From a virus, in IMG/VR virus record IMGVR_UViG_3300035701_006900, positions 1 to 36,008 of that record: a stretch of 36,008 nt of DNA; one strand, given 5' to 3'. Within the stretch, counting starts at the first letter, position 1, and each line of letters begins with the position of its first letter. Under the pieces are notes generated by a model. The model was given only the letters and a program-made list of their open reading frames with translations, did not search any database and had not been told where the DNA came from. The position numbers and the translations under genes are program-made. This document shows positions 1 to 36,008 of this stretch, piece by piece.

Positions 1-1
1 A

Positions 2-148
2 ATTGTTGCAAAAAAAATGTCTAGTTTTAATAATAGAAATGATATCTTAAAAAGCGATAATATTCCTATTGGAGTATATGTGTTAAAAATCAACAAAAAA
101 GGCATTTTCTTAGAAGAAAAATGTGTTAAATACAGTACTAACAACTAA
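2..148 (+). CDS. C-terminal end of a T9SS-sorted protein (5' truncated)
   Basis: The open frame runs in from the left edge and stops at TAA 146-148, leaving 48 residues. The end contains IPIGVYVLKI followed by a short basic strand and a terminal KY, which is the pattern of the type A C-terminal sorting domain of the Bacteroidetes type IX secretion system (glycine, then a YxLKV-type strand). Such domains direct export across the outer membrane and are then removed. The next gene starts 21 nt later on the same strand and has the same architecture, so the two may be a tandem pair. The product's main domain lies outside the window, so its role is unknown. Confidence 0.55.
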   Translation: MVAKKMSSFNNRNDILKSDNIPIGVYVLKINKKGIFLEEKCVKYSTNN

Positions 149-169
149 TGTCTTGTGCTTAAACAATAA

Positions 170-1225
170 GTGAGAAAGATTGCGGCAATATTGTTTTTTC
201 TGCTTTTAACTATTGAAGTTATAGCACAACCTGATGGTCCGTTCGACCCTAGCACTTCTGGTGCTGATGCTTCCGTTGGTTCTTTTGTATGGAACAATAC
301 TGTAAACATTTTTTCATCTGATAATACTAGGGCGAGAGTAGATTTAGATAATAACGGTGACATATCAAATTATGTAACAGCTACAAATTTTGTCTTTGCT
401 ATTCCAACGGGTTCAGTAATTGATGGTATTGTAATTGAAATAGAAAGAAGCGATAATGGTGGTAGCGGAAATATAAAAGACAATTCAGTAAAAATAATTA
501 AAGGAGGAACTATTTTAGGAACAGATAAAGCCTCTGGTTTAAATTGGCCATCATCAGATGCATACAAGACATATGGAAATGCAACAGACTTATGGGGCAC
601 AACTTGGACAGATGCTGATATAAATTCATCAAATTTCGGCGTATCAATAAGTGCAAAAAGAACAGGAGGCAGTGGTAATAATCAAGCAAGGATTGACCAT
701 ATTAGAATTACAGTTTATTATACAGTTACATTGCCAGTTGAGTTATTATATTTCACAGGAACTAATCAAAACAATTATATCAAACTAGAATGGATGACGG
801 CTTCGGAAGTTAATAATGATTATTTTATTATTAATAGGTCGACTGATGGTGTTTACTTTAGCGAGTTGAGTAGGGTTAAGGGGAACGGAAATTCATCATT
901 ACATAATTCATATAGTTGTTTTGATTATGAGTCGATGGATGGCACAGGATATTACAGGTTATCTCAGGTAGATTTTAATGGCCATACTGAAGATTTTGCA
1001 ATTATTACAACTAATATTATCAAGGAAGATGTCGAGGTGATTGTTAATATTTTTGATATTTCTGGACATCTTATAAAAACTGAAAATTCTATGTTATCGC
1101 AAAGATTAAAAATCCTTAACTCTCTCAATCTTAGTTGTGGGATATACATAGTGCAGTCGACAAGTGTGGAAGATAATTTTGTGACTATTGAAAAATATTT
1201 CCTTAATTCCTCAGAGTCATACTAG
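170..1225 (+). CDS. Exported protein with T9SS-type C-terminal sorting region
   Basis: The GTG start at 170 gives a clean signal peptide (MRK, a hydrophobic stretch, cut near VIAQ-PDG). No better ATG keeps it. Residues about 25-185 form a beta-rich domain with Gly/Asn/Asp-rich turns. From about 187, LPVELLYFTG, LEWMTASEVNNDYF, RSTDG and GYYRLSQVDFNG reproduce the spacer seen in many Flavobacteriia T9SS cargo proteins. The end (FDISGHLIKTE, then GIYIVQ) is a type A sorting domain. Known: such proteins are secreted or anchored on the cell surface. Inferred: the phage makes or displays a host-type surface protein, for example to alter adhesion or block superinfection. It contains GTCGAC at 838 and 1156 and no GATC, like the rest of the window, so it seems resident rather than freshly acquired. 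Confidence 0.7.
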   Translation: MRKIAAILFFLLLTIEVIAQPDGPFDPSTSGADASVGSFVWNNTVNIFSSDNTRARVDLDNNGDISNYVTATNFVFAIPTGSVIDGIVIEIERSDNGGSGNIKDNSVKIIKGGTILGTDKASGLNWPSSDAYKTYGNATDLWGTTWTDADINSSNFGVSISAKRTGGSGNNQARIDHIRITVYYTVTLPVELLYFTGTNQNNYIKLEWMTASEVNNDYFIINRSTDGVYFSELSRVKGNGNSSLHNSYSCFDYESMDGTGYYRLSQVDFNGHTEDFAIITTNIIKEDVEVIVNIFDISGHLIKTENSMLSQRLKILNSLNLSCGIYIVQSTSVEDNFVTIEKYFLNSSESY

Positions 1226-1227
1226 TA

Positions 1228-1256
1228 GAGCCAAGTACGGCTTCCTTGCTTTTTTA
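1228..1256 (+). terminator. Weak terminator-like hairpin after the T9SS gene
   Basis: AGCCAAG and CTTGCT can pair with one bulge, and the 3' arm runs into TTTTTTATTTTT. It sits just after the stop codon and before the promoter of the replication operon, where a boundary is expected. The stem is short, so this is only a candidate. Confidence 0.35.
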
Positions 1257-1294
1257 TTTTTCTTATCCATTTCATTTAAAATATCCTGGTGATA

Positions 1295-1327
1295 TTTTGC
1301 TTTTAATGATTTAGACCTTTTAATTTG
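1295..1327 (+). promoter_or_regulatory. Bacteroidetes-type promoter of the replication operon
   Basis: TTTTG (1295-1299), a 20-nt spacer, then TTAATTTG (1320-1327) fits the Bacteroidetes primary sigma consensus (TTTG, 19-21 nt, TAnnTTTG), with T for A at the second -7 position offset by one. The ATG at 1351 follows after 23 nt. It would drive the Zn-ribbon/uvsX/FEN/helicase genes. Confidence 0.5.
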
Positions 1328-1350
1328 CTGTATAACAAACACACAAAATT

Positions 1351-1707
1351 ATGCAACTAACAATAAAAAAGAAAATAGGAAAGCAGTCCTACACCTTCAT
1401 AGTAGAGGGCAAAACACTCTATGACACACTTATGGAAGCCAATAAGCTTTCTTTCGGAGATGTCGACAAATGTGGAATATGCGGAAGTGACAACTTAATT
1501 CTTGGAGCTCACGAAGCTAAGGGTAAGTTTAAGTATGTCGACATCAAGTGTATGAATTTTGGTTGCAGAGCATCACTTACTTTTGGCAAACCACAAGAAG
1601 ACCCAGACACATATTATCTCAGAAAAGAAGACACTGGAAAAAAGAACGAAGAAGGCAAACCTATCAAGCAATACGCTTGGAAGGCTTTCGAAAAAATTGA
1701 TGAATAA
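1351..1707 (+). CDS. Zn-ribbon protein upstream of uvsX
   Basis: A 118-residue protein I do not recognise as a named family. Residues 41-73 hold CGICG and, about 25 residues later, a second pair (KCMNFGC), a four-cysteine zinc-ribbon arrangement. The rest is lysine-rich with a short basic N terminus (MQLTIKKKIGKQ). It is the first gene after the operon promoter and lies 26 nt before uvsX. A small Zn-binding protein at this place in a T4-like replication cluster could bind single-stranded DNA or assist the recombinase, but that is inference from position only. Confidence 0.6.
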   Translation: MQLTIKKKIGKQSYTFIVEGKTLYDTLMEANKLSFGDVDKCGICGSDNLILGAHEAKGKFKYVDIKCMNFGCRASLTFGKPQEDPDTYYLRKEDTGKKNEEGKPIKQYAWKAFEKIDE

Positions 1708-1733
1708 CATTATAACATTATAAAATAAAAATT

Positions 1734-2792
1734 ATGGCAACTAAAAAAAAATCAGACACTGATGACCTATCGCAAGAAGACCTTGAAGCAAAATTTTCTG
1801 CAGATGGGGAAGCTCCAGTTAAAGTTAAGCAACAAGTAAAGGTGAAGGGAAAAACTTCATTTTCCCTTTCTGACTATCGAAAAGAAAAACAGGCAGATGT
1901 TGTTAATTTCAAACCACAAACTTGGATTAATATGAGTCCTGCATTTCAAGAAGTAACAGGACTTCAAGGAATACCGGAGGGTGCAATAACAATGTGTGCT
2001 GGTCGTTCTGATTCTGGTAAATCGACTATGCTTTTGGAGTTAGCCAAATATGCACAGCAACAAAATATACTACCTGTATTCATAATTACAGAAAAGAAAT
2101 GGTCGTGGGAAAGAGCGGCAGATATGGGAATAGATTCCGAAAAATGTATAGCACGACTAGACATAGATTTTATAGAAGAAGGTTGTGACTTCATTGAAGA
2201 GATTCTAAAAGACCAAGCTGAAGGTAGACTTCCTCAGGACATAGTATTTTTATGGGATTCAATTGGAGCAACGCCAAGTAAAAAAGAATATGAAGCAGCT
2301 GAAGAAGGCGAGGGTGGAGGTGGAATGATGTTAACTGCTCGTGTATTAAGAGAGAGATTCAACAGGCGTATATCTCATAAAATTTCTAACACCAGAAAGG
2401 AAACACATCCATACAATGCAACTTTATTTATTGTTAATCAATCATATCAAGCACCGCCATCGTTTCCTGGAGGCCCTACAACACTAAAGCACTATGGAGG
2501 AGAGGGTATTTATTATGCGGCGACATTAGTGTTTAGGATGGGTGGAGTTATGTCTAATTCATCTAAAGTAAAAGCCACAAAAGATGGTACACAAGTTGCT
2601 TTTGCAATCCGGTCTGCTTTGGTAATAGAAAAAAATCACATAACGAATGTTGCACCAGACGGGAAGGTGTTGTGCACTCCTCATGGATTTATAACAGATT
2701 CTAAAGAATCAATAGAGGCTTATAAAACAGCTTATAAAGACGGTTGGCAACTTGAGTTCGACAAAGATTGGGATAATGTTTCCAAGGACTAA
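1734..2792 (+). CDS. uvsX: UvsX/RecA-type recombinase
   Basis: A RecA-fold ATPase of 352 residues, close to T4 UvsX in length. The Walker A loop GRSDSGKST is at residues 90-98, preceded by FQEVTGLQGIPEGAITMCA, the usual entry strand of phage recombinases. A Walker B-like strand, DIVFLWDSIGA, lies near residue 170, and a conserved ATLFIVNQSY segment near 230 occupies the L1/L2 region. Known role: it coats single-stranded DNA and catalyses strand invasion for recombination-dependent replication and double-strand break repair. The N terminus (about 40 residues) is charged and low-complexity. It lies between the Zn-ribbon gene and the FEN nuclease, with the replicative helicase downstream, consistent with a replisome/recombination operon. 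Confidence 0.88.
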   Translation: MATKKKSDTDDLSQEDLEAKFSADGEAPVKVKQQVKVKGKTSFSLSDYRKEKQADVVNFKPQTWINMSPAFQEVTGLQGIPEGAITMCAGRSDSGKSTMLLELAKYAQQQNILPVFIITEKKWSWERAADMGIDSEKCIARLDIDFIEEGCDFIEEILKDQAEGRLPQDIVFLWDSIGATPSKKEYEAAEEGEGGGGMMLTARVLRERFNRRISHKISNTRKETHPYNATLFIVNQSYQAPPSFPGGPTTLKHYGGEGIYYAATLVFRMGGVMSNSSKVKATKDGTQVAFAIRSALVIEKNHITNVAPDGKVLCTPHGFITDSKESIEAYKTAYKDGWQLEFDKDWDNVSKD

Positions 2793-2835
2793 GGTTATTA
2801 TTAAAATATATGTTAAACCAATTAAGAAATGAATT

Positions 2836-3873
2836 GTGCGTACACTTTTAATAGATGGGGAGTGGAATTTAAAACGCAATTATATGAAAAGAGAGACTCT
2901 CTTTTCAAAGGGTGAATACTGCGGTGGTTCTTTTGGTTTCTTAGATAGCTTAAGGTCAGTTGTTAATAAGGTTATGCCAGACCGTGTAGTCGTTATGTGG
3001 GATGGTATGATGGGAGGAAAACTCAGACATGATATTTATCCAGACTACAAAGGTAAAAGAGATAAAAGTTGGGACGAGGATTCCTATAAATTAGATGACC
3101 ACGAAATAGGAGAAGAGGCAAAAAGAAAATATAGTATACTCCAACAAAAGGTCAAGGTAAAAAACTACCTAGAAGAATTATTCATCAGGCAAATAGAAGT
3201 CGACTACATAGAGGCAGACGACCTTATTGCTTTGTATACTAAGATGAGACGTCCAGAAGAGAGTGTTGTGATATTTAGTACAGACAAGGATTACTTGCAA
3301 CTTATAGATGACAATATTTCAGTGTTTCGCCCATCTGATAATAAAATGATTACAGCAGAAAACTTCAAGGAAATTTTCGGCTATACTAGAGAAAATACAT
3401 TGTCACTTAGATGTTTTGAGGGCGACACTTCAGATAATATTCACGGTGTTGATGGTGTGGCATTCAAAACAATTTCTAAATATTTCCCTAAGTTTTTGGA
3501 TGAACCATATTCTGTCGACAGAATAATACAAGAAGCTGTCGAACTTTATGGAGATAAAAAAATAAAGTTTTTTGAGAAGATAATAGGCTGTCGTAAGATT
3601 TATGAGAGGAATAAGAAGCTTATGGACCTAAAAAATCCAATGATAAATGAAAAAGCTGTGCAAGAAATTTCCGATATACGAGATTGTATCATAGCTTTGG
3701 AAGATTCAAATTATGTACAACGCAGTATCACAAACGCAATGAAGATGATGATTAAAGATGGGTATGACAAGTTGGTGTGGAATGAAAATATGGAATTTTT
3801 CTTTCGACCATTTTACAGATTAGTAGTAAAAGAAAAAGAGTTTACTAAAAATACAATCGAAAAAAACACATAA
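2836..3873 (+). CDS. 5'-3' exonuclease of the FEN family (T4 RNase H type)
   Basis: A 345-residue structure-specific nuclease. Metal-binding acidic clusters typical of FEN/T4 RNase H are visible: LLIDGEWN at the N terminus, VVVMWDGMMGG near 55, EADDLIALY near 125, FSTDKDYLQL near 150 and GDTSDNIHGVDG (helix-hairpin-helix) near 200. Known role: removal of RNA primers and flaps from lagging strands. The start is GTG at 2836; the ATG at 2829 is out of frame, so GTG is required for the conserved LLIDGEW start. The next gene follows after one base. Confidence 0.85.
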   Translation: MRTLLIDGEWNLKRNYMKRETLFSKGEYCGGSFGFLDSLRSVVNKVMPDRVVVMWDGMMGGKLRHDIYPDYKGKRDKSWDEDSYKLDDHEIGEEAKRKYSILQQKVKVKNYLEELFIRQIEVDYIEADDLIALYTKMRRPEESVVIFSTDKDYLQLIDDNISVFRPSDNKMITAENFKEIFGYTRENTLSLRCFEGDTSDNIHGVDGVAFKTISKYFPKFLDEPYSVDRIIQEAVELYGDKKIKFFEKIIGCRKIYERNKKLMDLKNPMINEKAVQEISDIRDCIIALEDSNYVQRSITNAMKMMIKDGYDKLVWNENMEFFFRPFYRLVVKEKEFTKNTIEKNT

Positions 3874-3874
3874 G

Positions 3875-4138
3875 ATGAAGGAATTCGAACTAGAAATATT
3901 AAACAAAATAAAAGAAGCTAGCAAGCAAGTGAATTTCTTTTCAATAAAATTAGAATATAATGGTAAAGTTATATTGGCAAAAAGAGATTTTCCAGCAGAT
4001 AAATATTCACCAGAGACTATACAAAAAACACATCTACATTTTCTGCTAACTGACTTCTCAAAAAAAATACAAGAAGAGTTGAAAAAACAAGATGTGTGGG
4101 ACAAAAGTAACAATGAATCTAAGGAAGAAAAAAAATGA
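3875..4138 (+). CDS. Small charged protein between FEN nuclease and helicase
   Basis: 87 residues, not recognised. It is rich in Lys and Glu with a predicted mixed alpha/beta fold (MKEFELEILNKIKEA helix, then a hairpin-like FSIKLEYNGKVILAKRDFP) and a highly charged tail. It starts one base after the nuclease stop and overlaps the helicase start by ATGA (4135-4138), so it is almost certainly co-translated. A helicase-loader or accessory function (position of T4 gp59) would be attractive, but no sequence feature proves it. Confidence 0.6.
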   Translation: MKEFELEILNKIKEASKQVNFFSIKLEYNGKVILAKRDFPADKYSPETIQKTHLHFLLTDFSKKIQEELKKQDVWDKSNNESKEEKK

Positions 4139-5508
4139 GCTCAGAAACAAATGACATAGTTAAGGCACTCGATATAATAAAATCGCACCCAGTTCTGGTT
4201 GATGAAAATTTTCAACAGAAACTAATAAAAGTAATAGTCGAGGATGGTAGAGGGGATTTTGCAGGACAAATCGTCGACATTCTTGATATAGGATATTTCG
4301 ATGGTGCACTTACTAAATTACTTATGGGACATATTAAGAAATATGTCGAAAGTCATAATGTTGTTCCAGACTATGAAACATTAGAATGGATTGTCAAAGA
4401 AAAAGAACAGGAAGGAATAGAACGCGAGCGTATGCTTGGTTTGGTTGGTTTAATTAAAAAATCAGAAGCCAGAGATATTGCTTATGTACAAGAATACGCA
4501 TTAGATTTTTGCAAAAAACAAGCTCTAAAAAAGGGGCTAATGGAAGCTGCAACAAAATGGGAGAAAGGTGATTATGAAAATATTGCTAAAATAGTAAATG
4601 ATGCCCTTAGGGTTGGAGAGCCTAGAAACATAGGACACGATTACATCAAGGATGTCGAGAAAAGAATGCTCAGACAATATAGAACTCCAGTTCCGGCAAT
4701 GAAGGGTGTAGATGCCAAAATAGGCGGTGGATTAGCTGGTGGCGAGTTGGGTGTATTATTATCTCCTACTGGAGGTGGTAAATCTATGTTCCTAGTAAAG
4801 TTTGCCTGTACTGCATTAGAATGTGGCAAGAAAGTGGTGTACTATACTATGGAGTTGAATGAAAATGTTATTGGAAACAGATTTGATGCTTGTCTTAACC
4901 AAGTTCCTCTTAGAGATGTCTTGGATTATCCACAAGTAATTAAAGAAAGATTAGAGTCAATAAAAAATTTAGGAGGAGGATTGATAATAAAAGAATTCCC
5001 TACTGGCACCGCCAGTGTTAATACTCTACGAGCACACTTGAAAGCTTTGGAAAGAGATAACTTTATTCCAGATATTTTGTTCATTGATTATGCAGACATT
5101 ATGAAAGCAACATCTTCGTTCACTGAAAAAAGATTTGCATTAACTAGTGTATATGAAACGCTAAGGGGTATGGCTATGGAAATGAATTTGCCAATTTGGA
5201 CAGCGTCACAAGCAAGCAGAGAAGCTATTAACTCCAATAGTTTCGACCTGAAAGTAATTAGCGAAAGTCTTGGTAAAGCACAAACGGCTGATATAATTCT
5301 TGGCGTAGGAAGAACAGATGAAGACAAAGCTCAAAAGCTAGCAACAATGATGGTGCTTAAAAATAGAAATGGTGAGGATGGATTTAAAATACCACTATAT
5401 TTTGATACCGCCAAGATAGATATAAAAATGTTAGACGAATCAATGGCACAAAAAGTAGGTCTAATGGGCCTGACAGTAGAACAGAGAATACGGGACAATG
5501 CTAGGTAA
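4135..5508 (+). CDS. Replicative DNA helicase, DnaB/gp41 type
   Basis: 457 residues. The N-terminal ~150 residues are helical, as in the DnaB/gp41 collar domain. The C-terminal RecA-like domain has Walker A SPTGGGKS (residues 210-217) after GGLAGGELGVLL, then VVYYTMELNENVIGNRF (motif H1a region), Walker B ILFIDYADIM near 320 and WTASQASREA near 365 (H3), ending with FKIPLYFDTAKIDI. Known role: hexameric 5'-3' helicase that unwinds the fork and recruits primase. Its place after uvsX and the FEN nuclease is as in a T4-type replication module. No primase or polymerase lies in this window. Confidence 0.87.
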   Translation: MSSETNDIVKALDIIKSHPVLVDENFQQKLIKVIVEDGRGDFAGQIVDILDIGYFDGALTKLLMGHIKKYVESHNVVPDYETLEWIVKEKEQEGIERERMLGLVGLIKKSEARDIAYVQEYALDFCKKQALKKGLMEAATKWEKGDYENIAKIVNDALRVGEPRNIGHDYIKDVEKRMLRQYRTPVPAMKGVDAKIGGGLAGGELGVLLSPTGGGKSMFLVKFACTALECGKKVVYYTMELNENVIGNRFDACLNQVPLRDVLDYPQVIKERLESIKNLGGGLIIKEFPTGTASVNTLRAHLKALERDNFIPDILFIDYADIMKATSSFTEKRFALTSVYETLRGMAMEMNLPIWTASQASREAINSNSFDLKVISESLGKAQTADIILGVGRTDEDKAQKLATMMVLKNRNGEDGFKIPLYFDTAKIDIKMLDESMAQKVGLMGLTVEQRIRDNAR

Positions 5509-5695
5509 TTAAGTAGGCAATTATCAACTTTTGCCCAAAACACATTATTAAAAAAATATATAAAAAGTTATATACAACACTAAAACAATAAGCTGAATTA
5601 TCCCCTTTTGAACCGACTTCGCAAGAAAAAACAAGTATTTATAATTCGCCAATAAATCCCAACAATAATCAAAAAAACAAATAATTAACGTTACT

Positions 5696-8311
5696 ATGAA
5701 AGATGTAATTGATGTAAAACAAGAACCTAAGAAAGAAACCTTAGAAATAAAAAACGAACAGAAAAATATGCTTGAAAAAATTTTCGGAAGAGATGAAGCA
5801 ATGGAAGAATGCTTAAAGTATTTTAATGGAGATACTTTAGCAGCAGAAGTGTGGATTAGCAAATATGCTATGAAAAACGGAGACGGTCAACTATTAGAGT
5901 TAAGTCCTGTTGATATGCACAAAAGAATGGCGAAGGAGTTTTCAAAGATTGAAAAAAAATATGATATAAATTTGAATGGAGAAGCAAAGCTACTCAGTGA
6001 ATACGGTCAAAAGAGACAATTTTTGTCTGAGGAGAGAATTATGGGTTACTTCGAAAAGTTCAAATACATTATTCCACAAGGAAGTGTTATGGCATCTCTA
6101 GGCAATCACAGAATATTTGCATCACTAAGTAATTGCATAGTGTTACCTGAACTACAAGACTCGTATGCTGGAATATGCTATGCAGACCAGCAGTTAGTCC
6201 AGCTTATGAAGAGGCGTTGTGGGGTTGGATTAGACATTTCTACTCTTAGGCCAGAAGGTATGACAGTATCTAATGCCGCTGGCAGTTCTACTGGGGCAGT
6301 TTCTTTTATGGATAGATTTTCTAATTCTACTAGAGAGGTAGCACAAAGTGGTAGACGCGGTGCATTAATGATTACAATGGACATCAACCACCCAGAATCA
6401 GAAAAGTTCGCAACAATAAAACAAGATTTGAAAAAAGTCACTGGTGCAAATATTAGTCTGAAATTGAGTGACGAATTTATGAATGCAGTTAATAAAGGAG
6501 CAGAATATGTTCAGAAGTTTCCTGTCAATTCTGATAAGCCTAAGTTTACTAAAAAAGTTAAGGCAGCAGAATTATGGGATACAATAGTTAAGTGTGCACA
6601 TAACACTGCAGAACCAGGTCTTATTTTTTGGGATAGACAACACTGGTATTCAACCTCATCTGTATATCCACAGTATAAAAATATATCTACAAACCCATGT
6701 AGTGAAATCGCAATGGGTGCCGACAGCTGTAGGTTAATAGCACTGAATCTTTTTGGATGTGTTAAAAATCCATTTACTAAAAATGCTGAGTTTGATTACG
6801 AAAAACTTTATGAAATAGCATACGAAGCACAAAGGTTGATGGATAATCTTGTCGACCTAGAGCTTGAGTGTATTGATAGAATAATTGGTAAAATCAAAAA
6901 TGATAGTGACCCTGAACATATAAAAGCTATTGAATTAAACACTTGGAATACTTTGTATGAAAGTGGAAAAAACGGTAGAAGGACAGGACTAGGATTTACG
7001 GCACTAGCAGATACTATGGCCGCATTAGGTTATAAATTCGATTCTAATAAATCAGCAGAGATTATAGAAGAGATGATGAAGATGAAGTGTAAAGCAGAAT
7101 TCGACAGCTCAATAGATATGGCAATTGAGCGAGGGAAGTTTGTTGGCTTCGATACAGAAATAGAAAAGACATCTCATTTCGTTCAGATGTTAAAGAAAGA
7201 ATTGCCTTCTGTTTATGATAGAATGATGAAACACGGCAGGAGAAATGTTTCCATTTCTACAGTTGCACCAAATGGTACACTTAGTATAGTAGCACAAACA
7301 TCTTCTGGTATAGAGCCAGTATTTATGATGTCGTATATGAGACGCAAGAAAATTAACCCTGCAGATAAAGATGCTAAGGTGGATTTTACTGATGCAATGG
7401 GAGATAAATGGCAAGAGTTTGAAGTGTTTCACCCTAAAGTTAAGATGTGGTTAGAAGTCACTGGTAAATCTGATATTAAAGAAAGTCCTTATGCTGGAGC
7501 AACAGCTGAGGAGTTGGATTGGAAGCAAAGAATTAAAATACAATCAATAGTTCAGAAATACACAACACACTCAATTAGTTCTACAATAAATCTTCCAGAA
7601 AACATTGCACCAGAAAAGGTATCTGAGATTTATATGAAATCTTGGGAGATGGGTTTAAAAGGAATTACTGTTTATAGGTCTGGTTCAAGAAGCGGTGTCT
7701 TGATATCAAAAGAGCAAAAGCAGGAAATAGAAGCAAACAAATACTTTAGTGAGCATAACGCTCCGAAGAGGCCAAAGGCATTAGATGCGGATGTAATACA
7801 GTTCATAAATGATGGTGAAAAATGGATAGGGTTTATGGGATTACTAGATGGTAAGCCATATGAAATTTTTACCGGCAAGTTAGACGACTTCCAAATTCCA
7901 TCATATGTAGAAAGTGGTAAAATAACTAGATACAAAGTTATTAACAGAAAAGGCGAAAAAGTTAGTAGGTATGATTTTTCGTTCATTGATAAAAATAACG
8001 AGGAAATATCAATTGAGGGTCTTAATAAATCTTTTGACCACAACTATTGGAATTACTCTAAGATGATTTCTGGAATATTACGACACGGAATGCCATTACC
8101 TTATACCATTGATTTGGTATCTAGTCTAAATTTGGGTGCTGAATCACTTAATACTTGGAAAGCTGGTGTTGCCAGAATGATTAAGAAGTACATTAAGGAT
8201 GGTACCTCAGCTAAAGATACTAAGTGTCCTGAATGTGGTGACGAAAAAGGCCTGGTATATGAGGAAGGGTGCTTAAAATGTAAATCCTGCGGTAATAGTA
8301 AGTGCTCCTAA
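5696..8311 (+). CDS. nrdJ: Class II (adenosylcobalamin-dependent) ribonucleotide reductase
   Basis: 871 residues. Catalytic motifs: SNC (C147) as first redox cysteine, NPCSEI (N333, C335, E337) in the finger loop, C355 in NLFGC as the partner cysteine, and the Gly-rich STVAPNGTLSIVAQTSSGIEPVF loop. The C terminus carries a CPEC...CLKCKSC zinc ribbon typical of NrdJ proteins. No gene for a radical-storing small subunit follows, which also fits class II, where B12 makes the thiyl radical. It reduces ribonucleotides to deoxyribonucleotides for phage DNA synthesis. T4 itself uses class Ia and III, so this is a notable difference. The 187 bp upstream show no strong promoter; GTATTTAT at 5635 is at unusual distance. 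Confidence 0.85.
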   Translation: MKDVIDVKQEPKKETLEIKNEQKNMLEKIFGRDEAMEECLKYFNGDTLAAEVWISKYAMKNGDGQLLELSPVDMHKRMAKEFSKIEKKYDINLNGEAKLLSEYGQKRQFLSEERIMGYFEKFKYIIPQGSVMASLGNHRIFASLSNCIVLPELQDSYAGICYADQQLVQLMKRRCGVGLDISTLRPEGMTVSNAAGSSTGAVSFMDRFSNSTREVAQSGRRGALMITMDINHPESEKFATIKQDLKKVTGANISLKLSDEFMNAVNKGAEYVQKFPVNSDKPKFTKKVKAAELWDTIVKCAHNTAEPGLIFWDRQHWYSTSSVYPQYKNISTNPCSEIAMGADSCRLIALNLFGCVKNPFTKNAEFDYEKLYEIAYEAQRLMDNLVDLELECIDRIIGKIKNDSDPEHIKAIELNTWNTLYESGKNGRRTGLGFTALADTMAALGYKFDSNKSAEIIEEMMKMKCKAEFDSSIDMAIERGKFVGFDTEIEKTSHFVQMLKKELPSVYDRMMKHGRRNVSISTVAPNGTLSIVAQTSSGIEPVFMMSYMRRKKINPADKDAKVDFTDAMGDKWQEFEVFHPKVKMWLEVTGKSDIKESPYAGATAEELDWKQRIKIQSIVQKYTTHSISSTINLPENIAPEKVSEIYMKSWEMGLKGITVYRSGSRSGVLISKEQKQEIEANKYFSEHNAPKRPKALDADVIQFINDGEKWIGFMGLLDGKPYEIFTGKLDDFQIPSYVESGKITRYKVINRKGEKVSRYDFSFIDKNNEEISIEGLNKSFDHNYWNYSKMISGILRHGMPLPYTIDLVSSLNLGAESLNTWKAGVARMIKKYIKDGTSAKDTKCPECGDEKGLVYEEGCLKCKSCGNSKCS

Positions 8312-8314
8312 TTG

Positions 8315-8345
8315 TTGTAAATGGTTTATTTGACCATTAACTTTA
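8315..8345 (+). promoter_or_regulatory. Promoter of the methyltransferase gene
   Basis: TTG (8315-8317), 20-nt spacer, TAACTTTA (8338-8345), 7 nt before the ATG at 8353. The final A instead of G in the -7 box recurs at the promoter of the convergent nuclease gene and of the SNF2 helicase gene. The transcript would be leaderless or nearly so. Confidence 0.5.
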
Positions 8346-8352
8346 CTGCAAT

Positions 8353-9333
8353 ATGAACAAATTCACTTTTGTCGACCTGTTTTCAGGAATAGGGGGCTTT
8401 AGATATGTTGCAGAATCTTTTGGTGGTGTGTGCGTGTTTTCATCAGAATGGGACCCTGATGCCCAAAGTACTTACGAGAGCAATTTTGGTGAAAAGCCAC
8501 ACGGAGACATCACTAAAATACAAGAACAAGATATCCCATCACACGATGTGTTGTGTGCCGGATTTCCATGTCAAGCATTTAGTATTAGTGGAAAACAACG
8601 CGGTTTTGAAGATAGTCGAGGAACATTGTTTTATGATGTAGCACGCATTATTAAAAAGCACAAGCCTAAAGTTTTATTTTTAGAAAATGTGAAAAATATT
8701 TTACGTCACGACGATGGTAGGACAATTTCAATAATACGAAGGATACTAGATGAATTAGGCTATGATATTAATGTTAAAATACTCAAGGCTAGCGATTTCG
8801 GAATTCCACAAGCAAGAGAGCGAGCGTATTTTGTCTGCTTCAGAAAGGATTTAAGTATAAAATTTGAGTTCCCAATAGGTGCAAAAAATCCAGTGTACCT
8901 TATAGATTTTATGGATAAACATTATGTATCATCTAGGAAAATAAAATATACTCCTGTATACAAAGACGGAGTTAATTTAGATAGATTGAATGAGCTTATG
9001 CTTGCGAAACCAATACAAATTGGAATGGTTCATTATGGTGGGCAAGGAGATAGAATATATAGCCCATATGGACATGCGGTTACTTTATCAGCACATGGTG
9101 GTGGCACATTTTCTAAGACTGGAGGTTATTTTATAAATGGACACAATAGGAAATTAACTCCAAGAGAATGTGCTAATGTTATGGGGTTTCCTGAGGATTT
9201 TAAGATACACAAAAAAGATAATAAGGCGTATGAGCAATTTGGAAACTCTGTAGTTATACCAGTTGTTAATGCAATATTCGAAAACATCAAAAAAACAGAA
9301 GTGCTAAAATATCAAGTAAAACAAGAAGTATAA
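8353..9333 (+). CDS. DNA cytosine-5 methyltransferase, M.HhaI-like
   Basis: 326 residues, against 327 for M.HhaI. All C5-methyltransferase motifs are present in order: I (DLFSGIGGF, 8-16), IV with the catalytic cysteine C73 in PCQ, VI (ENV, 111-113), VIII (QARER, 153-157), X (QFGNSVVIPV). From memory of M.HhaI, long stretches are the same, including AGFPCQAFSISGKQ, GFEDSRGTLF, GGQG, KTGGY, RKL-PRECA and QFGNSVVI. The target-recognition region keeps the GGQGxRIYS and AVTLSA elements that contact DNA in M.HhaI, so the target is probably GCGC, methylated at the inner cytosine. GCGC is rare in the window. It ends 22 bp inside the end of the convergent nuclease gene. Confidence 0.9.
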   Translation: MNKFTFVDLFSGIGGFRYVAESFGGVCVFSSEWDPDAQSTYESNFGEKPHGDITKIQEQDIPSHDVLCAGFPCQAFSISGKQRGFEDSRGTLFYDVARIIKKHKPKVLFLENVKNILRHDDGRTISIIRRILDELGYDINVKILKASDFGIPQARERAYFVCFRKDLSIKFEFPIGAKNPVYLIDFMDKHYVSSRKIKYTPVYKDGVNLDRLNELMLAKPIQIGMVHYGGQGDRIYSPYGHAVTLSAHGGGTFSKTGGYFINGHNRKLTPRECANVMGFPEDFKIHKKDNKAYEQFGNSVVIPVVNAIFENIKKTEVLKYQVKQEV

Positions 9334-10034
9334 ATCTCTTGAAACTTTTTATTATTTAACAACACATCAAAGTTTTTTAGTTCTTCTTCTACTGTCCGAC
9401 CAGTCTTACATTTTTTATCTTTATTATTTTTATAATACTCAGATATAATATCTTTCTTATAAACGCTGAATGGAATTAATCTTTTATATCCCTCAAGAGT
9501 TAGTCCTGTTTTTTTATAGTTAGTAGCTATTCTTAATAAGTTATCATTCTGACACTCTTTTAATATTGTAACATCAGCTACTCCAGCAATAAACCAACGA
9601 CTACTAAGTCCTATTAGTATTATTTCTGGTCTCACAGGTTTCTTATGAATTAATGCAGCGTTTCCGAGTTGTGATGTTTTTATGCCAATTTTTTTACCAT
9701 AATAATCCTCAATATCAGACACATTAAAATCTAATGATGAACCAATGTTTAAATCTGGTTTTTTTAAGCCTAAATAAGACCTCAGTGCCCATTCGCCATC
9801 TTTACCTCTGGTTAGCCTTTCCCATTCCTTTTTATTGTCATTAATATGATGCTCTTCTGCTTGTTTAACTGGTAATGAGTTTTTGGCAAATTCTTGTATT
9901 TGTTGTTCTTCCTCGATTGATATCTTAGGCAGTTCTATCCACAGGCCTGACTGAGTTTTTTCGGTTAATAATAACCTAATACCTTCATTAAAATCTGCTA
10001 AAATTGTTGTCTTGTCTTGACTGTTGTTGTCCAT
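9312..10034 (-). CDS. Candidate PD-(D/E)xK endonuclease paired with the methyltransferase
   Basis: 240 residues, no named family recognised. The centre has GKDGEWALRSYLG, then SSLDFNVSDIED, then KKIGIKTSQLG: an early Glu, an Asp and a later strand ending in IKT, the spacing of a PD-(D/E)xK core as in many type II restriction enzymes. It does not resemble R.HhaI as I remember it. It lies tail-to-tail with the cytosine methyltransferase, overlapping 22 bp, and both genes have a TAACTTTA -7 box, so coordinated expression is likely. Best guess: cognate restriction enzyme, or a nuclease that attacks host or rival-phage DNA. An unrelated phage protein remains possible. Confidence 0.45.
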   Translation of the reverse strand: MDNNSQDKTTILADFNEGIRLLLTEKTQSGLWIELPKISIEEEQQIQEFAKNSLPVKQAEEHHINDNKKEWERLTRGKDGEWALRSYLGLKKPDLNIGSSLDFNVSDIEDYYGKKIGIKTSQLGNAALIHKKPVRPEIILIGLSSRWFIAGVADVTILKECQNDNLLRIATNYKKTGLTLEGYKRLIPFSVYKKDIISEYYKNNKDKKCKTGRTVEEELKNFDVLLNNKKFQEIYTSCFT

Positions 10035-10037
10035 AAT

Positions 10038-10072
10038 TAAAGTTACACAACGATATTGTATTATACAAAAAA
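10038..10072 (-). promoter_or_regulatory. Promoter of the candidate endonuclease gene
   Basis: On the minus strand TTTTTTG (10072-10066), a 20-nt spacer, then TAACTTTA (10045-10038), with the ATG (10034) 3 nt further. The fit to the Bacteroidetes consensus spacing is exact. Confidence 0.55.
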
Positions 10073-10121
10073 TAACAAAAATTCATATAAGAACATCGAC
10101 AGTAATAATGCTATTTTTCGA

Positions 10122-10129
10122 CTATTTAT
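10122..10129 (+). promoter_or_regulatory. Late-type promoter motif CTATTTAT
   Basis: CTATTTAT lies 19 nt before the chosen ATG at 10149. The same octamer, at similar distance, precedes other late-type genes on both strands (19540, 22608, 24962, 25455, 34303), so it is taken as the -10 element used by a phage late sigma-like factor. Confidence 0.5.
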
Positions 10130-10148
10130 GAAGAAATACACTTCTGCA

Positions 10149-11813
10149 ATGAAAATCAGCAAAAAAGACCTTAAAAAACTTATAAACGAAGAGGTCAAAA
10201 AATTCTTAAAGAAAAAAGATGAATCTTCTAAGGCGGAAGTAAAAGGAGAAGCAGAAGAGGCTCCAGTAGAAACTCCTACCAAACCAAAGGAGAAGGAAAA
10301 ACCAACACCATCCAAAAGACCTTTAAGAATTCCTTGGAAGCTACCAGGTCCTATGCCTAAACCTAATCCTAAAGCTGAAAAGAAAAATATTAATGAAAAT
10401 GCAAATAACCATATAGCATTATTTGAGCGTGAAAGGATGAGGCAATTAATGGAGGATATGCCTATGAACATTGACCCTTCACAGCACGGAGGACCACACC
10501 CTTCTATTAAGTCTGGAATTGAAGGTCGCAAAGAAACTCCTTTTAGTGCAATAGAATTGTTTACAACAAGAGCACTAAATCAATCTGCTATTGAAAAACT
10601 GGGTAGTGAAGAATATAATGCAATAGTACAGCATGTTATGGCTGCTGAACAATTAAGTATGCAAGAGATAATGAACACAGTTCAGTTAATTATCCGACTT
10701 GAGCGTCCACATAAAACTCGTCTTGAAGAACTTTCATTGTCTATTATACAGCAAAAATTTGGTCTTCCAGATGAGGTTACTGAAAAAATCAAAGCTAGCC
10801 TAACTCAAAATATAGAACCACCAGAAGGTGGCGGTGATGATGAAAATCCAGCCGAAGAGGCTATTGATGAATTTTCTGAAGAACAGCAAGTAATTATTAA
10901 ACAACACTTAGATAAGAGGATTATTCATAACGCTCTTATGATGGGTGCTGGATATAGGGCACATTCTGTTTTCGCTGGAATAAAGAACAATCTTGATGCT
11001 ATAGACGAAAGACTATTCCCTCTTTATAGCAAGTTGATGCCGAATGTAGAATTGTTTTTGTGGAAAATGCCAGTAGAGGAAATGTTTGGAGCTCGACAAA
11101 TGTGGGGCAAATCCGAATTGGATATAGAAGGTAGCGAGCTTAAAGGAGCTGAAGCACAAGCTATAATGTTTCCTATACTTCTCCATGAAGTTGCAAAAGC
11201 AGCAGTTGAAATTCTAACATTTCAACATATGGCAGATGTTTGGGAAAAACACGGAGAGCCTGTCTATAACGCCATTATGAAGAAATCAGAATCATATTTG
11301 GATGAGCACTGGATGAAACTAGTTGGTCCTCGTTTATGGAAGTATCTACACGATGCAATAGATTATGTAGTTAAATCCAGAGATAATGATTATACAATAT
11401 TCTCATACATCCTCAATAGATTAGCTATTATGGAGCCACAAGAGTTTATGGAGCTTATGAGTGATGTTTTGAATCGTGGAGATGTTGCCATACAAAAAAT
11501 AGAGGCAATAATGGACAAGGTTCAAGATGATATAGAAAATTTCGAACAAGAACAAAATAGAGTTCCGGCACCAGAAGAGATAACACCTGGAGAAAACAAC
11601 GAAGATGAAATTGAATTGTTGCTAAAACAAAACGAAAAGAATTTGTTGCAAACTAAAGAGCCAGAAGGACAGCCCGCACCTCAAAGGAAGAAGCTGGCCG
11701 ATATGGAAATAGATGAACTCAATATTGAACTTGAAAAAGCCATAGACAAGGAGAATTTTGAGCGTGCAGGTAAAATCAGAGACCTTATAAATGCCAAGAC
11801 TAATAGGCGATAA
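10149..11813 (+). CDS. Large late protein with N-terminal LINEEV helix tag and C-terminal UVR-like motif
   Basis: 554 residues from ATG 10149. The frame is open from 10056, but that start would lie upstream of the CTATTTAT promoter motif and adds 31 residues unlike any family. The N terminus, MKISKKDLKKLINEEV, matches a tag found on other late proteins here. A Lys/Glu/Pro-rich linker (20-90) follows, then a mostly helical domain with MLPILLHEVAKAA-like segments, and an acidic region near 480. The last 30 residues (ELEKAIDKENFERAGKIRD) resemble the UVR motif of UvrB/UvrC, which mediates protein contacts. Function unknown; possibly a virion or scaffold-associated protein. Confidence 0.65.
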   Translation: MKISKKDLKKLINEEVKKFLKKKDESSKAEVKGEAEEAPVETPTKPKEKEKPTPSKRPLRIPWKLPGPMPKPNPKAEKKNINENANNHIALFERERMRQLMEDMPMNIDPSQHGGPHPSIKSGIEGRKETPFSAIELFTTRALNQSAIEKLGSEEYNAIVQHVMAAEQLSMQEIMNTVQLIIRLERPHKTRLEELSLSIIQQKFGLPDEVTEKIKASLTQNIEPPEGGGDDENPAEEAIDEFSEEQQVIIKQHLDKRIIHNALMMGAGYRAHSVFAGIKNNLDAIDERLFPLYSKLMPNVELFLWKMPVEEMFGARQMWGKSELDIEGSELKGAEAQAIMFPILLHEVAKAAVEILTFQHMADVWEKHGEPVYNAIMKKSESYLDEHWMKLVGPRLWKYLHDAIDYVVKSRDNDYTIFSYILNRLAIMEPQEFMELMSDVLNRGDVAIQKIEAIMDKVQDDIENFEQEQNRVPAPEEITPGENNEDEIELLLKQNEKNLLQTKEPEGQPAPQRKKLADMEIDELNIELEKAIDKENFERAGKIRDLINAKTNRR

Positions 11814-11871
11814 GGGTTGACTTTAAGTTTGTTTTTGAAGAAATTTGTATTCAACATTAACAACAACTAGG

Positions 11872-12063
11872 ATGAGAAAACCAGAAGCAAGTAAAAAACG
11901 TCGTTTGGCCGCAGCCAAAAGAGCTCTTAAAAGGAACAAAAGAAACACCAATGGCTTTAAGAAGACTTTGTCTAAAAAGTTATTGGAAAAGCATCGTGCT
12001 AAAATTGCTGCCGAGAAAAAGTTTAAGCAACACTTAAGCGATTTGATGGGCAAACAGCAATAA
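11872..12063 (+). CDS. Small highly basic protein
   Basis: 63 residues from ATG 11872; the frame is open from 11845 but the first ATG giving the basic protein is 11872. About 40% of the residues are Lys or Arg (KKRRLAAAKRALKRNKRN and similar), with no other recognisable domain. The composition suggests RNA or DNA binding, for example DNA condensation in the capsid or a ribosome-binding host-takeover protein. It is followed by a strong terminator. Confidence 0.55.
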   Translation: MRKPEASKKRRLAAAKRALKRNKRNTNGFKKTLSKKLLEKHRAKIAAEKKFKQHLSDLMGKQQ

Positions 12064-12082
12064 TTCTACAATTCTTAAGTAT

Positions 12083-12110
12083 AAAACCGCTCCAAAAGGC
12101 GGTTTTTTGC
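12083..12110 (+). terminator. Rho-independent terminator
   Basis: AAAACCGC (12083-12090) pairs with GCGGTTTT (12099-12106) around an 8-nt loop, with a T run to 12108. Confidence 0.85.
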
Positions 12111-12120
12111 TTTTAAAGAG

Positions 12121-12128
12121 ATATTTAT
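12121..12128 (+). promoter_or_regulatory. Late-type promoter motif ATATTTAT
   Basis: ATATTTAT, one base different from CTATTTAT, ends 20 nt before the ATG at 12149, almost the same spacing as at 10122. It directly follows a terminator. Confidence 0.45.
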
Positions 12129-12148
12129 ACGCGAGTACTATACCATCT

Positions 12149-12802
12149 ATGAAACACGAAGAAAAAGATAAAATGGACAAATTTATTGAAGGTTATATTA
12201 AACAATTCTTGTTTGAAGAAGAAGCCTCTACAGAAGCTGACATGTTAAAATATATGGATGATGAGATAACTAGAACTAATGTCGAGATAAATAATGATAA
12301 TAGAATAAAAAGTGCTCAAATAAATCCTGACGAAAGAAAGATAAAGGAAACCAATATAAAAAAGAACAAAGAAAGACTTGTTAAGATGAAGGAAATTGAA
12401 GTTGAACTTAAAAAACAACAAGAGCTTAAAAAGAAGCAAGACCAAATAAAATTAGCTACTCAAAAAACCACTATTAATACTGGTCAAAATACACCTGTTG
12501 CCGAAAATATAGGTGCTCCAGTGATGACAAGGAGTTTTGCAGAGCAAGCACCAATGTCAGCACCAACTACTCCTCCAGTAAAGAAAAAGGCCGTCAGAGT
12601 AATGTTTGACAAGAGTACTGGTAGTCCTTTTTATGTGGACTTCAGCGAAAGAGGTTTTGCAATCAATGGAACTAGGCTCAGTTTTGAAACAATAGAAAGT
12701 GCATTATCTAAGGAGTATAATATAGTTCTTGGGCATGGCTCCGGATTAACTCTTGACCAAGTTAGGATGCAAAAAATACTAAAGTACAAAGACCGTTTTT
12801 AA
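12149..12802 (+). CDS. Hypothetical late protein with long charged helix
   Basis: 217 residues from ATG 12149. The frame is open from 12107, but that start overlaps the promoter motif. The N-terminal helix MDKFIEGYIKQFLFEEE is followed by about 80 residues of very charged coiled-coil character (KKNKERLVKMKEIEVELKK and more), a Thr/Pro/Ala-rich linker (120-150) and a compact C-terminal domain (VRVMFDKSTGSPFYVDFSERGF ... LTLDQVRMQKILKYKDRF). I do not recognise the family. Linker and coiled coil would fit a structural or assembly protein. Confidence 0.6.
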   Translation: MKHEEKDKMDKFIEGYIKQFLFEEEASTEADMLKYMDDEITRTNVEINNDNRIKSAQINPDERKIKETNIKKNKERLVKMKEIEVELKKQQELKKKQDQIKLATQKTTINTGQNTPVAENIGAPVMTRSFAEQAPMSAPTTPPVKKKAVRVMFDKSTGSPFYVDFSERGFAINGTRLSFETIESALSKEYNIVLGHGSGLTLDQVRMQKILKYKDRF

Positions 12803-12811
12803 TGTCGACTT

Positions 12812-13246
12812 ATGACAATTGGCAGAAGAAGGATAGTTTTGGTCGAAAAATTCCTTCCAAAAAACTTTAAGAAACACGAACCTTCAGAGGCGTTTAAGCC
12901 ACTCATTACTCCAATATTCTCCAACAATGATTTATTTGTTGATAACAGATTTATAGTAGAGTTAGAGCAATCCAATGGCACTAAGATAGAAGAATCTAGA
13001 ATAAGAGGCTTTAAAATTCATAATAGCAATGGTGAGAAGGTTCTAAAAATTAAAACATTTCTTCACATCAAAGAATGGGTTACAGATTACGAAAAGATTG
13101 TAATAGCTAGAATTACATTACTAGATAATACAGGTAATGAAGTACAAGTTATAGATTTGGACATATGTTATGACGGATATTCTTTAGAGTGTGACTATAC
13201 ATCTAGTGCCTTTATGATTCCTGTCTTTTCCTACATCATATTATAA
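12812..13246 (+). CDS. Hypothetical beta-rich protein
   Basis: 144 residues, unknown. It starts 9 nt after the previous stop and is probably co-transcribed. Short strands alternate with charged turns (IVELEQSNGTKIEE, VLKIKTFLHIKEWVTDYEKIVIARITLLDN), ending with LDICYDGYSLECDYTSSAFMI, which suggests a small beta-sandwich. Possible tail or baseplate component by neighbourhood, but nothing specific shows it. Confidence 0.55.
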   Translation: MTIGRRRIVLVEKFLPKNFKKHEPSEAFKPLITPIFSNNDLFVDNRFIVELEQSNGTKIEESRIRGFKIHNSNGEKVLKIKTFLHIKEWVTDYEKIVIARITLLDNTGNEVQVIDLDICYDGYSLECDYTSSAFMIPVFSYIIL

Positions 13247-13268
13247 TCTTAAAATATTTTTACGAAAA

Positions 13269-13300
13269 TTTTGTTTTGTTGTATTAGCCTATTACATTTG
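13269..13300 (+). promoter_or_regulatory. Bacteroidetes-type promoter
   Basis: TTTTG (13269-13273), 19-nt spacer, TACATTTG (13293-13300): a full match to the host consensus. The ATG at 13321 comes 20 nt later, so this transcript has a short leader, unlike the leaderless group. Confidence 0.75.
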
Positions 13301-13320
13301 TGGAATAAACAAAAACCCAT

Positions 13321-13596
13321 ATGGAACACCTCGGATACATTTATGACATTCCTTCTAGGAAAAAAGACGGTAGCTGGAAACCAGTCGACATCGTTTTCGA
13401 AGATGACACTGAATTCAACAAAGCCACTAGTAGATTAATACGAATGCTTGGCAAATCAGATAGCGATGGAAAGTGTATCGTCACTGATTCTGATGACGAA
13501 AGATATCTACTTGAAAATGTTCATGTGACATTTGATGTTTATGGCAACACTGTAACATTGTTTCCTATAGACTGCAGAAAGTTAAACAAAAACTAA
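13321..13596 (+). CDS. Hypothetical small early protein
   Basis: 91 residues, unknown. Starts with MEHLGYIYDIPSRKKDGSWKPVDIVFEDD and is balanced in charge, likely a single small alpha/beta domain. It is first in a short operon driven by a strong host-type promoter, and 13 nt separate it from the next gene. Early phage genes of this size often modulate host proteins; that is inference only. Confidence 0.6.
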   Translation: MEHLGYIYDIPSRKKDGSWKPVDIVFEDDTEFNKATSRLIRMLGKSDSDGKCIVTDSDDERYLLENVHVTFDVYGNTVTLFPIDCRKLNKN

Positions 13597-13609
13597 AATT
13601 TACAAAATT

Positions 13610-13900
13610 ATGGACCAAAAAATAATTTCAGATATACAATCAGAAATGTACGCATTAAAAGTACGTGCTAGTAAGGTTGGATTCAAAGATAAAATACCAA
13701 CATTACCAGTGTTCAAAAAAGAACACCCATATGCTCATGAAAGCCAACTTATGGGATTTAAAGGAAGGCTCAGGAATTGGGAAAGATGTCTCAATAAACT
13801 AGAATTCGTAAATCCCAAACCAACTCTAGAAGAGAAAAATGCTTCTTTAGTAGCAACAATTGAGTTGCCAGAAGGAGTTAAGCTTATACGAGAAGTATGA
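13610..13900 (+). CDS. Hypothetical small early protein
   Basis: 96 residues, unknown. The N-terminal half is helical (MDQKIISDIQSEMYALKVRA), and the middle has basic and aromatic residues (LMGFKGRLRNWERCLNKL). It is second in the operon that starts at 13321 and ends at the terminator at 13927. Confidence 0.6.
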   Translation: MDQKIISDIQSEMYALKVRASKVGFKDKIPTLPVFKKEHPYAHESQLMGFKGRLRNWERCLNKLEFVNPKPTLEEKNASLVATIELPEGVKLIREV

Positions 13901-13926
13901 CACGACATAATTGACTTAAAAACAGC

Positions 13927-13954
13927 AAATGCCGGTCTAATCACCGGCATTTTT
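13927..13954 (+). terminator. Rho-independent terminator
   Basis: AAATGCCGGT (13927-13936) pairs perfectly with ACCGGCATTT (13943-13952), loop CTAATC, with T residues at the 3' end. It separates the two small genes from the RNA-repair operon. Confidence 0.85.
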
Positions 13955-13991
13955 GTTATAACAATTATATAAAAAAAGCGTTTAAACATTG

Positions 13992-14399
13992 ATGGACAAA
14001 AAACTCATACTTATCCGTGGAACATCAGGCTCAGGTAAATCGACTTTAGCTGAAATGATGTCCAAAGCACTTGGCGGGAAAGCCTTTGCTGCTGATGATT
14101 TTTTTATGCTTGGAGGCGAGTATAAGTGGGACCCGTTAAAATTGGGCGAAGCACATGCTTGGTGCCAAAGTGCAGTTGAAGACGAATTGCAATCTGGTAG
14201 CGGAATTGCCATTGTTCATAACACGCTAGTTACAGAAAAACAAGTTGCAGAATATACTGACATAGCAGAGCGTACTGGTGCTACTTTAATTTCTATTATT
14301 GTAGAAAGGAGACATTCTGGAAAGAATGTACACGGAGTACCAGATGGTAAAGTTCAACAACAAGCAAAACAATTAAGACAGGCTATTAAACTTTGTTAA
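13992..14399 (+). CDS. Polynucleotide kinase-type P-loop kinase (stand-alone)
   Basis: 135 residues from ATG 13992 (TTG at 13989 is also in frame but less likely). Walker A GTSGSGKST is at 10-18 and ADDFF at 34-38 puts an Asp at the position of T4 Pnkp Asp35, the base that activates the 5'-OH. IAIVHNTLVTEKQVAEY and a later basic RRHSGKNVHGVP lid region match kinase-domain relatives of Pnkp. Known role: adds 5' phosphate to RNA or DNA ends. There is no phosphatase domain; that activity seems to be in the HAD gene at 15977. The RNA ligase starts one base after the stop, so the pair probably heals and seals broken RNA. Confidence 0.7.
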   Translation: MDKKLILIRGTSGSGKSTLAEMMSKALGGKAFAADDFFMLGGEYKWDPLKLGEAHAWCQSAVEDELQSGSGIAIVHNTLVTEKQVAEYTDIAERTGATLISIIVERRHSGKNVHGVPDGKVQQQAKQLRQAIKLC

Positions 14400-14400
14400 T

Positions 14401-15597
14401 ATGGAACTGATAGAATTTTTAGAAAAATATAAAGGTGGTCGCGAAGCTGAAGCCTTAAAAATTCTTGAGAAAGACTTCTTGGTGTGGGGTACTGTCCTAA
14501 ACGGAAAAGTATTGCTGAAGTATGACCGGATGGCTGATAAGAGCATTCCAATCGTACAAGAAAGTCGTGGGATTATATTGTCTGTCAACAATTTTGAAGT
14601 TATATCTATTCCTTTGAGGAAATTTGGTAACCACGGAGAGGCATATGCTCCAACAGATTTAGATATAACCAAGTGCCGTATTCTCGAAAAATGTGACGGA
14701 AGTTGTTTTGGACTTTATTGGGACCAATTCAATGAAAAGTGGTATGTGCAAACTATGGGACAAGTAGAGGCTGAAAAGACAATGAGAGGATTCGGAATAG
14801 GAACTCAATTCACTGACACTTGGGCAACATTATTTTGGAATACATTCCATAAGTATACAGAAAAAGATACACTGGAAAAATTAGATAAAGATTGGACTTA
14901 TATTTTCGAGTTATGTACTCCTTGGAATAAGGTTGTTGTTACTCACAGTGAACCAAAATTGTATTTTCTTGCAATGAGAAACAAGAAGACTTTCCAGGAA
15001 GATTGGACGGAGAACAGTATATTATACGATATCTTTGATAAACCAAAAGTTTATAATCATACTAACATAGATGAAGTATTAAAGATAGCTAAAGAACAAT
15101 TGTCTAAAGAAGATGAAGGTTTTATTTTAGTTGACGAAAACTTCCGTAGAGTTAAAATAAAGAGTGCTCAATATGTTGCAGAGCATTATCACAGCACTAC
15201 GGTGACACTAGAAAGTATTGCTCAAGTTGTATTTTTGAATGAACAGGATGAATGGCTTTTGACATTCCCAGAATATAAAGATGTGATTGATATTATGACT
15301 TCCGAAATAAACAGATTAGGAAAGCAAATAGATGATTACTTAGAACTTTGCAATTCTAAACTACAAGTAAAAACAGACCGTAAGGAACTGTCTTATATCG
15401 TCAAAAACACACCAGCTTCCAAAGTGGCACATCACTATATTTATGCATTATGGAAAGGTGAATTTAAAAATGGAGCAGAGGCTTTAAGACATTTCAAAAA
15501 ACAAGAAGAACTTGTTAAGAAAGTAAGAATTTTCTTAGAAGAAAGTGATGTTCATAAACTTGTTGAACATAACCCTCACACAAAAAGTCTAAGATGA
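14401..15597 (+). CDS. RNA ligase, T4 Rnl1 type
   Basis: 398 residues. Nucleotidyltransferase motifs: I with the adenylated lysine K97 in EKCDG, Ia-like QESRGIILS upstream, III-like YIFELCTPWNKVV near 190, IV EGFILVDE near 240, V RVKIKSAQYV near 255. The C-terminal ~130 residues form a helical domain as in T4 Rnl1, whose length (374) is close. Known role: seals 5'-phosphate and 3'-OH RNA ends, in T4 to repair tRNA cut by the host anticodon nuclease PrrC. Here it stands between a kinase and a HAD phosphatase in one operon, a complete healing-and-sealing set. Confidence 0.85.
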   Translation: MELIEFLEKYKGGREAEALKILEKDFLVWGTVLNGKVLLKYDRMADKSIPIVQESRGIILSVNNFEVISIPLRKFGNHGEAYAPTDLDITKCRILEKCDGSCFGLYWDQFNEKWYVQTMGQVEAEKTMRGFGIGTQFTDTWATLFWNTFHKYTEKDTLEKLDKDWTYIFELCTPWNKVVVTHSEPKLYFLAMRNKKTFQEDWTENSILYDIFDKPKVYNHTNIDEVLKIAKEQLSKEDEGFILVDENFRRVKIKSAQYVAEHYHSTTVTLESIAQVVFLNEQDEWLLTFPEYKDVIDIMTSEINRLGKQIDDYLELCNSKLQVKTDRKELSYIVKNTPASKVAHHYIYALWKGEFKNGAEALRHFKKQEELVKKVRIFLEESDVHKLVEHNPHTKSLR

Positions 15598-15980
15598 GCA
15601 ATATGCCTTCTAATAAAGAAATTGCTGAAGCTTGGTATAGATTGATTTGTGCTACCAAAACAGGCATTTTCCCATTTTCAGAAGGAGACACGGTCGGGTG
15701 GGATGAATACCATCATTATAAATTTACTAATGTAGGAACTGTTGTGAAAATAATAACACCTCACGGTCCAAGTGGTGGTGATTATTGTTTAGAAGATGGA
15801 GTGTATGGCCTATTGAGAGAGACTAAGATTTCTAATTTTCGCATAGAGATAAGGTCTAAGTTTTTATCCTGTGATAATCATATTTCAACTACAATTAATG
15901 GCAATAATATACATAAAATACGCTCTGCTAGAATGGTTTTAATTGAGAAAGCAAAGAAAATTGATATTTATAAACAATGA
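15594..15980 (+). CDS. Hypothetical protein of the RNA-repair operon
   Basis: 128 residues, unknown. Starts with an ATGA overlap with the ligase stop and overlaps the next gene by four bases, so it is tightly coupled to RNA repair. It contains FPFSEGDTVGW, VGTVVKIITPHGP and a GLLRETKISNF strand, suggesting a small beta-barrel such as an SH3- or OB-like fold. A substrate-binding accessory factor is possible. Confidence 0.6.
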   Translation: MSNMPSNKEIAEAWYRLICATKTGIFPFSEGDTVGWDEYHHYKFTNVGTVVKIITPHGPSGGDYCLEDGVYGLLRETKISNFRIEIRSKFLSCDNHISTTINGNNIHKIRSARMVLIEKAKKIDIYKQ

Positions 15981-16681
15981 GTAAAACAATACACATATTC
16001 GACCTTGATGACACTCTTACTGAGACAGGGGATTTTGTCGACTTTTTAGATACTGCAGATGGGCAAGAAATAGATGTGTCAAAGTATCACCCAGAGTACT
16101 TCAGGACGGTCAGAGCTGCGTTCTGGGACAAGTTATCTAAGCCAGTGGTGTTTGTGCGGAAAGGCAATTTTGTCGTGCCTATAAACAAAACTACAGGCAA
16201 GCATTTTGACGGGGACACTATGAGCTATTTTGGAGACAGAAGATATCAACGAATGTTTGAGGTGGTTAATGACATTGTTACAGTTCGTTCGTTTCCTGGC
16301 TTCCATTCTGACCCAAATACAATAGGCAAGAAGATTAATATGCCAGTATACGAGGAATATAAAAAAGCCGTAAACCGTATGATACTTACTGGCCGAGACG
16401 AGCAGTTGAGACCTCAAATTGAAAAGAACTTAAGTGAATTAGGAATAGAATATCCTAATTATGGACTTAAGCTTTTCAGACAAGGCAGAGACAGTATTAA
16501 ACAATTTAAGACTGATACAATCCTAAAAAGTATCGAAGAAAATGGTTGGAAAGAAGTGCATTTCTACGAAGACCGTCAAGATTGGCTAAACTTTGCGGCT
16601 GGAGCGGTAAAGGAGCGATACCCAGAAGTTAAATTTGTTCCACATTTTGTTTCCAATATTAGAAACGAAAAGAAGTTTTAA
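15977..16681 (+). CDS. HAD-family phosphatase, likely 3'-end healing partner
   Basis: 234 residues. HAD motif I FDLDDTLTET (nucleophile D9, acid D11), motif II MILTGRDEQLR near 136 and motif III HFYEDRQDWL near 200 are visible. T4 Pnkp has a HAD phosphatase fused to its kinase; here the two are separate genes on either side of the ligase. Known role of the family: removal of 3' phosphate or 2',3'-cyclic phosphate before ligation. The gene overlaps its neighbour by four bases and ends before a strong terminator. A nucleotide phosphatase unrelated to RNA repair is the alternative. Confidence 0.7.
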   Translation: MSKTIHIFDLDDTLTETGDFVDFLDTADGQEIDVSKYHPEYFRTVRAAFWDKLSKPVVFVRKGNFVVPINKTTGKHFDGDTMSYFGDRRYQRMFEVVNDIVTVRSFPGFHSDPNTIGKKINMPVYEEYKKAVNRMILTGRDEQLRPQIEKNLSELGIEYPNYGLKLFRQGRDSIKQFKTDTILKSIEENGWKEVHFYEDRQDWLNFAAGAVKERYPEVKFVPHFVSNIRNEKKF

Positions 16682-16703
16682 GCGTTTAAACAATAAACCA
16701 ATG

Positions 16704-16732
16704 AGGCTAAAACTTCGGTTTTGGCCTTTTTT
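16704..16732 (+). terminator. Rho-independent terminator with UUCG loop
   Basis: AGGCTAAAAC and GTTTTGGCCT form a 10-bp stem around a TTCG tetraloop, followed by a T run. It ends the RNA-repair operon and runs straight into the next promoter. Confidence 0.9.
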
Positions 16733-16735
16733 ATT

Positions 16736-16743
16736 TACATTTG
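16736..16743 (+). promoter_or_regulatory. -7 box of a leaderless gene (TACATTTG)
   Basis: TACATTTG ends 4 nt before the ATG at 16748. The upstream TTTG (16720-16723) is inside the terminator stem and only 12 nt away, so the -33 element is weak or elsewhere. No room remains for a ribosome-binding site. Confidence 0.55.
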
Positions 16744-16747
16744 TACT

Positions 16748-17422
16748 ATGGCAAAAAGATATAATAAAGATTACTTCCAAAAGCTGAGAGAGAACAGCAG
16801 TAGGACCTACGACTCTACACCAGCTCTTAATTGGGGCGAAATGAAGGATAATAAGTACATTTTAAATGACAGGTATGAGTTTATCTGGAAGGCTGAAACA
16901 GGCAAAAACAGGTCTCTCGTTCCGATAACTATAGATATCAAAGACTATATTCTTAACTTCAGAAAAAAAGAGCTTGAAAATATTAATAGAGGAGTTATAA
17001 AAGGCGTTGATGGTAAAGAGGCCAAAGGAGTTGACCATCGCAAACTTACAGCTTATATTGGAACTGATTCTCAAAATCATCTTTCGTATACTCGCTTTGT
17101 CTCAGTTATTGTTTTGTACATGGAAAGGAATGGCGCTCATGTGTTGGTTTCTAAAACTGATATGCCAAAAATGTATGACTACAGATACAGGCTATTAAGA
17201 GAAGTCGATATAACTGCTGAATTAGCAAGAGAGCTTAAGCCATTCTTGAAGGATAATGATATACCTTTTGAATTGCACTCAGATTTTAATAGCAGCACGA
17301 ATCACAAATCTAATGGCGTAGTTTCTGAAGCAACAAATTACCTGAAACATTTGGGGTTTGACCATAAGATTAAGCCGTCAGCGTTTAGTGCGAGCTATGC
17401 CGCAGACCACTTCTGTAAGTAA
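16748..17422 (+). CDS. YkuK-like (DUF458) RNase H-fold protein
   Basis: 224 residues from ATG 16748; the longer frame from 16721 starts inside the promoter. Signature segments of the YkuK/DUF458 family appear in order: AYIGTDSQNH near 108, a VSVIVLYMERNGAHV strand, LLREVDITAELA, PFELHSDFNSSTNHKSN near 190 and IKPSAFSASYAADH at the end. Known: predicted RNase H-like nuclease; its precise substrate is not established to my knowledge. The first ~90 residues are phage-specific. It is a single-gene transcription unit between two UUCG terminators. Confidence 0.75.
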   Translation: MAKRYNKDYFQKLRENSSRTYDSTPALNWGEMKDNKYILNDRYEFIWKAETGKNRSLVPITIDIKDYILNFRKKELENINRGVIKGVDGKEAKGVDHRKLTAYIGTDSQNHLSYTRFVSVIVLYMERNGAHVLVSKTDMPKMYDYRYRLLREVDITAELARELKPFLKDNDIPFELHSDFNSSTNHKSNGVVSEATNYLKHLGFDHKIKPSAFSASYAADHFCK

Positions 17423-17424
17423 GA

Positions 17425-17444
17425 AAGCCCTTCGGGGCTTTTTT
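17425..17444 (+). terminator. Rho-independent terminator with UUCG loop
   Basis: AAGCCC, TTCG loop, GGGCTT, then TTTT. The same T run supplies the TTTTG of the next promoter. Confidence 0.88.
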
Positions 17445-17473
17445 GCTTTTAACATAACGACTAGTTATGTTTG
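17441..17473 (+). promoter_or_regulatory. Bacteroidetes-type promoter overlapping a terminator
   Basis: TTTTG (17441-17445), 20-nt spacer, TATGTTTG (17466-17473), then 4 nt to the ATG at 17478: good consensus and leaderless geometry. Confidence 0.7.
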
Positions 17474-17477
17474 CTGT

Positions 17478-17858
17478 ATGATGTTTCCAGCATATGCCAC
17501 TGTCAATAAAATATTCATACTAGATGATGCAAAAACAGGTGTCGAGTGCAGTCATTTTATGGTTTTTATGCAAGGATATAAAGTCGATGTTGGATTTCGA
17601 ATACACAGGTCTTCACAAAAAATAAACAGAAAGAGAGCGATAGATTATACTTTTGAGAGATATGGATGGTCGTCTAAAATGCTTAATTGGCGTTCCCTAA
17701 AATTTAGACAACAAATGTATTATCTAGAGGATTTTTTCAAGTTTTCTGAAAAAGATAAAATTGATAGTTTTCTATTTAAGAACAAATGTGTTCTACTAGA
17801 AAAATCATACAAATGGCCAAGCGGAATGCCATCAGGCCTTGGTGCTTTTACTAGATGA
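17478..17858 (+). CDS. Hypothetical early protein, leaderless
   Basis: 126 residues, unknown, from ATG 17478 as fixed by the promoter 4 nt upstream; the open frame extends to 17358 but only through the neighbour gene and terminator. It contains KIFILDDAKTGVECSHFMVFMQGYKVDVGFRI in separate strands and an aromatic, basic C terminus (YKWPSGMPSGLGAFTR). It converges on, and overlaps by 27 bp, the minus-strand gene ending at 17832. Confidence 0.6.
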   Translation: MMFPAYATVNKIFILDDAKTGVECSHFMVFMQGYKVDVGFRIHRSSQKINRKRAIDYTFERYGWSSKMLNWRSLKFRQQMYYLEDFFKFSEKDKIDSFLFKNKCVLLEKSYKWPSGMPSGLGAFTR

Positions 17859-18491
17859 TGGCTTTGGTATCGTAGGTTGCTGGCCAGTCCTAGTTTTGTC
17901 TAATGGTTTTTCGGGAAATCCTACTTTCTTTATCATACTAGCATTTTTCTTTGCCTCTTCTTCACTCTTAGCTTGCTTAACGAGAGTGTCTTGAAATTTT
18001 TTAATTTTGTTAAAATCTGCAGCCAATTCCACATTTAACATTCCTTTGTCAGCTCTATTATATGCTTCCAAAGGCCCGTAGAAAAATGTTCCGGTAAACC
18101 ACATTGATTTTATGTTTGTGGTCTTCATAATTCTCCAAGCACCTTCAACTTCAGCACTCCTCTTTCCAGTCCTTCGAGCTTCAGACTCAGACTGTCCAAA
18201 TTTATGATAAGCCCTTATGACTTGATTCCCAGCCTTAGATATCCCAATAGCTACTGGATAAATTACGCGATACTTAGCAACTGGCATTTTATACTTTTCA
18301 TTATCACTTTGAAAAAGCACTCCGACCTCTCTGCCTTCTTTTATGGCTTGAACCATCAAGTCTTTATTGTATGGAATTCTTTTATTACTTCCAGCAAAAG
18401 CTAAATTCCTTTCAGCGTCTGTGACTTCTGATAACAGCGGAAGTCCCGCAAGTTCCTTGAGCCTATTTTTATATGATTCCGTTAGGTTCAT
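17832..18491 (-). CDS. Late protein with N-terminal ELAGL tag, WYL-like domain possible
   Basis: 219 residues. The first 17 residues (MNLTESYKNRLKELAGL) nearly match those of the next gene upstream, pointing to a shared sorting tag. The body (YRVIYPVAIGISKAGNQVIRAY, then SAEVEGAWRIMKTTNIKSMWF) resembles the ligand-binding WYL fold by pattern (R-x-I-x-P, gly-rich strand, W-R-x-x-x-x-x-x-I), but I cannot confirm it. The C terminus is a Lys/Pro/Ser-rich tail. It is last in a three-gene minus-strand operon; the start overlaps the stop of the upstream gene by four bases. Confidence 0.6.
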   Translation of the reverse strand: MNLTESYKNRLKELAGLPLLSEVTDAERNLAFAGSNKRIPYNKDLMVQAIKEGREVGVLFQSDNEKYKMPVAKYRVIYPVAIGISKAGNQVIRAYHKFGQSESEARRTGKRSAEVEGAWRIMKTTNIKSMWFTGTFFYGPLEAYNRADKGMLNVELAADFNKIKKFQDTLVKQAKSEEEAKKNASMIKKVGFPEKPLDKTRTGQQPTIPKPSSSKSTKA

Positions 18492-19084
18492 TTACTGACT
18501 TTAATATTTTTAAGCATTTTACGAAACTTCCCACTTTCTATCATATTCTGAATATTAATAAGTTCCTCGTATTCTTCACTACCTTCTTCTGGGTATTCAG
18601 TGTCGCCCAATGACATCATTTTATAAAAAGATTCTATTATGTCGCTGAACTCTTTTGTTACCACAAATTTACCTATATATTCTCCAGCCACAGGCCTTCT
18701 ATATCTTACTTCTTCTAGCCACTCGAAATCCTGCAGTCCCCAGTGTGATATGTCAACATCGGGTTTTTCTTTTATTTCATAAACGAATACTTTCGCACCA
18801 GTCTTAAACAATTCTCCGACCCTAATCATCGACGATGCGCCAAGTATGGCTCCGCCTATGTACTTTGAAGCTGCAAGTTCCGGCGTATCTGACACCCAGA
18901 ATGTGTCGAATTTATATTTAGGACCACCTTGGTCATCGACGCCTTCGTAAAATCCTTTCGGCTCAAACAATACTTTATTTCCAACGAACGAACTTTCTGC
19001 CCTGAAATAAGACTTGTTCGAAGGTTGCTTTTTAACTCCCGCCAATTCTTGAATTCTTCTTTTGTATGTTTCTGTTATAATCAC
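18488..19084 (-). CDS. Candidate ADP-ribosyltransferase with N-terminal ELAGV tag
   Basis: 198 residues. After the tag MIITETYKRRIQELAGV, the body shows the three ART landmarks in order: YFRAE (R28), FWVSDTPELAASKY (S65, in the position of the STS motif) and LEEVRYRRPV (E124/E125). F-x-P-K-G-F near 40 also fits toxin-type ARTs. Known: T4 packages the ART Alt in its capsid, with an N-terminal capsid-targeting peptide, and injects it to modify host RNA polymerase. By analogy this could be an injected host-modifying enzyme. The motif match is weak (no strict E-x-E pair), so an unrelated fold is possible. Confidence 0.42.
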   Translation of the reverse strand: MIITETYKRRIQELAGVKKQPSNKSYFRAESSFVGNKVLFEPKGFYEGVDDQGGPKYKFDTFWVSDTPELAASKYIGGAILGASSMIRVGELFKTGAKVFVYEIKEKPDVDISHWGLQDFEWLEEVRYRRPVAGEYIGKFVVTKEFSDIIESFYKMMSLGDTEYPEEGSEEYEELINIQNMIESGKFRKMLKNIKVSK

Positions 19085-19089
19085 TGGTA

Positions 19090-19524
19090 TTATTTTTGCT
19101 CGTCTTCCACAGGTTGCCCAGCTCCATTTTCTGGTGCTGGATTAGTGGACTTCCCATTTTCTATTTTTTGCACCATCCATCCAGCTATAACCAACTGAGG
19201 TCCAAGCCACATAATAAATTCTGAAGTTGTCATAACATCATATTTCCTTTCTAGCCAGAATATAGCCCCACATTCGGCTACGATAAATGCAATACCACTT
19301 TCAATACGCTTCTTACTAAAGAAGGAGTCATGTGCTGAATACATTTTTAGAAATTCTTTTAGAAACCACCTCAGGTGCTTATAAGTTGACTTCGACATTC
19401 CACCAATATTTTTGTATCCTATTACGAATTGCATAATTACGAATGCAATTACCAATCCAGCAAGTGCACCAATGCCGATATTCGTCCAAATATTAGTCTG
19501 TGAAAAAAAATCTACTATGTTCAT
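19090..19524 (-). CDS. Small membrane protein, possible holin
   Basis: 144 residues with hydrophobic segments at about 16-36 (IGIGALAGLVIAFVIMQF), 74-92 and 104-120, and an acidic, Pro/Gly-rich C-terminal tail. The number of membrane helices and the tail fit a phage holin, which would release the endolysin encoded at 22632, but holins have no diagnostic motif. It is first in the minus-strand operon, 15 nt downstream of a CTATTTAT late motif, and 5 nt from the ART-like gene. Confidence 0.55.
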   Translation of the reverse strand: MNIVDFFSQTNIWTNIGIGALAGLVIAFVIMQFVIGYKNIGGMSKSTYKHLRWFLKEFLKMYSAHDSFFSKKRIESGIAFIVAECGAIFWLERKYDVMTTSEFIMWLGPQLVIAGWMVQKIENGKSTNPAPENGAGQPVEDEQK

Positions 19525-19539
19525 ATGTGTTATTTTTCA

Positions 19540-19547
19540 ATAAATAG
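19540..19547 (-). promoter_or_regulatory. Late-type promoter motif CTATTTAT (minus)
   Basis: ATAAATAG on the plus strand reads CTATTTAT on the minus strand, 15 nt before the ATG at 19524. It abuts the divergent host-type promoter at 19548. Confidence 0.5.
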
Positions 19548-19578
19548 TTGGAAATACGCATTGTGGCCGTTAGTTTTG
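19548..19578 (+). promoter_or_regulatory. Bacteroidetes-type promoter, leaderless
   Basis: TTG (19548-19550), 20-nt spacer, TAGTTTTG (19571-19578), 4 nt to the ATG at 19583. Confidence 0.65.
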
Positions 19579-19582
19579 TCCT

Positions 19583-20497
19583 ATGCCAGAACTAATAACT
19601 TCCGACAAAGACAAGGTCTACAAAGAGCTACAAAAAGAGAACGAAGGCCTTATTCACATATCATACAGTGAATTTTCAAAATTTATGGGATGTGGACATA
19701 GACATCTCCTAGAAAAATATCTCAAACTTGCTGAAGAACCACCTTCTATACATCTTATATTTGGTAATGCAATACACGCCGCGTTAGAAACTGGTGTTAA
19801 AAAAGGAGTAGTCCAGGAAGGTCGTGTCGAACATTTCAGATACAACTTTGTTAAAGAAATGAATGATAAATTACGAGACTCCGTAGATTTTCATAAGTTA
19901 GATGAATTCGTGGCACAAGGAGAGAATATATTAAAAATACTTTCTGTAGAAAAGATGATTGACAAGTATGAGGTTTTATCTGTCGAGGAACCGTTATATG
20001 AAAAACTTTACGCCCAATATAGATTTAAGGGTTTTATAGATTTGGTACTTAAAAACAAGGAAACAGGTAGATATCTGATTGTTGATTGGAAAACATCAAC
20101 AGAGCCTTGGGATGTTTCAAAAAAGAAAAAGGATGAAGTTTTTATGACGCAAATGAGACTTTATAAATACTTCTATGGTCGTAAATTCTCTATACCATTG
20201 GATATGATAGATTGTAAGTATGTTGTTCTAAACAGATTGAAGAGTAAAAAACTACCTGAACTTGGATTTGGCAGCCTTCAACCAGTTGAAATATATTCTA
20301 ACCTAGACGATATAGAAAAGTCAATAATGATGGTGGCAAAAACAGTTAAATCCATCCACATAGATAAATCCTTTCCTAAAGTCAAATTGAACAAAGGAAA
20401 AAGTGACTGCTTCTTTTGTCCACACAAGAACAATCCTACGATGTGTTCTAATGACCCTAACCAATACATCTCTCTGTTAAAAGAACACGGAAAATAA
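19583..20497 (+). CDS. RecB/Cas4-type PD-(D/E)xK nuclease with Fe-S cysteines
   Basis: 304 residues. Landmarks of the RecB-type exonuclease family: ISYSEFSKFMGCGHRHLL (first cluster cysteine), FGNAIHAALE, FKGFIDLVL (active Asp), YLIVDWKTS (D-x-K), then QMRLYKYFY. The C terminus carries CFFCPHKNNPTMC, completing a four-cysteine set like the 4Fe-4S cluster of AddB/Cas4 nucleases. Known role of the family: single-strand exonuclease in end processing and recombination, so it may work with UvsX. It stands alone with its own leaderless promoter. Confidence 0.8.
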   Translation: MPELITSDKDKVYKELQKENEGLIHISYSEFSKFMGCGHRHLLEKYLKLAEEPPSIHLIFGNAIHAALETGVKKGVVQEGRVEHFRYNFVKEMNDKLRDSVDFHKLDEFVAQGENILKILSVEKMIDKYEVLSVEEPLYEKLYAQYRFKGFIDLVLKNKETGRYLIVDWKTSTEPWDVSKKKKDEVFMTQMRLYKYFYGRKFSIPLDMIDCKYVVLNRLKSKKLPELGFGSLQPVEIYSNLDDIEKSIMMVAKTVKSIHIDKSFPKVKLNKGKSDCFFCPHKNNPTMCSNDPNQYISLLKEHGK

Positions 20498-20527
20498 TCA
20501 CAATTCCGATTTTTTAATATCACCCGG

Positions 20528-20535
20528 CTATTTAT
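20528..20535 (+). promoter_or_regulatory. Late-type promoter motif CTATTTAT
   Basis: Exact CTATTTAT, but 68 nt before the ATG at 20604, further than the 7-22 nt elsewhere. It could give a longer leader or be a second start for the operon that also has TAACTTTG at 20578. Confidence 0.4.
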
Positions 20536-20577
20536 CATAGTTCGGGCATTACCGTTTACTTCTAGGTCGACACACCA

Positions 20578-20585
20578 TAACTTTG
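20578..20585 (+). promoter_or_regulatory. Host-type -7 box TAACTTTG
   Basis: TAACTTTG lies 18 nt before the ATG at 20604; the -33 region (GTTTAC near 20554) is a poor match. Together with the late motif at 20528 the operon may be expressed at two times. Confidence 0.45.
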
Positions 20586-20603
20586 AAAAATCCTGTACAC
20601 ACT

Positions 20604-20897
20604 ATGATTCACACTCGCAGGCAAATTATAGAAAACCAAAGTAAATTCCGAAAGGAAATAGAAGCATGGCTAAAAAACGAATTCAAAAAAACAAAAATGG
20701 AGTTAGTAGGAATACAAGCCGAAAGCCCAAAAATAAGAGAAGCCAAATCAGAACTCCTAAAAAAACTAAAAAGGATATCGCTATCAAAGGAGCTGTCAAA
20801 ACTTTTCATATCGGAAAAAAATCTTTATCCGAGGTTCTACGCATGGTGGGACGAGGAAAATATGGAAACGATAAAGCACAAATACGAAGACTTATGA
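20604..20897 (+). CDS. Hypothetical charged helical protein
   Basis: 97 residues from ATG 20604; the TTG at 20583 in the same frame falls inside the -7 box and is unlikely. Lys/Glu-rich and mostly helical (KFRKEIEAWLKNEFKK, then SELLKKLKRISLSKELSK), ending FYAWWDEENMETIKHKYEDL. Unknown family. Its TGA (20895-20897) overlaps an in-frame ATG (20894) of the next gene. A second frame is open through most of it (from 20666), so the reading is not certain. Confidence 0.5.
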   Translation: MIHTRRQIIENQSKFRKEIEAWLKNEFKKTKMELVGIQAESPKIREAKSELLKKLKRISLSKELSKLFISEKNLYPRFYAWWDEENMETIKHKYEDL

Positions 20898-21319
20898 AAG
20901 GAGACAGACCCAATACTATAACAGTGCTTATAGATATACAATACAAATCTGCACTTAACGCGTTTGAAGAATTTTACGGAGAAAACATATCATACCAAGA
21001 AATAGAACAAGAGAGCTATGTAGAATTCAAAGAAATTATGTTCGAGAAAATAAACAGAAGCATAAAGTTCAGGAAGTATGGTAGGATAGGTCCGATACTT
21101 ACAGTTAAGGCTGATATGACCAATGGAGAAATGGAAATATTTCAAGGGATACTTGACAGGAGTGAAATAAAAATGTTACACAGTTGGATTGTTAGTAATG
21201 TCACCATAATAACAGATAAGCTCCCTGATGATGGAGGAGGTGATGATGGCGTTGAGACAGATTCTGCAGAAGATGATGTAGAAGATACAGAGGAAAAAGA
21301 AGAAAACGAGGATATTTAA
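20894..21319 (+). CDS. Hypothetical protein with very acidic tail
   Basis: 141 residues from ATG 20894, chosen because it makes the ATGA overlap used by several gene pairs here; the frame is open from ATG 20666 (217 residues), which would overlap the previous gene by 232 bp. The body (ITVLIDIQYKSALNAFEEFYG, then GRIGPILTVKADMTNGEMEIF) looks like one alpha/beta domain. The last 35 residues are mostly Asp and Glu, as in proteins that mimic DNA or bind basic partners. Function unknown. Confidence 0.55.
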   Translation: MKGDRPNTITVLIDIQYKSALNAFEEFYGENISYQEIEQESYVEFKEIMFEKINRSIKFRKYGRIGPILTVKADMTNGEMEIFQGILDRSEIKMLHSWIVSNVTIITDKLPDDGGGDDGVETDSAEDDVEDTEEKEENEDI

Positions 21320-21343
21320 AGATAACATTAAAAATATCACAAA

Positions 21344-22168
21344 ATGTCAGACCAAAATACGATAAACGAGGAAAGAGCGAGAAAATTCAAAGAAATGGGG
21401 ATTCCTATCCCTATGGCTCCTATAGACCCTAGTTCAATGAAAAACCTTAATGCTGACCCAGATAAGCTTAGGAAATTAGAGGCTATTAGAAATGGTGCAA
21501 AAAAGGGTGAATTTAAGGAAATACTATCAAAAGCTGAACCTAAGGCACTTTTTACCCCACTGCCAACTCCAAAAAGCAAACAAAATCCAAATGCGCCTAA
21601 AAGTGAAGTTGTTGTTCCTATAAAATCATTTTCTCCAAGCACTTCAGCTGATGCTGAAGCTAGGTTGATGGAAAGTGCTTTATTTGGAGAAGACCCTCGT
21701 ACCGCTGCATATGCCGAACCTTCACAAGCACTAATGCAAAATGAAAATCGTAGCACAGCACGAGCCCCAAGAGTATTGCCTGAAGATGTCACTAACATTG
21801 GAGATGATTTGCACGGAACAAATTTCATACAGAACTTTAAAGCAAGAATGGCTTCCAAAGGATTATCAAAGCCAAATGGAAACCCTGGTATTCAAGTAGT
21901 TCAACAACCTCAACTAAGACAGCCGGCTCCTTTAATGTCTGAAGCTGCATTGGAACAGAAAATAATGGATATTGCTACAGTTGTTGCCACAGATATTGCA
22001 AATACTATCTCTAAAACTATGATTAAAAAAGTCATATCAGAATATGCTAAGGATGGAAGTGGAATAATTATAGAAGGAAAGAACATACGAAAAGCAGAAT
22101 TAGTTGGAAACGGAGTAGTTAAAATAGGTGGCAAGACCTATAAGCTTGTTCCAGTTGTTAAAGATTAA
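21344..22168 (+). CDS. Hypothetical late protein, proline/alanine-rich
   Basis: 274 residues, unknown. The N terminus is charged and helical (RARKFKEMGIPIPMAPIDP), the middle is low-complexity with many Pro, Ala and Ser, and the C-terminal 90 residues are a helix (EQKIMDIATVVATDIANTI) followed by a small beta unit (IIIEGKNIRKAELVG, then VVKIGGKTYKLVP). Such a layout suits a scaffold-type or virion-associated protein. The next gene begins one base after its stop. Confidence 0.6.
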   Translation: MSDQNTINEERARKFKEMGIPIPMAPIDPSSMKNLNADPDKLRKLEAIRNGAKKGEFKEILSKAEPKALFTPLPTPKSKQNPNAPKSEVVVPIKSFSPSTSADAEARLMESALFGEDPRTAAYAEPSQALMQNENRSTARAPRVLPEDVTNIGDDLHGTNFIQNFKARMASKGLSKPNGNPGIQVVQQPQLRQPAPLMSEAALEQKIMDIATVVATDIANTISKTMIKKVISEYAKDGSGIIIEGKNIRKAELVGNGVVKIGGKTYKLVPVVKD

Positions 22169-22169
22169 G

Positions 22170-22577
22170 ATGAAGCAGAAAATAGATTATAAGATTTCTG
22201 CCGAGATTACAAACGACCTTCCGGATATACAGATAGTAATTTCATATGTTGATGATTTTACTGATGATACATATATTATTCAGAGTGATGCAAATGAAAA
22301 GACTGATAGTAAAAATATTCCATTTGTTATCTCCAAGAATAATCAAACTATCGGAAAGCTCGATATGACAGAAAGAGATACTACTGGTTTTTTTGAAACA
22401 ATGTTTGCTGATATCAATGATGCAGATTTTAGGGAGCAATTTTTTTCAAACATTTTCAAACCACTTTCGGTAGATATATCCAAATTCATCAAGAGATACG
22501 AGAACTTAGTAATTGACAATGAATTAACAGTGGAAGGTGAGGTTAAAAGAATGAGGTCACTGTCTGGAATTCTCTAA
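22170..22577 (+). CDS. Hypothetical late protein ending in RMRSLSGIL
   Basis: 135 residues from ATG 22170, one base after the previous stop; the longer frame from 22128 lies inside that gene. Acidic, beta-strand-rich (DIQIVISYVDDFTDDTYII, IPFVISKNNQTIGKLDM). The C terminus KRMRSLSGIL resembles the DRMRKLAGI end of the protein at 23679 and the RLKELAGL N-terminal tags at 17832/18488. Function unknown. Confidence 0.6.
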   Translation: MKQKIDYKISAEITNDLPDIQIVISYVDDFTDDTYIIQSDANEKTDSKNIPFVISKNNQTIGKLDMTERDTTGFFETMFADINDADFREQFFSNIFKPLSVDISKFIKRYENLVIDNELTVEGEVKRMRSLSGIL

Positions 22578-22607
22578 TAAAACAGCCTTACTAACACAAA
22601 AAACCGC

Positions 22608-22615
22608 CTATTTAT
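22608..22615 (+). promoter_or_regulatory. Late-type promoter motif CTATTTAT
   Basis: Exact CTATTTAT, 16 nt before the ATG of the endolysin at 22632. The link to a lysis gene is the best argument that this motif marks late transcription. Confidence 0.6.
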
Positions 22616-22631
22616 GAGCAAGTAGCTCACT

Positions 22632-23285
22632 ATGGTCGATTATAACAAAATACAGAGTAAAATACCAGTAAATGTGTTTCCATCACTAGTGGATGCGATG
22701 AAGAAATTTGCAATTTCTGACGCACTACAAGTATCTCACTTCCTGTCTCAGATAATGCACGAAAGTGGTAATTTCAAATTTGTTACAGAAGGTCTTAATT
22801 ATTCAGCTGATGGTTTAGCTAATACCTTCCCTAAAAGATATGGAACAAAAGATGCTGCAGGTGCTTATATAAAAGTTAACAACAGGATAGTGCCAAATAC
22901 ATTGGCAAATGGTCTAGCAAGAAAGCCTGAGGCCATAGCGAACAATTTGTATGCCGATAGAATGGGTAATGGAAACGAACAAAGTGGAGATGGTTTCAAA
23001 TTTTGCGGCAGAGGATATATCCAATTGACCGGTAAGGAAAATTATATTGCATTCGGAAAGGCTATTAACGAGGATTTGACAGTAAACCCTAGTTTAGTGG
23101 CTACTCCAAAATATGCGTCACTTAGTGCTGCGTGGTTTTTTAGTAAAAATGGTCTTAATGTAATTGCAGATAAAGGAGCAACAACAGAAATAATTACTGA
23201 GGTTACCAAGAAAATCAATGGCGGTACAATTGGACTGCCTGACCGGATACAACACTTCAATGAAATATATGCACTATTAAAATGA
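22632..23285 (+). CDS. GH19 endolysin (chitinase-fold peptidoglycan hydrolase)
   Basis: 217 residues. Glycoside hydrolase 19 signatures: LSQIMHESGNFKFVTEGLNYS with catalytic Glu candidates E44 and E53, LANTFPKRYG, NGNEQSGDGFKFCGRGYIQLTGKENY and the C-terminal SAAWFFSKNGLN. Known role: phage GH19 enzymes cleave the N-acetylmuramic acid-N-acetylglucosamine backbone at the end of infection. There is no signal peptide, so a holin is needed. It is first in a late operon, and overlaps the next gene by ATGA (23282-23285). Confidence 0.88.
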   Translation: MVDYNKIQSKIPVNVFPSLVDAMKKFAISDALQVSHFLSQIMHESGNFKFVTEGLNYSADGLANTFPKRYGTKDAAGAYIKVNNRIVPNTLANGLARKPEAIANNLYADRMGNGNEQSGDGFKFCGRGYIQLTGKENYIAFGKAINEDLTVNPSLVATPKYASLSAAWFFSKNGLNVIADKGATTEIITEVTKKINGGTIGLPDRIQHFNEIYALLK

Positions 23286-23488
23286 TAAACGAAGCACTAG
23301 ATATGACCAAGCCTGAACTCAAGAAAATGATTAAAAACATTTTCGATGACGAGTTCAAAAAAGGAATGGATATTCATAAAAAAGAAATGATGGATGACGA
23401 AGGTGTGAGAAAGATAGTTCGCGGAATGCTTAAAAAACAATACAGAACATTCTGGGAAAAATCTTCATTATTTATAGACAAACTTTAA
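23282..23488 (+). CDS. Small helical protein with PELKKMIKNIF tag
   Basis: 68 residues, overlapping the endolysin stop by ATGA. The N-terminal MTKPELKKMIKNIFDDEF is of the same LxxMIxxxxxDEx type as tags on other late proteins, and the rest is a charged helix (MMDDEGVRKIVRGMLKKQYRTFW). Unknown; it could be a small virion component or lysis accessory protein. Confidence 0.6.
   Translation: MINEALDMTKPELKKMIKNIFDDEFKKGMDIHKKEMMDDEGVRKIVRGMLKKQYRTFWEKSSLFIDKL
23468..23475 (+). promoter_or_regulatory. Late-type promoter motif variant TTATTTAT
   Basis: TTATTTAT inside the end of the previous gene, 19 nt before the ATG at 23495. The first base differs from the exact motif. Confidence 0.3.
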
Positions 23489-23494
23489 GGTAAA

Positions 23495-23665
23495 ATGACA
23501 AGGGCAGAACTTTTGAAAATGATTGAAGATGAGGTTACATTAACCGTTTCTGAGCCATTAAAGGAGCCAGTAACTAGACCTACTTATGCACCTCCAAAAC
23601 CAGTATTAAACAATGAACAGGAAGTAGACGAATACTTATTTAGGGCAGGCAATAAAAAACAATAA
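23495..23665 (+). CDS. Small late protein with MTRAELLKMIEDEV tag
   Basis: 56 residues, short and easily missed. It starts 6 nt after the stop of the previous gene and ends 13 nt before the next. MTRAELLKMIEDEV matches the N-terminal helix of several late proteins here, followed by an extended Pro/Thr-rich part and DEYLFRAGNKKQ. Intact start, stop, spacing and tag argue that it is real. Function unknown. Confidence 0.6.
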   Translation: MTRAELLKMIEDEVTLTVSEPLKEPVTRPTYAPPKPVLNNEQEVDEYLFRAGNKKQ

Positions 23666-23678
23666 TAAACACAATAAA

Positions 23679-24209
23679 GTGGCAGAAGAAAACAAATACG
23701 CTCCATCGGTTACTACAGCAGAAATAGCTGATTGGGAGAAACGATTCAAAGAATCTGTGTCACCATTAGTACAGTTTGACAGTGAAGAAGGAAAGCCTTC
23801 TATGAAGCTTTATAACGGCACCAGTGGCATTGAAGCTACTTGGTCGGGCAATATAGTGCTTAAGGCAGATAATTATGTTAAATGGACATTTTCAATACAA
23901 AATGAGCCGTTTGTAGAAGCTAAGTTTACGCTTGATGCTGAGTCTAAAAAGATTATAGACGGATTGTATGAGTTTTATAACATTTGGAGAGATGAGTGGT
24001 CAAAATCACTCTCAATACCGCCATCAGCTGATAAAGTTGCTGCTGGGGCAGAATTACCAGCACAGGGGCCTCCAGCCGTTCCTGGAACAGCCGCTACTAC
24101 ACCAGCACCTAGTCCAGTAACAGAAGCTTATAATAAAGGAGCTAATAGAAACAGAAGTCGACTAATAGAAGACCACTCTGATAGAATGAGAAAGCTTGCT
24201 GGAATTTAA
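23679..24209 (+). CDS. Hypothetical late protein ending in RMRKLAGI
   Basis: 176 residues, GTG start at 23679 (gtg gca gaa gaa aac); no in-frame ATG near it. A compact first domain (about 1-110: KLYNGTSGIEATWSGNIVLKA and more) is followed by a Pro/Ala/Thr-rich linker and a basic C terminus RLIEDHSDRMRKLAGI. The end matches the tag family described for 17832 and 18488. It converges with the minus-strand gene ending at 24206, overlapping by 4 bp. Confidence 0.6.
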   Translation: MAEENKYAPSVTTAEIADWEKRFKESVSPLVQFDSEEGKPSMKLYNGTSGIEATWSGNIVLKADNYVKWTFSIQNEPFVEAKFTLDAESKKIIDGLYEFYNIWRDEWSKSLSIPPSADKVAAGAELPAQGPPAVPGTAATTPAPSPVTEAYNKGANRNRSRLIEDHSDRMRKLAGI

Positions 24210-24475
24210 TATTCCCAACTTCTAGGTCCACGGTCATTACTCTTTGGTTTGGAGTCTCCAGTAACTTCCTTGGTGTTTAAGTTGTTGTGAATACCTGATG
24301 CCTCTCCATCAGTAAACACTTTTGATATAATTTTTATCAATTTAACTCTCTGTTTGGAGTCTAAATTTGTGTTGATGAAGAATGACTCTAGGTCATTGTA
24401 GGTTTTAGCGGAAATTTTGCTTTTTAGGTTTTCCATATCTATCTCGTAGTTTTCTGCGAAGATATAATCGAGCAT
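24206..24475 (-). CDS. Hypothetical small late protein
   Basis: 89 residues, unknown. Helical N-terminal two thirds (ENLKSKISAKTYNDLESFF, QRVKLIKIISKVFTDG), then a disordered tail (TGDSKPKSNDRGPRSWEY). It is last of a three-gene minus-strand group, 17 nt after the stop of the preceding gene. Confidence 0.55.
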   Translation of the reverse strand: MLDYIFAENYEIDMENLKSKISAKTYNDLESFFINTNLDSKQRVKLIKIISKVFTDGEASGIHNNLNTKEVTGDSKPKSNDRGPRSWEY

Positions 24476-24492
24476 TGTGAAATGGAAATTTA

Positions 24493-24948
24493 TTACCTGT
24501 TTTTAATAACCTTCCAAGAAAGAAGCGGGTTCGACTCATAGTCGATTGCTTTTCTTAGAATAACAAACTTGAATTTTCTTCCTTTTTGAAGAATATCATT
24601 ACCTTGTATTTTGATATAGTCGCCTTCTTTAAGTTTTTTGCTTTCCATTGCATCAGTTATCTTGAATAAATCATCAAGTTGACGTTGCATTTTTATGGTT
24701 ACATCTTGAAAATTAAATAGGACAGTTTCTCCTGGTTTAGCGTCGAATATACTCTCTGATTTTTCATCTGAAGTAGGAGCTGCAGTCATATATTGGCTAG
24801 GTGGTTGAGCAGTCAATTCATTAAGTTGTTGGATTTGCCCTTCGACATCAGCAATTCTCTTCTTAATCAAGAGTTTTTTGTCTTGTCTAACAACCTCTTC
24901 TTTTATGAGGCCTTCTAGTTCTGTTTTACCTATTTTAAGCGTGTCCAT
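24493..24948 (-). CDS. Late protein with TELEGLIKEEV tag
   Basis: 151 residues. The N terminus KIGKTELEGLIKEEV is the shared tag type. Then come a coiled-coil segment (KKRIADVEGQIQQLNELTA), a linker and a small beta domain (GDYIKIQGNDILQKGRKFKFVIL). Unknown family. CTATTTAT lies 13 nt before its ATG, so it starts its own late transcript. Confidence 0.6.
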   Translation of the reverse strand: MDTLKIGKTELEGLIKEEVVRQDKKLLIKKRIADVEGQIQQLNELTAQPPSQYMTAAPTSDEKSESIFDAKPGETVLFNFQDVTIKMQRQLDDLFKITDAMESKKLKEGDYIKIQGNDILQKGRKFKFVILRKAIDYESNPLLSWKVIKNR

Positions 24949-24961
24949 TAGCGAGTTTTGT

Positions 24962-24969
24962 ATAAATAG
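24962..24969 (-). promoter_or_regulatory. Late-type promoter motif CTATTTAT (minus)
   Basis: Exact CTATTTAT on the minus strand, 13 nt before the ATG at 24948. Confidence 0.5.
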
Positions 24970-24988
24970 TCTGAATTTTACGATTTTA

Positions 24989-25447
24989 CTATGTTAATTC
25001 GTCATTAAAACTACGTTCGGCCACTCTATCGGCTATTCTATCTAGTTCTTTTTTTCTTTCTTCCTCAGCTTTTTTTGTTTTAAGCATATCTGCAACATAT
25101 TTTACGGCACGCTCAACACTTGCGACTTTGAACTGTTTAGTAGGCTTTACGTTTCTCATTGAGCCGCCTTCGTAATATGAAAAAATCATTAAACCATCAG
25201 GAAAAATATTAACTTTTCCATAATAAGGAAATGGCCTAGGATATTTATAGAATTGTCGTATGTCTCTTTTAATCCACCAAGTACCTTCTGAGGTCTTTTC
25301 TGCCACTACGTTGTCAATTCTTATTTCCTCCGGTTTTTCAGACTTACCAAATAACTTTCCAAATAACTCCTTGAGTTCAGCATCTTTACCAACTTCTTCC
25401 ATTACTAATTCCTGAAGTTTTTCTTTGGTTATTTTAGTGATTGCCAT
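24989..25447 (-). CDS. Late protein with KEKLQELVMEEV tag
   Basis: 152 residues from the ATG at 25447; the frame is open to 25579, but the tag MAITKITKEKLQELVMEEV and the promoter motif at 25455 fix the start here. The body has an aromatic-rich beta region (WWIKRDIRQFYKYPRPFPYYG) and a charged helical C terminus (KKAEEERKKELDRIADRVAERS). Unknown function. Confidence 0.6.
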   Translation of the reverse strand: MAITKITKEKLQELVMEEVGKDAELKELFGKLFGKSEKPEEIRIDNVVAEKTSEGTWWIKRDIRQFYKYPRPFPYYGKVNIFPDGLMIFSYYEGGSMRNVKPTKQFKVASVERAVKYVADMLKTKKAEEERKKELDRIADRVAERSFNDELT

Positions 25448-25454
25448 AGCGATA

Positions 25455-25462
25455 ATAAATAG
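25455..25462 (-). promoter_or_regulatory. Late-type promoter motif CTATTTAT (minus)
   Basis: Exact CTATTTAT on the minus strand, 7 nt before the ATG at 25447, the shortest spacing of the set; the mRNA would be almost leaderless. Confidence 0.45.
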
Positions 25463-25531
25463 CGTGAATTTTTGTGTTTTAAGCTTATTTTTAGGCTTTT
25501 CGTAAATAACTAGTTTTAGTGTCGGCAGTAG

Positions 25532-25562
25532 TTGTTTTTGCTTATTTAATAGCATAACTTTA
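25532..25562 (+). promoter_or_regulatory. Promoter of the SNF2-type helicase gene
   Basis: TTG (25532-25534), 20-nt spacer, TAACTTTA (25555-25562), 6 nt before the ATG at 25569. The same -7 variant and a similar CTG(C/G) context occur before the methyltransferase gene. Confidence 0.5.
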
Positions 25563-25568
25563 CTGGAT

Positions 25569-27452
25569 ATGGTATGCATAAAAAAACTACGTACAAATTA
25601 TGAACTTAGGTTTCCTTATGACAAAAGTCTGCAAGACTTTATAAAGTCATTGCCAAAAGACCAAGCACAGACCAAAATGGATTTGCTAGTAAATGAAGAT
25701 GGCACATCCAAAGAAGATTGGTATAGAGTTGTTAACGAATCAGGACTAATTAAGACAATTAAGTTTATGGCAGATAATGGCCATAAGTTTGACTTTGATA
25801 ACTTAGATGAAGCAGAGCGTATAGAGTTAAGAAAAAAGTACAAGGAGTTGTTGAAAAAATTCGAAGAAACTCTGCAATTAAAAGCTGAAGGTATAGAAAC
25901 TGGAGATGTGGATTTTTCCTTTATGAAAATTCAACCATATGAATATCAAAAGCAAGCAGTTGTTTTTGGGGAAAGTGCTGGTAATTTTATACTTGGAGAC
26001 GAACCAGGAGTAGGAAAAACCTTGGTGCCAGTAACATATGGGGCTAAACACAAATTGAAAACACTAGTATTATGTCCAGCGTCTCTCAAGTTAAATTGGC
26101 GTAATGAGATACATAAATTCACTCACGAGAAAGCCTTTATATTCAAATATAAACCCAAGAAGAAATCTGGAGAAATAACAAACACAAAAGAAGAAAGTTT
26201 GTTTCATATAGCCAATTATGAATCTCTAGAAACATATATGAAGTTTAATGTTGGGCACAGATGTGTTAATGGAAATTGCGGATGGCAAGAAATAAGTAAA
26301 ATTAAGAAGCACAAGTTTTGTCCTAAGTGTAAGGCTCGCGGAACAGTTAAATCCAGAAATGATGATTTGGTTTTCTTAGAAGACAAAATGGGCATCACAC
26401 TTAATCCAAGCGATTACGGAATGATTGTATGTGATGAGGCACATTTTCTCAAGGAAATGAAAACACATCGCACGAAGCTTGTTAAGCGTGCATTCGCTAA
26501 GACTACTAAAAAAATACTTCTAACTGGAACTGCTATTAAAAATAGACCATATGAGTTCTTCTCTTTACTTAATTTTATAGACCCAAATGAGTGGAAAAGT
26601 GCCCATAACTTTGGTATTAAGTATTGTGATGGAACAGAAACTAATTTCGGATGGACATATGACGGAGCTTCAAATTTGCCTGAACTGTTCAAGAGAATAC
26701 AACCATTTTTCTTAAGAAGGCGTAAAAAAGATGTGTTGAAATTTTTGCCACCAAAAACATATACCAACATACCTATTGAACTCACTGATGAAGAATATCG
26801 TGAGTATAAAAAAATTGAAAAAGGAGTTATAGATGAAGCATCCGCTACTGATAATGAAATGACGCATCTTGCCCGAATTCAGAAACTGAGACAATTTTTA
26901 TCTGGAATAAAATTGCGTCATGCAGAGGAGATAATAAGAAGCGTGCTAGAATCCGGACAAAAAATCGTAGTTTTTTCAAGTTTCATAAAACCATCTGAAA
27001 GCATAGGAAAAATCTTTGGAAAAGAAGCAGTTGTATTCAATGGTCAGAAAAATATGGATGAGAAACAGAAAGCTGTTGATGACTTCCAGAATGATGAAGC
27101 TGTTAGTGTGTTTGCAGGAACGATAGGTGCTGCTGGTGTTGGAATAACTCTTACTGCTGCAAATATTGTTCTCTTTATCGATTTGGATTATGTACCAGCA
27201 AATATGGAACAAGCAGAAGATAGGTGTCACAGAGCATCGACTACTGCAGATAATGTTCAGATAATCAGGCTGATATGCCAAGATACAATTGATGAAGATA
27301 TGGATAGGTTGCTAACTGAAAAATCTGCCGTATCTTCGCAGGTGCTTGATGGTACTGAAAACGATAAGCAAGTACAAAAAGTGGAGGCGAGTATTTTCAA
27401 AGACATAATAAGTCTGATATTAAAACGAAAAGTTATTGTTGAGAAAAGATAA
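25569..27452 (+). CDS. SNF2/SMARCAL1-type DNA helicase with inserted Zn ribbon
   Basis: 627 residues. Helicase motifs: Q-like YEYQKQAV before I (GDEPGVGKT, 143-151), Ia VLCPASLKLNW, II DEAH (289-292), III LTGTAIKNRP, V AAGVGITLTAA and VI QAEDRCHR. The RQFLSGIKLRH region and VVFSSF follow the SNF2 pattern. Between motifs Ia and II there is a four-cysteine ribbon (C232, C237, C251, C254). Known: such SF2 enzymes anneal or remodel DNA; T4 UvsW does this for recombination and replication restart, and this gene may play that part with UvsX. It is first of three genes on the plus strand. Confidence 0.85.
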   Translation: MVCIKKLRTNYELRFPYDKSLQDFIKSLPKDQAQTKMDLLVNEDGTSKEDWYRVVNESGLIKTIKFMADNGHKFDFDNLDEAERIELRKKYKELLKKFEETLQLKAEGIETGDVDFSFMKIQPYEYQKQAVVFGESAGNFILGDEPGVGKTLVPVTYGAKHKLKTLVLCPASLKLNWRNEIHKFTHEKAFIFKYKPKKKSGEITNTKEESLFHIANYESLETYMKFNVGHRCVNGNCGWQEISKIKKHKFCPKCKARGTVKSRNDDLVFLEDKMGITLNPSDYGMIVCDEAHFLKEMKTHRTKLVKRAFAKTTKKILLTGTAIKNRPYEFFSLLNFIDPNEWKSAHNFGIKYCDGTETNFGWTYDGASNLPELFKRIQPFFLRRRKKDVLKFLPPKTYTNIPIELTDEEYREYKKIEKGVIDEASATDNEMTHLARIQKLRQFLSGIKLRHAEEIIRSVLESGQKIVVFSSFIKPSESIGKIFGKEAVVFNGQKNMDEKQKAVDDFQNDEAVSVFAGTIGAAGVGITLTAANIVLFIDLDYVPANMEQAEDRCHRASTTADNVQIIRLICQDTIDEDMDRLLTEKSAVSSQVLDGTENDKQVQKVEASIFKDIISLILKRKVIVEKR

Positions 27453-27889
27453 TGAGAAACAACAGATTATTTAACAAAGAAGAGTCAATTAATTATTTCA
27501 TCGAAAACTGCAAAAGGTGTGGAGCGGAGTTAGAAGATGCGTGTACTAGAGAGGTAATTGTAGAAAAAAGAAAGAGCATACCTACACGATATTTCATTCC
27601 TAATAACTTAATAAGTGTCGCATATGCCTTATTTTCAAGAGACAATGTTTATGTTGCATTAACGCCAAGTGAATATTATTTTAACAAACATGGAGATTTT
27701 ATGGGAGAATTAGCAGTTTTTTCTATGAAAGGACACAGACCTAGTGATATAATTCAATCTGTTGATGACTACTTAAGAAAAGGTGCTATAATTTTTATAT
27801 ATAACTATTGTGGAATTAGAAATAATATAATAACAGACGAAGGTTTAATAAGTGGCTATTATTGGAGAATGGCCGTAAAAAAAGAATAA
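27452..27889 (+). CDS. Hypothetical protein after the SNF2 gene
   Basis: 145 residues, unknown; starts with a TAATG overlap to the helicase stop. ENCKRCGAELEDAC near the N terminus has three cysteines (CxxC and a later C) that could bind metal. Aromatic-rich C-terminal half (FIYNYCGIRNNI, GYYWRMAVKKE). One base separates it from the PcfJ-like gene. Confidence 0.6.
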   Translation: MRNNRLFNKEESINYFIENCKRCGAELEDACTREVIVEKRKSIPTRYFIPNNLISVAYALFSRDNVYVALTPSEYYFNKHGDFMGELAVFSMKGHRPSDIIQSVDDYLRKGAIIFIYNYCGIRNNIITDEGLISGYYWRMAVKKE

Positions 27890-27890
27890 C

Positions 27891-28634
27891 ATGAAATTAA
27901 CTCACGAATTATCAAGGAAAGAATTTAATGTTTTAGCAGCAATGTCTGACGGCAAAACTGTTACTTCATTTATGGAAAGGTTGAATACAAATTACGGAGG
28001 AGGAGAAGTTTTAGCATACGAACATATCTATGATATTTTTTCAAAACAATATTATAAAGAACAAGGAGATTGGTTAACGATATACATTGATACTATTAGA
28101 ATGATTGAGTTAATGGGCGAGAATAAATTCATAATAATAGATGCCGAAAATTTTGCCAAGGTCAAAAAAGTACATGATGCAATATCGAAGAAAATACAAA
28201 TAGAGGAGGCAATTATACCACTGTATTCAACGGCAGTAAAAAAATATCAAGGATTAAATGATATTGTAACAGGAGAAGGTTTCTCAGCAAGGTTTGAATT
28301 AATTAAAACAGTAGAAGAGCTAAATAAAGAAGGTTCATCTATGGACCATTGCATTGCTAGTTATGCAAATTTCATAGCATCTGGCAATTATATAGGATTA
28401 AGAGTTTTCGAAGATACAACTAGAGGAAGATTTACTCTAGGAATTCATTGCATACCAGGAGAGGCGGTATCGTCAGAACATAAAGGAGAATTCGTGCTTT
28501 CATTTGACCAATTAAAAGGAGCACGGAATACACCAGCAAATGTTCCTGCTTGTTTAGCTGTAGTAGAATTTTGTAAAAAAAATGGAATACGAGTTTCTGT
28601 CAAAGATGACTACGACCTTTTTCCTATTCGTTAA
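27891..28634 (+). CDS. PcfJ-like protein
   Basis: 247 residues. The C-terminal half carries the PcfJ pattern: ELNKEGSSMDHCIASYANFIASG, then a strand of VFEDTTRGRFTLGIHC type and FVLSFDQLKGARNTPAN. PcfJ-like proteins occur on conjugative plasmids, phages and other mobile elements; their biochemical role is not settled. The N-terminal half (DGKTVTSFMERLNTNYGGGEV and on) is not recognised. It ends 11 bp inside the convergent gene at 28624. Confidence 0.65.
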   Translation: MKLTHELSRKEFNVLAAMSDGKTVTSFMERLNTNYGGGEVLAYEHIYDIFSKQYYKEQGDWLTIYIDTIRMIELMGENKFIIIDAENFAKVKKVHDAISKKIQIEEAIIPLYSTAVKKYQGLNDIVTGEGFSARFELIKTVEELNKEGSSMDHCIASYANFIASGNYIGLRVFEDTTRGRFTLGIHCIPGEAVSSEHKGEFVLSFDQLKGARNTPANVPACLAVVEFCKKNGIRVSVKDDYDLFPIR

Positions 28635-28995
28635 AAGAACTTTCAAATCCCATCCATTTTGCAAAAGCTTTTTCGGCAGCCTTCTTAAGGCTTTTGGATA
28701 AATTATCAGGATTGACTCTATATGTCCCTATGCGTTCTGAGTCTGACGATATAAATGTCCACACATCAGCATCTTCTGTTTTTCTAATAGCAGTTATACC
28801 AAAAGCAGGGTAGTCCACACTTGATGGCCACCTAGAAGTATCATCAGAATTTTCAGGCATGTACTGGCTTCCTAGGGCTCCAGGAGAAAATGAGTCAGGT
28901 CCTGGCAAATCTCTTCCCCAACGATTTTGTTCCCACCAATGCGGCTGTTGCTCATTAAGAATATTCCGTATAATATGTCGTATTACTTGTTCCAT
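28624..28995 (-). CDS. Hypothetical late protein with MEQVIRHIIRNILNEQ N terminus
   Basis: 123 residues from the ATG at 28995, 13 bp inside the end of the upstream gene; the frame is open to 29022 but that part lies deeper in the neighbour. The amphipathic start VIRHIIRNILNEQ resembles the tag helices. Next come a Trp/Pro/Gly-rich region (HWWEQNRWGRDLPGPDSF) and a small domain with AFGITAIRKTEDADVWTFIS. Unknown function. Confidence 0.55.
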   Translation of the reverse strand: MEQVIRHIIRNILNEQQPHWWEQNRWGRDLPGPDSFSPGALGSQYMPENSDDTSRWPSSVDYPAFGITAIRKTEDADVWTFISSDSERIGTYRVNPDNLSKSLKKAAEKAFAKWMGFESSFNE

Positions 28996-30002
28996 TCTAT
29001 TTTCTTCTTTCCCCAAAGCCATATCAACATATCCTTATCTAATTGATTGATTTTTAATTTTTCAACTAAATCAGTATCCCACACAGGAGGAATTGTACCA
29101 GATGCTGAATCATTACCGTCAAGCTTAGAAGACCATCTATATTCTGTCATTGGAATATATGAATCTACTTCTGCTTGAGTAACTGTTTTGTCTCCATATA
29201 ACAACCTTTCTATATAATTTCCTTTTTCAGTTTGAGTCATCAATATTTTTTGTACACATCTTTTAAGAAAGGAATTTGGCAAACATTCCATATACCAACC
29301 TATGTGATGTGAGGCAAATGCTGGGTATAGAGACCTGTCAAGCATTTTTTGAAACTTATTATACTTACTGTGTTTTGCTGCAACCTCAGCTGAACTGTAA
29401 TTCTTTTGGTTAATTTCTTTGTATCCAAGAATTAAATTTACTAAACCATTCCACAAAAAAGTAAAAGGAAGAGTGACGACATAAAACAAATACCATAATA
29501 CTTCTGCCATTTTTTTGCCTTGAACAGCTTTTGTCCATAACCAAAAATCAGGAGACATTATAAATCTTCGACTAATTTTAAATGGCGTATGTCTTATTAT
29601 TTCTAAACATTCTTCTTTATCTCCTCTTATTAAAAGAGCATAAAATGCTCCAGAAAGCTGGTCTCTACTCATATCATCTTCTCCGTGCCTCGGATTGCAT
29701 CTTGCCCCTTGATACCAATATTTGGAGTTAGGATAATCCTGCATATTGAATTTTCTGAAACAAGATAAAATACCTTGTTTCATTTCCGGTCTTCCCCAAG
29801 TTAAGTATGCTCGACTCGTTCTTAAGACTGCATCTCCTCTTCCGATATTGTCTTTATCTTCCTGCCAACCATATGGAGTTTGAAACAACATATTTAAGTC
29901 AGTATCAAAATACCTATGAGCATTTACATCTTTTCCTGGAACAAAAGTCAAAGGACCAGATGTTAACCCTGTTTTTTCGTCGTTTTTTGATTTCTTTGCC
30001 AT
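28983..30002 (-). CDS. Large hypothetical late protein with a hydrophobic segment
   Basis: 339 residues from ATG 30002; the frame extends to 30038 but the late motif at 30025 lies there. A compact N-terminal part has TPYGWQEDKDNIGRGDAVLRTSRAY in separate blocks and CNPRHGEDDMSRDQLSGAF, rich in Asp/Arg/Trp as in some alpha-toroid glycosidases or phage hydrolases, but no family is certain. A strong hydrophobic stretch (VLWYLFYVVTLPFTFLW, about residue 165) suggests membrane contact. The rest is helical. Confidence 0.55.
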   Translation of the reverse strand: MAKKSKNDEKTGLTSGPLTFVPGKDVNAHRYFDTDLNMLFQTPYGWQEDKDNIGRGDAVLRTSRAYLTWGRPEMKQGILSCFRKFNMQDYPNSKYWYQGARCNPRHGEDDMSRDQLSGAFYALLIRGDKEECLEIIRHTPFKISRRFIMSPDFWLWTKAVQGKKMAEVLWYLFYVVTLPFTFLWNGLVNLILGYKEINQKNYSSAEVAAKHSKYNKFQKMLDRSLYPAFASHHIGWYMECLPNSFLKRCVQKILMTQTEKGNYIERLLYGDKTVTQAEVDSYIPMTEYRWSSKLDGNDSASGTIPPVWDTDLVEKLKINQLDKDMLIWLWGKKKIEWNK

Positions 30003-30024
30003 AGTGATACTTTTAGTTGTAATA

Positions 30025-30032
30025 ATAAATAT
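30025..30032 (-). promoter_or_regulatory. Late-type promoter motif ATATTTAT (minus)
   Basis: ATATTTAT on the minus strand, 22 nt before the ATG at 30002. Confidence 0.4.
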
Positions 30033-30038
30033 CACCAA

Positions 30039-30234
30039 ACAGTTTGTTACCGCTTAAATTTTAACAATAATCCACAACCTCAAAATTAGCTCAAAATTAT
30101 TTTCAACTGTATTGGCTTTGGCCGGTATAATCATCAACGTTCTCCCCTTGATTATTGAAAAAGACTTGTATTTAAATTGGAACTGATGCGATGGTACCAC
30201 GCAAAAGGTTCAATAAACTAAAACCAAAAAACAA
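30039..30234. other. Intergenic region, no gene seen
   Basis: About 200 bp with no convincing reading frame. TATAAT at 30137 and TTG-rich stretches may hold the promoter of the gene at 30235, but no clear TTG/TAnnTTTG pair is visible. Confidence 0.4.
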
Positions 30235-30456
30235 ATGGAAATTATGGACAAAATTATGGACGTTGCAAAAGGGATTATGTCTCTATTGGGCGTATCATTG
30301 GGAATTGCAATCTTCTCTGAACTTCTCTTCGGAAAGTTCTTGGGAGACTTCAGCGTAGTAGGAAATCTTCTTACTGTGACTGAGAAAATGGGTTCTGCAG
30401 GACTTGCTGGTCTTGTTGCACTTATGCTCGTAGTGAGCTTTGTGAACAAGAAGTAA
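30235..30456 (+). CDS. Small hydrophobic membrane protein, probably highly expressed
   Basis: 73 residues with two hydrophobic segments (about 12-33 and 50-70) and short charged ends; ATGs at 30235 and 30244 are both possible starts. Its codons end in C or G more often than neighbours (CTT CTC TTC GGA, GGA GAC TTC AGC), and it sits alone before a very strong terminator, both signs of high expression. Candidate roles are holin, antiholin, superinfection exclusion or membrane remodelling; the sequence does not decide. Confidence 0.6.
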   Translation: MEIMDKIMDVAKGIMSLLGVSLGIAIFSELLFGKFLGDFSVVGNLLTVTEKMGSAGLAGLVALMLVVSFVNKK

Positions 30457-30478
30457 CATCCTAGTTAATTCTAAAATT

Positions 30479-30513
30479 AGAGGAAAGTCGAAAGATTTTC
30501 CTCTTTTTTTTTT
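30479..30513 (+). terminator. Strong rho-independent terminator with GAAA loop
   Basis: AGAGGAAAGTC (30479-30489) pairs with GATTTTCCTCT (30494-30504, one G-U) around a GAAA tetraloop, followed by ten T residues. Confidence 0.93.
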
Positions 30514-30545
30514 CAACAAATGTAGAATATGATTGTAAAACTTAT

Positions 30546-30553
30546 ATATTTAT
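30546..30553 (+). promoter_or_regulatory. Late-type promoter motif ATATTTAT
   Basis: ATATTTAT, 14 nt before the ATG at 30568; overlapping TATATTTA could also act as a host-type -7 box. Confidence 0.4.
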
Positions 30554-30567
30554 AAAAACTATAACCT

Positions 30568-30837
30568 ATGAAAAATTTTCTTAAATCCTCTTATGAAATT
30601 TTGTTCCCTATTGGTATGAAAAAAGCGGGGATTGCATTGCTATTAACTTTGATATTAATCTCCTTGTCTAGTATAGACGGGCTCGATTGGTTAAATGAAC
30701 TTTCATATGTGCCATTTGTATATGTCTTATTAGTGTTGGTTGTGTCGACATTTATTCTGTTATCGGCTAAGATTAAAAAACACAAAAACAAACCAGCAAA
30801 AAAATGTAAATGTGGAGGTAATTGCGACTGTAAGTAA
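30568..30837 (+). CDS. Small membrane protein with Cys-rich tail
   Basis: 89 residues: a short amphipathic start, two membrane helices (about 20-36 and 47-65), then a lysine-rich linker and KCKCGGNCDCK at the very end. Four cysteines spaced CxCxxxCxC could bind a metal ion or be lipid- or redox-active. Unknown family. Confidence 0.6.
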   Translation: MKNFLKSSYEILFPIGMKKAGIALLLTLILISLSSIDGLDWLNELSYVPFVYVLLVLVVSTFILLSAKIKKHKNKPAKKCKCGGNCDCK

Positions 30838-30857
30838 CATAATGAGATAACTATGCC

Positions 30858-30865
30858 TATATTTG
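30858..30865 (+). promoter_or_regulatory. -7 box of a leaderless gene (TATATTTG)
   Basis: TATATTTG ends 4 nt before the ATG at 30870. No good TTTG at the expected -33 place. Confidence 0.5.
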
Positions 30866-30869
30866 CATT

Positions 30870-31097
30870 ATGAATTCAAGGGTTTACAAAAAAGAAGCTT
30901 GGGAGAAAACATTTCATAATATTAGTGAATCACGAAAATATCAAAAATTTCTTGATGAAAACACTAGAAAAGTTTTAGTGGAAAAAACTAAAAAAGTAAC
31001 TAGTTACAACATTACTGCTATTCGCTATTCCATGGATTCAGTGCTTAATTCAGATTTTGTAATAGAATTAAGACGAACTCATCTTTTTAATGAATAA
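30870..31097 (+). CDS. Small basic early protein, leaderless
   Basis: 75 residues, Lys/Arg-rich, mainly helical (SRKYQKFLDENTRKVLVEKTKK). No family recognised. The start is set by the -7 box 4 nt upstream. Confidence 0.55.
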   Translation: MNSRVYKKEAWEKTFHNISESRKYQKFLDENTRKVLVEKTKKVTSYNITAIRYSMDSVLNSDFVIELRRTHLFNE

Positions 31098-31123
31098 CAT
31101 TTCCACATTCAGTATTATATAAC

Positions 31124-31131
31124 TATCTTCG
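31124..31131 (+). promoter_or_regulatory. -7 box of a leaderless gene (TATCTTCG)
   Basis: TATCTTCG ends 4 nt before the ATG at 31136; an imperfect TTTC is 20 nt upstream. Same geometry as the other leaderless genes. Confidence 0.45.
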
Positions 31132-31135
31132 CAAT

Positions 31136-31699
31136 ATGAAGAAAAAAACACTAGTCGTAAATTTTTTCGCAGGGCCAGGAACTGGAAAAAGCACATTTTG
31201 TGCTGGAACTTTCGCTGCACTAAAGTGGGGTGATGTTGACTGTGAGATGGCACTTGAGTATGCCAAGGATTTAACTTGGGAATCAAGTTCTACGGATAAA
31301 AAGAAAAAAAAGGTTAAAAATCCCAAACTTGAAAACCAACTATATGTATTCGGAAAACAACAGCACAGGATATTTAGATTAAATGGAAAAGTCGATGTTA
31401 TAGTAACCGACTCCCCACTTCTCCACTCATTAGTGTATGACACTGGAGATAATAAGGCCTTGGAAAGTCTTATACTTGAGGAACATTCTATGTACGATAA
31501 CTTAAACATATTTCTGAGAAGAAAGAAAAAGTACAACCCAAACGGCAGAAGTCAAACTCTTCAGCAGGCAATAGAGTTAGACAATAACATAAAACATATG
31601 TTAGATATGCACAGTGGTGGATACGAAATAATAGACGCTGTACCTAGAAACATAAAGATGGTTGTTAAATTAATAAGAAAAAGACTGAAGATAAAATGA
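31136..31699 (+). CDS. P-loop NTPase (small kinase-like)
   Basis: 187 residues. Walker A GPGTGKST at about 13-20 follows a hydrophobic strand (LVVNFFA), and VDVIVTDSPLLHSL near 90 is a Walker B-type strand. FLRRKKKYNPNGRSQTLQQA has the basic lid seen in nucleotide kinases. It resembles P-loop proteins of other large phages annotated as AAA ATPase or kinase, substrate unknown. It overlaps the radical SAM gene by ATGA (31696-31699), so the two may act in one pathway. Confidence 0.7.
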   Translation: MKKKTLVVNFFAGPGTGKSTFCAGTFAALKWGDVDCEMALEYAKDLTWESSSTDKKKKKVKNPKLENQLYVFGKQQHRIFRLNGKVDVIVTDSPLLHSLVYDTGDNKALESLILEEHSMYDNLNIFLRRKKKYNPNGRSQTLQQAIELDNNIKHMLDMHSGGYEIIDAVPRNIKMVVKLIRKRLKIK

Positions 31700-33252
31700 T
31701 TACGATTAAAAGCATAAGATACGGACACGCCAACAATAGCAGCTCTAGTCATTCTATTGTTTTTTTGGGAGACAAAAAAGTCATAGATGATTATAATGAA
31801 GGTGAGTTCGGATGGGATGAGTTCACTCTTTCTTCTAGAAAAGCCAAAGAAGAATATATGTTTGTTCAACTTATGTATAGCCTTCCGTCTGTAACTAAAT
31901 ATAGTTATGGTGTTATTGTAGAGAAGACAATAACCGAAGAGTCAAATCGCTATTCTAGTGAATATCAACAAAGACCTGAAGTCAGAATGTATCAAGCCAG
32001 AGTAATGCTTAAGGAATTTTCGGATGTGTTTACAGAAATAAATTTAGAAGAATACGCACAGAAATTTGTTGACAATGACGACTATGGTATCGTAGACCAT
32101 CAATCCGTTAATGGTTTTGCTGTAGACATAAATGGTGCATTGCATTATTCATTCGTCAGAAAAATTCTCAAGACAATTTTCGAAAATAACTTCGTCATAC
32201 TAGGAGGTAATGATAATAGTGATAATAACCATCCTCATAAAGGACATCATATTGAGAATTCATTTTCCAAAAAAATAATGAATGTTTTCAATTTAATATC
32301 TGGTAATTCTACAGAGAGCATTATTTGCGTTGAAGATGAAGTAAATGGAGACTTTATATTGAGAAATAAATACAGAGGGGATAAGATAAGATTTTCATTC
32401 GAGAAGAATTCTCCTAAAACCAAAAAAGCAGGATTTCCAGAGTTGGTCGACATAAAAATAACTAGTCATTGTGCATATGGATGTTCATTTTGTTATCAAT
32501 CATCTACCGCTCAAGGACAGCACGCATCTCTTGATGATGTTAAGCGAGTGATTGACATTCTTGCTAATTCAAAAACATTTGAAATTGCCATAGGTGGCGG
32601 TGAGCCAACAACTCATCCTGAACTTGCTAAAATACTTGAACACGCTTCTGCTAAGGGAATGTCTGCTGGATTTACAACAAGAAACTTCAAAATTGATGAA
32701 GTGCCTGGGTTTGAAAGGATAATGAATACTGCTGACTCTATAGCGTTTTCGTGCCATAGTGCGAAAGAAATAAGTCGAGTTTATGAAATAGCGGATATCG
32801 TATCCAGCATCATTAGAATACATAGCGAAAGACCGAATTTTTATATACAAATCATACCAGAGCTGTATACAACAAAGCATTTTACTGAAATGCTTGATAT
32901 GTGTGCGAATCGTTGGATGCCAGTAACACTTCTTGGATATAAGGATTTTGGATTTGGAAAATCATACGAGCCAAAGAATCTTAACACCTCTTCTGATTGG
33001 ATTGATGTTGTGAAAGGACTGAGTAAAAAAAGAGACCTTAAGATAGGAATTGATTCTGTGTTAGTTAAAAAATGGAAAAAAGAACTTATAGAAAAAGGGT
33101 GCAACAAACTTATGCTTGTAGGTGAAGAAGGTAAATTCAGTTGTTATGTCGATGCTGTCGAGAAGCGTATTGCTAAATCATCATTTATAGACGAAAGCGA
33201 ACCGCTTGATATGGAAAAGTCGACTATACTAGAAGAGTTTAAAAAATACTAA
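31696..33252 (+). CDS. Radical SAM enzyme with N-terminal RYGHANNSSSSHS domain
   Basis: 518 residues. The radical SAM core starts near 250: CAYGCSFC (C259, C263, C266) binds the 4Fe-4S cluster, and IAIGGGEPTTHPEL (around 300) is the SAM-binding GGE motif. The first ~245 residues are not a known radical SAM domain; they begin MITIKSIRYGHANNSSSSHS, a Ser-rich motif I associate with uncharacterised phage proteins. More cysteines near the end (KGCNKL, FSCYV) may bind an auxiliary cluster. Substrate unknown: nucleic acid base, nucleotide or peptide are all possible. It is co-translated with the P-loop NTPase. Confidence 0.82.
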   Translation: MITIKSIRYGHANNSSSSHSIVFLGDKKVIDDYNEGEFGWDEFTLSSRKAKEEYMFVQLMYSLPSVTKYSYGVIVEKTITEESNRYSSEYQQRPEVRMYQARVMLKEFSDVFTEINLEEYAQKFVDNDDYGIVDHQSVNGFAVDINGALHYSFVRKILKTIFENNFVILGGNDNSDNNHPHKGHHIENSFSKKIMNVFNLISGNSTESIICVEDEVNGDFILRNKYRGDKIRFSFEKNSPKTKKAGFPELVDIKITSHCAYGCSFCYQSSTAQGQHASLDDVKRVIDILANSKTFEIAIGGGEPTTHPELAKILEHASAKGMSAGFTTRNFKIDEVPGFERIMNTADSIAFSCHSAKEISRVYEIADIVSSIIRIHSERPNFYIQIIPELYTTKHFTEMLDMCANRWMPVTLLGYKDFGFGKSYEPKNLNTSSDWIDVVKGLSKKRDLKIGIDSVLVKKWKKELIEKGCNKLMLVGEEGKFSCYVDAVEKRIAKSSFIDESEPLDMEKSTILEEFKKY

Positions 33253-33257
33253 TAAAA

Positions 33258-33289
33258 TTTTGCATACTGAACAATCAACCTTATATTTG
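33258..33289 (+). promoter_or_regulatory. Bacteroidetes-type promoter
   Basis: TTTTG (33258-33262), 19-nt spacer, TATATTTG (33282-33289): the best consensus match in the window. A 27-nt leader precedes the ATG at 33317. The transcript may extend through the structured RNA at 33847. Confidence 0.78.
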
Positions 33290-33316
33290 CACTCTTATTA
33301 ATAAATAAAACACTAA

Positions 33317-33841
33317 ATGAAAATCACAGTAACAGAAGCACTCAGATTGAAAAACGAAATATCCAGTATCGTTAATACCTTGAATTATGCTTCTAACACA
33401 GCTCAGTTCGGAATTCTTAAAGAAGATGAGGTAGTAGTTTCTGAAGAAAAAGATAGCTTCACACAAGTTTTTGGCAGATTCAATAAGGCTTTGGATTTTT
33501 CTGCAGAGATTAATAACGCCTTGGCTAATTTCAACAGAGAGACTAGCATTGACGCAAAAGTTCGTACAATGCATAATGAGAAACTTAAGCACCAAATTCT
33601 GTCAAGTGCTCTTCCTAAAACAAAACCATCATCAACAACTAGATTTGAAAATTTAGGAAATGGACAAAGAAAGGCTATAAAAGTTTCTTACACTCCAACA
33701 ATCAATTCGAATGAGGTTAAAAAATTGATGGCTCAGTCAAAAACAAACATGAGAGCACTTCAAACTGAAGTTGAAAAGCTCAATCAAAAAGAAATTACAC
33801 TTTCTTTCGAACATTCAGATATTGAATCGCTCGTAGAATAA
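33317..33841 (+). CDS. Hypothetical helical protein, possibly DIP1984-like
   Basis: 174 residues with heptad-like helices throughout (TEALRLKNEISSIVNTLNYAS, FNKALDFSAEINNALANFNRE, MRALQTEVEKLNQKEITL). The N-terminal ~90 residues loosely follow the DIP1984/septicolysin-like pattern (xxEALxLKxxI...INxxNxxT), but this is tentative. It is the first gene of a strongly promoted unit whose 3' part is a structured RNA. Confidence 0.6.
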   Translation: MKITVTEALRLKNEISSIVNTLNYASNTAQFGILKEDEVVVSEEKDSFTQVFGRFNKALDFSAEINNALANFNRETSIDAKVRTMHNEKLKHQILSSALPKTKPSSTTRFENLGNGQRKAIKVSYTPTINSNEVKKLMAQSKTNMRALQTEVEKLNQKEITLSFEHSDIESLVE

Positions 33842-33846
33842 AATAC

Positions 33847-34074
33847 TCCCAGGTCAGTAGGAAGGGTTTCGGAATACCCTTATACCGAATATGTGCAAGC
33901 CCAGAATAGACTTGATAGCTACCACCGGTTAGGCGAAAAATAACTGGTACTACAATTATGGTGCAAACCGTCGTGATGCAAAACGCAAAATGTAAACTGT
34001 AGATGGCGGAAGCCGGTAAAAATGAAAATTGTAATAATGTATGAACTTTGAAACAATTTTCCGAACGCCTGGGA
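33847..34074 (+). ncRNA. Structured RNA of unknown class
   Basis: About 230 nt without a convincing reading frame. Closing stem: TCCCAGG (33847-33853) with CCTGGGA (34068-34074). Inside: AAGGGT/ACCCTT (33862/33876) whose loop TTCGG can pair with CCGAA at 33885, a pseudoknot; CAAG/CTTG (33896/33911); ACCGGTTA/TAACTGGT (33924/33941) with a GGCGAAAAA loop; GGC-GGAA-GCC (34005); GAAAATTGT/ACAATTTTC (34024/34053). No match to tRNA, tmRNA, RNase P, 6S, group I or II intron, or cobalamin riboswitch by eye. It ends 16 nt before the ATG at 34091, so it could be a cis-regulatory leader or a separate RNA. Confidence 0.65.
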
Positions 34075-34090
34075 AACTTATTTAAAACTT

Positions 34091-34288
34091 ATGTTGACAA
34101 AAATATTTCTCCTTATAATATGGTTTATAGTCATTGTGGCTTTGTGGGTATTTGCTACCAGCACAACTGTGACTAACGAAAAATACAAACACTACGAATT
34201 TAGAATAAAAAGTTTCTTTTATTGGCTCGCTACCATCGTTTCATTATTAATAGGCCTTTTAATGGCATATATCCCTTCTGAACAGTAG
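34091..34288 (+). CDS. Small two-helix membrane protein
   Basis: 65 residues with membrane helices at about 3-22 and 42-60, joined by a basic loop (NEKYKHYEFRIKS). No family recognised. It follows the structured RNA directly, which may control it. Confidence 0.55.
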   Translation: MLTKIFLLIIWFIVIVALWVFATSTTVTNEKYKHYEFRIKSFFYWLATIVSLLIGLLMAYIPSEQ

Positions 34289-34302
34289 AGTGTAAATTGT
34301 GT

Positions 34303-34310
34303 CTATTTAT
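34303..34310 (+). promoter_or_regulatory. Late-type promoter motif CTATTTAT
   Basis: Exact CTATTTAT, 14 nt before the ATG at 34325. Confidence 0.45.
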
Positions 34311-34324
34311 AGGAAATTCAGCAT

Positions 34325-34552
34325 ATGGAAAAGGAGCAAAAAAGAAAAATACTACACAAAGAGTTCGACACAATTATCCATGAATTTGAAGCGAAATTAA
34401 AGGAATTTCAAAATAGAAATAGTGATATGCGTATGGATTTACAGGTGGAACTTAAGGAGCCGAGGACTGTTGGCATCTATGATATGCCCGACAAGTTAAT
34501 TCAAAACAAAGCTTTCTTGTTCGATACAAAATTTATTCTAATTACGGAATAA
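34325..34552 (+). CDS. Small hypothetical late protein
   Basis: 75 residues: a charged helix (KEFDTIIHEFEAKLKEFQNRN) and a short beta unit (LQVELKEPRTVGIYDMPDKL). Unknown. It converges with the minus-strand gene ending at 34542, overlapping 11 bp. Confidence 0.55.
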   Translation: MEKEQKRKILHKEFDTIIHEFEAKLKEFQNRNSDMRMDLQVELKEPRTVGIYDMPDKLIQNKAFLFDTKFILITE

Positions 34553-34790
34553 TCGGTCCGCCAATTATTCCCAAGAACCTTGTCCACGTTACTCTAATGG
34601 ATGTTGTGTTGCCTCTTTCAATCTCTTCGATAGTTGGAGCAAAATAAAGAATTAACTCTTGATTTATAAGAGCGTATCCAGTAAAGCGTCTATCTACTCC
34701 GTCAATTGCATAAACAACACCTTCTCCATTAGCATCTCTTAGGCGGTTTCTATACCTAAGAATATTTCCTTTTGCTTCTTCTTCTGTCAT
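34542..34790 (-). CDS. Small hypothetical protein next to the transposase
   Basis: 82 residues from ATG 34790; the longer frame runs into the transposase. Starts MTEEEAKGNILRYRNRLRDANGE and has a hydrophobic end (FLGIIGGPIIP). A TATGTTTA box lies 6 nt before the ATG on the minus strand, so it may be leaderless. It lies 35 nt beyond the transposase stop on the same strand. Whether it belongs to the insertion or to the phage is unclear. Confidence 0.5.
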   Translation of the reverse strand: MTEEEAKGNILRYRNRLRDANGEGVVYAIDGVDRRFTGYALINQELILYFAPTIEEIERGNTTSIRVTWTRFLGIIGGPIIP

Positions 34791-34805
34791 ATGTTGTAAA
34801 CATAC

Positions 34806-35768
34806 GACTTTCCGAGAGTCGGTATTAAGCGGCCATCTGCAAAATAAGCTCAAACATTTTCTCTGGCTGACCTTTGTTTTCGCTTCGAAATGAATTTTCT
34901 GCTATGTATTTTGGTAAGTGTTTATAGCTAACATTGATGTGAGTTCCTCTTATCATTCGCTTTAACGAACTCCAAAACGTTTCTATTGGGTTGGTGGAGA
35001 ATCCGGATTCATTTCTAAACTCTCCGCGCTGATGATTGACGACTTGGTGGTCCAGAAATTCATTTTTTAATCCAGAGTAGGCTCCGAAACCGTCAGAGAT
35101 AATCCGAGCGTCTTTATCTACATATTTCCGAATGATTGGTTTAAGGATTTCACCTGTTGGTTCTCCGTCAAGTACAACTGTAATCACGCGGCCTTTTTCA
35201 TCCATCATTCCGAACACCGGAATTTTACCTCCGTGCCCAGTTCCTTTTTTCTGCTTGTACTTATGTTTATTCAGCATTTTGCCTCCAATGAATGTTTCGT
35301 CAACGATGATATTGCCGGTCAGTTTTTCTTCTGAAGTCGAAACCATAGCTTTTCGTATTTGTCCGGCCATACGCCACGCTGTTTTGTATGTGACATTAAA
35401 CTGTCTTTGCAGTTCTTTGGCGGCTACGCCATTGCGAGTTGTAGTATAGAGAAAGATTGCTTGGAACCAAAAGACGAGAGGCGTCCGGCTCTTGTGCATT
35501 ACGGTACCGGCTGTTGGATATAGCTGGTAACCGCACTCAGTACATTGATAACAGCGCCTGGTCTGTATTCTCTTGAATTTGGCGTCTACAACAGCACAAC
35601 AGGGACAGGCTCCTAAATTGCCGAATTTGATTTGGAATAGTTTGTCCAAGCAGGACTTATCATCGGGATAGTCCTTGCGAAATTGGTCAAAACTGTAAGT
35701 TTTGGGCTTTTTTGACTCTTGTATACCGTCAGGCATACACTTAGAAAACGCATCATTCTCCGGAAAGT
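34806..35768 (-). mobile_element. IS1595/ISXO2-type insertion sequence (approximate limits)
   Basis: Limits are set by a candidate inverted repeat: GACTTTCCGAGAG on the plus strand at 34806 and, inverted, CTCCGGAAAGT at 35758 (11 of 12 positions with one gap). The repeats lie just outside the transposase gene (7 and 22 nt). No target-site duplication was seen, so the true ends may differ or the element may be immobile. Its base composition is richer in G and C than the surroundings, and it holds 2 of only 5 GCGC sites in the window. Confidence 0.5.
34825..35736 (-). CDS. IS1595-family (ISXO2-like) transposase
   Basis: 303 residues, full length. An N-terminal zinc ribbon (CPCC ... CYQCTECGYQ) is followed by TPLVFWFQAIFLYTT and the ISXO2 domain: first Asp in IVDETFIGGK, second Asp in IISDGFGAY, then NHQRGEF and STNPIETFWSSLKR with the last acidic residue. 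RKLVPV-type linkers typical of host ISs are absent. No frameshift is seen, so the enzyme may be active. Transposases of this family occur in Bacteroidetes chromosomes, the likely source. Confidence 0.88.
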   Translation of the reverse strand: MPDGIQESKKPKTYSFDQFRKDYPDDKSCLDKLFQIKFGNLGACPCCAVVDAKFKRIQTRRCYQCTECGYQLYPTAGTVMHKSRTPLVFWFQAIFLYTTTRNGVAAKELQRQFNVTYKTAWRMAGQIRKAMVSTSEEKLTGNIIVDETFIGGKMLNKHKYKQKKGTGHGGKIPVFGMMDEKGRVITVVLDGEPTGEILKPIIRKYVDKDARIISDGFGAYSGLKNEFLDHQVVNHQRGEFRNESGFSTNPIETFWSSLKRMIRGTHINVSYKHLPKYIAENSFRSENKGQPEKMFELILQMAA

Positions 35769-35949
35769 TTCAGATTTGGGGAAATATATTTTGGCTTACT
35801 GTCTTGAAGGGATATATGCCCTTTTAATCGGTAGTTAGCAACTGTTGATAATCCGTAGAAATAGCGTATATTTACTTTACGTGATGTACCTAGAGAAAAC
35901 ATATATAAACCAATATTTTGCTATGAAGCTCCTCGACACAACATAAGTC

Positions 35950-35972
35950 GCTTTTGATAAAACATCAAAAGC
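35950..35972. repeat. Perfect inverted repeat
   Basis: GCTTTTGAT (35950-35958) and ATCAAAAGC (35964-35972) form a 9-bp stem with a 5-nt loop. There is no T run on either side, so a terminator is doubtful. A second small stem, CTATG/CATAG, follows at 35974-35988. From 35737 to the window end no gene is visible. Confidence 0.5.
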
Positions 35973-36008
35973 ACTATGTCAACCATAGCACAACAGTCAC
36001 TTTGGAGA

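Follow-up and report, generated by a model that had tools for sequence, protein, structure and literature searches.

In a large phage of Bacteroidota type, the gap that separates two genes may encode a lineage-specific, compactly folded intercistronic RNA domain of about 230 nt, most likely on the + strand, an explanation given somewhat less than even odds. The window, that is, the whole stretch of DNA analyzed, corresponds to a single IMG/VR virus record (36,008 bases, GC content 35.1%). The gap spans 33842-34090 (249 bases) between ORF 33317-33841 and ORF 34091-34288, both on the + strand, and the candidate structured RNA occupies 33847-34074. As a plausible orphan structured RNA, the candidate is modestly supported by its composition, its fold and its position among the neighboring genes.

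The first-pass annotation described the segment as a gap between genes, and no ORF of at least 50 aa with a start codon is present in 33842-34090. The GC content of 33847-34074 is 41.7%, compared with an average of 28.9% for the other gaps and 35.3% for coding sequence. In an AT-rich genome, a gap with elevated GC is a common sign of structured RNA. The gap could instead be functionless, consisting of decayed or unselected sequence with raised GC that folds by chance, a reading regarded as unlikely but one to be reckoned with. A frame on the - strand (33795-34088, 97 aa) is open through the whole gap, as might be the case for a decayed gene, and is absent from the list of ORFs that have a start codon. 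The possibility of a decayed protein gene was rejected on the grounds that this frame and two other frames match no protein family, a result that speaks against the functionless reading.

The predicted + strand fold is closed end to end by a 7-bp stem, P1, in which UCCCAGG (33847-33853; pair probability 0.86-0.98 in a 299-nt context) pairs with CCUGGGA (34068-34074), the stem as a whole having a pairing probability of about 0.9-1.0. The P2 hairpin, AAGGGU-UUCGGAAU-ACCCUU, lies at 33862-33881, with strands 33862-33867/33876-33881, a loop at 33868-33875 and a pair probability of about 0.76-0.9. Five bases of this loop, UUCGG (33868-33872), are the exact complement of CCGAA (33885-33889) and form the 5' side of a possible pseudoknot, the 3' side of which has a rival in a weaker helix, 33883-33887/34014-34018. 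Two further hairpins are found at 33924-33948 (stem ACCGGUUA/UAACUGGU, strands 33924-33931/33941-33948, pair probability 0.62-0.90) and, toward the 3' end, at 34024-34061 (GAAAAUUGU/ACAAUUUUC, strands 34024-34032/34053-34061, pair probability 0.86-1.0), while the central region displays competing pairing solutions. The 7-bp closing stem, the several inner helices and the loop able to pair downstream, all proposed from the first reading of the sequence, are thus supported by the pair probabilities and the complementarity of the two pseudoknot strands.

The same reading raised the idea of a two-state switch in which CCCAG at 33900 competes for CCTGGG at 34068, and this idea is contradicted by the structural ensemble. 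Pairing of CCCAG (33900-33904) with the region 34064-34077 has a probability of 4.5e-5, rising to 0.003 when the 5' half of P1 is blocked from pairing. A switch of this kind calls for two helices that exclude each other and are similarly stable; such a pair is not seen here, and the switch was rejected.

The segment folds modestly better than chance. In comparison with shuffles, the fold has z values of -2.1 to -2.4 (+ strand) and -3.7 to -3.8 (- strand, with none of 200 shuffles as low), and the minimum free energies are -59.2 and -62.1 kcal/mol, respectively. On each strand, the fold z lies beyond all 80 windows sampled per strand in the shuffle-based comparison. A composition-corrected scan gives the + strand fold only -1.5, with stronger sites elsewhere in the window, a result in keeping with a functionless gap. 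Of 2000 dinucleotide shuffles, 3 contain an end helix of 7 bp or more with five or more GC pairs, and 16 contain a pseudoknot hairpin comparable to that of P2; both counts are post hoc, as the elements were seen before testing. In the entire window, this pseudoknot hairpin is the sole one of its kind on the + strand, and the - strand has none. The end helix and the outlying fold z on both strands argue against a fold that arose by chance. The strongest RNA fold in the window is found at another site, 30290-30560 (z -5.0), where an ORF at 30235-30456 (73 aa, hydrophobic, no family) is followed by an 11-bp terminator at 30479-30504.

Comparable folds on both strands are typical of inverted repeats and are consistent with a DNA-level element, such as a replication, packaging or recombination site, the inverted repeats of which would mimic RNA helices. 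Such an element is considered very improbable. G-U pairs, which are needless for DNA, are present in both predicted folds (10 on the + strand and 7 on the - strand), and the gap belongs to no repeat family of the neighborhood.

By fold statistics, the complement of 33847-34074, which the first-pass annotation did not remark on, is an equal candidate. It may be a - strand small RNA of about 230 nt with a promoter of its own at 34101-34073 and, past the closing stem, a 3' end in AUUUUAUU; it would act as a regulator in trans or antisense to the operon. This explanation is judged rather improbable. The lower free energy and z of the - strand given above are in its favor, as is an 8-bp hairpin, CAAGUCUA-UUC-UGGGCUUG, with two G-U pairs, which is present only on the - strand, A-C mismatches breaking its + counterpart. 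A promoter-like element, TTTG-N17-TAAGTTTC (34073-34101, - strand), matches at 9/10 positions and ends at the first bases of the complementary RNA; beyond the closing stem, this strand continues into a U-rich stretch. The element could be due to chance: the - strand of the 36 kb has 45 sites of this score, and a 17-base spacer is short. The U-rich end goes uncalled in the terminator scan, so that promoter and end together are only a hint. The unpaired bases of the - strand are mainly U, but likewise in shuffles of the same composition. A-rich loops, considered as evidence for the + strand, were discarded as not significant because shuffles give the same.

The analysis leans to the + strand as the transcribed strand because the gap lies within a series of genes of the same direction, a strong promoter is located upstream and the terminator scan detects no terminator-like site on the + strand between the two flanking genes. 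The promoter, TTTG-N19-TATATTTG at 33259-33289 (+ strand), is of the Bacteroidota type and matches the consensus TTTG / TAnnTTTG (PMC7366714) at 10/10 positions. The very good promoter placed before the segment in the first-pass annotation is therefore real, but it serves a separate gene rather than lying immediately before the RNA: it ends 558 nt upstream, in front of ORF 33317-33841. It could reach the RNA by read-through of that ORF.

The upstream ORF (33317-33841, + strand, 174 aa) ends 5 nt before the candidate RNA, and its product faintly resembles the DIP1984 family over its full length (E 0.12, 12.6 bits, cutoff 70). The segment directly precedes a small membrane-protein gene, as first reported: the product of ORF 34091-34288 (+ strand) is a small protein that contains two hydrophobic stretches. 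It is now 65 aa long, compared with 60 aa at the reconstructed empty site, where it would end ...LLIGLLIGS before the stop. The difference is due to a complete IS1595-family insertion of 1557 bp (34264-35820, - strand), with terminal inverted repeats, an 8-bp target duplication (CTTTTAAT) and a transposase ORF at 34825-35736. The element sits in the last codons of the membrane-protein gene, the final residues of which are rewritten by the IS end, and the candidate RNA at 33847-34074 is not touched by it.

For the preferred intercistronic RNA on the + strand, we infer a single mRNA that would start at the promoter at 33259 and span ORF 33317, then the folded domain, then the gene for the small membrane protein. 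The end-closed multi-branch domain may stabilize or process this mRNA and may set the level of the membrane protein. The start codon of the membrane-protein gene (34091-34093) is itself partly paired in the prediction, with an unpaired probability of only 0.23-0.32. In favor of this account are the raised GC, the end helix, the pseudoknot hairpin, the fold z, the upstream promoter, the absence of a terminator-like site on the + strand between the genes, the partial pairing of the start codon and the lack of a recognizable coding remnant in the frames tested. Against it stand the absence of a homologue, the stronger - strand fold, the low composition-corrected score and the post hoc nature of the element tests.

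The gene content of the window places the candidate in a phage setting. The window harbors a UvsX-like recombinase, a DnaB-type helicase, a ribonucleotide reductase, a DNA methyltransferase and an RNA ligase, in addition to genes for an exonuclease, a helicase, a thymidylate-kinase-like protein and a radical SAM protein. Because replication and nucleotide genes are common to the window and two jumbo phage records of 372 and 389 kb (most at ∼37-57% identity), the window is probably a piece of a large phage genome. Two observations make a Bacteroidota host likely: the perfect match to the promoter consensus and the nearest relatives of the IS1595 transposase, which are found in Bacteroidetes MAGs at 49-62% identity. 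The radical SAM protein (31696-33252, 518 aa) has the prokaryotic viperin model as its best NCBIfam match, and at 49 bits, below the cutoff of 180, it is a viperin relative rather than a member; distant relatives are found in Salmonella phage Arash and Microcystis phages. The 372-kb jumbo phage record, G404, which is related to the phage of the window, contains 46 predicted tRNAs, a GOLLD RNA match (L168:1517-1900 (-), 226.6 bits) and a small-SRP-like match. tRNA matches with an insertion of ∼60-80 bases occur in G405 (L199:15539-15672 (-), 134 bases) and in G404 (L168:7856-8007 (-), 152 bases).

Searches for known RNA classes and for relatives of the candidate were negative within their range. 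In the whole window, no Rfam 15 family reaches its gathering score and a default ARAGORN scan detects no tRNA or tmRNA; strict ARAGORN scans of 33301-34400 detect no intron-bearing tRNA or tmRNA. The initial description of a structured RNA of no known class is consistent with these scans, as the segment is statistically structured and GC-rich, with no recognizable gene. Searches of the gap by blastn against phages, plasmids and E. coli returned chance pieces or nothing, and exact 16-base seeds from the 3' end, the P2 hairpin and the central segment have matches in IMG/VR that all carry unrelated flanks. No relatives were found via the flanking genes, namely ORF 33317, the small membrane-protein gene and the radical SAM gene.

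The ribonucleotide reductase and helicase genes led to seven related records. A single-sequence covariance model run against these seven and the huge phage LR756508 gave nothing above chance, nor did nhmmer and blastn on five of the seven, four of which were searched again by covariance model. One match in record G001 (E 0.02) was rejected, as it falls inside the ribonucleotide reductase gene of that record. In 395 Bacteroidota genomes, the covariance model and blastn gave approximately the expected number of matches or short AT-rich pieces. The candidate is thus an orphan in the blastn, exact-seed and single-sequence covariance-model searches, with no homologues in which to test covariation, and this is consistent with a functionless gap. 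As records very near the window may be missing from the collections searched, the failure to find close relatives does not prove that the candidate is rare.

A wider claim can be made for the candidate, namely that it belongs to a hitherto undescribed class of compact phage RNAs of about 230 nt with a pseudoknot, encoded on one strand or the other and so far confined to one orphan lineage of Bacteroidota-type large phages. This claim is possible but doubtful. As a well-defined candidate without relatives, it settles no open question yet.

Among known RNAs, the best sub-threshold match inside the segment is the ZMP/ZTP riboswitch (RF01750, pfl motif), at 34033-34081 with 18.1 bits and an E value of 1.2, compared with a gathering score of 39. 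The likeness consists of 13 bases that match, with one mismatch, the most conserved 3' segment of the family, together with a hairpin, UUUCC-GAACGCCUG-GGAAA with loop GACCGCCUG, that resembles P3. That the candidate is a divergent riboswitch of this family, in control of the downstream gene, is nevertheless scarcely credible. The ZTP aptamer contains a pseudoknot between J1/2 and the P3 loop (PMC7337938), whereas the candidate has no recognizable 5' domain (P1, J1/2 and P2 are unmatched) and no such pseudoknot. The alignment leaves out the 5' core, the adjacent AT-rich hairpin being all that it pairs. GGCG is confined to the loop of another, unrelated hairpin and one strand of a helix rather than lying in a J1/2, and the 3' segment of the match is also engaged in the closing stem of the candidate. 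No purine or one-carbon gene is adjacent. With the 5' domain missing, the riboswitch assignment is largely refuted.

Structured leader and intercistronic mRNA elements offer a second comparison. The candidate differs from them in having no homologue found and no known ligand, and resembles them in its position between genes of the same direction, its end-closed fold and the partly paired start codon downstream.

GOLLD and ROOL are structured non-coding phage RNAs of unknown function (PMC12286853). They are several hundred nt or more in length, in contrast with about 230 nt for the candidate, and the window has neither an Rfam match nor tRNA genes. The likeness is that of a structured RNA in a phage, and the distantly related jumbo phage G404 has its GOLLD copy near tRNA genes. 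If real, the candidate would be one more orphan structured RNA among those of large phages, in which the roles of GOLLD and ROOL are likewise unexplained, and, being small, it would be easier to probe than either.
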